Shown here piece by piece: positions 1 to 64,000 of a stretch of 64,000 nt of DNA. The DNA is from Schoenoplectus triqueter (taxonomy: Eukaryota > Streptophyta > Magnoliopsida > Poales > Cyperaceae), in NCBI GenBank assembly GCA_964058805.1, contig CAXKVV010002169.1, forward strand, positions 248,001 through 312,000, given 5' to 3'. The notes beneath the pieces were generated by a model. It saw only the letters and a program-made list of their open reading frames with translations, searched no databases and was not told the origin of the DNA. Position numbers and translations under genes: made by a program. Position 1 is the stretch's first letter. Every line of letters begins with the position of its first letter.

Positions 1-1365
1 TTCAACTCGTGAAATCAATCCGGCAAGCACATAGTAATAATAAAACTTCAATTTAATAGATAAGCTAAACTTCTTATAGGTTAATTAAAGTTTATGTCAG
101 TATGAGAAGATTATCAACTCTTCCACACAATTTCATTAGTTATCATCTTAGCTATTATTTATACTTTCACATAACACAATATATGATTTGGATATCAATT
201 TGACAAAGTTATTAATCTATGAATTAGTCCTCAAGTTAATAGGTGATCAATTTACATGATAATTTTGGATGTGTGTTTGAACTTTACTAAAATAAATTAT
301 GCATATATAAGATTTACATTCACATATATGAAATTGTGTTTTCTGAGAGATGCATTTTATTTTTTAAACATGTTAAGTTTCTAATTTAGACAATTGATGA
401 TTATGCATGCAGGCGCCAATTTGATTGAGGAAATCACTTTGACAATGTTTATTTCAATATTATGTCTAATAGATTTTGAAATAATTTTCAGAAAATATTT
501 AATTTTGAGTTACAGAATTTTGGATTAAGTTACAAAATTTTTAAAACATCTGCAGAATCAAAGAGGGATTTTGAATCTTGCTTCCGCCAAAAAATTAGTC
601 TATTTCCGCCAGAAATATGGATGAAACTGGACCATAAAAAAAATTTGAATTAGAACGCGTGCATAGGGGTGGGTCCTTGGTGGCAGAGAGGGATAATTTT
701 TTGTTCTGATCTGAACCGGATCTCACTAAAGAGAGAACGTAACAATTCTTTTATCTAAGCCATCTTCTCCAATTCATTTCCCCGCCTCTTTAATTCATTT
801 CCCCGCCTCTTTCATTCTCAGCCAAAAAATTGACAATCCGCCAAAAATTTGGAGATGCCGCCTGCTTTACTTCAATCCTTTTTAATGATCGATTGGATCT
901 TTGTTTTCTTTTCAGTTAACCAAAACCAAAACCTCCTCTCCTCACATCCTCCGTCCTCTAACCAAAACCAAAACCTCCACCTCCTCCGTCCTCTTCTTAT
1001 CCCTTTCTCCCGATTAATAAATAGGTAATATAAGTCAATCAAACAAATCTTTTTATTACACATTACCTGTTGCAATGGTTTTACTATGACTTCATTTTCA
1101 TTTTTACTCACAGGAATATTGACATTACTCACAGAAATATTGACATTACTACAGAACGTCAATATTTCTTACAGAAATATTTCAATTACTCACAAGAATA
1201 TTGACATTACTCACAGAAATAATGACTCTAATTTTATTTTTATAGTTGGTGTCATATTTGCTGAAATCTATCCTGTTTTCTTAATTTCTATTCAAACAAC
1301 ACATATATACTATTTTCTGCCTTAATCAAACACTATTTTGTGCTGCTTATGACAGATTCCTTCAT
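1..1365. other. CACTA interior upstream of its gene, non-coding
   Basis: AT-rich at first. Then come CCGCCA-containing repeats (about 560-870), a tandem 22-bp duplication carrying CCCCGCCTCTT (about 770-820), a duplicated AACCAAAACCAAAACCTCC segment (about 915-985) and four or five copies of an ACATTACTCACAGAAATAT unit (1090-1230). That last unit resembles the repeats at the 3' subterminal region. I see no convincing coding exon here. It may be promoter, leader or intron of the transposon gene. Confidence 0.5.
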
Positions 1366-4286
1366 ATGGCTGGTACAAAGTCTTCTCTACCAAGGGGAAA
1401 GAGGGTTAAATACACTCAACAGGGCCTCATCCATAGCTCTATTGCATTGGAGCGCGATTCCACACACATAGAAGTACCTGGGGTAGGCAATGAAGTGCGT
1501 AAGCGTAAGGGAAGAGGTCCTGGAAAGGTAGTTCAATCAAGACCGCCAAATCAGCGGCCGGAGGTGTGGCCGGTGGGCCCAGAAGAGTTCACCACTGAAA
1601 AAACAGATAAAACAAATCCTAGGCAGATAACTGCAATCATCACTAGGCTAGCTTTGAACCTCATGCCAGGACCATTTAGAAGTTTTCGCATGTTTGATCA
1701 AACCACAAGAGATACTGTGGAGATCCAATTTTTGGTAAATAAAAATTATTGTTAATTTATAATTTATATACAAATGAAGACTAGTATATTTTATTAACTC
1801 GGTAATTGATTAATTAATGTATTCACCAAATTGCTATTGTGTTGTTTTATTAATGAAGGAACGGTTTAAATATCGAGCAGGAGAAGATCCGAAGCATTGT
1901 AAAGAAGTTCTTGAGGCTATTGCAACAAAAAGGTATGCTGATGAGCTATACGAAGCAAGAAAAGATTGCATAGATGACTTCGGCTGGGACACGGAAGCAT
2001 GGAAGAGTATGGTGCCACATTGGTGCACAACTCCTGCGAATTGGGAAGGACTTTGTGACCAATTTGCAACTGAAGAATTCCAATATCTTTCGAAACAAAA
2101 CAAAACTAACCGATGTGCATCAGGACTTACTGTCTGCCACTATGCTGGATCGGCAAGTGCATACCAGCACAGCCAAAATTTGGTAATGTATTTTTTATAC
2201 AATGTATATTGAGGCTTTATTTATTTTTATAGAAATAAATATCCTTCAATGTGAAATAACTTATTTATGTAGCATCTATAACTGAAACTTAGTTATATTT
2301 GTAGAAAAATATACTAAATAGAGAGCCAACAAGCGAGGAACTTTTCCTACATCTTCATCTTGGTCGAGAAGATGGAATATCACCCATTGTGGCCCAAGTG
2401 GAAGCTACTTTGGCAGCCAAGACCTTGGAATTACAAGAAGTAAATGATGAAACTAGTGATGGTAGTGAACTCTGTGATCCAGAAATAAGAAAAATCATAG
2501 CAGAGGTTCAAACTTATGATACTACCTCGGTGCAATTTGCCAACAGAAAAACCAAAGAAGTATATGTATGTTATCTTTCTTACAAAGTTATCTCGTAGGA
2601 ATATTGACAATTTGATATCTAATATGATATATTATTAATTATGAATATCAGTCAACAGATACGAACTAAGTGTAGTAACAATCAGAGTTAATTTCATAAT
2701 ACCAATTTGATTGTATTAATTTACATTTTATGCAACTCAATAGGAGAAAGCGAAGGAGATGCAGCTTGATCCAGACTACGCTGGAAGAGAAGATATTGAT
2801 CTGTATCGTATAGCAAGTAATGGGAAATGCCACGGTAGAGATTTTGGCTTTGGGAGCACATATGAGGGAACTTCTCCAACACCAATCTTGCGAGGCAGGT
2901 CCTGTCATAGAACATCCATAGAGACAACAGAATTCGATAAAATTTTAGAGGATCGTGATGCTCATTTTGCTGAGGAAATTGCCAAGAGAGATAAACTCAT
3001 TCAAGAACGTGATGAAAAATACAACAAGATGGTAGAAGAACAGGCAAAACTACATATTACTATTAATCATCTGTATGCAGTATGCGGAGTTCAACAGCCT
3101 ACTTTTCAGGTAACAAATATTGAATTTAAGATAATTATTGGGAGGTACTGTTTTGTTGATAACATACTAATTTATATTATTAATTTCACTCATAGGATCA
3201 TAATGGTCCCATTTCTCAGTCATTTCAAAAAGCTATGGGGATGCATGTAGTTTTACCTCAGGTGAATTTTCAACTTTCTATAGTGGGATTTGTATGCAAA
3301 CAAGTAAGATTTTGATGTTTTACAATACTAATTTTTTCATTTCACTGTATGTTGTGCTTGTAGGGTCATAGTCTCGTTTCTCATCCAACTCAAGGACATC
3401 ATATGTCTTTATTTCAGGTAAGTACAATTTCTAACAACTTTCAATGGGTAATGGTGTTTGACGGGAGTTGTGTAAGGTTTTCTAACAACTTTCAATGGGT
3501 ACTGTGAGATTCATGCATGCCAAAGTCTATAGATTTAGTTTGTGTTTTAAGACTTTGTTGAAATTAATATAACAGATACGTATGAATGTTGTTAATTATC
3601 ATATTTCACTAAAAATATATATATATTTTCTAAAAAGGAATTATGACAAATTTTAGGGCTCTTATCAGTCATAAAAGAATATCATCGTAATACTAACATT
3701 TCATATTATTTACTTAGGGTCATACGGCCCTTCCTTACAGTGCACTTATGGGAATGCAAATGCCTCCGCACCAAGTAAGAATAAAATAAATAGATAATTA
3801 TCATAAGTGATGTATACATGGGAGTGATGTATACATGGGCCCCACTGTATTATCTTCCTTATTATTTTCACCTTTTTTTTATTTTATTTATAATTTTATT
3901 TTTCTCTTTATTTACTAATTTTATTTTAAATGTCTAAGGTTTGATCAATTTTCAATATTGGGTTTAAGCATGCGTTTAGTGGTAAATATTGCTAATTTAT
4001 ATTACACATGCTTGAGGGAAAGAAGAAAAAGCTGTATTGTACATGCTTCAAAATAGAGAGATATAGAGGACCTAATTTTACAAATGTGGTTGTTTAATTG
4101 TACTGATGCTTCAAAGTAAAAGATTCTAAGTATATTTTTTTTGTTCTATACTAGGGATTATCTTCAATGTCACAATCAAATATGATAGGAGGGATGCAAG
4201 CACTTATAACGCAAGCTGCAACGGGCGAGGCAGCCATGAACCGATGGTGCGAGGGATCAAACTCAGACAATCAAGAAATCCAGTAG
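1366..4286 (+). CDS. CACTA transposon protein, Ptta/En/Spm family (Transposase_24)
   Basis: A complete spliced gene can be read with eight exons: 1366-1734, 1859-2182, 2305-2565, 2744-3109, 3196-3261, 3364-3417, 3718-3774 and 4155-4286. Every junction is GT-AG and every intron is phase 0, giving 542 residues and a TAG stop. The N-terminus is basic with an RKRKGRGPGK stretch. Residues about 80-330 have the plant Ptta/En/Spm layout: PGPFRSF, then ERFKYRAG, a WKSMVPHW tryptophan motif, an NREPTSEELFLHLHLGR motif and a KTKEVYEKAKEMQ stretch. A charged, probably coiled-coil segment follows (about 370-425), then four short Gly/Gln/Met-rich exons. Family knowledge says such proteins accompany TNPD in CACTA elements and resemble TNPA DNA-binding proteins. 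The function here is inferred. No stop or frameshift was found. Confidence 0.8.
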
Positions 4287-4559
4287 TTAGGTTTTGGTAT
4301 GGATAATAGTTTTCAATCTTTTGGTAATAGAATGTCCAATTATAACAATATAGCAGACAAACAGCTTTTCATTTATAGCAATATAGCAGTTGATATACGG
4401 GTTTATATTTTGGCAGTTCAATACCTGTATTTTTGGATTTGATGTACTTCCAATTGGTGTTTGTATATGCTATATTATTTTTCTGAAGTTATTTTTAATG
4501 CTTGATTGTTTTAATTTGTCATCAGTTGACAATTGGAAAATAAAACAAAAATTAGGGAT

Positions 4560-5240
4560 GCTATTTTGTGCAGGAATGAGTTTTACTACCAGAATAAGTG
4601 GTGTTACTCCCACAAATAACAGATTTCTTGTCAAGCATACTAATGAGTTTTACTGAATACTACTGCCGGAAATAATGCCACTACTGCTGAAAATAATTAG
4701 TAAATCTTTCTTCAAATATGGCATAATAGTCCACAGATACAACCAGAAATAATTGGTGTTACTGGCAGAAATAATGGGTTCATATATTTAATTTTTAAAT
4801 CTGCCAGTAATAATCAAAAGGTTACTAACAGAAATAATGGGTTCACCTATTGTAATTTTTCTTAAAATCTGCATAAATTAATTAATAATAGAAAAATAAT
4901 AATGTGGATGAGTAAAATTATTCCGTGACTTTTTAAAGTATTTCCGTGGAAGTAAGAACCATGGAAATAATATGAGTTATTCTGTTGCTCAACTCCACGG
5001 AACTGCCAAATATTTACTACGGAATTAAGAACCGGAGCGAAACTTTTCTGTCGAATCATTTCCGTGCTTAATTCCTCGGAAAAGGATTATCTCCGTGGTA
5101 TTCTACGGAAATAGTATTTGTTCTGGCGATGAAAGTACCGTGGAAGCCTTTCCGTGGGTAATTCACGGAAATGACGCCTTTTCCGTGCTTGACTCCACGG
5201 AACAAGCGTTTTTCATTTCACGGTAATAATAACAATTCTA
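4560..5240. repeat. CACTA 3' subterminal repeat field
   Basis: Two repeat families lie here. From 4570 to 4860 there are about six copies of a TTACTnnCAGAAATAATGGG-like unit. From 4915 to 5230 there are about a dozen copies of TTCCGTGG or CCACGGAA, many paired as short palindromes. They run up to the terminal CACTA repeat and are the expected binding region for the element's own DNA-binding protein. This is inference from the family. Confidence 0.7.
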
Positions 5241-5246
5241 GTAGTG

Positions 5247-6410
5247 ATCTCATACATTTTACAATATTCAGGGGGAGGGAGCTGCCCACCCTTGCTAAGG
5301 CGTGGTTCCGCCCCTGCCCGTACTATAACATTTTCTTTGGTATTTTCATATATATACGATTCATTAGTAAATTTCGAAATGATATTTTGTTATATGTGCA
5401 CGTGATTCGCGGTTCATGAGAACCATGCATTTTTTTTTAGGTCGCAGATCGACCGTCTTTACTTATTAATTAAAAAAAAATCTAGCAATTCCACATCAAA
5501 TATTTGTGTCTAGCTCAAATATATAGAGGTAACCGAAGCTAATATTTAAATAAGTACTAGAGTAATTTATACCGCTGCTCTGTGCACCGATGATGGAGAC
5601 CACAGTATAGTAATCAGAACTTGGAGTGGAGTTTGACTTCAAGAAACTCTGAGTCTGAGAGGGAAAAAACTCGCTATTTTCGCTGATCATCTTCAACTTT
5701 CCCGAAGCAAGATCCATTATTATATAATAAAAATTTATAAAACTTCGGCAAGGTGGGGAAATAGTATTCAGCTCTATGATCTGGTAGCGCATGCAAAACC
5801 GTCTATTTATAAACCTCACTTAGTGGATAGAGAAGTGGTTGGATTAGAGCTGTAAATTTTTTATCCGATTCAACAGGTTAAAATCCGATCTAATCCGCAT
5901 CTACATCCACACCTGCACTCAATCCGATCCGAAATGATCCAATAATTTATCGATCGGGTACGGATTTGAATTTTATGATCTGAGACGGATCGGATTTGGA
6001 TCGACATGTCCTAACCTGATCGGTTAAATTTTGTTTTGTTCACAATGTAGAGCACACTTCACAGAGGAGAGAGATAGACCATTTAATTAGAAAAAATAGC
6101 AGTTATATTTTTTTGGTATTAAAAAGCATGGTAGTATAGTTAGGCATTGTCCTCAAGGTCGAACGGGTCGAGCTTCTTAAAGGCTGAGCCTAGTAGGCCT
6201 ACGAGAAGGTCGGTTAAGGGTTGGGTTTGATAAATATTTTTACAAGATTTAGTTTAAAGGGCTTGATTTTTAAGAGATGAGTCTGATTCTTGAGAAGCTC
6301 GGTCCTTACCAAGCTCTTCAAATTTTAAGAGTCGAATAAGGATTGACAGATGAGGACCTAATTTTTTTTTGCTGATTATATATATATTAATACTAATTTG
6401 TATTATATTA
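5247..6410. other. Intergenic, old repeat fragments
   Basis: No gene seen. About 5845-6020 starts TAGAGCTGTAAAT and is rich in GATCCGAT/ATCCGATC motifs like the ends of small hAT derivatives, but no matching right end was found. 6140-6310 has a GGTCGAGCTT-type degenerate repeat. Confidence 0.4.
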
Positions 6411-6411
6411 T

Positions 6412-6691
6412 AGGTTCAAATGAATACTAAACTCTAGATTTAGAGCACTATCAAATTTTAGAGTCAGATCAATATCAAAAATTAGGTTCAAATCAATATC
6501 AAAATTTAGGTTCAAATTAATATTAAATTCTATGTTTAGATCAATATCAAATTATAGATTCAAACTAACATCAAAATCTGTAATAATATGAAAATCAAAC
6601 TCTAGGTTCAGATTAATATCAGATTCTAAATTCAAATTGATATCAAATTTTAGGTTCAGATCAATATTAAATTTTAGGTTCAGTTCAATAC
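6412..6691. repeat. Minisatellite with about 24-bp period
   Basis: Roughly eleven degenerate copies of a unit like GTTCAAATCAATATCAAATT with a TTAG tail, spaced 22-26 bp. The sequence is AT-rich and non-coding. Confidence 0.7.
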
Positions 6692-8130
6692 CATTTTTTT
6701 CTCACGATAGCCAACTTCTCTTTCTTTCTTTGTATGCACAGATGGTATGGCACATTAGCTTTATATAAGGTTAGAAAACACCACTCCCACTGGCGCACTG
6801 GGAGGAAGGCGTCAGTCCTAGTGGTGTATTCTGGGAAGGCGCCGATGTCAGTGAAGCATATCGTGTGCGTCAATACCAGTGGCACACTGTCATTTTTAGT
6901 TTTAAAATTGAATAATTTTAATTATTAAATTTAATAATTTTAATTATTATTATTAGTTGTAGTAATAGGATTTAACTCATTACATTAAAATATCTGTGCT
7001 GGTTTCATATTGGGGGCAATTTAGGAAGGAATGTTTACGATGCTTGTTTGTTATTAAAATTTTAATAAGGTGCCTTAGGTACATCTAATATTTGAATTAT
7101 ATCGACAAACGTTCCGCGCTCTTTTTAGGAAGTAACTGATGGCCTTTATAAAGCGATCCAACGCAAATAAAAGTTTCTCAACTGAAAAAGATGAACAGAA
7201 CTCCACGGCAAATGCTGGTTGTAGCTGTTTAAGATATTATATCCTGTACAGTAGCTGTTTAACTTTTTTTTCCTCGTAAATTAAAAAAAAACATTATTGT
7301 GACTGTCGTAATCGCAGTCCAAATCTAATGACCGTTGTGAATTTGTACGCGTAACACAAACTTGTCTTGTATTTCTCTTTTAATTATTTCTTTCCAATTT
7401 GTCTTATTGTTTTATTTCTTTTTCAGGCATTTGTAGCCCAAAAAGAAATTTGAAATTATTGTGGCATGTGCTTAAGAGTTGACCCCGGAGTCAAGTAAAG
7501 TTTGGGTTCTCCAAGGAGATAGAGATCATTGGTGCATTCAATGGCCCCGCAGCAAGACCGACTCAGCTACTTATGGCTGTCAATGGCAGACTTTTCAACG
7601 GCCGGATAAGCCTTCGTCTAATTAACGGGTATCTCACCCAACATCCATTGATAGCCCTATAAATAAATAAATAAAGCACTTTCTTATATGATCACAAGTT
7701 CAGAACATTGCTGAGCATATGTTGATACACAGTATCTTCTTTAGAGCCAACAATCTATCACAGAAAATGCAGAAGATAGTATGAATATTCACAAAAGAAC
7801 AATGTATCAACTAATTAGCAATTATATGAGTAGGAGTACTTACAGCAGAAAATGGAAGATAAATTAATTTCTCTCAAGAAACAGTTACATAAAAAAACTC
7901 CACACAATGTTGATGTGGTAACGTGCAGACAGTTGACAAGTGCAGTACATCAGTACTGGAGTATACTGGAAAATAGTTACTCTTTTCAATCCTTATTCTA
8001 CTTAGTATCAAATTGAGGTTTTATACCAAGGAATATAACATAAATTACAATGTAAAATTGTCACTAATGAAGAGAAATAAACCAGAAAAATGCCTAATTT
8101 AGAATAAGTTATGGATCCACTCCAACTTGG
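6692..8130. other. Intergenic with segments copied elsewhere in the window
   Basis: Contains a small GC-rich patch (6740-6890). It also has three stretches with copies elsewhere: 6980-7085 (inverted near 27475-27570), 7360-7620 (inverted near 21650-21950, with paired TTGAC W-box cores) and 7719-8122 (direct at 28556-28958). No coding exon was recognised. Confidence 0.5.
7719..8122 (+). repeat. Dispersed repeat A, copy 1
   Basis: About 400 bp closely matching 28556-28958 in the same orientation, from ATGTTGATACACAGTATCTTC to AATTTAGAATAAGTT and a GGATCC site. Similarity stops near 8122, where the long LTR copy begins, suggesting that the LTR insertion truncated it. Confidence 0.8.
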
Positions 8131-8679
8131 CTCCAACCTGTAATTGTTGGCATGGAATTATAGAGCCAAGATAAGTCGAGGATTAAATTATGAAATAAAT
8201 AAGTATAAGGGTCTAAATAAATAACTGTGATAATAGCCCTTCTTTTATGGTTATATGTGCAAAATTAAACCTGTGGGTGACAAGTGAAATTGTAAAGTAA
8301 GCTGAAAAATAATTTAATCTAAGTGGGCCAAAAGATTTCGCGAGATAAAATATTAATTAATTAGTTAGTAAGTGCCATAAAGTAAATTTACGCATTGGTG
8401 AATTAGGAGATTTAACGAATTTAACTTGTATCCATATCCCACTGATTTTCTAGATTATGAATATGAAACACTGAGCCAATTCATGAATCTATGACTATCA
8501 TACACACAAAGTTGAATTCGAAGCGTTTGGTTGATTTAACATTGAGGTAGGCATGCTAAAATGAATCATGTGACTTTAACAAACTCTAGGTCAAAGTTAT
8601 ACGTTTTACGTGGTGACTGATGTCCGGATAGTCGTGTGACTGTCATCTTGCTTCTTATTTTCTTTATCTTCTTCACATG

Positions 8680-9570
8680 GTATGCTTCATCATGTGATCT
8701 CCATCATCATCATTTCATCATGTGATCACCAACACTGCATGATTATTCTCTCTACATGATCAACATCTCTGTGTGATCATGATCATCATCATCAACTGAT
8801 CATTTTACCTGAATGATTATCATCTCTACATGATTATCATATTAGTGTGATCATGATTATCATCGTATCGGAACGATTATCATTTCTACATGATCATCAT
8901 CTCAATATGATTATCATCATCACCTCTACATGATCAACACCCTCATGTGATCATGTTCATCAACTGATCATCTTACCTAAATGATTATCATCTCTATATG
9001 ATTATCATTTCAGTGTGATCATGATTATCATCATATCTGAATGATTATCATCTCTAAATAATCATCATCTCAGTATGATTATCATCATCATCTCTACATG
9101 ATCAATATCCTTGTGTGGTCATGATCATCATTATCAACTGATCATCTTACCTGAATGATTATCATCTCTTCATGATTATCATTTCAATGTGATCATTATC
9201 ATCATCTCTACATGATCAGCATCCTCATGTGATCATGATTAACATCAAGTGATCATCATATCTGAATGATCATCATCTCTACAAGATTATCATCTCAGTG
9301 TAATCATTATCATCATCTATACATGATCAGCATCCCCATGTGATCATGATTAATATCAAGTGATCATCACATTTGAATGATTATCATCTCTGCATGATCA
9401 TCATCCATGTGCGATCATGACTATCATCATATGATCATCATCATAGTCATCATCCCTACATGATTATCATTTTAACATGATCATCTCTATCACATGATCA
9501 TCATCACTGCCTTATTAGGATATCATCACCTCATAATCATAATTACCTCATAATCATGATTATGATCATC
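8680..9570. repeat. TGATCA-rich minisatellite array
   Basis: About 890 bp made almost entirely of ATGATCATCATC / ATGATTATCATC variants. A longer unit beginning TCTACATGATCA recurs at 8751, 8925, 9093 and 9207, so a higher-order period of about 170 bp shortens to about 113 bp. The core ATGATCAT is self-complementary, so both strands read alike. Confidence 0.85.
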
Positions 9571-11910
9571 ATCACTTATCATAATATTTTAACATATTAT
9601 TTTCCTTATTATTTTCACTTTTTCTTTTATTTTATTTATAATATTACTTTATTTACTGATTTTATTTTATTTTTCTCTTTATTTTATTGTATCATTATTT
9701 ATTAAAGCATTATCACATATAAAATGGTCTTTTATTATTATTTATTTATCTATTATTATGCCCAATATTCACAAGAGATGTTCATACTAAAAAATCATAA
9801 AAAAATTATATATTATTCTCTAATATTTTATATGAATTTTATCAATTTTTATTTATATTTATTTATATTGAAAACTCCAAGACAAACTTGGACAAAATAA
9901 AAATTCATATTACTATGATTTTAATTTTAAATTATTAAAATATTATAACCATTATTAAAATAAAGTATTTTTATCCTGAAAAATACTATGAAAAATAATA
10001 GATTTTTAGAAATAAAATTGAGTCAATTTAGAATTTGAAAATAATTTCAAATAATTTATTTACTAATTAAATTTATTTTTCTATTATTAACTTAATGGAA
10101 CAGATTGGTACTGTTCGGTACCGAATCTTAATTCTTATAAATTCAATAAAATTAATCAATTCTTTTTGATAATTAACTGCTCAATTTGCATCGTCTATGT
10201 GTGCTATTGTGAATTAGTATGATTAATGCAATCTAAATCGACTAATGACCTAGATATGATGCAATACATAATGGTATTGTTCGATGTTCATTGGTACCGA
10301 TTCTTATTGTGCCAAAATCCTTAATCTTTATTCACTTCTTGCATTATTTACACTTCTACCGTCCTATATGCTAACAGTATCTAGTAGAATGCATTCAATC
10401 TATGCACAATTCACTTCTCTATTAGCTCAGAAACTCGATTTTATCAGAAACTCACAGTCGCGAAACTGAGATGCAATCAATACCGAGTTCTTAAGCCTCA
10501 GCTGAGATTGATCGATTCATAAGTAGCTCTACTAGTCTTACTACATGCTCTACGAATGATAATTGATGCACTTTGTGATGTTTGAGCAAGGAATCGAGGA
10601 AACGATGCAGTATTATGTTGAGTTCTCGGGTTTCAACCGAGATCAATCGACACTGTGATCCAATTACTCATTCTCAATCAAAATTCAATAAAGAATTTGA
10701 ATGATTCATGCATACTAAGCTTGTCACTCATAAGAAAAGAAAGAAAAAGGTAGAAATTGCAAAGGAAAGATCGACAAAATCAAAAGCGATAATACTGTTA
10801 TTTACAAAATAATTACAATCACACTTCTCAAGCCCCGATTTTCAAGAATCAAACTTGCAATTGAGGTGAATGAATTGAGTTCTCAAGTGAAACACTGAGA
10901 TCAATCGATTATACCAACTTTTTCTTCCTATTTCTTACTTTCTCTCTCTCTGAACTCAATATCTAAACTCTCTATCTCTCACTATTGATGCTAAAATGAA
11001 TGAATCTCAGTCTCTCATCTTCTGTTCTTCTTGTCTTCTTGTCAATTATGCTAATTGGGGGTTTCTATAAGCAATAAAAAGGGTGCACACAAGGGATTAG
11101 GCCATACACCAGCTGTTAAACCATGAAAATTTTGTTAAATAATAATAATGATTAAAGAAGTACTCATAACTATTAATTACAATTAAGAAATAACACAACG
11201 CAGTAATTAACAAAGAAGATGGTCAAATTTAACTATTTTAAGACTTATAAGAAATAAATACAGGTAAAGTGTAATTATGACTTTATCTAAAGAATAAATA
11301 AATAAACGCTTAAAATAAATTAAATCAAAAAATTTGATTTATTAAATAAATATAATCGAAATATTAATAACGGGTTATGGATTTAATCGATTTTGATTTA
11401 ACAAAGAAATAAATGGTTTAAAATAACAAAATATTCAATTTGCCTAAATTTACTAATCAGAAATGAATAAAAATTCATTTTGCCACACCAAAGACCACAG
11501 ACCTCGGCCACAGAAAACTCATCGTTCCCTCTCTCTCCCCATTAATTTCTCTACCCCCCTCTCTCTCTCTCTCTCCTACCCCCCTATTTTATTTCTCTCT
11601 TCCGCCTCTCTCTCGGCTCTAGCGACAACCCAGCTGTCTCTCTCCCTCTGTCCCTTCCGAGTCGCTTTCCCCTTTTCTCTCCGCTCTCATTTATTGCCCT
11701 GTCACTTCCTCTCTCTCTCTCGATTCACTCCGTTGACGCCGCCCCTCTTACTCTCCCTACTTTCTCTCGCTCTTCGGCGAGAGGCCTTATCGGCCCCCTG
11801 TCCCTCTCCTTCGGGTCAAAACCTAATCCGATCACCTCACTCTCGCCCTCTTTGGCTGTCCTGTCAAGACGGGCGTCGTCCCATCCCTGTGACCGTTGTG
11901 CCGCCCCTTA

Positions 11911-11921
11911 TCTATAAAAGG
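11911..11921 (+). promoter_or_regulatory. TATA box of the Tekay/Del-like LTR
   Basis: CTATAAAAGGG on the plus strand, about 800 bp inside the LTR start and downstream of CT-rich DNA. It fixes the likely transcriptional direction of this LTR as plus. Confidence 0.6.
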
Positions 11922-14900
11922 GCTCCCTTGGCCCCCTTCCCTCTTCTTGCTCGATTTTTAATCTTATGTTGAGGCTTAGACCAAAAAAAAATAAGAGAAC
12001 AGATTTCTGCCTTAGTTGGTTTGGTTGATCGGTGCAAAAGAGGGAAAGGTGTGGTCGGAAACTCTAGCTTTACCCCTGTTGCTCTGTTGCTGATTTTCCT
12101 CTCTGACTCTCTTACTGGTAAATGGTCCTACTTCTGTTGTTTATTCTTTTGTGTCTGCTGTTGCTTTCTGGTAAATATGTTAGCTCTGATATTTATCTCT
12201 GGGTTGGCTGATCAATTGGTTTCCTATGCTTGTTGTGTTGGTTGCTGCTACCAGTCTTGCTGATCGATTTTTTTTGCTGAGTGTCTAATTCATGAGCTTG
12301 GTTGGTTCTGTGCATGTTGCTTGATTACTTCCGTGATGTTGGGATTCTTACCAGTGTTGGCATTTGCTTACTGTGCTACCCTTTCTGTAATTGTGCTGGT
12401 TTAACTGGGTCTGTCTTTAGCCTTGGTACACTGGTACCAAATGGTACCGGTGAAGTGAGGCTCTCCCTCTCTTTTGCTATCTTTTGTTCTTGGTAATTAT
12501 TTGTGATGCTACACTGGTCCCTGCCCTTATTTGCCCCTGTGAATGTGATTGTGCTGGATTGATGTTCTTTTCAATTGTTTGTTGCCATTGGGATGGTTGT
12601 CTCTGAATACTGAATTGATATGTTGCCCTTGAAATTACTGGTTGGGTTGGCCTTGTTGTCTGTTGTATATTGCTTGTTGCTTTGATTTGGCTCTGCTACC
12701 CTGATGCCTTGTGTGTTGCTTCTTTTGTTGCCTCTGTCGATTTTCTTTGTGCTGGTTGTGGTTGTTGGGGCTGGTTCTGGTAAATAAGGAATGATACTAT
12801 CACTTGACTAAAATTCTTGACCCTGTCAAAAATGTTGCATCCCCTGGCTGTGCTGGGTTGAATGATGGTATTATTTGTTGAGTTGGTAGTGTGTGATGCT
12901 GAGACTGACCCTGGTTTGACTCATTTGACCTATCTGCTGTGCTGTGTTGCTATGTTGATTCACTTTTGTCCTTGTTGATCGACCCATATGTTTTGTTAAG
13001 TGCTGGATTATGTGACTGATAGATAAATAAAAATTTGACATTTAGTCAACTTGGAATGTTGGGCTGATAAGGACATGATTGGGCTGGTATAAAAATGAGG
13101 GATATCGGATGGGGATTATTTGATTTGAGGAGTTAGGCCCAATATAAGTAAACATGATTTAAAATAAGTTTTATGGGCCAACAATCGGACTTAAATCAAA
13201 TGAAATCTTTAATTAGGGATAGACGTAAGTAATTAAGGCCCATAATTAAAAATCTCAAGAAATCAAAAAGGGACAAATTAAAAGTGCTTAATTAATTTGG
13301 AGGCCGCCCCGAAAGGTTTGGCGGTATCCATGGACTAATCACGTATATTTAAATATGGGAAATGATTAAATTCCCTGACAGCCCCCGAATACGGGATATC
13401 AGAGCATAGGCTTTAATGATTTTATAGTCAGCGTATGATCCCGAACATTAAAACACCAACACATTAATAATATAATAACTTTTTCTTTATTTTTGTTTTA
13501 TTTATTTTTCATTTATTTTTTTTTATTTTTTTTTTCATTTATTTTTTTTATTTTTTTTCTTTTATTTTTTACTTTTATTTTTAGAAACTATTTTCCATAA
13601 CTTCTAAAATCTAATAATAATACATATATTTAATAAAGTAAAATATACAATTTAAAAACATAATAAAAATAATAATTAGGATATAACTATTATATATTAG
13701 AATATATATGTTAATCAATATCTCTATTTTAAATAATAAATAAGAGAATATTAGAATATAATATTACATATATATCATATATTATATATTAATCAATTTC
13801 TCTATTTTAAATTAATTGATTTAATAATCCATAAACTCAAAATTTAAAATAAAGAATGAACGTATAAAAGTGATCGAGAACGATAAACACAACTTAACGG
13901 ATCGATATGCAAGCAACTAAAATTTCCGACACCGCATATGTGCAGCAGAAATGCTGCCGAAATTTTCAAAAAAAGACGATAAAACCCGAACAAACGTTTA
14001 ATTAAATTATCAATCTAATTCAATTATTAATTATGAAGTAAATCAAGTTAAAACTAATAAACATCTAATTTAAATTAAATAGGTGATATAGTCGACTCGG
14101 ATCCACTCGCGGAGTACGAGGTCACTCCCGACCAGACGTACACAGACACCGACCCCGAGGTCGGTGTTCTACCTCCGGAGTAGAGCGACTCCGTGATCAT
14201 CACCAGCACTCTCAGGTACGATTTCCTGGGATTTAATTTTCCTTCTTTAGAATTAGGAACCCAAACCCAAAATAAAATGTTTTTAAAATAAATCTGATCT
14301 GCGGTATTTTTGACCAAATATTGGTTAGAGACCAAAATTGACCTGTCATATGCATCCGGGAAATTGACCAGCATATTCGAGACATACCCGCATTCGCATG
14401 TCATATCATGTCATATTGCATGTAGACAGGATAGGAGTAGGATTCAGGAAATAGTCCCGAGCTAGGATCAGATAGAATTAAATAATCCAAGTTGTAGATT
14501 ATATTTATTAGGAAAATATTATTACTATTACTAATCATTAATTAAGTCAGGTAGTTAATCATGCATTAAATGCATGGGAGTGCTGAGAGGCGGACCGGGT
14601 AATTCTCAATCTGAGTTGCCTTGCATAACCAGACCGTTGTGGTTACGTACGGTGACCCATAGGCCCGTGGGACCCACCGGTCTGTATATATACTGCGCAT
14701 CTTTGCCTGCCGGATTATCCATTGATTCCGTCATTTGGCGGGTTCGGCTGTGTCAGAGTTTTTTTATTTTGATCTTTATTATATTATATTTTATTATTCT
14801 TTATATGATTTAATTTTTAATCCAAATTTGAGCGATTAGGATACCTTATACTTCAGTGTTTAGTGTGGGCGGCCATATTCGAGACTGGAATCTACTTCAT

Positions 14901-14989
14901 GATATTATATTATTATATTTATCCGGCTTATTTAGGATCCTAGTATTGTCCGAAGGGTTTTCTCCTTTGGCCCCTAGTTGGTACAAAGA

Positions 14990-15420
14990 AAATCGGGATG
15001 CGGTCCGCTGACCTTAGTGGGTACAGTGTAGGCTCCCATTTGTTTATATTTCATTTTGATACTTTTACGGGATGCGGTCATCTGACCCTTGGTTGGTATA
15101 GTGTAGGCTCCTATTTGTTTCCGATTTGTTAATTCACGGGTAGTTATCTACTTTTTACGATATGGCAACTGAAGACATACTATATCCATTTGCTTCTATT
15201 TTGTAAGGTAAATTACCAAATTCAGCAGACCAGAGTACGTGCTTTATGGTCGTTCACTCTCCTAGGGCGTTATCGCCCTGGGAGCCCGAATTGTCGTTTG
15301 TGCGGCGTTGTCGCGGCACAAACATAAAGTCCTAAGTTAGTAAGTTGGGCCCTGGTAGTGCCCGCTTAGGTAAGACCCGAGTTAGTAAGTTGGGCCCTTG
15401 TAGTGCCCGCTCGGGATGAG
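14990..15420. repeat. Short direct repeats inside the solo LTR
   Basis: GGGATGCGGTCnnCTGACC with a following GTGTAGGCTCC occurs twice (14995-15050 and 15070-15115). AGTTAGTAAGTTGGGCCC with a following TAGTGCCCGCT occurs twice (15335-15370 and 15380-15415). Confidence 0.7.
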
Positions 15421-18118
15421 TCTGGTAAATTTACAATCTGGGTATTTATTACGGGTGTTTGACTCTCGTACCTTATATTTTATATTATAGTATTATTTTC
15501 ACAGAATTTCTATTTCGGGTTTCTTTACCATTTCATGTCATAACATGTCGGTCGAATGTGCATGATAATATTATTATATTTACTCATCAATATTATATTG
15601 CATTTCAAACATCAGTATCGATTTTTTGGTCCAGTCTAGGAAAGAAGATCAAATCTGAAGGCTGGATCTAAATCCGTACTGAGTAATTTATAAAATTACT
15701 CACGTTTCCACGGTGGTTGTGGGATTCAGGTATTTTAAGTTCGGGATTTTCTTGGAGCGAGTGCTAGGGATAGTCCTGCACGATGATAGGGATGCTTCGC
15801 TGCATTTGCATGTGAGACGGGTAGTTGGATAGGATCCATCGGGTTTTTGAGTCTTATTTCTTTCTTTTGGGTTTTTATTTGAGAGGTGTGCTGCCCATTC
15901 CGATGGAGCTAGCCCAGCCTATGCAGGCGTTGTATTCTCTTTGTTCATTCTGAACTGTATGGTCATGTATTTATATTTATTATTATTTTGTTTATTCTGT
16001 GATTGCGTTATTTTATTCATTTAGCCTTTCGTATGCACGTCCCGTCATGCGTACATGGCGGGATTAAGCACCCCTAATCTGTTTTATTTGTTCTGGGGTG
16101 TGACACCAGCTATACACCATCAATTGAACTGTCTTGGCTTATGAACATGATCTTCTACTTCTGTTATGGTGTGGGTTTCGTTTAAAACGAATCCAAGGCT
16201 TAATCTTTGACTGTTGACTGAGTTTGACCTTCTCTTCACTTCTCTTCGACTAGTAGAAACTTCTAGACCCTCTTACATGTTATATATACTCACCTCATAG
16301 CACCAATGCCACTCCTTTGCTCTCTGCCATTGCAGCTCACCTCTCAAGCTCTAATTCACTCACCCGAATTCAAGGTTTGATCAAAAACATATCTCCTTCA
16401 TTCAATTGTCATCTCTAATCATCTCATCACCATCGTGTGAATGCACAGAAGCTATATGCATTATCAATTCGACTTTATAGTGCAAGGTCTAAGTTTTTCT
16501 TCATTTGCCCGATTTCAGCACCTCAACTCAATTGCTTCACTTCAACTCATAATTGCTGCTCTCTCCCTCACATATAGCATCGTCTAGGTGATTAGAGACT
16601 GTCTGCATCATCAATTTTGAGTTTGAGCACAAGGATTAAGACCCTCATTAGCTACCCGAGGTAATCACCTTCTTATACTGTCTCATTCACTTGTTATTTC
16701 TCAATTCTAAGTATTCACTCTTTCTCTCCTATGTATAGGCTAGCTCTAGCTAGAAGGAATTGAAGTTTCAAGGTCCAGAGAGCTTAATCGGCATTAATGG
16801 CGCCTTCTACCTCGTCGAGAATAAGAAGAAAGAGAGGAGGGGAGAAGGAGAGAGCTCCCGGAGAGCCGAACTCAGTGCACATGATCCACAAGGCACTGGG
16901 GCCCAGCGTCAGAGAGTCAACACACATGAGCCAGGTACATATCGCTTCTTTCCTTTTGATTTAAATCTCTATTTAATGTTGTTTAGGCTTGGTGCATGGG
17001 TTAATGAATGAACTTTCTGTTGAATTGCTGACATGTGGGCCCCACATGTAAGATCTATGAGTGTGGGCTTACAAGTCCAGTCATCAACTGCTTAGTATTA
17101 ATTAGGCTGAGGTGGCATGATCTGATAGGTTAATTTAATTAAACCCTCTCATCTAAGCCTAATAGCTTATTAACTGTCTGCTGACGTGGTCCAATAAGGT
17201 GCTTCCATGTGGCACAAGCGGGACCAACCTGTCAGGTATGTGGGACCCACATGGGTGAAGTTGACCAATGGGGTGCTGCCACGTGGCACTGACATGTTGA
17301 GGTGGCCCAATGAGGTGCTGCCACGTTGCACCTTTTCTCTCTTCTCTGATTCTGTGTGTGCATATTTGAGATCCCTAGTTTATACCCAGACAAGTCTCTG
17401 TCCCCAAGTTGCACCATGACAAGTTCTTAATTGAATCTCAGCCTTTGATTAATATGTTTTTCTTGTCTGATTTTATTCTGATAGCTTCACTTACCCAAAA
17501 ATTATGAAATTTTCATCAAAAATCTCTAAATTCTTGATAATCATCCTTATAATTTTTAATTCTCATTTTTCCCTTATCTCTCTGAATTAAAATTCTCTCA
17601 AGATAAACCCTATTATTAATCACACAAAATCCCAAATATGAATGTTATAGCTTGATGCTTGTATTAACAATATTATTTTGTGTTGTCCTTAGTCAAATAT
17701 CTATTTGTGATGCTATTATTAATTCCAACTCTACCCGATCAAAAGTTGATCATGTGTCTACAATTGAAACAAATATCAGTTCAATCAGATGCAACTCACA
17801 TGGGCATCTGATGAACTCTATGAAATTAACCCTCAAGTTTTTATGCATGAAGTCAAATCATATTAAATTTCACTTATCTGGCTGTATCAAAATATTGGTT
17901 TTGAACACAACATCCTCCTAATTGCCTGGGAATATCTCTTAGACACTTCTCTTGAATTTCTTGGTATTTCTCTTTAATTTCTCAGTTTATCTCTGGAAAT
18001 GGGTGTGGGACCCACTTATCAGGCAAAATAATCACGAGGAAGACAGCTCAAGAGACCTTTATCTCTCTCCTAGGTCTCTTGAGAGTCATCTACTCAAATG
18101 ATGGGGGTGATAACAGTG

Positions 18119-18126
18119 TATTTATA
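18119..18126 (-). promoter_or_regulatory. TATA box in Tat-type solo LTR
   Basis: Minus strand reads TATAAATA. The same motif occurs at the matching position of the LTR near 55.1 kb, about 200 bp inside the LTR start as read on the minus strand. Confidence 0.5.
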
Positions 18127-18324
18127 TCCTGTGACTCTTGCTCAACTTCCCTTGTAGGATTAATGAATTGGCTCCGGAACTTGACAGCGACCTCTCCCGA
18201 CTGGTGGCCCTTCTCTCTCTCCTTCTCTGCCTCCTTCTTATGTTTATATGATTTATGATTATCTCTTTAATATTATTTACTTGAATATGCTCACTCTCCT
18301 CTTGAAACATTTCAAGGGTAAACA

Positions 18325-19414
18325 ACTAATAGCATAAATAGCATAATATAGGTATAAAACATAGCGTCTTGTACTCAAAAAGCACTATAGCGTCGCTATA
18401 GTGTACTATTTAAAATCTTGGTATAGCTATATATTTAAAATCTTATGTGTTGTATTAAATTCATGTGAATATATTATAATGATGAACTAAGGTGCCCAAT
18501 GATATTAATAATTAAATGATAGTCTTATTTACCCTCTTCTAAATTTAATTTTGGACTTGCAAGGACGTGCAAGGTTAATTTATTTTTCTCATTAGAATAG
18601 TTCTAGATGAGAATGATAATTAGATATTATTTTTAATGATGCAAATGCGAAAGACGATGATTCTAAGTCATAGAGATGGCAAAATTCTCAATACATGAGA
18701 GAGTAAAAAATGGGTGTATCAAAATTTTGATAGCATATTAACGCTTTGGGCAAAATTAATTGATAAGTTTCTAGTACGGAAAAAAATTCTTTTATAACCT
18801 TAGGTAAGTTACATAATATCTCTTCCACGTTCTTTTTAAGTTTCATCTCTTTTGGAGCAAAAAAAAACTCAAAACCGGCCAAAACATGAAAAATCACACA
18901 AACTGACCTTGCTAGACTGGACTCATACAAACCTAGTCTATGTATGCACGGTTTGATTGCAGGCCTAGTGTTCGGCTTAGTCCGCACGTTACCCAAAAAA
19001 CTTCTCCAAAGCTTGATTTATCTATTTTGATATACTTATCAAACTCCTTGAGAAATATACTTAATTATTCGTGTCCAGTAATTAATTAACTCATTTTAAG
19101 ATCTAAGAAGTTATATTAATTGATCAAGGAACATTTATAAACATTATTTTTGTACGGTGTGACCCTTTAAAACTTGCATCACTTAGCAATGAAATTATAA
19201 CTCTTTTAGTCCTCAAATATCACAAGTGACGTCTAATAATGTGTATTATGACTATTAATTAATACTAATATATAAGTATGCTACTAAATATCATAGTTCT
19301 ACATAATGATACTCGTCCTAAACTTATTTCATATCGTATAATATCCAAAATGATGAAAAACTAGAATATATCATTCTTGCATTATTCATTATATAGGGAC
19401 TTGGATATCATCAC
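18325..19414. other. Intergenic, no gene seen
   Basis: AT-rich. Holds a small palindrome CACTATAGCGTCGCTATAGTG (about 18391-18411). No coding exon recognised. Confidence 0.4.
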
Positions 19415-19726
19415 TAAAGATGGCAGAACCCGATCCGACATGAGAAACTCACCCGACCCATCCAGACTCGAACCTGACTCAACTTAATTTTTTTTTAAAA
19501 GTCAAACTGACCTAACCCGACCCGAACCCGACATGACCCGACACAACCCGAGATCAAATCTTGCAATCCAATTGAAATCTTTCAAAGATCTAAAAAAACA
19601 AAAAATATAAATTGACCCGATCCTAACTTGACGGCACCCGACCCGATTTCTTCCAAAATGTCAAACTGACTCGACCCATCCGACCCGAAAAGGAACCCGA
19701 CCCGACACGTCCGATTGTCATCCCTA
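19415..19726. mobile_element. Small non-autonomous hAT element
   Basis: 312 bp beginning TAAAGATGGCAGAACCCGA and ending TCCGATTGTCATCCCTA, so the ends are imperfect inverted repeats. It is flanked by 8-bp near-identical duplications ATCATCAC (19407-19414) and GTCATCAC (19727-19734). The interior is repeats of GACCCGA / ACCCGAC, as in the subterminal regions of the 7.4-kb hAT at 29184-36626. No coding capacity. Probably mobilised in trans by a related hAT transposase. Confidence 0.75.
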
Positions 19727-19734
19727 GTCATCAC

Positions 19735-21079
19735 TCAAATCAATAAATAAGAGAGATATCAATATTCTTGTCTCGTATTTCTTCTTCATATAAAAGTATA
19801 CCGAGATAAAATTTACATAGTTGTCAGTTGTAATTAACATTAGTATTCACAAATGTAAGTCATTTGTATAAGAAAAGTATTTATCTCATATATAAGAATT
19901 AACAAGAAAATAAAATAGAAATGATACAAATAAAATCTTTATATTATTTTATTTTAGATCAGTCAAATAACATGTCCAGCATATTATTTATATAATTAAA
20001 CTAATATCACTCATCTCATGATATGTGAAATACACTTATCAATTAACTTACACAATAATATATATTAATTATTTCTCCTAGGTAATTAGTAGATTGGAGA
20101 TATTTAAGAGTTATCATTAATTAATATTTGTGTTTCACAGTTTGGGCTATACTGAATATAAATATACAAATAATGAACAATTCAAGGAATAAATGGTATA
20201 ATCTAGAAAATCAATCGAGATGTATGAATGATATTTTGTTCTCTCTAATATATCAGGCATTGATACTGAACTGACATAGTGTTTCATGTTCAATATTTTG
20301 TGTTTGAATTCCTAAGTTCCTAGATTGTTATAGCACTTCAAGCTTTTGACTTAGAAGATCAACTAATACATATGAGTCAAATTATGTCTTTTAATGTGAA
20401 TTTAGCAGGTTCGACTAATCCTTGATACTGAGCTGATATAATGTTTCATGCTTAACATCTTGTGCACAGATGTTTGCATGATTTTTTACCGTCATCAATC
20501 CAAAAGGCTCACAAATGCAAGCTATCATTTAGAAGCCTATTTGTTCGTTCTTTTAAGAATGGCCGCTTGAAATTATTTAGACATCTTCTTTGTATTTTCT
20601 TTCTTAATCAGAGATGTCTCGAGATTCACAGTTAAGGATAATTAACAATAGAGGTTTCCATCCTTTGAAATCTTCAAATGACACAATCACTCAAAATTTT
20701 TTGAGTGTATATCTCAAATCCATAAAAAAAATTTCGATGCACGCTTGAAAGTGATTACGTATCATTCTTCCATAGTTCTCACTTATAATTTTCTTTTCGA
20801 GCGAGAAAAGCGTGAAAAAGGATCCAAATATATTTTGATAATTAATTTTGTATTTAATGACACAAATAATATATTTTTTAGTTATAAGGCCGTATAACTA
20901 AAATATATTTTTAAAGATGCTAAAAATTTCATTGACTTGACTCATTTATTGAAAAATTAAATAAGATTAGTAGGCTGGCCGATCGATTAAGTCATGCGGG
21001 GCCAATAATAAGTCCGCTATCTGTGTCATTATTCACATCAATCGCTGAAGGTGGAATTCATTTACGAGAAGAACTCGGT
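19735..21079. other. Intergenic, no gene seen
   Basis: AT-rich. A TTGATACTGA(A/G)CTGA-type segment of about 45 bp occurs twice (about 20258-20305 and 20420-20465). No coding exon recognised. Confidence 0.4.
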
Positions 21080-21461
21080 GTCATTAATTTTAGTGATACC
21101 AATATTACTAATTATTTTTTTAATTTATATTTTAAAATTTAATATTTAAATATCAAATTCAAGCGGTTGATTTTATTTATTTTTATTATCGATGGATGCA
21201 CATAAAATGTTTTTATTTTTTTGAAGGTCATTTTATATTATATTAAATAATAAAAAATGAGTCAATCTAATAAATTATAATTGATTATTTTGTTACCATT
21301 TTATATAATATAAAACGGGCTTCAAAAATTATAAAAATTTCTGATCACACATCTATCATAAATATGAAATTAACGGGTTGATTTAAAATTTAAGATTAAA
21401 TTTTAAAATATAAATTAAAAATAAGTTAATATCATTAGATATCACTAAAGCTAGTGGTACT
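21080..21461. mobile_element. Foldback MITE
   Basis: The left arm (GTGTCATTAATTTTAGTGAT onward) and the right arm read on the other strand (GTACCACTAGCTTTAGTGAT onward) are inverted repeats of about 110 bp. They share a long TTTAATTTATATTTTAAAATTTAAT tract. Non-coding. Target duplication not resolved. Confidence 0.6.
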
Positions 21462-22762
21462 GATGAATCATGTTTTCGTTGTGAACCATTTTTCCGAAAA
21501 CAGAAAAACTCATGCTGGTCTCTAATTTTCTTTCATCGAATTAGTTCTTACATTTTTTTTTCCAAAAAAAATAATAAAAAAAGTAGTTGAGAGTGGTAAT
21601 ACAAAAAATAATGGCTTAATTTTCATTATTATTTCAGAAACAGTAGTTGAGAGCTGTTAAATTTGTGCAGTTCATGCAGGACTGCCCGATGTAGACGGTA
21701 CAGAGACGTTCGGTCTCGTTGATAGCTCTGCCCATGACTGCCGTAAGCGTCGTTGAGCAGTCATTTTCCTGAAATATTATTTATTTCTGTCATTCGGACC
21801 CATTGACTGCACTAATGGTCTTTCACAGACTCAACATTGACTCCGGCGTCAACTCTTGTGCAAAGGCTACAAAATTATTTATTTCTTTCTGTCAATTAAT
21901 GCATGAAAAAGAAATAGCTCTAACAATAAAAACAAGTTGGCAATGAATGATCAGAACTGCGGGTCTCAAAGGATTGAACAATTCTACTATCTAAGATCGC
22001 CCCTTGGTTTCGTGATTGTTAGTGTTAGTGTTAGTATCATGGATTTATTTTTTGATACGAAAATGGTGTTTATTCAATAATGACAAACTAGTTTCTTCGT
22101 TTTTATTTACTTACGAAACTAGTGTTTGGGTTTTTATTTTGACAAAATCTTGATACAATCTCCAAAACTGGGAGTGCCTTTATTTTTTGTAAGACTATTT
22201 GTTTCATTTATATTAATTTATAATAAATTTTCCGAAGATAAGGCTTCACCCTTATCTTTACTTAAAAAAAAAAACTAAATTTAGTGACAATACATTAATG
22301 AGGTCTCAAGACTAATTTAAACAAAATTACTAGATTTACTCTCGAATATGCAAACATAGCAAAGAAATATAAATAGAAGAATCAAATTTGACAGTACACT
22401 GGGGAGAGCGAAAAAAGAAAAGGGAATTAGTGACTGGTGAGGTGGGAAATTTATTCGTTGCCATATTTTTTTATGGCATCACTGGTTTGGATTTTTGTAC
22501 TGTCCGTTCAAATACATTCGGACTTTAATCAGATTGTATGAGTCTCATCCACCAGCTGAAAACCTATAGCAGCAATGAGAACGTTACATCTATTACAGCG
22601 AATACGAATCCAGTGTGGTGAGAGAAGTAAAAAGTTGAGGCAAGTTTTCTTGTTGGTTCTCTTTTTTTTTTCCAAATTATATTATTGTAAAGTAAATTTA
22701 TTTGGTCTAGTGAAAATTTTCACGGTCATCATTTCTCATTCCTTTCCCTCTTCTTTTTTTAA
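21462..22762. other. Intergenic with an inverted copy of 7360-7620
   Basis: 21650-21950, read on the minus strand, resembles 7360-7620. It includes a GAGTTGACnCCGGAGTCAA segment with paired W-box cores. No complete gene recognised. Confidence 0.45.
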
Positions 22763-22906
22763 GGCCCCGTTCGGTCTTGCACTGTGCAGTAAGAAATATA
22801 TAATAAATTCATTCAGAGTGAATTCTTTTTTTTTTCATCCACACATTAACTTTTTAGTTCAAATTCTATTCCAATCTCCATTCCATTCATTTTACCAAAC
22901 AGGCCC
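22763..22906. mobile_element. Tourist-like MITE (PIF/Harbinger)
   Basis: About 144 bp with terminal inverted repeats GGCCCCGTTCGGT and ACCAAACAGGCCC, flanked on both sides by TAA, the 3-bp target preference of PIF/Harbinger elements. Non-coding. Confidence 0.7.
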
Positions 22907-23056
22907 TAAATTTTCAATATATGTGACGTTGCATTCGTAAAATAGTGTTGCAAAAGACGATATGTATCTGGCGGACGAATATAATACTATCAACTGATTA
23001 ATTGTTATGCGGACTGCTAATCACACACACAATATGATAGTTTTGATGTCACAATA

Positions 23057-23060
<4 letters not shown>

Positions 23061-23098
<38 letters not shown>
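23061..23098. repeat. (AT)n microsatellite
   Basis: About 19 uninterrupted AT dinucleotides, followed by further AT-rich sequence. Confidence 0.9.
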
Positions 23099-23104
<6 letters not shown>

Positions 23105-23118
23105 ATATATAGAGGGAG

Positions 23119-23530
23119 AATAAAGATACCGTGAGATTAATCTCACAGAGTCGTTTCGTGAGTTTAAGTCAAAAAATATATCAAATTGTCTTCAAATTTT
23201 AGTTTATCATGCATATTAGATTCTTTATATGAAAATATTATGTGATGCAAAGATTTGGAGTGTTTTCAGCTTTTTAAGCCACCATTTTTAATTTTTAAAA
23301 ATGATGTTCAAGTATTAAATATTTTATCATTATTTTTAGAGCTGATTTTTAAAAATTAAAAATCATGATTTAAAAAACTCAGAACACTCCAAATTCTTGC
23401 ATCTCACAAGATTTTTATATAGAGAATTTAATGAGAATGATAAATTAAAATTTAGAAATGATTTGATATAGTTTTTGAGTTAAGCTCACACAAAGTCTCT
23501 GTGAGCTTAACCTTACGGTATCTTTACTCA
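23119..23530. mobile_element. Long foldback MITE
   Basis: The two halves are inverted copies of about 190 bp. One end reads AATAAAGATACCGTGAGATT and the other, on the opposite strand, GAGTAAAGATACCGTAAGGTT, with similarity continuing almost to the centre near 23330. The element could fold into one long hairpin. No ORF. Confidence 0.75.
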
Positions 23531-24009
23531 TATAATATATATACTGGCTATATAACCGCGCGTTGCAGTAGAATTTTTTATTTAAACATTAAAATATAAT
23601 AAAATAAAATAATTCACATTTATCTAATATTAAATTATAAATTCACTAAATTATAGAGAAAATATATAATAAAACTATATTTAATCTTGGATGAGATTTT
23701 TGCACAATATGAGTTAATGATTCATGATTTTTATGGCAAGAAAAGTAAATTATTCTAACATATATAATCACCATTAATTTCTTACCAAATATGCACAAGG
23801 TTGCTAAATAAAAAACAAAAATTAGGGAAATAATAGTATATAAGGGAAAGAAATGGAGAGAAAGAGGGGATCAATGGACGCGATCACATACGTTCGATCA
23901 ATCAACAATAAATATTATCCGTCTAATTGAGGGATAAAATGGGTATAATAAAAATTTACCATGACAAAAAATGGACCCTCCAATTCTTAGATGCTTTATA
24001 TAATAGTAT

Positions 24010-24061
24010 AGATATATATATATAGAGAGAGAGAGAGAGAGTGTGTGTGTGTGTGTGTGTG
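24010..24061. repeat. Compound microsatellite (AT)n(AG)n(TG)n
   Basis: Consecutive runs of AT, AG and TG dinucleotides directly before the next foldback element. Confidence 0.9.
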
Positions 24062-24495
24062 TTATGCTATGATTAGTCGTGAAGTATAAAATATTTTTGT
24101 ACTTCACGTCGTATCTTTCATTTTCAAATTCAAAACACTGATCCGACCGTTTAAGGTGTTTTCCTTATTGAAATATGTCTGGAGATTAAATTTTATATTT
24201 TTTAGAAATTTTTTACTATTATTTTAGGGGATGAAAATACATTGAGTTTATGATTTCTAATAAGAATAATTTTCTAATCCTCAAAAAATAGAAAAAAAAA
24301 TTCTAAAAAAAATTTAAACTTTGGTTTCCAAACATAGTTTAATATAGAGAACACTTTTAATATAAAATTTGGTCTCCAAATATATTTTAATATAGAGAAC
24401 ACTTTTAACAGTCGGATCAGTTTTTGAATTCGAAAATGAGAGAAACGATGTGAAGTACAAAAATATTTTATACTTCGTGACTAACCGTAGCATAT
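24062..24495. mobile_element. Foldback MITE
   Basis: The left arm (TATGCTATGATTAGTCGTGA onward) and the right arm on the opposite strand (ATATGCTACGGTTAGTCACG onward) match over about 130 bp. Each contains GAAGTATAAAATATTTTTGT. A roughly 35-bp AATATAGAGAACACTTTTAA unit is duplicated near the right arm. Non-coding. Confidence 0.7.
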
Positions 24496-26023
24496 CTCTC
24501 TATATATATAAACTATGAAATGCTAATTTGGAAATCAACTAAATTTCTTAAATAACAACATCATATCATTTACGAAATATAGTAATAAAGTTTTGACGTC
24601 ACAATATACGATAGTTTATAATTTTAATTCTTGCATATTAAGTAATAATTACCAACTCTATAGCGAGCAAATGAAACTCCAGTAATGAATTAAGCATTAA
24701 TTATTTCTCACCGTCCACAACCCATGTGATTTAAGAATATTTTCTTTTAGTATATTGAAAAAACTAATATTTTTCGACATAATTATACTCCATAAAGTGT
24801 CTTATATTTTCTAGGCTCTTAAACATGTTACATCATCACTCTTCTCCACCATTGAGTTATTTTTTTTTTTATCTGCTTGAATTCAATAGCTCATATGTAA
24901 TTTTTTTCTTCTCATTTAAAATAGATGAGTGTGATATATTTGAGTGGAATTTAACTCTTAACATAGTCCATTTTTTTAGTATTAAATTTTAAGGATTTTC
25001 ATGATTAATCATATTATTATGTACATCTTTATATTTAAAAAAATTTTGTTCTAAATTTTCTTAATGTGAAATTTATTAAATATATTTATTTTTTATATTA
25101 TTAATTATTTAAAACGAGAACTATTTTATCGAAGCGAAATTCGTGTTACAGCTCTAGTTAACATAAAAGCTAATAACCTGAATACTAGATAGTAAAATAT
25201 TAATTGAAGTATTTTGTGTCTTTAAATAAGTCAATTTAAGTAAATTTGACACTCCTTGTTAATCTTAAAAAGGTTTGAATTATACGTGAAATAAAAACAA
25301 CATTAAAGAGAATGCAAGTAAATGAAAGGATTCAACCAATAATATGAAAAAGAAAAAAGCTTTTACCTGCCCAAGAGATGGAATTAGTTAGATTTCGTAG
25401 ATTTTGTTGGTTATTAATAATAAATCGATCCGGTGATTCTGACTTTTATATTAGCAATAATAGAAAAGCTGTGCAAAAGTCTTAATTAACCTGAACTGAA
25501 GAACCTGTTTCTTTTATTAATGGCAGGAGTGGATTGGGGTCATAGCCTTTGGTTAAAACTAATGGAGGACAGTTCACTAGAGTGCAACATCTTTAAATAC
25601 ATGTCACCCTATCAATTTTCGCATATCATGGTCACGTTCACATCCGATCCAAAAGATTGAAGCCTACAGAGTCACTGTGAGTTGATCTCACAATTTCAAC
25701 TGGATTAAGTATTCTGTTGAGTTGGAATGAAAATTACCCCTTTATTGAAATTCCAGGTACTGTGCTCTACCTGGAATCTGGATCTACAATGTATTTGAAG
25801 AGATTGCATCGGTGTGTGTGTTGTTATTTCTCTTCATATTGAAGAGCGTCGCATGGTTTTTGCTGCAAACTCTCAACTATCATGTACTGTCATTTGAAAT
25901 GTTTACAGCAGACATTCACTAGGCGAGCGAGTTAACAGACAATAATAGATAATGTTTATAGCAGTACCGAATTGTAAACTGCAACTGCTGATATTCCTCT
26001 AAAAACCATGTTACTTCATCAAT
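24496..26023. other. Intergenic, no gene recognised
   Basis: AT-rich. A somewhat less AT-rich stretch (25525-25870) could hold exon relics, but no reading frame was recognisable. Confidence 0.35.
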
Positions 26024-27180
26024 TGTCACGTCCCGAATTAAAAAAAAATTATGTTCGAAGATGATAGCTATCATCTATACTTAAAGACACACATATAAAG
26101 GCTTAAAAATACATAAGTAAATTATTTATCATAATAAAATAATAAATATTCATTTATAAATTATACATGCCATAATAAATAATAATAAACAAAAATTAGG
26201 ATTTTGTGAAAAACTAAATAATAAATATTATAGAACGAGATGGCGCCATGAAGACAACTAATAATCAAATAAATTAACTATCAACTCATAAGAAATAAAT
26301 ATAAATAAACATAAATCCAATCAGCAATTGAATCATGAAAATCTCTAAGTCCTCACAGCCTTTCATCTAACTTCATAACTGGACCTCACAACCATCATGA
26401 AACATGAGTAACAAGTTACTCAATGTGGTTTTAGATCCAGCACTAAGATATTGAATATATCTAGATTTAAACTTAAAACTCATTTAATTTAATTCATAAT
26501 TGATATATAACAAACAAATACATAATATCAAAATTACAATTTTCAAGTTGATTTACTTATTTCTTAAGTATTATATAAAGTGAATGCAAAAGAGTTCATA
26601 AAAAACGTACTACATGAATGTCATAATATTTTTTATCGAAAAAATAAAATATATGTGAAACATAATAATAATATAAATACAAGAGTCAACTCCAAATCAT
26701 ACATACATATGACTTAGTGAGTGAGATCTAGAATTTAAAAGAAAAATTAACTATCAGAGAATTAACTCATTATACCATGTTGATTGGTTGCTGACAACGA
26801 CATGATGAACTCACTGTACCGTGTTTTGGAAATAAATTAATTCCGCTCAATCCCTTACTAATATTTGGAACGAACAACAGCTCGATTTATCAAATTTATA
26901 AAATATTGGATAGAAGTAAATTATTATGAAGCATCTATTAATCAGATTAAGAGGGGAGGGGGGACTACGTGAATAATAGAATAAAACAAAACAAACTAAT
27001 CATGATAAAATGACAAAATAGTCAATGAAAAACACACAAAGTGACAAAATAGTCAATGAAAAACACAAAGTTACAAAATAGTGATTGACAAATATAAAAT
27101 GACAAAATAATTACTGATAGAAATAAACTCAACCATCATAATCACAATAACCATGATGTAACTCCTTAATCATAAATTGA
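26024..27180 (-). mobile_element. Possible LTR remnant, Del/Tekay-like
   Basis: Begins TGTCACGTCCCGAATT, which as the complement resembles the CGGGACGTGACA-type 3' end of Del/Tekay LTRs. The following 1.1 kb is repeat-like, with paired GACAAAATAGTCAATGAAAAAC units at 27010-27065. The far end and target duplication were not found. Confidence 0.35.
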
Positions 27181-27566
27181 TGTAACTAATATCAAAGCCC
27201 ATATATTATTTCCATGGAAGAGGAAGATTGAACTGTAAATTAACATCACAAAAAAGATGTTCTACAAAGCTAAATGCAAGTACTACACAGTTTCAGTAAC
27301 CACTAACCGATGATTTTATATTTTGCAGCTTAACTGACCAGTACACCTGTTTTCATCTTTATAAACATCCATATGAAAAAGCTAATAGTGAAAACAATTA
27401 CTACAGTACTCAGTATTATTATAGTTTCAGTTATAGCATGACCATCTTTCCAATAATTTGCTTTGTCTTTAATCTATGTACCTAAGGTACTTTAATGAAA
27501 TTTTAAGAACAAACAAACATCATCAACTGTCCTTCCTAAATTGCCCCCAATATGAAATGAGTACGA

Positions 27567-28055
27567 CATAAATAATCTCATTGACTGTTCTATTGACTAA
27601 TAATACCTTCCCAGAATCAATAAAGGAAAGATCTTTCATTAATGACCGCTTGATTGGTTCAACAGCTTCTGTCAATTTATACTTAAAAAGCAAACTGATT
27701 TTCTGTATACAACGATAAGCCTATGAAAACAAGCTTACACAAGGAACAACAAAATCCAAAAAAGAAAAGTAGTAATTTTTTACAACTTCCTTGTAATTTA
27801 CTTTTACAATGATAAGCCTATGGCATAAATGATCTCACTGACTGGTCTATTGACTAATAATACCTTCCCACAATCAATAAAGGAAATATTTACATTAATG
27901 ACCGCTTGATTGGTTCAACAGCTCCTGTCAGTTTAGACTTAAAAAGCAAACTGATTTTCTGTATACAACGATAAGCCTATGAAAACAAGCTTACACAAGG
28001 AACAACAAAATCCAACAAAAATCTAGTAGTTTTTTACAACTTCCTTTTAATTTTC
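27567..28055 (+). repeat. Tandem duplication of about 257 bp
   Basis: 27567-27823 and 27824-28055 are near-identical. Shared blocks include TATTGACTAATAATACCTTCC, AATGACCGCTTGATTGGTTC and CAACGATAAGCCTATGAAAA. Non-coding. Confidence 0.85.
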
Positions 28056-29140
28056 ACAAAAGCATAATGTATCAACCAACTAGCAATTATATGAATAGGA
28101 CTTGCAGCAGAAAATGGAAGATAAATTAAGTTCCTTTTAATTTACAAAAAACTTACACGACACATATGCACTACTTCCTTTTAATTTTCAAATCTGGGTA
28201 CCAGCATTATATAATTTTGATTAAAAAAGCAATGTGGCACAGTTAGTTACATATAAAACAAGACATATGATACATTGTAACTATAAGTATTATAAGGGCT
28301 ATAAGGAACTGAAGATAAGGAGAAGTTAACTGTATCTTTGTCAGCACCATTCAAAGCCAAGCCAACAATCCATCACTAATACCAGAGCTGGTATTGGTAC
28401 CAGCTGATACAAACAGGAGATGAAACAGGGAATCACAGTTTTATAAGAATTGAGTACATTTAGTTAAAATTTAGGATCTCAGAATTCAAAAATGTGTGGA
28501 TTTTGGTTCTGGTACAAACTATTGGCTATAAATCTGTTAAAATGCAGAAGATAGTATGTTGATACACAGTATCTTCTTTAGAGCCAATAATCCATCACAG
28601 AAAATGCAGAAGATGGTATGAATGTTCACAAAAGCACAATGTATAAACTAATTAGCAATTATATGAATAGGACTTGCAGCAGAAAATGGAAGATAAATTA
28701 AGTTCTCTCAAGAAACAGTTGGATAAAAAAAACTCCACGCAATGTTGATGTGGTAACGTGCAGGCAGTTGACAAGTGCAGTACATCAGTACTGAAGTATA
28801 CTGGAAAGTAGTTACTCTTTTCAATCCTTTATTCTACTTAGTATCAAATTGAGGTTTTACACCAAGGAAAAAAACATAAATTACAATGTAAAATTGGCAC
28901 TAATGAAGGGAAATAAACCAGAAAAATGCCTAATTTAGAATAAGTTCTGGATCCGCTCAGTATCAGACAGGTTTAGATCAGATAGCAGTGAAGTAAGTAC
29001 CTCCAGAATTTACCAATACTTGTTTACTATGTAAACTGTTAAAGCTTAACATGTACAAAACTAAATCAGTTACAAGTATAGCCTAGCCAGTGAGTTTGTG
29101 TTCTCAAAATTCGTGATAGGGAAAATATAATAATACCAGC
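28056..29140. other. Intergenic with repeat A copy 2
   Basis: 28556-28958 is the direct copy of 7719-8122. A 60-bp piece of the same repeat (AGCAATTATATGAATAGGAC onward) also occurs at about 28085-28130. No gene recognised. Confidence 0.6.
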
Positions 29141-29170
29141 AAAACTAGTGAGTTCACTTAAACAGTAACT
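29141..29170. repeat. Left arm of a 30-bp perfect inverted repeat around the hAT
   Basis: This 30-bp arm is exactly complementary to 36637-36666. Between the arms lie a short loop, one target duplication and the hAT element. Without the element and one duplication copy, the site would be a 30-bp stem with a 15-nt loop. Confidence 0.9.
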
Positions 29171-29199
29171 TCTTCATCTTTCTTAGAGGTGGCAAAATC

Positions 29200-29560
29200 T
29201 GACCCGACCTGAAAAACCCGTCCGACCCGCCCGGGTCTGAACCCGATCCGATCCGATTTTTTCAAAAAGTTAAACTGACCCGAACCCAACCCGATCCGAC
29301 CTAAGACAACCCGAGAGCATAGTGCACAAAACCCGACTCGACCCGACCCGAATGACCCGAAACCTGACCTGAAACCCGAGACGACCTGAGATCAAATGAC
29401 CTGAAATCCGACCCGATCCAAACCCAAACAATCCGAAACCTGAGACGACCCGAGATCAGACAACCTGAAACCCGACCCGATCCGAACCAGAACGACCCGA
29501 AATCTGAGATGACCCGAGATCAAATGACCCGAAACCCGACCCGACCCGATTTTAAAATTT
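29200..29560. repeat. hAT left subterminal GACCCGA array
   Basis: More than 20 degenerate copies of ACCCGAC / CCCGAAAC, the probable transposase-binding region. A matching array at 36250-36615 closes the right side. Confidence 0.8.
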
Positions 29561-31680
29561 TGAAATATAATTGAAAAATTAGAACTTTAGAAATGCATAT
29601 CTTATCTCAGTCATTTTACAATATATATAGTGTGACAAATTATGATTAATAGACATTAATTATTGTTATAGGTCATGACAACGGTGGTGATATTTTGCAA
29701 ACAAAGAATATATGGGTGTGTCAACATATATATACAAATACAAGTGTATGACATAAATACAAGTGTATATTATAAGTATTAATTTTACTTGTATTATTAG
29801 TTAAGATTAACAGATGATAAATAACTATCAAATGAAATTAACAGATGATAAATACTTCAAAATTTGTTTCTGTAATCCATAAAATTTTAAAGTCCATGAA
29901 GTACAATATATTAAAAATTATACATATGAATAAATGAGTAATTTGATTATTTTATAATTTTAAATGAGGTACTATTGAATAATTATCTGCTGGTGTTGTG
30001 TGTCATTTGTCACTAATTGAATAGTTTAGGGTCGCCAAAATTAAAATTTTGTGAGCCAATTTATCACATCCTAAAAGTTTGAATCCAACAAAAAAGAACA
30101 ATTGGAAATAAAATATCGAGGATGAAGAGGATCCATCCCCCAAAGCTACAACGTTAGGGGATAAGCAGAAACTTTGACATTTCACGAGGCGGGAGAGGGT
30201 CTCCGAGCGATGTGCTTTGCCTTCTGTCTTCTTTAGTCATACTACCAATTACTTTTACCAGTTCAGCCATCGATTTACTAGTACTTAACATGACTCCCCT
30301 GCCCAACGATTCTGACATAACCAAACCTTTCGCTATATAACCAAACCCTTTTTCTTTAGTTGGTCCACCCAGGAAGGTTTTATAATCTATTAACTGAAAA
30401 CAAGCTGTATAACCATTTCAGCGTGGGTGGATTTTTCCGATAGCGAGGGCGGACATCAGACTAGCTGCCTTTTCAAGTTCACTTTGCAGCTCTACCGGGG
30501 CCTATAACTAAACCTGAATTAACTAATGGCCAGAAAAGTTCAAAGTCACAACTTAATTGGAAGCATGATACCAACAGATGCTTCTTTATTTAAAATAGAC
30601 AAGTGTGAATGAAATGTCGTGGAGTAATAGTCCATCATTGAACAATGCAGTTTACTATATATCTGTAGTACATGAGATATGGCTAAGAACCTCATTAATA
30701 GCTCAAAACAAGCCATAACTCCATTAATAGCTACAAATACTTCACAAATTAAAAAAAAAAGTGTTTCTGACAAAATCCTAACTAGTATGTAATAAGGATG
30801 CCCATAAAAAATAAAAATAGAAATAGAAATATTTATATACAATAAGTCTCCATAGCAAATCAAAATAGAAACACGATATAAGGCTTCATAATATTGTCTA
30901 TAGCAAACCAAAATAGAAATACCCTATAAAAACTCCATAATTTTGTCCATAGCAAACTAAAACAAAAACAAGCTCCAGTTGAGAACAACTCAACGAGCTT
31001 TGCAAGCTCCATAACTTTCAACAAAAAAAAAAAATAAGGTTTAGAACCAACAGACCTACAATAAGTTAGAAGACTTTCATAATCAAACAGCTCTCCAATA
31101 AGACCCCACAGTGCAATTAAGGTGGCATGTTGATATCACCTAACAATCTGTAAATATAAATTTTGGTTCAGTTTTATTAAAAATCAAACAAAAATGTATA
31201 AAAATCTGGTATGCTATTTGATCAGAATGATAAACAGAATGATAACCTAATGATAAACAAATGATTCTGCACAAAAAATTCTAACAGAATGATTCCATCA
31301 GAATGATAACCTAATATCATAACCTAACCTGATATGCTATTTGATCAAATTATGATGATTTGGGCTAAATACCATCCATAATGAGAATTTAATTGTTCTT
31401 TTGAATTACCAAGATCAATTAATACATTAAAACTTTTGAAGTGACAATTGAAACAAGAACTCATATTGGGGTTCAAATGTTTTTTGTGCCTCTGGGATAA
31501 AAATAATTCCGATGTTCATATGCTGGCCCGCAATAAGCCAATAACTACTTGCGCCTCTTATATCATTTGCTCACATCCTTTTCAAATAAAAGACGGGGAA
31601 TTACAATTTTCTCATATATTATACAACACTTGGTCATGCATTTATAGTCCTTTTGAACTAATTCTGTTAATAGAGGGGAT
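29561..31680. other. hAT interior downstream of the transposase
   Basis: No additional ORF with recognisable similarity. Contains 30681-30838, a direct copy of 34083-34233. Confidence 0.5.
30681..30838 (+). repeat. hAT internal direct repeat, copy 1
   Basis: About 150 bp sharing CCTCATTAATAGCTCAAAAC, then a CATAACTCCATTAATA-like stretch and GGATGC with 34083-34233, in the same orientation. The pair brackets the transposase gene. Confidence 0.75.
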
Positions 31681-33793
31681 TTACCAAGCATGAGAAGATG
31701 AAGGCGGGATATATTGGGGCTCTTCGGCTAAGCCAACCTCCACTCCCATGAAGTTATTGCCTTCGGTATCCTCAGAACCATAAGCTAATAAAAATAAAAC
31801 AGCAAAAACATCAATATAAATGTGCTTCTACAATAAAAAGAGTGAAATAAACAAAGAAGATGTGCATACATTCATAACCAAATAACCAACTGCGGGTGGT
31901 GATCAATGCCTCCGAATTTTCTGGTAAAAGACGACTTCTCCATTTGTTTAAAACCCGACCTCCAATACTAAAAGAAGATTCTGAGGCAACGGTCGTGATA
32001 GGTATGCTCAATATATCACGCGCCACTGCCGATAAAATCGGAAATCTTTCTTCATTTTCCTTCCAATAGCCAAGGATATCAAATTCCCCATCTTGAGTAA
32101 TCCTTGGCTCATTTAGGTAAATGTCGAGTTCTATCCTTGTTAAATTGAAATCATCACCATCACAAGAAGAATAACCCTACACAAAAAAGCTTCATTAGTT
32201 ATATTATTAATAGAATACATAATTAATTCAATGAAAATAATCTAATTATGTGAAACTTACATCATAGCTGTCATCATCTGAATGTCGTTGTCGAAGAGAA
32301 GTATCTTCTCTTCTGTCTTCATTGATAGATGTAGTTAATCTAGCAGAATACTCCGTAAACATGTTCTCAAGACGGATTTTTACTACATCTGTCTGTCTCT
32401 CATCGTTCATTTGTTTATAACGAGAACGGACAAGTTTAAGCTTATGGCGAGGGTCAAGTATCACTCCAAAGGACAGAATCTGACTATAATCTCCCCAATA
32501 CTTGTTAAATTTTACTCTCATTCCATCTGCCATTTGCTTAATTTCTGGATCTGAACTTTTTGCCATATCAGATAACCGCATTTGGATTTTCCACACATTT
32601 TCAAAATATAAATTGGTTGTAGGATAATCACTCCCCGAAAATAAATTAGTGATTATTTGAAAGGTTTTTAAAACTTTGTGAATTTCAATCATTTTATCCC
32701 ACTCAATTGCCGAAGGCAAGTGGACATAATGATTATCCATTGTACTTAGTCTCTCAAAAGCTTGACGGTACAAAATGGCTCTATCAAGCATTTGATAAGT
32801 GGAATTCCATCTAGTAGTGACATCTAACCATAACCCTTTTGAGGATGTAATTTCAGCTAGTTGGACACATTCCCTAAATTTGATTTTCCTTGCCTCTGAA
32901 CCCTTTACGTACTTAACACTCTCTCTTACCTTCTCAACTGCTGTAGTTATAAACTTAAGCCCCGCTTGAACAACTAAATTTAAAATATGAGCACAACATC
33001 TTATATGAAAGAATTGACCTCCACACACGAGAGAATTATTGAGTCGGTAACACAAATTCTCTTGCATGTTATCCATGTTAAGAGCATTGTCCATGGTAAT
33101 TGAAAAGATTTTTTTCTCAATACCCCATTCTTTCAACATGCCATGGATAACATCACACAATACAATTGCACTATGTGGAGGAGGAACATGACGAAAATTT
33201 AAAATTCTACTAGATAACTTCCAATCACTATCTATGCAATGTGCGGTGAGACAAAGGTAACCCTCAGTATTGCATGAGGTCCACAAATCAGTAGTTAAAC
33301 AAATTCTACCCGGGATGGACTCAAGAAAACTTTTTACTCTCTCCATATTATTATGATATAATTTTAAACACTCAGATTTCATAGTATTTCTAGAAATAAC
33401 CCGAACATTCTCATTTAAGTAAAGATGAATATCACGATCACCTTCATGTTCAGCCCACAAGAAAGCATAGCCATGGAGTAGAACGGCTCGAGCTAGTTTT
33501 TCACGATAGACATTTTGATCTATCTGTTTACCACATGATCCTCTCTCAATATCATCATTGGTACGAGCTCTCTTCTTACATGATTGAACATGACGGTTCA
33601 TGTTAGTGGTCCCTATCCTTGAATCAGCCATGTATTTATTTCCACAGTAATTGCATTTAGCCTTGACGATGTTATCTTCCACAAATTTTGTAAAATGAGA
33701 CCATGCTGGAGATTTTAAACTTTTGACTGATACAGGAGTAATCGTCGACTCTATTTCTTCAGTGATGGTTTCTTCCTCCATTCTATTATTCAT
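31681..33793 (-). CDS. hAT transposase (zf-BED, RICESLEEPER-like)
   Basis: Three exons on the minus strand: 33793-32261, 32176-31870 and 31784-31681, with GT-AG introns of 84 and 85 bp. The frame stays open through both junctions, giving 647 residues. Residues about 29-73 form a BED zinc finger (C47, C50, H68, C72). The RNase-H-like core follows, with TTDLWTS (D169), [11 protein letters not shown] (D235) and the [11 protein letters not shown] motif. The C-terminal hAT dimerisation region reads [20 protein letters not shown] with [10 protein letters not shown] after it. In the family these domains bind the element's ends and catalyse excision and integration in the nucleus. The usual DNASNND motif is replaced by DNALNMD. 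I expect the protein to be complete. A 5' leader exon and TATA-like promoter may lie near 35.2 kb. Confidence 0.85.
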
Positions 33794-36249
33794 ACAGATA
33801 AAAAAAAAAGTTAGAACAAGATAATACTTGGGTAGCCTCTATAAAGTTAGTTAAATTCACATGGGAACAAGACAATGCTTGAGAACCATAACTCGTTCTA
33901 AAGTTCAAAAGGTTTCTTTTATATTTGACTGGTATTATGTTCTTTTACATTTTACTGGATTGTATTAAAGTCTCCATCAGATTTGAGAACAGAGTTGATA
34001 TCTAATTCACATGCATGTGACTAAAATTCAAAACAGAAAATTAATCACACAAAACACTAATATGTACTGTACCAGAGACATAGCTAGAAACCTCATTAAT
34101 AGCTCAAAACAAGCCACAACTCCATTAATAACTGTAAATACTTCATAAATTTAGAAAAAAAATGGTCCTGACAAAACCCTAATTATAAGCAATAAGGATG
34201 CTCACAAAAATTGAAATAGAAATATATTTTACCGAGGAGATTCTTACATCAAGCAAAGGAAGAAGCTCTTCAGCAATACTTGTGGAGACTTGAGCTTGCT
34301 CCCAGACTGAAGTTGAAAAAACAATATGCAAAAAAGTGTTACACATAATAATTTTAGCAATCTTGTCATTTGTTTGATTAAATTGACTGAACAAAATTTC
34401 AGATGCAACCCATCAAGTTTTACACCTTTCAAACAAAAATTTCATTTAGAGCACTCATAAACATTATCTTTTGGTTTAGCAAGTATGCGTATACTAATAT
34501 ATACTGTAACAGAGATGCAATTGGACAATCTCATGCACTATTTGAAAGATGGTAAATTAGTAAACCTAGTCGTTAATTGCAAACTCATTTTGAGCTTTCA
34601 TCACTAAGTACAAGATATGCAGTTTAGTTGCTTTCCAGCTCAAGAAAATAAAAAGAAACGAAAAGAGAGATTAAATGCATCTGGTTTTAATAGAGCACCA
34701 AAATAAAATACAACTGGTTAGTAAAGCAACAAAAAAATGCAACCGGTTCTAGCAACAAAGCTTATTCAGCCTATCTAGCACCAAAACAAGAAGAAGCAAA
34801 TTTCTAATAAAATTCCATAATGAACATCGATAAACTTCCCTCCCAAAAAAAAATCCAAATTCCAAACAAATATAAGATACTGCCAACAAAAAAGTAAATT
34901 TATAATAAAAAATTGATAAATACATGGGGGTTCTTGGCGACTCTTCTCGGTGGCTGCTCGGCGACTCTTCTCGGCGCACAAGGTAAAGAAGAGTTGAGCC
35001 GAGAGAGGGGAAAACGGAACGGACAGAGCACAGGGGTCGCGAGTGGTAGCGCGTTGTGGAGGCAGTGCGCGATCGACGGAGAAAAAGAGGGATGAAAGAG
35101 GGGAAAAAGAAATATGGCAGTGAAGTGAAAAGATTTGTCGACTGGGAGGGAAGAGAGAGAAAACTGAGGAGCAAAGAGTTTCATGTAGAAGAAATTTGTC
35201 GACTGCGCACAAGTCACAACAATACTTAATGTATCTAAACTGTTGAAATTTCTTAAGATTCGTATCAGCACGACTTATAAAGTTATTGAATGATATATAT
35301 ATTGTGTTGTATAATACTGCATAGTAGTGAATCTGGATTAGTACATATTAGGGTATAATAGCACTGAGAGGTATTGGGGGGAAATTTTCGTCAAAAATTC
35401 ACCAAAAACTAGGAATTGGAAATTATAGTGCGCTCTGCTACGCTGTCAGAAATCAGAATAAAGTTGCCTACTAAAATCGAGTAAGTTCATTGCATATTTT
35501 ATCTAATAAAATTTGCATACTCAATAGCATAATTTAAAATTTGCATATTTAATCTAATTCGATCCCATAAAAAGAAAAATAAATACATATTTCTCTCAGT
35601 TGAAGCGGCATCATCAATAGCGTAATTGTTTTTCTATATCCAAAAACATTATTTGTATTTAATTATCAGTTTCATAACAAATGCGCTGTTTTAATTTGTA
35701 CCATATCAGCACACAAAATAAGCTAAAATTAGAAGTCTTAATTGATTTAAAATTTTAAATTGAGGCGTGCATTTTTTTTGTTGCTGTAACTTCTGAATTC
35801 AAATGAAACTTATTAAAAAAATTTCAAAACGTAATAATATAAAAAAAACAAGGTTAGTATATGGATGATATATACTCTTAAAAGTCTCTGACCAAGATAA
35901 TTAGTTGTACACTATACATATACACTGTTTTGATTGATCATCCGTTATATCGTGTAAAATTTCCTGATCAACTAATGTATTCTGATATTAAAATTTATTA
36001 TTTCGATAACATATATTAGTCCTTAGAAAATATTGTTCTACCTTCGTTAACTATCAAGAATGTCTTAAGTTTATTAATAAATTGAATGATATCTCGATCT
36101 AAAACTGATCAGACTAAATTCCAACTAATTAATCATATCTATATAACTATATTATTTAAAAAATTAAATTGATCATAATATAATTAAAAAGTTTAGACCT
36201 GGCATTGGCTAAAATATATTTCTGAGAAAAAAATATTTTAAAGTCTAAA
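33794..36249. other. hAT interior upstream of the transposase
   Basis: Probable leader or promoter DNA. A GC-richer patch at 34920-35200 contains a duplicated GGCGACTCTTCTCGG unit, and a minus-strand TATAAG lies near 35275. 34083-34233 is the second copy of the internal direct repeat. Reading frames here are low-complexity and not credible genes. Confidence 0.45.
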
Positions 36250-36615
36250 GACCTGAAATTCGATCCGACCCGACCCGAAATAAAATGTGACAAAAAAAGA
36301 ACCCGACCCGGCCCGGCCCGACCTGAGGCAACTCGAAACCCGAGACTACCCGATATCAGATGACCTGAAACCTGACCCGACCTGAACCCGAATGACCCGA
36401 AACCCGAGATGATCTAAGCTAATGAGAACCTGAAACCCGACCCGACCTGACCCGAAATGACCCGAGACCCAAACAAACCCGATAATATTCAACCCGAAAC
36501 TCGACCCGACCTGGACCAAATCGACCCGAACCCGACCTATGACCCGACAATATTTTTGGTCAAACTTACCCGACCTGATCCGTCCGAACCCGAACCCGAC
36601 CCGACCCGCCCGATT
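36250..36615. repeat. hAT right subterminal GACCCGA array
   Basis: Dense ACCCGACC / CCCGAAACC units up to the right TIR, in the same orientation as at the left end. Confidence 0.8.
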
Positions 36616-36636
36616 TGCCACCTCTAATCTTTCTAT

Positions 36637-36666
36637 AGTTACTGTTTAAGTGAACTCACTAGTTTT
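36637..36666. repeat. Right arm of the 30-bp inverted repeat around the hAT
   Basis: Exact reverse complement of 29141-29170. Confidence 0.9.
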
Positions 36667-38115
36667 CTATCTTTCAATGTACTTGCAAAAAAGACTGCAG
36701 TCGCACATGCCTATAATCATTGCCTAAGCTTGTAACTGTTTTTGCTAATTCCATTTCACTTTTGTGCAACACGGCCAGTACTTTCTGATACCAGTATAGG
36801 TACGAGTCTCGGTTAAGAACCCGTTATTGACATTTCTAGTAATCATTTCAGAGGTACTTTTAATCCTTTCAAAGATTACGAATTTGTCTAAGATTTCAGT
36901 TTATGGCTTCTATTGCCCGACATTTTGCATAAATCACTCTAAATTTCAACATTCAATCAAATAAAACCTTCATGGACGCACATGCAACATGAAAACATTC
37001 CGCCAAGCCACAGATTTCAGAAGATGTCAAGGGTATCCAACTATCCATACTTCAGCAGTTCAGAACAAGAAGCAAGGAAAAAGATAATATATTTTTATCA
37101 ATCATACTAATTTTATTTGGAAACATGTTAACTTAGAAGAAAATGGTAAAAATATTGAGAACACCATGATAAAAGAGAGAACGCAATGAAACAGTTTAAA
37201 AGCTAAGCCGCTAGTGTTTGCAATTGTCTTACAAAAATAAAAGAACACACCAACAGAGTACATTTTCCTCACAAATACAGACTTACAACAATGCTTCCGA
37301 TCTTAATTTGGCATCATAAAGTGAGATAAGAGACATTGCAAAATAAATTAATCATTTAATTGTAAAAGAAACAATTTCCAAGATCTAGAAGGCAGCATAA
37401 ATTTGTTGTTTTTGGTTGACTGAGTCAGCAAGAAGCCTTTCAAGGTTCTTTCATACTGTGCAAGAACACTGCAATTAAAAGTGTGAGGTTAAAAGCATGT
37501 CATGGATCCATGTCGTCAGCTACTTTAAGTGTGATTGTTAATTCAACTTCCTTTTTGTTAAGAAATGGCCTATTTGGTAAAAAGATATCAGTTAGATTGG
37601 TAGTGAATGGACTCTTAAATTTGCTTTTCCTAGTGTAATTAGGATAAAATTAAGTAAAATACAAAATTCAATAGGGCAATAATGAAAAAATTAAGTAGAA
37701 CGGACTCTACATTCTTTTTAAGAACATCTGAACCAGACAAACTAAAGAATGAATAAAATTCAAAAGTCCCAACTCACTAAAATGTATGGACTATTAGCAA
37801 CTCAAAAAAAGCCACAGCATGGTGCAAAACATGAATTTGTTAATTTGAAATATCTAATCAACAAGTATTTCTCCTGATTATGCAAAAATGCTGAGATAAT
37901 AAACAAAAATTTTAGTTTTGTATGTTTCCTAGATGTTTTGGAGGGTTCCTGTAATCATTAAATTTTAATATTGTCAAAATTCAAAATTTATAGGTAAATC
38001 TTTTTAGTAAGACTACGAAATTGATAACATAAAATAGCAAAATATTGTAGAGATCGTGTTTCCATACCTTGAGTCCTCGATTGTTTAGCAAATGCATTTT
38101 TGAAGAATTTAAATT
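36667..38115. other. NLR 3' flank with possible 3'UTR intron
   Basis: On the minus strand a donor (AAG|GTATGG at 38067) and an acceptor (AATTGCAG|TG at 37469) could excise a 3'UTR intron of about 600 bp downstream of the NLR stop. Otherwise AT-rich with no gene seen. Confidence 0.35.
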
Positions 38116-41100
38116 TCAATAAATAAACACAAGAGGGACATGCGATATGAGGTGCCAATCTTCACCAATTTCTCGTGTACAGCGTTTGCCTAGCAGTGGG
38201 CAATCATCAATTACAATCCATTCCAAAGCAGTGAGGTGTTGGATGGAAAGGGGAAGGGAATCAAGGCCTGGGCATTTACCAATTGTCAACCTCTGAAGAG
38301 ATTTAAGTTCCCCTAACCACTCTGGTAACTCATTTAGATTTTCACAATTATCAATTTTCAGTTCACGAAGACTGGAGAGCTGCGTTAAGCTATGGGGTAA
38401 TTGTTCCAGATTGTTGCAGTTCTGGATACTGAGTTCATTAAGCAAGTTGAGATGATGCAACAACTTCCACCCATGTGATGCTGTAATATCAGCGATAGTT
38501 ACCTTCTTAGTATAGAAAGTAAGCATTGTTGATGATGATGGCTCAGAAAAGTTAGACGTCACACCCCTTAGTACCGCCTCATTGCTAAAATCTAGTTCTA
38601 ATTGTTCCACAGATGGGGGTATAAAAGGGTGGACTTCCAAATTAGGGCAAAGCCAAATTGAAAGACGAAACAATCGGGGACATGCTGGCTTTGGATTGCT
38701 GCTTTTCTGGTCTTCATCTACTATTGTTGACCAAAGAGAAAGTTTAGGCATATTATATAGAGTCAACGTAGTGAGTGATGAAAAATGCTGGCCCTCAATA
38801 GTGAGAAGTTCATCCATAGTATTTATGTTCATTTGCTTGAGGTGAGGGAAATCAACCTGGGGGAGGATAGTGCATTTTACTCTTCGAAGTTCCAAGAACG
38901 TTAGGTATGGAAATGGTGAAGAATTGTTCTCCATCACCATCATCCACTGTGGATATATATTTGCAGGATAGTCCCATATGATCAACCTTTTAATATTTTT
39001 ATTGGGCCGAAGACAATCCAGAACATTCAGACTGAAATCAGGGTCCATTCCTTCCCCTCCCCATCGAAGGGTGAGCTCTTCAAGCTCCTGCTTTCTCTCT
39101 AATTGAGCCTTCTGGACATCCCAAAGACTTTTCAATGCTCTTAAATTTCTGATAGTAAGCTCATCACCCAAAAGGTCCAGATATTCAAGCTCTGAAATTG
39201 AGGCATATTTGTTGTCTCCATCCAGAACAAACATGTGCAGCTGCTGGAGATGTGTCAACTCTCCTATCCCTCGAGGGGCATTACGTAATGACCAACATCC
39301 TTTGTTCTTTAGGTACCTAAGCTTTGGCATTTTCCCCAGTCCTTCCGGCAACTGCCTCAAGGTGCTACATTGCTGAATGTCAAGACACTCTAGGTTTACA
39401 AGTTCATTGATCTGTGCTGGAAGATTTGAGAGCCTTGTTCCTCGTAGAAAGAGAGAACACAATCGTTTAAGATTAGATATGGACTTGGGTAATGATGTTA
39501 ACGCTTGACAGTATGACAGATTAAGGATGCGAATATTCTCAAGATTACCAATGGAATCAGGCAGGTCTCGAATTTTGCAGGTCGAAAGATTAATGCTCTC
39601 AATATATCGGAGAGTACCGAGTGAAGTAGGTAGTTGTTGAATTTTGCTGCATTCTAAAAGGTTAAGGGTTTGTAAATTTTGAAGGTTCCCAATTGAACTT
39701 GGTAGTTCCGTAATACTTCGACAATAATATAAATTAAGGTTTCGTAACTCCTTAAGCATTTCAAAAACTTCTTCTGTCAAGGTCTCAAGCTCATTGCAGC
39801 AAGAAAGATTTAAAACTCGGAGCTTTTCAAGTTGACCGAGAGAGATAGGAATACTTGAAATGATTCTACATCCTCTTAGGATCAAGCTTTGAAGGTTCTG
39901 ACAACTACCGATAGAGGCTGGTAAAGTTTTAAGTGATCCGCACCATGAAAGATCTAGTGTTCTCAAGTTGCAAAGTTTACCAATATCACTGGGCAGAGCT
40001 AGAAGTTGTTCAGAATCTTTTACATGTAAAGACTGCAAACACCAAAGGCTACAAATTGCTTCTGGAAGCTCTCGGCATTTAAGCTTTGAAATCCAAAGGT
40101 ATCTCAACATTTTCAACTTTATTATTGACATTGGAAATGGTATGGAATTTGTTGGATCTAGAACAAGTGTCCGTAAACATTTAACCTTCATCTTCTTTAT
40201 GAAATAATACCTCATTTCTGAAATTCCATTATCAATAACAAACTTACCCTTATAGATATAAAGACCACGTGCCTTTTGCATGATACTCATGTGCACCTCT
40301 TGTTTGCAGTCTACCAGGCACAAATATCGACAAGATTTATGGAAATCACTAGTTGGTATTGCCTTTGCATGTTCTGTGATATATAGATCATCACCAGCAA
40401 TGGATTTAGCCAGGTCATGAACTAGGTCGTGCATCCTGCATGTAACCACATCTGTATTCTCATCTTTGACAGGATCCTGAAGGAAAGACATTTGAAGCAG
40501 GTCATTAAAATATCCATTTCCAATATCCTCCATGCTGGCATCTCCATCCAACATTGGTATCATACCATGAGCAATCCACTGACCTATCAGCTCATCCTTG
40601 TTGATTTTACCACCTTTAGGCAGTATTGAACAGTATGTAAAGCACTCTTTTAAAATTGGTGATAACTGCATATAGCTCAGTTTAAGGGTTGCAATAACTT
40701 CCTTGTTTTCATCTCCAGGCAGCTTCCATATGTCGCTGTTCCTTACAGCTAACCAGGCATCCAGCCCCTCTTTGTGTTGCATGATGCTTCCTAAATGTTT
40801 TACAGCCAGCGGATTGCCTGCACATTTGTGGACTATATCCTCTGCAATTTTAGCTATTTGAGTGTTAATTTCACTTAGTGGGCTACCAAACACCCTTTGT
40901 GTGAATATGTTCATGCATACATTTTGGGGTAATCCTCCCAACTTGAAAATAATTGTTGATTTCATTTGTTGACCAACTCTCTCCATCCGAGTTGTTACAA
41001 TGATCCTACTGTCTTTTGCTCCGCTCTCCAAGACCAATTTCAGTTTCTCAAACTTCTCTTGGGCATGGTACCAAACATCATCTAGAACGAGTAAAAATCT

Positions 41101-41904
41101 AACTCCTCTAATTGCCTTTGCTAGGTCCTTACCGAGGGAATCAAGACCCTCAGGCACAGATCTTAGACCGGTGGCTGATTGAATCATAGTTCTGAGAACA
41201 GCTTCAACATTAAAATTTTCTGATACATATACCCACATTCTCAATTCAAAATGGTTCTTCACCTCAGTTTCATCATTATACACCATCTGAGCTAGTGTGG
41301 TCTTTCCAATTCCACCTAATCCAACAATTGAAATGATGGAAATGTTCTCTTGGCAATCTGTTCGAACTAACTGATGCATAATTTCATTTTTTTCAGAATC
41401 CCTACCAAAGATTGTTCTTTCCTCAAAAGACCATGTTTCTCGCGTTGTTTGGCCCACCTTGCTCTCGTGAACACATCTTTTCTCTATAAAAAAGTTTCTT
41501 CTCTCATCTGCGATGGCCCCAAGTCTCTCATTAAGTTGACTGATTTTGTGTGCCATCTTTGATCTCTTAATAAGGTTTACCTTCAAAAAAGCCTTACAAA
41601 ATGTTCCTTTTGCAGCACCATGTATGTTGCTCTTTGCAAATTCTGCTTCCATACGGAATTTCTCCAAAAGGTCATCTGCGTCATAGACTACATCTTTTAG
41701 TTTCCTCAGCCAATTGTAAACTGGAATATCATCAATACTACGCTCATTAGCTTCTTGTAGCACATCTTTAATCGTCTTGATTTTACTCTCGAGGGCACAG
41801 AGATCGTTGCTAAGACCCCACAAGAGACCAAACTCCGACAGTAATGGCGAGCTGATCTTATCACACACAATTTTCAAAATAGATGACTCAACCATTCCGG
41901 TCAT
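38116..41904 (-). CDS. CC-NB-LRR disease-resistance protein (NLR), RGA-like
   Basis: One uninterrupted 1,262-residue ORF. Residues about 1-150 form an Rx-type coiled coil, with VYDADDLLEKF in the EDVID position. The NB-ARC domain has GLGGIGKTT (P-loop, 195-203), LLVLDDVW (kinase 2, 271-278), SRIIVTTR (RNBS-B, about 299-306), GNPLA (the GLPL site with Asn in place of Leu, 363-367), CFTYCSILPK (RNBS-D, 421-430) and MHDLVHDLA (MHD, 491-499). About 25 leucine-rich repeats follow from residue about 570 to the C-terminus, many of the form LxxLxLxxCxxLxxLP. NLRs of this class are intracellular immune receptors that switch from ADP- to ATP-bound form when a pathogen effector is sensed. All nucleotide-binding motifs are intact, so it looks functional. 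A second ATG lies three codons in. The pathogen recognised cannot be inferred. Confidence 0.93.
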   Translation of the reverse strand: MTGMVESSILKIVCDKISSPLLSEFGLLWGLSNDLCALESKIKTIKDVLQEANERSIDDIPVYNWLRKLKDVVYDADDLLEKFRMEAEFAKSNIHGAAKGTFCKAFLKVNLIKRSKMAHKISQLNERLGAIADERRNFFIEKRCVHESKVGQTTRETWSFEERTIFGRDSEKNEIMHQLVRTDCQENISIISIVGLGGIGKTTLAQMVYNDETEVKNHFELRMWVYVSENFNVEAVLRTMIQSATGLRSVPEGLDSLGKDLAKAIRGVRFLLVLDDVWYHAQEKFEKLKLVLESGAKDSRIIVTTRMERVGQQMKSTIIFKLGGLPQNVCMNIFTQRVFGSPLSEINTQIAKIAEDIVHKCAGNPLAVKHLGSIMQHKEGLDAWLAVRNSDIWKLPGDENKEVIATLKLSYMQLSPILKECFTYCSILPKGGKINKDELIGQWIAHGMIPMLDGDASMEDIGNGYFNDLLQMSFLQDPVKDENTDVVTCRMHDLVHDLAKSIAGDDLYITEHAKAIPTSDFHKSCRYLCLVDCKQEVHMSIMQKARGLYIYKGKFVIDNGISEMRYYFIKKMKVKCLRTLVLDPTNSIPFPMSIIKLKMLRYLWISKLKCRELPEAICSLWCLQSLHVKDSEQLLALPSDIGKLCNLRTLDLSWCGSLKTLPASIGSCQNLQSLILRGCRIISSIPISLGQLEKLRVLNLSCCNELETLTEEVFEMLKELRNLNLYYCRSITELPSSIGNLQNLQTLNLLECSKIQQLPTSLGTLRYIESINLSTCKIRDLPDSIGNLENIRILNLSYCQALTSLPKSISNLKRLCSLFLRGTRLSNLPAQINELVNLECLDIQQCSTLRQLPEGLGKMPKLRYLKNKGCWSLRNAPRGIGELTHLQQLHMFVLDGDNKYASISELEYLDLLGDELTIRNLRALKSLWDVQKAQLERKQELEELTLRWGGEGMDPDFSLNVLDCLRPNKNIKRLIIWDYPANIYPQWMMVMENNSSPFPYLTFLELRRVKCTILPQVDFPHLKQMNINTMDELLTIEGQHFSSLTTLTLYNMPKLSLWSTIVDEDQKSSNPKPACPRLFRLSIWLCPNLEVHPFIPPSVEQLELDFSNEAVLRGVTSNFSEPSSSTMLTFYTKKVTIADITASHGWKLLHHLNLLNELSIQNCNNLEQLPHSLTQLSSLRELKIDNCENLNELPEWLGELKSLQRLTIGKCPGLDSLPLSIQHLTALEWIVIDDCPLLGKRCTREIGEDWHLISHVPLVFIY

Positions 41905-42498
41905 GAGTCGTGGTTTGGGAAATCGGTTGATTCCGAATAGAATCCGCCGGAAACGAGACGATTTTGACCCGAATTACTCGGCCACGACTTTTTGCACGAA
42001 ATCGCGAAGGAGACTACTAATTCCCCAAATTACTTGTCGAGAATGACACATTTGAGGATGTGTCTTTGTGCACTCAACCAATTTGAAAGTCTTAGACGGC
42101 GTTTTGTGGCGTGGGAGAGCTTCAAAGGGAGCGAAGGGTTCGCTCTGTCGCCAGGAAAAGAAAACCTGCTGTGCTTAATTATTTTAATTATTGCACATGG
42201 TGCATGCACCATTAATTACAATTATTATATTTCCGTGGCAAATTTTTTGTCTTAGTACCTTAACTCTAAAACAAATGGAAGTGCGGCAGGTTCAAAGCAC
42301 TTTGAATTAAAAAATAATTTAAATTTTTTTAGCATCGTTGATTTTGCAATTAGATTCGTAATGATTATTAAAAGTATGAATTTTGAACTTAGATTTTATT
42401 AAAAATATAAATCTCGATACGAAATTAACGATTCTAGAAGGCTTTGAACTAACTTTTTGGTTCAAAGTGTTTTGAACCTCCCTCACTTCCAAAACAAA
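41905..42498. other. NLR 5' flank / promoter region
   Basis: Leader and proximal promoter of the minus-strand NLR. An AT-rich stretch with minus-strand ATATAATAATTG near 42215-42235 could serve as a TATA region, but the match is weak. A GCATGCAC RY-like motif lies near 42200. Confidence 0.35.
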
Positions 42499-43147
42499 TA
42501 GGGCTGTCAATAGATCGGATTCGAATCGAATTCTCAAGGATCTAAATGTGAATCCATTAAAAATTTATAAGATTCATATGTGGATCCGTATCCAAATGCG
42601 AATTCATATTTACTATTATAACGGATTTCGAATTAGATTCGGTTCATATTTCGGATCTTATATTATAATAATATTAAAAATAACATAATTAATATATGAC
42701 GAGAAAAATTATCATGTTATCTTAAAATTATTTATTTCAATCATAAACGTAGTAACAATCATAACTATTTGTTCAAACTTTTTAAACATACAATAAACAT
42801 CAAATAACATAATAAAATATATATAATTAATGCAATAACTACTATTCAACTTTATGAATCAACACAGAGTGAAACATAAATATTGCTCTTCAATTAAACT
42901 AAATTGAATATGTCTATTTTATTAATTGATATATGATATAATTTTATTTATTTATCAAATTCATAGCAGATTCAAATTCGAATCTTATAAGATCCAAATA
43001 CGGATCTATTATATTAGATGGATCATTTTCTAAAATCCATATGCGGATCCAATAAATTAATGAATATATTTTATGGATCCATACGCGGATCCATTTGTGC
43101 GGATTCAGATTAGATTTTCGAATTATGAATATCCATTCACAGCCCTA
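42499..43147. mobile_element. Non-autonomous hAT (MITE) upstream of the NLR
   Basis: 649 bp with ends TAGGGCTGTCAATAGATCGG and (opposite strand) TAGGGCTGTGAATGGAT. Perfect 8-bp target duplications AAAACAAA lie at 42491-42498 and 43148-43155. The subterminal DNA is rich in GGATCCG/CGGATCC and TTCGAA motifs. It has no ORF. It ends 595 bp upstream of the NLR start codon, so it could carry regulatory sites for that gene. Confidence 0.85.
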
Positions 43148-43155
43148 AAAACAAA

Positions 43156-45200
43156 ATTGGTTACTATAAAAGTTGGTTCTTAATTTTCTTAAAGTTGGTC
43201 CCTAGTTTTTTTTTTAAATATCAAGTTGGTTCCCAATTTTCTTAAAAAAAATAATGGATCACTAAATTCTAAACGAAAATATATATGTACAGTAAGCTAG
43301 TGAGTAGTGAGAATTAATCGTGTTTATGCCAGAACTAACTGGTAAAAATGGTTATGGCTGTTTGTTGAAATCTAAGTATATAAATTTTGATAGCAACGAC
43401 TGTTATTGATTAAAGCATGAAATAGAACACTCATTTACGATAAACTGTAATGGAAATGCAGGGTACAATAACATGACATGAAGTATGAAAAATTTGACAC
43501 TTAAATAGGTCTGCTACTCTGTATAAATTACAATATCTTTTTTATCTATACTAAATGTTTCTTCTTAATCCTCCTATCTTACAAATATTATCAAACTAAT
43601 GGTCCTTTTGAATTATTAATGCATGTCGCCAAGCTCAACATCTAGTTTGCGTCATTCACTGCAAATTGAAAATCTTGAACAGAGAGGTGTCAAAATAATC
43701 TTATGATGCTAAGAAATAAATCACGAGAGAAAGTCAAGCTGAAATTAACCATTTTGACAAGAAATGGCAACTGATACTAAACTATACCAATAAGTGCCAA
43801 AAACATGAAAACGATGAGCAACACTTAAACAAGCTTAATTATAAGTCTGGGGTGATTTCGATAAAAAAAAAGTGTGGGGTGATGAACACAAAATTCAAAG
43901 GAAAATTAAAATGCATTCAAAATCCAATCATCAGTACCTTAAGTACCACAATTCTAGGCTGAAAATAGAAAAATCATCAGCACTTGTCCAGATAGCCCCA
44001 CAATTTGTCACCACTTGAGAAACCCCCAAAATGAACCTATGTACAAAATTTCACATTTTCTGAAATTTACTGAATTTTCTGTGGGCATTTTAAGTACAGG
44101 ATTTGAGAATACAAAAATTTTCCTTTTATTTTCGAATTTATTTGAACTAGAGTGGCACACCCGCGCTTCGCGGCGGAGTTATACGCTTTGTTGGAGATGG
44201 TGTCTATTATGTTTTGAATTAACACTAAACTCAACTGTGAAGTAGACTGATATTTTAGCTGTCATTTTAACACGGCAAGAAAAAAATATGTATACATGAT
44301 ATAAAGAACCCACAAAATTAAAGATCAAACAAATAAATGATCGTCTAATGATATGAAAAGTTTATATGTGATTTTTTTCAGCACATGTATATTTCTAAAA
44401 ATTGTTGTCTAGCGGTAGAGAAAAAAAAAGGGACAAAAGAAAATGCAAAAGATAAATTAGAAGTAATATCAGTAAACAATCAAAATCCTGACAAAGAAAA
44501 AAAATCTGAAGCAAACAAATTCAAGCAATTGCTAATAAAATAACAAATGAATAATATATACCCACACTGCACTGAACAAAATAAGTGAAGAAGAGTAAAA
44601 GAAGGAAAAATATTGCTCTAAATAATATGGATAAATTTGGAAGTTGAGCCATCAAATTACAGACCAAAATAAATCTAACTCATCACTGCACACAAAATAG
44701 CATTGATATTTCAATAATTATCAATGTAAAAAATAGTTCGAATTTACTGAACAATCCAGGGAAATAATATAGCAAGGAAATTCTCAGTACCATGGTAATG
44801 AGCCATGTACTTTTTCAGAGCTTCATATTCGACAATTAAATCAAGTGGTGACTATTATATAAAAGCCTCAATAAAGTTGTAACTAAATTAACAAAAAATA
44901 ATATGAAAGAATTGAACGCACAAAAGGTAGACCAATATGTTCAATTTGAGGTCTGCCAAGTTAAAATTGCATGCACATCTTCACGTGGCACATTAATAAA
45001 ATCTAATTCACTCACAAAAATGTACCATAGATGCTTAAATGTAGAATTATCTGCATTAACAACTATGTATTTATCTGAGGGAAATAAATCTGAAAAGATG
45101 TTAAAGAATTAAAACAGAAAGTCATACCAGTTGATTTAATTAGTGAGCAACATCATCACTTCATGGCCTACGCCCTTACCACAAAGGCCCTGTTTTGTCC
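43156..45200. other. Intergenic, no gene recognised
   Basis: AT-rich. CCCGCGCTTCGCGGCGG near 44159-44176 is a GC hairpin of the sort found near Helitron ends, but no TC...CTRR pair could be assigned. Confidence 0.35.
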
Positions 45201-45201
45201 T

Positions 45202-46135
45202 CTAATCGGTAGAAGGAATCGATCTCTCCATTGCCGATAGCACCTCATCAATCTCTCCTTCTGTTAGCAATAATGGACAAAGAAGAGATGATGGAGATAA
45301 CTTTCTGCATCTCCTGTATTCCTTCCTCCACAGAGAACCGATTATGTGATAGCCATTCACAATATTAATTAAACAAGAATTAGGATGCCTACCAAATAAA
45401 TTAGCTGTAAGAATAGGTCCTTGTGAAAGATTAATCAGCTGCACCTCAAAACGTTCATGGATGCATGCACAAAAACCAAACGAAAAAAAATGCAAACAAT
45501 GTAAACATAAGAGATAATTTCACTAAGCACAATTATATTTATAGTTCATAATGCATATTTATAGAAGGTGAGAATATTTATAGTTCACAATGCATCGGAA
45601 GGGGAAAGGTGGAAAACCTAAAGGACGAAATAATAGTCTTTTCTAGTCTTCACAACATTTATGAGTCTAAATTTTTAATCTTCACTGATCAATTCTAACT
45701 AACAATTGGATAATATATCGAAATAGAATAATGCTAATATTTATAAACCTCATTGTGAATAGTACCACTGGTTTGACATCTTCACCTGGAGATCAACCAT
45801 GATTCTCCCACCTATTTATATATCAATTATTATTTCTTTTTGGAAACTTCTCAATTTAAAATTTCGACATGGTTACTTTCTCGTATATATACAATGATAA
45901 CTATTTTGTGAAACTAATGTTCATAAAAATCAAGCAACAAAACAATCAGAAATTAATTGGCACATGAGAGGTTCAATTTGTAATTAGTAGTAAGAAAAGG
46001 CACCTCAAAGGAGACCCTCTTATAGATATCTTCGAGCACAAATGTAGACAGCAAGTCGGTGTCAAAAAGTGCTTGCAACCCACTCTCCTCAAGACACTTG
46101 TGACCAACACAAAATCTATCCACCTCAGTTATTTA
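45202..46135 (-). pseudogene. Unrecognised exon-like fragments
   Basis: Two stretches on the minus strand have coding-like composition. One (about 46010-46130) reads CLEESGLQALFDTDLLSTF and ends at a plausible donor. The other (45202-45450) begins after a plausible acceptor with VQLINLSQGPILTANLFGRH and ends EIDEVLSAMERSIPS. I do not recognise the family. They lie in the same direction as the helicase- and AAA-like fragments and may belong to the same captured or decayed transcription unit. Confidence 0.35.
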
Positions 46136-46429
46136 AATAAACACTGAAATAAAGAAAACTCTACGAAGATAAGTTCCAACAAATAATTCCCATTTACCCA
46201 CAGCATATGACCTGAAAAGCCCTACATCATGAAACTACTTACTACTTGTCATCTAGTGAAAAAAGGGATGGATTTTTGTGAAAATACACTCTCATCCCCA
46301 AAATAAATATGACTCGAATTGTCTTCCTTAGCGTACAGAAAAAGAGTTCCAACAAAATCATCCACTGTAACATCTAAGGAATGATTTCCAACAAAAAAAA
46401 TCATGAACTCATGAGGAATAGAAGCATAC

Positions 46430-46575
46430 TATCAATCCAGTACATGGAATGTGTTTCATTTTGTTCCTTTGCATTCTCACTTTTGCCCTCTAATGTGTCC
46501 TTTGTTGAGTCAAAAATAACAGCGACATGATCCCCATTTATCTCAAACACCTCCCCCCTGCCCCACTTGACAATT
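46430..46575 (-). pseudogene. AAA-ATPase-like exon fragment
   Basis: An exon-like stretch between an acceptor (TTTTAG) and a donor (GTATGC) is open in one frame. It reads KWGRGEVFEINGDHVAVIFD and ends SMYWID. This resembles the segment before the catalytic domain in plant ATAD1-like AAA ATPases, which typically reads GxVYEVNGDRVAVIFD then a YWID motif. No Walker motifs are nearby, so only a fragment is present. The family call rests on recall of the motif and is moderate. Confidence 0.4.
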
Positions 46576-47503
46576 CTAAAATCAAATTCAAAAATAAAAA
46601 TCAGAATATCAAGTCTAATTAAAATATAAAAAATTCTAATAAATTATAATCACATAAGATTAGCAGCACAGTACTTGAATACACTTCGAGACCTCCTATT
46701 GAATACATACATTTTTTATATAACAAAAAGATGATGACTAAGAACCGACAAGACCATGTAAGTGATAAGAGAACACAATTAGAATTGTATTGTATCACCC
46801 AACTAAATTATTTTTTTGCAAGTAGAGTAAAAAACATAACCAAATGCAGTACAAAAAAGACATACAAACACACCTAACATAAAATATTTTGTCTTTCCCA
46901 TATAAATTTGTTTTCAACTTTTCTAAACAGTTAATTTTTTCCTCTCCAAGTATTTTTTTTTTGGACTTATCTAAAAATCTACAATCATGAGAGGCCCCGT
47001 GTGATACTAACAGACAGAAAATAATGAGAGAATAAAACTATAAATGAAAAATGAAACTGGTCATAACATTAGATAAGAAAACAATAGTAGATACCAACTC
47101 ACATGTAGCGATGTTGAATATGGACGCACCATTTATAAATTAACATGATTCAACGTATATGGATTGGAGAACAACAAACGGCAATATTTTCTTGGGTGTA
47201 TCTGTGGCACTGTAGAGGCATATACAATATAGGTGAACCAGCATACGTTAGAGAGCATTTTAAAAAGAGAACAGGAAAATACCAATCATAAATGAGAAAC
47301 TTGGCATTCCATAGGTCAGCACATTATGCCAGCGATGTAATTGAAGTTGGATGAAAAAGACATAACCAAATAAGATAAATGAGTGCAAATAAGGGGAAGC
47401 GACGAATATGTAAAACATTTACTTCTTTTTGATAATAAGAGCATCCTGAGGATGAAATCAAATGACCAACACTTACTGAAAAATAATGTGATTAAAGGCT
47501 TAC

Positions 47504-47900
47504 CACGGTCTTAGCAAGTGCTTTTGCTAGTAACTCGACGGGGGAGGGGGCATCCCTGAGGAATTTAAAAGATCTTTTGCTTGCTTCTGAAAAACTGGTA
47601 CCACATTACAAGCACAACAAATAATCCAAAACCCTGAACTTCAGGTTGAGAGACGATTTATCTCCTTCTGGAAAGAATAGAAAAAGTAAACACTTCAAGA
47701 GCGTACAAATAAAAGATTTACATAGAAGAATAATCTGACCTGTCAGAATTGTTAGTGATAGTTTTAGCTGCATCTGAGCCAGCTGATTGAACAATATCAG
47801 CAAGTTGAGGAGCAGAGATGTGCTCAAATTTAACACCAGACTCTCTCTCAATGGTAGAAATACGACGATGGTGCTTGGGCTCATATAGTAATATATATAG
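47504..47900 (-). pseudogene. RH7-like DEAD-box RNA helicase fragment
   Basis: Two exon-like pieces match the region after the helicase core in plant RH7 / nucleolar helicase 2 proteins. 47740-47889 reads HHRRISTIERESGVKFEHIS, then APQLADIVQSAG. 47504-47586 ends PVELLAKALAKTV. The first piece is preceded in another frame by NSGVAI, the usual lead-in, so a small shift has occurred in a TATATA run. The reading frames of the two pieces also do not join cleanly. No helicase core motifs (DEAD, SAT) are present nearby. It is a truncated, non-functional copy. Confidence 0.5.
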
Positions 47901-47999
47901 CCACGCCGCTGTTTCTTGTAGAATTTTAATAGATTAGAAATGAAGAGGATGTCAACCCCAGACATAAGGTTCTCTAGTGGGTCTGGTTCCTCAGGATTG

Positions 48000-49200
48000 G
48001 ACAAAGTTTTTTTTTAATTTTTTATGTAAGCATTATGAATTGCAATGTCAGACTCAGTAGTGTACTAGTAAGGTCTGGTATGAGCATTTCATGGTTCTTA
48101 ACTGATCATGGTATTTTGTCTGTTTATTTTTGTTTTTCGGTTGAGTTTTCATTATTAAGCATCTTTGGTAACTTTTCAATTGAGTTTCATGATTGCCAAT
48201 AATATCTGACATTTTTTCCCTTTTAAGTGCCCTATTGGATTTCTTGATTGTACAAGAAAATTAGGGGAATTAGTTTCTAACTTTGTCAACTATTCCGATC
48301 TCATAGCACATAGATCTCCATCCTACACTTCTCATCAAGAGGAGCTAAGCACACAGTTCTAAAAGGTAAGAATAACACCAGTTGAAAAAAAATATATTGA
48401 AATAAATAACTAAAGATGAGAAATGGAATAAATGATAGCAAATAACAAACACAATACTAACATAACTTGTTTATATTTTTAATTCATTTATTTTCCAATT
48501 TCGAATAGAAGCCTACACAGTCCAACAAACCTGCTCTTCCGTCAACCTTATCCTCAAGCTCAAAAAATCGATCTGATAAGACCTCATCAGGTTAATCACC
48601 CACTTGATGGCGTCGATGACAAGCTGGTGCTGGTTCTTGACACTGTCATTGGAGACGGACTCGGCCTCGGTGTTATCCGCTGCGAGTGCGTTGAAAGGAA
48701 GAAGAGCGAGTGTCGGTCACAACACGATGAGCAAGATCATACGAGGAAGGAAGAAGAGCGAGTGTCGACCACAACGCGATGAGCGTCGGCCACCTAGGGT
48801 TAGTGGAGAGAGGAAGCGTGAGAGAGATATTTACAGCAAGAGAGAGAAGAGGGATGAGACAACGAAGAGGATAAGAACGAATGTAACTATCTCGACTCGA
48901 TCAGACGCACACATCAAAAATAATAAATCGCGATGGAGATCCGATGGCTGTGAAAAAAGAATGACATAGCATGCTTGAGAGCTCGTTGTTCTTCCCTCCC
49001 TTTAGGGGGATATATTTATGCACTTGTGCGACCCTTTTTCGCGCGCCACGCACCGCCGCTGGGCGATGGGTTGCGGAAGAAGGACATGGAGATCCCTCCC
49101 GAGCGTGCATCTGCTGGGTGCCGGCTGATTCTGCCGTTTAGAGAGATTTGGATGCACATTCAGGGGGTTTTTTAGTGATTGTGAGTTCTTGTAGATTCCG
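48000..49200. other. Degenerate gene-like DNA, unidentified
   Basis: GC-richer DNA at 48600-49190 with a duplicated GGAAGAAGAGCGAGTGTCG unit and, on the minus strand, CTAACCCTAG as in many plant leaders. A minus-strand frame (about 48530-48690) reads NALAADNTEAESVSNDSVKN but has no recognised relatives. Possibly the 5' part of the same decayed unit as the helicase-like pieces. Confidence 0.3.
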
Positions 49201-49339
49201 ATGGGCGCAAGCCCCCACCGTTAATTACCCTGGGCTACTAACCTCGAGGCACCTCTGGATCTTTGAAAGGGGAAGCAAATAATATAGTTAAAAGATGGTC
49301 AAGTGGTCGTCTGGGTTCACAAAAGGGGTCAATTCCAAG

Positions 49340-49945
49340 GAAGACGAACCTACTACAGATCGGTTCAGTCTTTACCGCTTCAAAAGATAACCTTACTACA
49401 TATCAGATTAATCTCTTTGAAGGGGTTTGAGGTGAGTCTACTACAGAACGACTCGACCTCAGTTCATTTAGAAAATGAACCTACTTAATCCTATGGAAGA
49501 TGAACCTACTACAGATCGGTTCAGTCTATACCACCTCGAGAGATAACCTTACTACAGACCAGGTTAATCTCTTCAGAGGGGCTTGAGGTGAGTCTACTAC
49601 AGAACGACTCAACCTCCGTTGATCTAGAAGATAAACCTACTACAGAACGGTTCAATCTTAACTAGTCAACAACCAATCGCACAAAATACAACTCGAAGCA
49701 CTGAGCCGGTTGATCTTGAGGTTGGTGAATCAGGAGAAGGGTGGATATGGCCCACGTGTTTCTTCTCACCGATCTTCTAGATCATGAATTCGAAGCACTA
49801 AGCCGATCCATAAACCTAGGAAACACAGTTACACACAATGTCAAACCTGAAGCACTGAGCCAGCTTAACATTGAGGCATGTGTTAGTGAAGGAACCTACC
49901 TACAGAACGGTTCACATTCACTGTTTTGTGGATGAATCTACTACA
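49340..49945. repeat. CTACTACAGAACG tandem array
   Basis: Nine copies of a unit around CCTACTACAGAACGGTTCA, starting near 49346, 49393, 49434, 49502, 49548, 49593, 49636, 49888 and 49924. Three sub-units form a higher-order repeat of about 156 bp (49346 and 49502). Later copies alternate with a GAAGCACTGAGCC unit. Confidence 0.8.
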
Positions 49946-50029
49946 GAACGATTCAATCTCACGATCTCGGGAGATGAACCAGAAGACAAACTTATCGACG
50001 GATGAGTTCAGTCTTGCTAGCTCAAAGGG

Positions 50030-50600
50030 TCATGAATTACTTGTTCATGACACCGAGTCATTAAGATGTCACTTCTCTCAGACATCGTAATGTTCATATC
50101 TCTTGGAATCGACATATCTCTTCATGTTGATGTCGCAGCCTTGGTCATTCTTCAGGGGGCGTCAAGATGTTCTTGTCCCGACTAATCATTCTATATGTTG
50201 CATTACTTGTGCAAAATTACTATGTTGCCCTACACCCCTCGTGTGAGCGTATTTAATCATGAGTTACTTGCTCATGGTAATGAGTCATTATGATGTCACT
50301 TCTCTCGGACATCGTAATGTTCTTCTTCCTCAGAGTCGACATATTTCTCCATGTTGATGTCGCAGCCCTGGTTATTCTTCATCAAGTGTCAAGATGTTCT
50401 TGTCTCGACATATCTTCTCGTGTTGCTGTCCAAGCCTTAGTTATTCTACGTTAAGATGTTCTTGTCTTAACATATCTTCTCATGTTGCTGTTGCAACCTT
50501 GATTATTCTTCGTCAAGATGTTCTTGTCCTGACTAATCGTTCTAAATGTTATATCATGCGTGCAAAAATCCTCATGTTGCTCCACACCCCTTTGTGTGAG
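50030..50600. repeat. Tandem repeat of about 227 bp with 75-bp sub-repeats
   Basis: GAGTCATTAnGATGTCACTTCTC starts at 50055 and 50282. Inside, TCAAGATGTTCTTGTC and CATATCTTCTCATGTTGCTG-like units recur four or five times. Confidence 0.8.
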
Positions 50601-50639
50601 CATATTTGTTCATCTCCAAAATGTAAAAAGCTTATTACA

Positions 50640-51830
50640 TAATATCTTCCATTATTATCTCTATTATAAAGATGATTTTATTTATTATTATTTTTTTTAT
50701 TTTTAAACTCTATTTATTTCTATAGAAAATTATTTACAAAAATAATAGGAAATGGGTTAGCTATTAACTAGAATTTTATTTATATTTTTTTTGGGATTTT
50801 ATAATAGCTAAAATAGTAGAATTTTATTATTTTTTTTTAAGCTCTATTTACTTTGTAGAAAATCACTTACAAAATAATAGAAAATAAAATGGCTATGATT
50901 TTATTTGTATTTTTAAAATATTTATAATAGCCAAAGTAATAGAATTTCATTATTATATTTCATTATGTTGAAACATTATTCATTATGTAGAAATTATTTA
51001 CAAATCAAAAAGGTGATTAGCTATATTATTTTTATTTTATTTTATTTCTAGGATCTATAATAGCTAAAAGAAAATCATTATTAATATTCTATAGTTTTTT
51101 ATTATATATATTTTTTTATTATTTCTATTTATTATCTATAGAAAAATATAAGATTTTTTTATTATTATTATCATTATTTGAAAATAGCCATAAGGGATGG
51201 AATTCATTATATTCTTTATTACAACTATTATTTTTATTGCATTTTATCCATCAAAAATATTTTTATTGTATATTTGTATAGAAATAACAAAAGAAATGCA
51301 ATTCATTTTATTATAAAACTATATTATCATTCTTTATTATAGAAGAAAATGCATTTACTATCTATTACCATGGATATATATATTTTTGTATATTTTGTAC
51401 TATTTATTTTTATTATTATTTTTTTTACAGAAAAATATCAACATAATATCTATTATTATTTATTTTATTTATCAAAGAATAGAGCTAATCTTATTATCTA
51501 TCATTGCATATTATTATTATCATTATTATTTCATGAAAATCACTTGAAAAATCAGTAAAATATATCTAACTATTATTCATGATTTTATTTGAATTTTTGG
51601 AATTTTTATAGTATTTAAAATGACAAGTCAAAGCTAAGTCAAATATATCAATATATGTAATGTCTTTTGCTTTTAAATTTTTTCAACATGATTATATTTT
51701 CAAAGCTGGAATATTATTATATAGAAAAATAGTATGAAAAATAAGGAAATTTTAGAAACAAATTTGAGTTAATTTGGAGTTCAGGAGCATTTCCAAATGA
51801 TTTATTTACTCTATATCATTAATATTCTGT
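50640..51830. repeat. AT-rich LTR block with degenerate tandem units
   Basis: About 1.2 kb of A/T with repeated ATAATAGCTAAAATAGTAGA / CTCTATTTATTTCTATAGAA motifs. Its last 140 bp aligns with 9960-10080. Non-coding. Confidence 0.6.
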
Positions 51831-53596
51831 TATTATTTAATTATTGGGCCTAATCTGGGCCGTCAGATCTATATCAAGATTGGCGCCTATCTTTTATTTA
51901 ACTCCGTTCTTATTTGGGCCGCCAGATTCACTTCAAGATTAAACCCCACAAGATGTAAGGCCCAGATTCATTCTGTATCTTTATTTAAAACAGTGCTTTA
52001 TTTCAAACGTCCGATCTCTTCAAGATCCACACACGCGCATCAATATCCGTGCTGCCGCGATTCTCTGACTCTCCAGTCAACATAAGCTCCAAGATTCGTG
52101 CCATTGGCAGCGCCGGCGACTGCGGCCATCTCCCTCCGATCAGGCAACTACCCTAGTGTCGTCTTGCCATGGAGAGTCATTCTACGGCGTCTGATCGACG
52201 ATCTATCCGGTGAATCGTGATGTATGCCACTACCAGATGAACTAATTTGGTACCAGTCGGTACCGAGTTTCATATCCCGTAAATTCAAAGCAATTGATCA
52301 TCTTTTCCAACAATTAGTCACTCAATTAGTATCGTACATACATGTAAATGCCTTCTAACACAATTAGAACGATTCAAATTGGTCTATAACTCCATTACTT
52401 GGGATAATTGCTGAAGTGCAATAGAGGGCGTCGGTACCGATTGCAATTTACTTCAAATTCTTGTTATTCATTGATCAATATTGTCATTATCATGCACCAG
52501 CAATTGGACTCCCTTGGCTCATGGACATGGTTCTCCAATTCTGTTATCCCTTCTGTTGCGATGTGGGCCCTGTTTTAAAGAATCCAAAGCTTATTCCTTT
52601 GATTGTTGACCATGTTTGACTCATCTCTTTATCTGTTGCTAGAACCTTCTAGAGCATCTAAACATACTATATATACTCACTCTAATGCATCTGAGGCACC
52701 CTTCTGCTTTCTGCCATTGTTATTTTCTTTCAAAGCTCAAAGCTTCATCACCCGATTCCACCTCTTGGCTCAAGTCACATCTCCATCGTTCAATTGATAA
52801 TCTCCATCATCTAAACAACATCGTGTAGGTATGCAGAGGCTATAAGCATTGCCAATTCGAGTTTACAGCACAGAGTTTCAATTTTCATCCATTTGCCCGA
52901 TTTCATCACTTCATCTCAATTACTTCAATTCATCCCATAATTGCTGCTCCTTTCTTCATCTACAGCGTCGCCTAAGTGAATAGAAGGAGTCTGCATCATC
53001 AATTTTTGATTTTGAAGTAGGAATTGAAGTGCTTCATTAATTGCCCGAGGTATTCATCTCTTTCAATCACCATATTCACTTCTTATCCTTCAATTCTGAT
53101 TATTCACACATCTTCTCCAATGCATAGGCTAGCTCTAGGCGAAAGGAATTGAAGTTGTGAGCTTTGGAGAGCTTGATCACCTCTAATGGCGCCTTCTGCA
53201 TCGTCGAGAAGAAGAAAGAAGAGAGGGAGGGGAGAAGGAGAAGAGAGGGAAGGAGGCGCGCCTGGCGCACAGAGTCCACAACTAGGTGGGGCCCACAGTC
53301 AGAGGAGCAACACAGATAAGCCAGGTGCACATTCCCTTTTCTTTCTCATTTAAATTTCTGCTTGAACCTGCATATAGACTTGGCTCATAGTCATCTGCAT
53401 AGGCTATACACTCATGAACCTTACAAATGGGCCCCACGTGTAAGCATCTGAGTCTCGGCCCATTAGTCCAGTTATGGATTGATTAATCCCTTGCTTAAGT
53501 TTAATTGATCTGACTTGGCACATCCTGATAGGTCCACTTGTTTAATCAATCCATTAATCATCTGCATTAGTGTTAAGCATGCTGAGGTGGCTCTGT

Positions 53597-53862
53597 AGTG
53601 TAGTGCCATGTGGCTTAACCCTCTGTGATGTGGCACCAATGGCCAGCTGCCATATGGCACTGGAGTGTTGAGGTGTGATGCTGTGGTGTTGCCATGTGGC
53701 ATATGGAAGGGTGAGGTGGGCCTGTCAGGTCTTGCCACGTGGCATGTTGGTGGGGCCCACATGTCAGGTCAGTATGGTGGTGGGGCCCACATGGCTGAGG
53801 TGGACCAATAGGGTGCTGACACGTGGCATGAGGTGGCCCAGTGAGATGCTGACACGTGTCAC
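53597..53862. promoter_or_regulatory. Cluster of ACGTG (G-box) and CATGTGG motifs in the LTR
   Basis: CCACGTGGC (53735-53743), ACACGTGGC (about 53819-53827) and GACACGTGTC (53851-53860) are classical ACGT-core sites for bZIP/bHLH factors, interleaved with several CCATGTGGC and GGGCCCACATG motifs. The solo LTR has the matching CCACGTGGC at 17279-17287. A regulatory role is inferred. Confidence 0.5.
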
Positions 53863-54847
53863 ACCCTCTCTCTTCTCTGATTATGTATATGCGTGTTTAG
53901 GATCCCCAGTTTGCACCCAGATAAACCCTTGATTGAATCTCAGCCTTTGATCTTCTATTTTTTAATCTGTTTATCTTCCCTGAATTTATTCTGATAGCTC
54001 CACTTATCCAAAAATCATGAAAATTTCACCAAAAATCCCTAAATTCATGATGATCATCCCTGTAATTTTTAATTCCATTTTTACCCTTCCTTCTCTGAAT
54101 TAAAATTTTTTTATCCATAAAACCCTATTTCTTCTGAATTAATCCCAGATTTCATTTGTAGCTCAATGTCTCTGCCAATTATCTCTCTCCTGCAGAAACC
54201 ACCCTAACCAAATACCAATTAGACTTATATTGATATTCATTAGGGTTTGATCTGATCAACAGTTGATTACATGTCAACAGTTGATACAAATCTAGACTTG
54301 ATCAGATGGTTGCTCCCAGCTTTGGCACCTGATCAGTCTTGTGAAATTGACTTTCAATCCCTTAACATGAGGGTGACTTGGTCAAAGAACTGACTACTTA
54401 TCAGTAATTGATACAAATCAAAGCATGGTTAGGTGGTTGCTCACAGCTTTGGCACCAGGTCAGCCTTGAAAGCAAAATCACATTTGGAATTTCTCATGAC
54501 TAGTTGTATCAGAATACTAGCTTGGCATTGACATCATTTCATGTAGCATAGGGATTATACTGCTTCAGCTCCTTTCTAGGGTTTGCTATAGTGATAGATT
54601 CTCAGGGTTCAATTCTGACTCCTTTAACAGGTCACTGAGGTGTGGGGTCCACCTGTCAGTGAAAATGGTCACATGGGTGACTCGTCAGATAGGCTAGGTT
54701 TATATTGTTAGGTCCATCTACAAGGGACTGCCAGGTGGGTCCCACTTGTCAGAGAAAATGTAATCAAATGGCTGACCCGTCAGGAGATTTTCTCTCTCCG
54801 AAATCTCCCGAGGGTCAGCCACCTCGAATGAGTAGGAGGTGGTGGAG

Positions 54848-54855
54848 TATTTATA
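54848..54855 (-). promoter_or_regulatory. TATA box in the LTR (inner copy)
   Basis: Minus strand TATAAATACTCC. Second, inner copy of the duplicated promoter unit. Confidence 0.5.
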
Positions 54856-55092
54856 TCCTTGCTCCGCATTTAGGATTTCCTTGTGGGCTTAGTGCTTAAC
54901 CTCTGTTCCGGGTTGATTAGTTTCCTTAGCAAAATGGGCTAGGTCCATGTCATTGGAGCTGCTCATAAGGGACTGCCATGTGGGTCCCACTTGTCAGAAA
55001 AGATATAATCACATGGTGACACCCGAGAGATCTCCTCTCTCCCTCGATCCTCTCGGCTGTCACTCATGCTGAGTGGATAGAGAATAGTGGGG

Positions 55093-55100
55093 TATTTATA
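55093..55100 (-). promoter_or_regulatory. TATA box in the LTR (outer copy)
   Basis: Minus strand TATAAATACCCC, matching the plant consensus and the position of the single box in the solo LTR. Confidence 0.55.
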
Positions 55101-55282
55101 CTCTTCACTTCATGCCCAGCATTCCATTGTGGGACTAATGGATTCATTCCGGGGTTAAGCAGCGACCTCTTCTGATCAGTAGGCCATCTCCTTCCTTGCT
55201 TTCCCTTCTCATGATTTATTATTAATCATTGATTTTATTTTCATTTATTCATCTACTCATCCTTGAAATTTTTCAAGGGTAA

Positions 55283-58200
55283 ACAAAGAGCCACCCACCA
55301 AGACGGGCCTTGAACGCTCGAAAGGCTTGTCTTGGTGCATTGTTCCTTATCGTCTATCTCTTCATTTCTCATGACGTCTTCTCTTCTTCGGGCATTGTAG
55401 TTTCTTCTCATGACGCCATTCCGCGTCGCCCCTCGAGTCACTACCATTCTTTTTACGAGGATCCTAGTGATTGGACTCCTCTCGTCTCAGCCATCCGAGC
55501 GACTCCTGTCTACCCGCGAGGCGGCGGTTTATTCTTCAGAGATGATCAGCCTCATGACATCATGCCCCTTCAGCCCTTAGGCATTGCCTCTATGGCTCCT
55601 TTGACACATCTCCTGGGCAAGGAGATTATTGACGGGGAGGCTCACAGATGGACTACTGCTCCCTTTATCACTCCTCTAGAGTGTCATGGCTATCAGCTAG
55701 AGTGGACCCGGTATATGCTCATGCGGGAGAGGACTCTGCTCAGGCGAGCCGGGATATATGACTCGGTTTTCTTGTCGATGTTTCATTATCATATCGACAC
55801 ACCCTGGCTACGGGCCTTTTGTGAGAGGTGGAACTACTCCACCAACACTTTGTTTATTGACGATCGGGAGCTGACTCCGACCCTCCTGGAGATACAGCAG
55901 TTGACCGGGCTGCCGGTCTTTGGCCATTTCTATGACGAGTTCATGGTCTCACCCGCTGACTCGGGAGACTTCACTCGATTCCCGCCTTCTTTGCAGAGGA
56001 CTTATGAGATCTATTATCATCTACGGAGGGGGCATCCCGGAGTTCCATTCAGACATTGGATCGCCTATTTCACCGATCGGGTCCATACTCGCCCTACGGG
56101 TTTGGCTTCCACTAGAGATCCATTTGGTACAGGTCGGCTCGAGATTCATCATGACAGCCCCATCCCTTCTCAGGATACCCTGTGTTCACATGACGTGGAT
56201 CGGGAGACTTATCTGACTGCCTTCATTTCTTGGTGGATCTGCTATTTCTTATTGCCTAGCTCCCCCGCATACACCATTCTGCCTTCGGTGTTTATCATGG
56301 CGAGCCTGATCGCGCGTGGCGACAGGATTTCTTTGGCCGTGCCTGTACTGGCCAACATTTATAGATGCCTCCGCGGTCTGACTTCATCTCGTAGTCCTTC
56401 ACAGTGCCAGGAGCTGATTCCATGGCATCTGATTAGCGGATGGCTCCATTTACACTGATCTGGCTCATATGATCCCGGCATGACAGTTACGCTACGGGGC
56501 CGTCTACCCTTATTGAGTGACTTAGCTGGGGTGCAGCCAGCTTCATTGACTCCGGAGGCTGCTCGGTATAGATTCTTCAAGAGCCGAGACCATCTGCGCT
56601 TCTCTCGGGATAGATCAGTGGCCCGTGGGGCAGCTAGGGTTGCCGACAGGATGGTGATTGACGGCAGAGTTCCCTCTTCTGACTCTTCTAGCATCCGAGC
56701 CAGGCCTATCGATTTGGAGTACCTGATCAGTATTCGTCAGGGCTTTCTTCCTCTCAGATTGGGCGATTATATGTTCATTGAGCCCTATTCGCCACATCGA
56801 TGCGCACATCAGTTTGGCTTGGATCAGGATATTCCAGCGCCTCTTCTCCGCCCTATATCACTGGCGGCCGATTTGGAGGGTATCGGATGGTGCTACACTC
56901 ACCTCTTCCAACTAGGCACGAGCACTCGCTATCAGATGGTATCCACCTCTAGGGCTTCCACCTTCACGAGGCGTTATCAGCAGTGGTATTATGAGGCCAT
57001 TCGCTCTTACCAGTCGTATACTCCTCCGGTGGTTGCCCGGAGTACATGTCCGCGAGATGGCCAGCCTCTATTAGATGGTACTGTCTCACGTGATCGCAGC
57101 CCTTTCCCGGCCATTGCCGCAGAGCCTGTCGATTTTCAGGGTTTAGACAGCCGATTTTCTCATGCTCCTGTTAGGACTATTCTCACAGGTACACTTCATC
57201 ATCCCTTTCAGGTTATTTCCCTTTGATAAGTCTCATCTCATCTCGACCAATTCTCTTTTTGATTCAGTGTTGGCTTACGAGTATGATCACGCGGAGCCCG
57301 GGTTCTCAGTCCCTCGTCCACGAGTAGTTGGCGTTCATTCTCAGCCACATATTGAGCCACCGGCTTCAGCCGCCATGGGGAGAGATCGAGACAGCGCCTC
57401 TCAGCCACCTTCCCCATCTTCTTTTCCTTCTCCCACTCCGGGTGATTTTCTTTACTGACTCGCCTATTCTTATTCGGGCGCACTTCATTTACATCTCTAA
57501 TTAAGGTTTATTTTCAGCTCGTGGGACATCTCCTGTAGAGGCAGCCCGAGATGACATTATAGCAGATCCATCGGCGCCGGCGGGCACTGCCCTCTCAGGA
57601 TTCTGCACCGACCTTGCCGTCGCAGGTTCGTGTGCTTCATTTAATACTTAGTTGCCAGTATGCACTAGTATTTTCATTCTTACATGTAGATTTTACAGGC
57701 CCTGAGGCCGATGACATGGCATCTCCACACCGCTCGGAGTCTTTTTTCTACGACGGTCCTGCCTCACCGTCGATTTTACTAGTACCCACTGGGGATGGTG
57801 ACTCCTTTGATGTGGTTCTGGGGTCGGTGCTCACTCTTGTACGATCAGAGGAGGCTTCTTTAGAGCAGGGGAGTCCATTAGCTGTCGAGCCCGCAGGCGA
57901 CGAGCCGCTATTGATCGAGGGAGGGCTATCTCATGCCTCTTCATCTCCCGATGGGCAGCCTCTCATGGCTATAGATGGTGGAGTCTTATCAGATACTCGA
58001 GTGGAGGACTCGACTGAGCGGGTTGCAGTCGATTATGACTCGGAGCTGGATGAGAGTTGGCTGGTGGAGCAGCTATTCGACAGCCCAGAGACGGAGGTTC
58101 CGGCTAGCGAGGGTCTCGCCGAGCCTCATGCCTCTCCCGGTACCTTATATTTCCTTTGTCATTTGCCCGTATTTTATTTTTCATGTACTTATGCTTCTTC

Positions 58201-58987
58201 ATTTTATTTTGTAGCCGGGTCTGGTACACCTGCGGGTCTTCCTGAGGCGACCGACATCCCTATCCCTGATTCAGTCCCGCCGGTCTCAGGCGACGAGGCG
58301 ATAGGTTAGATCTTCTCTTCCTTCTATTTCTTCTTTGATTATAACAATTTGTCTAACCCATTTATTTTACTTGCAGATGTTACATTGAGGGATGTGCAGC
58401 TCGCCTTGGCCGCGCTGGCGGATGCACTCCGAGACACCTTCTTCGGAGACTATCCGCTAGATTTCGAGATCCTGGATTCTCTGCCCAGTGGCTTCTCCTT
58501 TGATTGGTATAGGCTGATGCGGGATATCATCGCGCCAGCTCTACTTATTGCACCTCGTCTCGAGAGTACCTTCATTTCTAGGAGATGTGAGGAGCTGCTC
58601 AGGGCTTATCAGGATGCGAGCTCTCTCGTATACCAGCACGAGTTGGAGATCCATGAGCTGCGCAGACATTTGGAGGCTGCTCGACTCCGCTATCTTCAGC
58701 GGCTCTCTTCTTGTGCCACTCTCCGCTCTATGGGAGTCAGTGGTGGGCCTGCTCGACTGCTCGTGCAGGAGCTAGAGGACCACAGATTATCAGTGGAGGG
58801 CTTCTCCCGACATCTAGCGGGACGTCTCCCGGAGTTGCATATTCATTCGAGCGCCCGGGATAGTGCCTTCGCTCAGTTCTTGGATTTCGAGGCGGCTTCG
58901 GAGGAGGATAGGCACTCCCTCCATGTTCATTTGGAGACTATTAGTACTGTGCTATTAGAGCTGGAGTCCCGCTTTTTGGGCCCATAG
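55283..58987 (+). pseudogene. Antisense accessory gene of the Tat element, plant mobile domain protein
   Basis: Transcribed opposite to pol. Exons are about 55283-57188, 57268-57441, 57518-57625, 57699-58139, 58215-58304 and 58377-58987. All five introns are GT-AG and phase 1, and the frame continues across all of them. Exon 1 carries a plant mobile domain (PMD, aminotransferase-like): W..AF.ERW, then TNTLFIDDRELTPTLLEIQQ and LTGLPVFG, and later RLPLLSDLAG. The middle exons are acidic and Pro/Ser-rich. The last exon is helical and probably coiled coil. One TGA at 56456-56458 interrupts exon 1 in frame and looks like a changed Trp codon. The first in-frame ATG is about 90 codons into the open frame, so the true start, or an upstream exon, is uncertain. 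PMD proteins occur as host genes (MAIN/MAIL1 type) and inside gypsy elements. The role here is unknown. Confidence 0.75.
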
Positions 58988-60722
58988 ACTGCACTTTTCA
59001 TTTATTCTTTTCTCCTTTTCTTTTACTATACTTGATATAGGATGCCTTGACACTTATCATTTTGATCTCTTTGTTGTGGATGATGCTTGCCTTTATTGTT
59101 ATCCTTTCGTCACTTCCTCTGCAGCGCGAGGAAGTATTTTATCTCATGCTGTGCACCCCCAATCTTATTTGTAAAAGCGCCCGATTACAACTGCTTCATT
59201 CCTTCGCAGCGTCTATACATAATAGAAGAAAAATTTTACAACATCCTATTACATTCATCCTATACATGTTTCTCTTTATTGCAATACAGAACTCAAGTAA
59301 CCGTGGTATTTTACGGATACCGAACCTGTCTGAATTGACCTCTAGGCCGGGTACAGAATAAACTCGTTTATCCCTTTATTACTGATGGATAAACTTACCA
59401 GTATCAATTGGATTATGGATGCAATTGATAACACCATTTTGTGGATGCTCCTTGTATATTTAATTGACATTTATTTTGTGAAAGCTCACCCACTCTCCCC
59501 TCATTTGTGCACCGTTGCGTGCGGAAGTGGAAACTCACATTCACTCATCTCCACTCAATTTGTTTTGTGGGGGTACTACCCTCAAACATCCATCACGCAT
59601 CCCTGCGAGACAGGCTTTCATCGGGTAGGTTCGCTCTCCATAACCTAAGTTACTTCTTTAAGCGAGTTACTTTATTTGACACTGAATGTCGGGCAAAAGC
59701 ATAAACCCTTAGTCTGACCCCTCCATGATCTATTTTGGGATTAGAAACAGACCACCTCCTTGGACGTGTGGTACTTTTGCGGATGAATGTACCCAACCTG
59801 GTTTTTTATATTTTTGCCACCCTCAAACATCCATCACGCATCCCTGCGAGACAGGCTTTCATCGGGTAGGTCCGCTCTCCATGACCTGAGTCACTTCTTT
59901 AAGCGAGTCGCTTTGTTTAACATGAAATATCGGGTAAAAGCGTAAACCCTTGATCTGACCCCTCCATGATGCGCCGTGGGATTATGACATATCATTTCTT
60001 CGGGCGTGTGGTGCTTTTACGGATGAATGCACCCAACCTGGCTTTGTATAACACACATGGTGTCGGGGACAAAGGTGGCAACCCCTTATTGAAAAAGATT
60101 TTATTATTATTATATTTATTTATTTTTTATTGATGAGTAAGAAAAATAGGTTTTTATTGTTTTACTTATATATCCTTTTATTTTATTAGAAGAAGGCAGA
60201 TTTTTGGTTATTAGTGATACATGTTACTAATAGTACGAGAGTTATTTATTTATATGCCCTCGGAAGCGACTATTTACTAGCCACCAATTTGCTCGACCTA
60301 TCCCTTGGCTTGCGCCGTGGGCGACCAATATGAGCAACTTTCGTCATTGGGTAACAGATAGTTTGAGGGACAAACTGCAAACCCTGCCCATTTTTGTGTT
60401 TATTCTGTATCAAATGGACAAACCCAGTGGTATTTGTATTGTGAGCCCAAACACCAAAGCTCTCGCCTTACATTCTCGCGTGGTTTTGGCATTGAATTCT
60501 CTTATTCTATATTTTTTATTTTGTTGTAGGGCTAGATGTGTTTGTGTGGTTTTGGATTTTTGGATGCACTCTATTTACAAATGCAAAAGTAGGGTTTTTG
60601 GGATTTTATGCAAAAGTGGAGGTTAGACATGGGTTTGTGTTTCGTGTATGTGTGTGTAAACGAACACTTATTCCCTCCTTATTTATTTACAATAGATACT
60701 ACTTGGTCGGCCCCGCTCTGGG
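58988..60722. other. Spacer between antisense gene and pol
   Basis: Non-coding region into which both genes' 3' ends converge. It holds the 241-bp tandem duplication (59578-60058). No credible ORF. Confidence 0.55.
59578..60058. repeat. Tandem duplication of about 241 bp
   Basis: 59578-59818 and 59819-60058 both begin ACCCTCAAACATCCATCACG and share GACAGGCTTTCATCGGGTAG, CTGACCCCTCCATGAT and ACCCAACCTGG. Confidence 0.88.
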
Positions 60723-63700
60723 CTATGTGTAGTACTTCTTCAGATATCGCCCGTTAATCGGTGGCATGGGCCTTTCACCTTCATGGTCTATGAGTTGGTA
60801 TGCGCCGCCCTCGTATACCTTCTCAATTACATATGGCCCTTCCCAGTTCGGAGAGAATTTTGGGCCGATGTGCCGGCCAATGATCGGCCTCTTAAGGACA
60901 AGAACAAGCTCCCCTTGTTGAAATGCCCTGACTCGCGCCATTTTGTCATATGCCCTTGCCATTTTTGCCTGATATATCTCAAGATTCTGCTGGGCTATCA
61001 ATCTCTTCTCGTCCATGGCATCCAACTCGTCCAATCTAAGTTGTTGGCATTCATCCATGGTCATGTCATTTTGCATAGCCACCCGCAATGACGGTAATTC
61101 CACCTCAAGAGGGAGAACGGCTTCAACCCCAAAAGCCAGAGAATACGGGGTAGCTTGCGTAGGCGTTCGGTACGTGGTCCGATAAGCCCATAATGCCTCC
61201 TGTAGACGATTATCCCAGTCTCGTTGGTTGCCGTCCACGGTCTTCTTCATGATATTTATTAGGGTTTTATTAAAGGCTTCGGCCAGGCCGTTGGATCTCG
61301 GGTTGTAAATGGACGAGAATCTCCAGTCAATATTAAATTGCTCCGCTAGGGCATAGACTTTAGAGCTCTTGAAGGCCGTCCCATTATCAGATATTATTCG
61401 TTGTGGGGTGCCGAATCGGTAGAGGATGTGCGTCTTGAAGAACTTAACCACATCGGATGCTTTAACTTCTTTAAGTGGAACGGCTTCGGCCCATTTTGTA
61501 AAATAATCTGTCGCCGCTAGGATGAACCGGTGACCTCTCGACGTAGGGGGATCTATGGGCCCTACTATGTCTGTGCCCCACATATTAAATGGCCAGGATG
61601 CTACCGTGGGGTGCAACGGGTTTGGCGCTTGATGTATAAAAGGGCCATGTATCTGGCACATGCGGCACTTCCTTGCGTGCTCTTCACAATCAGCCACCAT
61701 TGTGGGCCAATAATACCCCATCCGTTTGATCTTTAACTTCATTTTTGGCCCAGACTGATGCGCTCCACACAGTCCAGAATGAACTTCTTTCATAACCTGC
61801 TCGGCTTCAGGCCCTGATACACATCTCAGCCATAACTGATCATAAGACCTACGGTATAGCGTATTGCCCACATACGCGTATCGTAGTACCCGCTTTCTTA
61901 GTTGATCAGCGATTCTTTTGTCCTTGGGGAGGGTGCCATGCCGGAAATATTCAATGAACGGCTGTCTCCAATCATCATCTTCTTCAGTTATCATTGTTTC
62001 TTGGCATTCTATCTTTTCCAGCCCAGTATTTTTATTATCTGCATCATCTGTTGTTCGACACAATGATAATGGCCTCCTATTGCGGACGATGATGTGGATT
62101 TCCGGCTCCGTTGGTTCACCCAGCTCCTTGGCGAGTTTGGCCAACGCATCTGCTTCACCATTCACAGCCCTCGTGACCTTCTCAATGGACACATACGGGA
62201 TTTTCTTCATTAGTTCCATGGCCTTTTGGTGATATTGTATTAGTTCCGGCTTTAGGACCTTGTATTCGCCAATTATTTGATTTATTATCAACTGTGAATC
62301 CCCAAAGATGCGCACAGCTTTGATTTCTAGCTCCAGTGATAGCTCTAGTCCGGCGATAAGCGCTTCATACTCTGCTTCATTATTTGTACATGGTTCGGTT
62401 AAAGCCAGAGAATGTCGTATTATCCCGCCTTCCGGGGTCACGAAGACTAGTCCTGCGCTAGCTCGCACAGTTGGGACTCCCGGGCCCGCGATCGGCTTGA
62501 TTGAAGAAGCACCATCAAAGTACAACTCCCATATAGGGTTTCCTTCTTCAACATGTAGAGTTTCCTCGTCGGGAAAGTCACATTTTAATGGGGAGTCATC
62601 TTGAATCGGGTGTACAGCCAAGAAATCTGCTAGCGCCTGCCCCTTTATCGCCTTTTGCGGTGTATAGGTGATATCGAACTCGGTAAGAATGATAGCCCAC
62701 TTGGCCAGCCTCCCCGTCAGCATTGGCCGAGTCATCAGATATTTAAGAGGATCTACCTTGGATATTAAAATGATTTTATGGGCTAGCATGTAGTGCCTCA
62801 ATTTCTTTACCGCGAAGATTAGGGCTAAACAATGCTTCTCAATCGGTGAATACCCGTGTTCTGCCCCTACCATCATGCGACTTAAGTAATATAGCGCATT
62901 TTGATTATCATCCTGGTTTTCTTGTGCCAACAGAGCTCCCAAGGATCCATCCAGGGCGGTTGTATATAGAATGAGTTCCTTCCCGGGTATGGGCGCTGCC
63001 AATACTGGAGGGTTGAGTAGATATGCCTTGATTTCTTCAAAGGCTCGCTGGCACTCACCATCCCACTTAAACGGGATATTCTTCTTAGTCAGCCGGGTGA
63101 AGGGTTGGATTTTACCCGATAGATTGGCTATGAACCGCCTAATGTACGCCAATTGTCCTTGCAAAGATCGCAATTGCTTTAGATTCTTCGGCGGGGATAG
63201 TTCAGTGATTGCTTTGATCTTGCCCGGGTCTATCTCAATTCCCCTATGGCGTACCACAAACCCCAGAAATTTACCAGATGATACCATGAATGCGCATTTC
63301 AACGGGTTTAATTTGAGCGCATGTTCTCTCAGGCGGTTGAAAACGACCTCAAGATATTGGAGGTGTTCTTCATATGATATGGCTTTGATGACCAGATCGT
63401 CCACATAGCACTCCACTATCTTGTGAATCAGATCGTCGAATATCTTCGTCATCGCCCGTTGATAGGTGGCACCCGCATTTTTGAGCCCAAACGGCATGAC
63501 TTTGTAACAATATATGCCAATCGGCGTGCGGAAAACCGTATGCCTCTCATCTTCTGGCGCCATTTTAATTTGATTATAGCCCGCATAACCGTCCATGAAG
63601 GAGAAGACTTCATAGGAGGATGTATGGTCAATTATGATTTCGGTTACTGGGAGCGGGAAATCATCTTTAGGGCACGCCTTGTTTAAGTCCCGAAAATCCA

Positions 63701-64000
63701 CACAAATGCGGATCTGCCCATTTTTCTTTTTAACCGGGACAATGCTAGCCACCCATTCCGGCGTCTCTTCTTCCCGTATGAAGCCTGCGTCGATGAGTTT
63801 CTTTGTTTCCTCCACGACCTTTTCTTCAAGTTCTATTCTCATTCGTCTCGGCGCTTGTTTAATCGGCTTGAAGGTTGGATCAATTTTTAAGTAATGGACC
63901 GCTACGTTGGGATCTAATCCAGGCATTTCTTTATAACTCCAAGCGAAGCAGTCCATGTAGTTTTTAAGGAATGTCTTCAACCTGTCAGCCACCTCTTCTG
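60723..64000 (-). CDS. Ty3/gypsy pol polyprotein, Tat lineage (partial)
   Basis: Open from the window edge for about 1,091 codons to a TAG at 60723. In order (counted from the codon at 63992): reverse transcriptase (VDFRDLNKACPKDDFPLP at about 98-115, YVDD at 196-199), RNase H (about 330-460), a second archaeal-type RNase H (YFDGASS onward, about 525-655), and integrase (HSGLCGAH / CRMCQ zinc-binding HHCC, then WGTDIVGP, IISDNGTAF and NGLAEAF carrying the D,D,E residues). The C-terminus has a GPKFSPNWEGPYVI module and no chromodomain. It copies the element's RNA and inserts the cDNA into nuclear DNA. The double RNase H assigns it to the Tat clade. No stop or frameshift is seen, so this part of pol looks competent. 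Gag and protease lie beyond the edge. Confidence 0.9.
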   Translation of the reverse strand, partial: EEVADRLKTFLKNYMDCFAWSYKEMPGLDPNVAVHYLKIDPTFKPIKQAPRRMRIELEEKVVEETKKLIDAGFIREEETPEWVASIVPVKKKNGQIRICVDFRDLNKACPKDDFPLPVTEIIIDHTSSYEVFSFMDGYAGYNQIKMAPEDERHTVFRTPIGIYCYKVMPFGLKNAGATYQRAMTKIFDDLIHKIVECYVDDLVIKAISYEEHLQYLEVVFNRLREHALKLNPLKCAFMVSSGKFLGFVVRHRGIEIDPGKIKAITELSPPKNLKQLRSLQGQLAYIRRFIANLSGKIQPFTRLTKKNIPFKWDGECQRAFEEIKAYLLNPPVLAAPIPGKELILYTTALDGSLGALLAQENQDDNQNALYYLSRMMVGAEHGYSPIEKHCLALIFAVKKLRHYMLAHKIILISKVDPLKYLMTRPMLTGRLAKWAIILTEFDITYTPQKAIKGQALADFLAVHPIQDDSPLKCDFPDEETLHVEEGNPIWELYFDGASSIKPIAGPGVPTVRASAGLVFVTPEGGIIRHSLALTEPCTNNEAEYEALIAGLELSLELEIKAVRIFGDSQLIINQIIGEYKVLKPELIQYHQKAMELMKKIPYVSIEKVTRAVNGEADALAKLAKELGEPTEPEIHIIVRNRRPLSLCRTTDDADNKNTGLEKIECQETMITEEDDDWRQPFIEYFRHGTLPKDKRIADQLRKRVLRYAYVGNTLYRRSYDQLWLRCVSGPEAEQVMKEVHSGLCGAHQSGPKMKLKIKRMGYYWPTMVADCEEHARKCRMCQIHGPFIHQAPNPLHPTVASWPFNMWGTDIVGPIDPPTSRGHRFILAATDYFTKWAEAVPLKEVKASDVVKFFKTHILYRFGTPQRIISDNGTAFKSSKVYALAEQFNIDWRFSSIYNPRSNGLAEAFNKTLINIMKKTVDGNQRDWDNRLQEALWAYRTTYRTPTQATPYSLAFGVEAVLPLEVELPSLRVAMQNDMTMDECQQLRLDELDAMDEKRLIAQQNLEIYQAKMARAYDKMARVRAFQQGELVLVLKRPIIGRHIGPKFSPNWEGPYVIEKVYEGGAYQLIDHEGERPMPPINGRYLKKYYT

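Follow-up and report, generated by a model that had tools for sequence, protein, structure and literature searches.

Does a transposon that occupies the loop of a perfect hairpin lie there because the hairpin drew it in, or by coincidence? The question is raised by a locus of Schoenoplectus triqueter, in a 64,000-nucleotide stretch of contig C2081 analysed as a whole (hereafter, the window), where the two arms of a 30 bp inverted repeat are held apart by a hAT element. The features of the locus are as follows.

29141–29170, plus strand: left arm of the split hairpin, 30 bp, exact reverse complement of 36637–36666 (found at C60:594917–594946 with 0 mismatches)
29171–29183, plus strand: loop bases left of the insertion and TSD copy 1 (ATCTTTCT, 29176–29183)
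29184–36626, minus strand: hAT element, 7443 bp, with the 13 bp TIR TAGAGGTGGCAAA at both ends (relative at C1758:21897–27533)
31811–32176, minus strand: transposase 3′ exon, 121 aa frame with Dimer_Tnp_hAT PF05699 (Pfam)
32177–32260, minus strand: probable 84 bp intron, GTAAGT...TGTAG, between the two transposase exons (predicted splicing)
32246–33838, minus strand: transposase frame, 530 aa, with zf-BED PF02892 and hAT-like RNase-H PF14372 (Pfam)
36627–36636, plus strand: TSD copy 2 (ATCTTTCT, 36627–36634) and the last two loop bases
36637–36666, plus strand: right arm of the split hairpin, 30 bp (C60 counterpart 594962–594991 with 1 mismatch)

The initial annotation had described a perfect 30 bp hairpin around a hAT element, and its coordinates proved exact, the arms at 29141–29170 and 36637–36666 being reverse complements at 30 of 30 bp. 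Between them lie 13 bp, the 7,443 bp element and 10 bp, with the 8 bp TSD directly repeated at both ends of the element. Joining the flanks with one TSD yields 75 nt that form, as had been claimed for the site after removal of the element, a 30 bp stem and a 15 nt loop holding the target; the TSD lies entirely inside this loop. The rejoined 75 nt hairpin folds as RNA at −43.7 kcal/mol. No other perfect inverted repeat with a loop of 0 to 60 in the window has arms longer than 19 bp. Among non-simple hairpins with a score of at least 30 and a loop of 8 to 15, a single other one was found, the C60 empty site excluded, in 346,846 letters that are not a random sample of the genome. As a sequence feature the palindrome is far beyond chance; that a hAT element landed inside it is a separate question.

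The element has an 8 bp TSD, exact 13 bp TIRs and three transposase domains above the Pfam cut-offs, which place it in the hAT superfamily. The donor of the probable intron falls within the end of the 530 aa frame and the 84 bp stretch is in phase; the transposase is apparently complete. Its frames contain the motifs TTDLW, TMDNA and SESSFS, which may relate to the catalytic DDE residues. Homologues of the transposase are plant hAT transposases, many of them named RICESLEEPER-like (for example in Malania oleifera, 44%). With the plant RICESLEEPER/DAYSLEEPER-like hAT elements of the Ac family it has in common the 8 bp TSD, the short TIR and the combination of zf-BED, hAT RNase-H and Dimer_Tnp_hAT domains, whereas its identity to the best-ranked named homologue, from Linum trigynum, is 49% and its own TIR stands beside GACCCGA-rich runs. 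A single-sequence PDB search matched no hAT transposase, a weak match to tyrosine aminotransferase being judged spurious, and a search of NCBIfam matched no family. Within the open-access papers covered, none mentions TAGGGGTG alongside hAT and a terminal inverted repeat. The closest relative found, at C1758:21897–27533, is 5,637 bp long, has TIRs and is flanked by a perfect TSD, TATGTACT; it has about 923 bp in common with the window element at 100% (rounded) identity. That nearly identical copies occupy different TSDs points to recent transposition.

A copy of the hairpin without the element was found elsewhere in the assembly. Searching its 82.1 Mb (2,086 contigs, possibly incomplete) for the arm at up to 3 mismatches gave four places, which are the two arms of the window and two sites on contig C60, 594917–594946 and 594962–594991. 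The segment C60:594917–594991 (L009:1501–1575) is an empty site: it has a single ATCTTTCT, where the window has one on each side of the element, an identical 15 nt loop and one base changed in the right arm. Its flanks match those of the window (left, 1,546 bp at 98.3% identity; right, 181 bp at 98.9%) and belong to a collinear block (C60:580332–607473 and C2081:258094–290591) whose pieces are about 90–99% identical and broken by other insertions. No excision footprint was seen at the C60 copy. Since the hairpin is present in both copies and the hAT element in one, comparison of the two indicates that the hairpin is older than the insertion, whether C60 and C2081 represent paralogous segments or haplotypes. 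The empty site carries the palindrome, whereas one lacking it would have counted against the initial annotation; the claim that a hAT element had inserted into the loop of a hairpin is borne out, and the hairpin already existed. Two places on C1428 were considered as a pre-hairpin ancestor and rejected, as they match only from 46 bp past the right arm; for the one that was compared, upstream homology was not clear and it is uninformative as an ancestor.

Other features were noted in the window and on C60. A CC-NB-ARC-LRR gene lies within the block at 38116–41973 of the window as a single open frame, with its best named match in Rhynchospora pubera (43%), a faint sign of Poales affinity. One JGI metagenome protein is 100% identical to this gene's product over 98% of its length, so that DNA of S. 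triqueter or of a very close plant seems to be present in public metagenomes. For the transposase frame, too, there is a JGI metagenome protein with 100% identity, over 97% of the frame. Just past this NLR gene, at 42499–43147, is a second hAT-like element of 649 bp, non-autonomous in appearance, with TIRs TAGGGCTGTCAAT/TAGGGCTGTGAAT and TSD AAAACAAA. An open frame at 55283–56458 encodes a plant mobile domain (PF10536) and is likely of transposon origin. On C60, an LTR-type insertion without counterpart in the window lies 140 bp to the right of the empty hairpin (C60:595132–601839; L015, L009), with TGTTG...CAACA ends and flanked left and right by CGAGT; the 85 bp at its start are found again at C60:601582. 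At 23086–23543 the window has an apparent copy of a foldback repeat family, matching C60:588790–589247; the latter also matches C2081:336677–337133, a place with an inverted repeat of 181 bp arms and a 42 nt loop.

What, then, is the hairpin? The initial annotation had offered a foldback or a miRNA-like hairpin. Short, near-perfect arms, in a region that also has further insertions and a bigger family of foldback repeats, are what a miniature foldback transposon or its relic would display, with the hAT element nested in it. However, only two copies exist in the 82 Mb assembly at up to 3 mismatches, both in the same collinear segment; a wider DNA search added no further copy of the arm, and reading of the sequence beside the arms, in the window and on C60, revealed no direct repeats. 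We therefore hold a foldback origin to be quite improbable, and a MITE identity was rejected on the same grounds, the hairpin being neither dispersed in many copies nor flanked by a TSD.

A young microRNA or small-RNA hairpin, disrupted by the hAT element, would agree with the 30 bp stem and 15 nt loop, with the position 1.45 kb downstream of the NLR gene and with the strength of the fold. The DNA fold of the C60 empty-site hairpin has an energy of −26.8 kcal/mol, where shuffled sequences average −6.0 (z −11.7), and none of 200 shuffles folds as well. Yet Rfam, searched with the C60 hairpin and its surroundings (300 bases), gave 20 matches at E up to 5 that are all far below the gathering score, and a search with arm 21-mers on both strands at up to 4 mismatches gave no further site across the 204 kb that surround both loci, where the reversed control had 3. 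An Rfam scan of the whole window, where the hairpin is split by the element, returned no match. A microRNA identity is unsupported by these searches, and this reading appears very improbable to us. The hairpin is most plausibly a private short inverted duplication that happens to lie in an NLR region, rather than a MITE or a known microRNA; the origin that fits best is one event of inverted duplication, perhaps through template switching.

The position of the TSD wholly within the 15 nt loop of a very stable hairpin is also what would be expected if the hAT transposase favoured extruded cruciforms at their tip, or single-stranded loops, and the hairpin had attracted the insertion, as had been suggested. 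We surveyed other insertions with related ends. Searches with TIR ends gave 46 ends in one case (4 in the reversed control; 30 loci extracted) and 5 in another (1 in the control; all extracted), while ends matching TAGRGGTGNCAAW numbered 1,089 genome-wide against 32 in the reversed control; by this excess, the TIR class is a large hAT/MITE group in S. triqueter. Twenty regions were chosen from the first listed places among the 1,089 ends, and 8 of them had both ends and a TSD under our first criteria. Looser criteria applied to all 346,846 letters, with unpaired ends dropped, gave 18 accepted insertions including that of the window; adding the C1758 relative brought the set to 19, hence 18 besides the window's. 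Less certain among the 18 are L056 (2+2 TIR mismatches) and L043, L044, L050 and L067 (1–2 TSD mismatches). A de novo search for CA- or TA-starting TIRs with exact 8 bp TSDs, whose low-complexity filter excluded the window element's own TSD, found 7 elements in the available letters; each belongs to the same TIR class and was part of the set before.

The window stands apart in this collection. The best hairpin score overlapping the TSD is 30 for the window, 15 for L063 and at most 9 for the other 17; L063, the sole middling case, lies within CCCGT repeats with its TSD outside the loop. At the C1758 site TATGTACT the score is 7, and the RNA fold of its 99 nt has an energy of −21.4 kcal/mol, a value that has no shuffled control. 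The median score of the 18 insertions that include the window is 6, the same as for a background of 3,987 random sites (p 0.50 by Mann-Whitney test, and 0.66 when the window is left out); this background comes from the two contigs and is not a random sample of the genome. None of the 18 other insertions of the TIR class is at a hairpin with a score of at least 26. The power of this sample is low, the upper limit that it sets on the hairpin rate being no tighter than about 15%, and a moderate preference for hairpins is compatible with the survey.

How much luck would be needed was estimated from the number of insertions and the proportion of positions that put 8 bp wholly in a loop. Half of the 1,089 TIR ends, less the 32 of the reversed control, gives at most about 530 insertions, many ends being without an intact mate. 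For hairpins with a score of at least 26, the proportion is 0.047% of positions with loops of 8 to 60 (one place counted twice), 38 of 39,681 (0.1%) when random positions are drawn, and 0.005% with loops of 8 to 22; it is 0.0009% with a score of at least 30 and loops of 8 to 15. All but the 0.1%, which comes from the two contigs, were measured on DNA that also includes loci picked by TIR or transposase. For up to about 530 insertions, the expected coincidences are 0.25 (about 0.18 without the place counted twice) to 0.5 under a score of at least 26, 0.03 when its loops are restricted to 8 to 22, and about 0.005 in the tightest class. Luck is easy under the loose hairpin class and strained under the tightest one, which was itself drawn post hoc, and with a single case considered after the fact, luck and a modest preference cannot be told apart. 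With 18 other insertions lacking a comparable hairpin, with chance sufficient under loose definitions and with the power of the survey low, the suggested preference for cruciforms or loops did not find confirmation; it is unproven, coincidence is more likely, and attraction by the hairpin strikes us as quite improbable here.

We infer the following history. A short inverted duplication, with 30 bp arms and a 15 nt spacer, would have arisen once in a plant NLR-gene region, and would have come to be in the two collinear copies of this region seen today, paralogous segments or haplotypes. Later, a 7.4 kb hAT element with an apparently complete transposase would have been cut and pasted into the spacer of one copy, duplicating ATCTTTCT, and the C60 copy was most likely never hit. 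Its landing in the loop would most simply be a coincidence, given the loose target choice of hAT elements and the hundreds of ends that belong to this TIR class. This succession, from the inverted duplication to an ordinary hAT insertion that fell in the loop by chance, appears probable to us; its order of events, its origin by inverted duplication and its chance position are deductions from the observed hairpin, insertion, empty site and flanking homology. The locus is then ordinary in kind, and its use lies in offering, within an NLR region, a clean pair of empty and filled sites for a single hAT insertion. Should hAT elements favour cruciform tips instead, the kinship in mechanism between RAG and hAT would also cover the choice of targets, and part of the landing sites of plant DNA transposons would be explained; the C60 empty site is a real sequence on which such a preference is testable.

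Published target-choice findings make targeting conceivable, not demonstrated. The zebrafish data on Ds indicate a preference for flexible DNA, with a weak palindrome only in aggregated sites (PMC4825651), and the palindrome effect reported for plant LTR elements is very small (PMC6911290). Tol2 is reported to insert at AT-rich, weakly palindromic sites (PMC2753552), which, for a hAT element, speaks against pure chance. Tol2 and Ac/Ds belong to the hAT superfamily, like the window element, and share a loose structural preference in these reports (PMC2753552, PMC4825651). Their palindromes, however, are weak, of short length and have the insertion site at their centre, whereas the window TSD is non-palindromic and lies in the spacer of a 30 bp stem. 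From the pattern nTnnnnAn given for Hermes (PMC10368747), ATCTTTCT departs at the A. Among the matches listed, the titles and abstract openings of the open literature hold no account of hAT insertion into hairpin loops.

The nearest precedent for targeting is RAG-mediated transposition, for which cruciforms are described as an efficient target (Lee et al. 2002, as cited in PMC2753552). That plant hAT transposases may likewise insert preferentially at the single-stranded tip of an extruded cruciform, with the empty C60 and filled C2081 copies as a natural fossil of it, has in our view a very slim chance of being right. RAG transposition is reportedly rare in vivo and much rarer than random integration (PMC2822523); the transposase is a different one, and no enrichment at hairpins was seen for the TIR class of the window element (0 of 18). 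The likeness between the two systems lies in insertion at an inverted repeat capable of forming a cruciform and in related chemistry, since flank hairpins are reportedly made both by Hermes, itself a hAT element (PMC6900584), and by RAG (PMC2822523).
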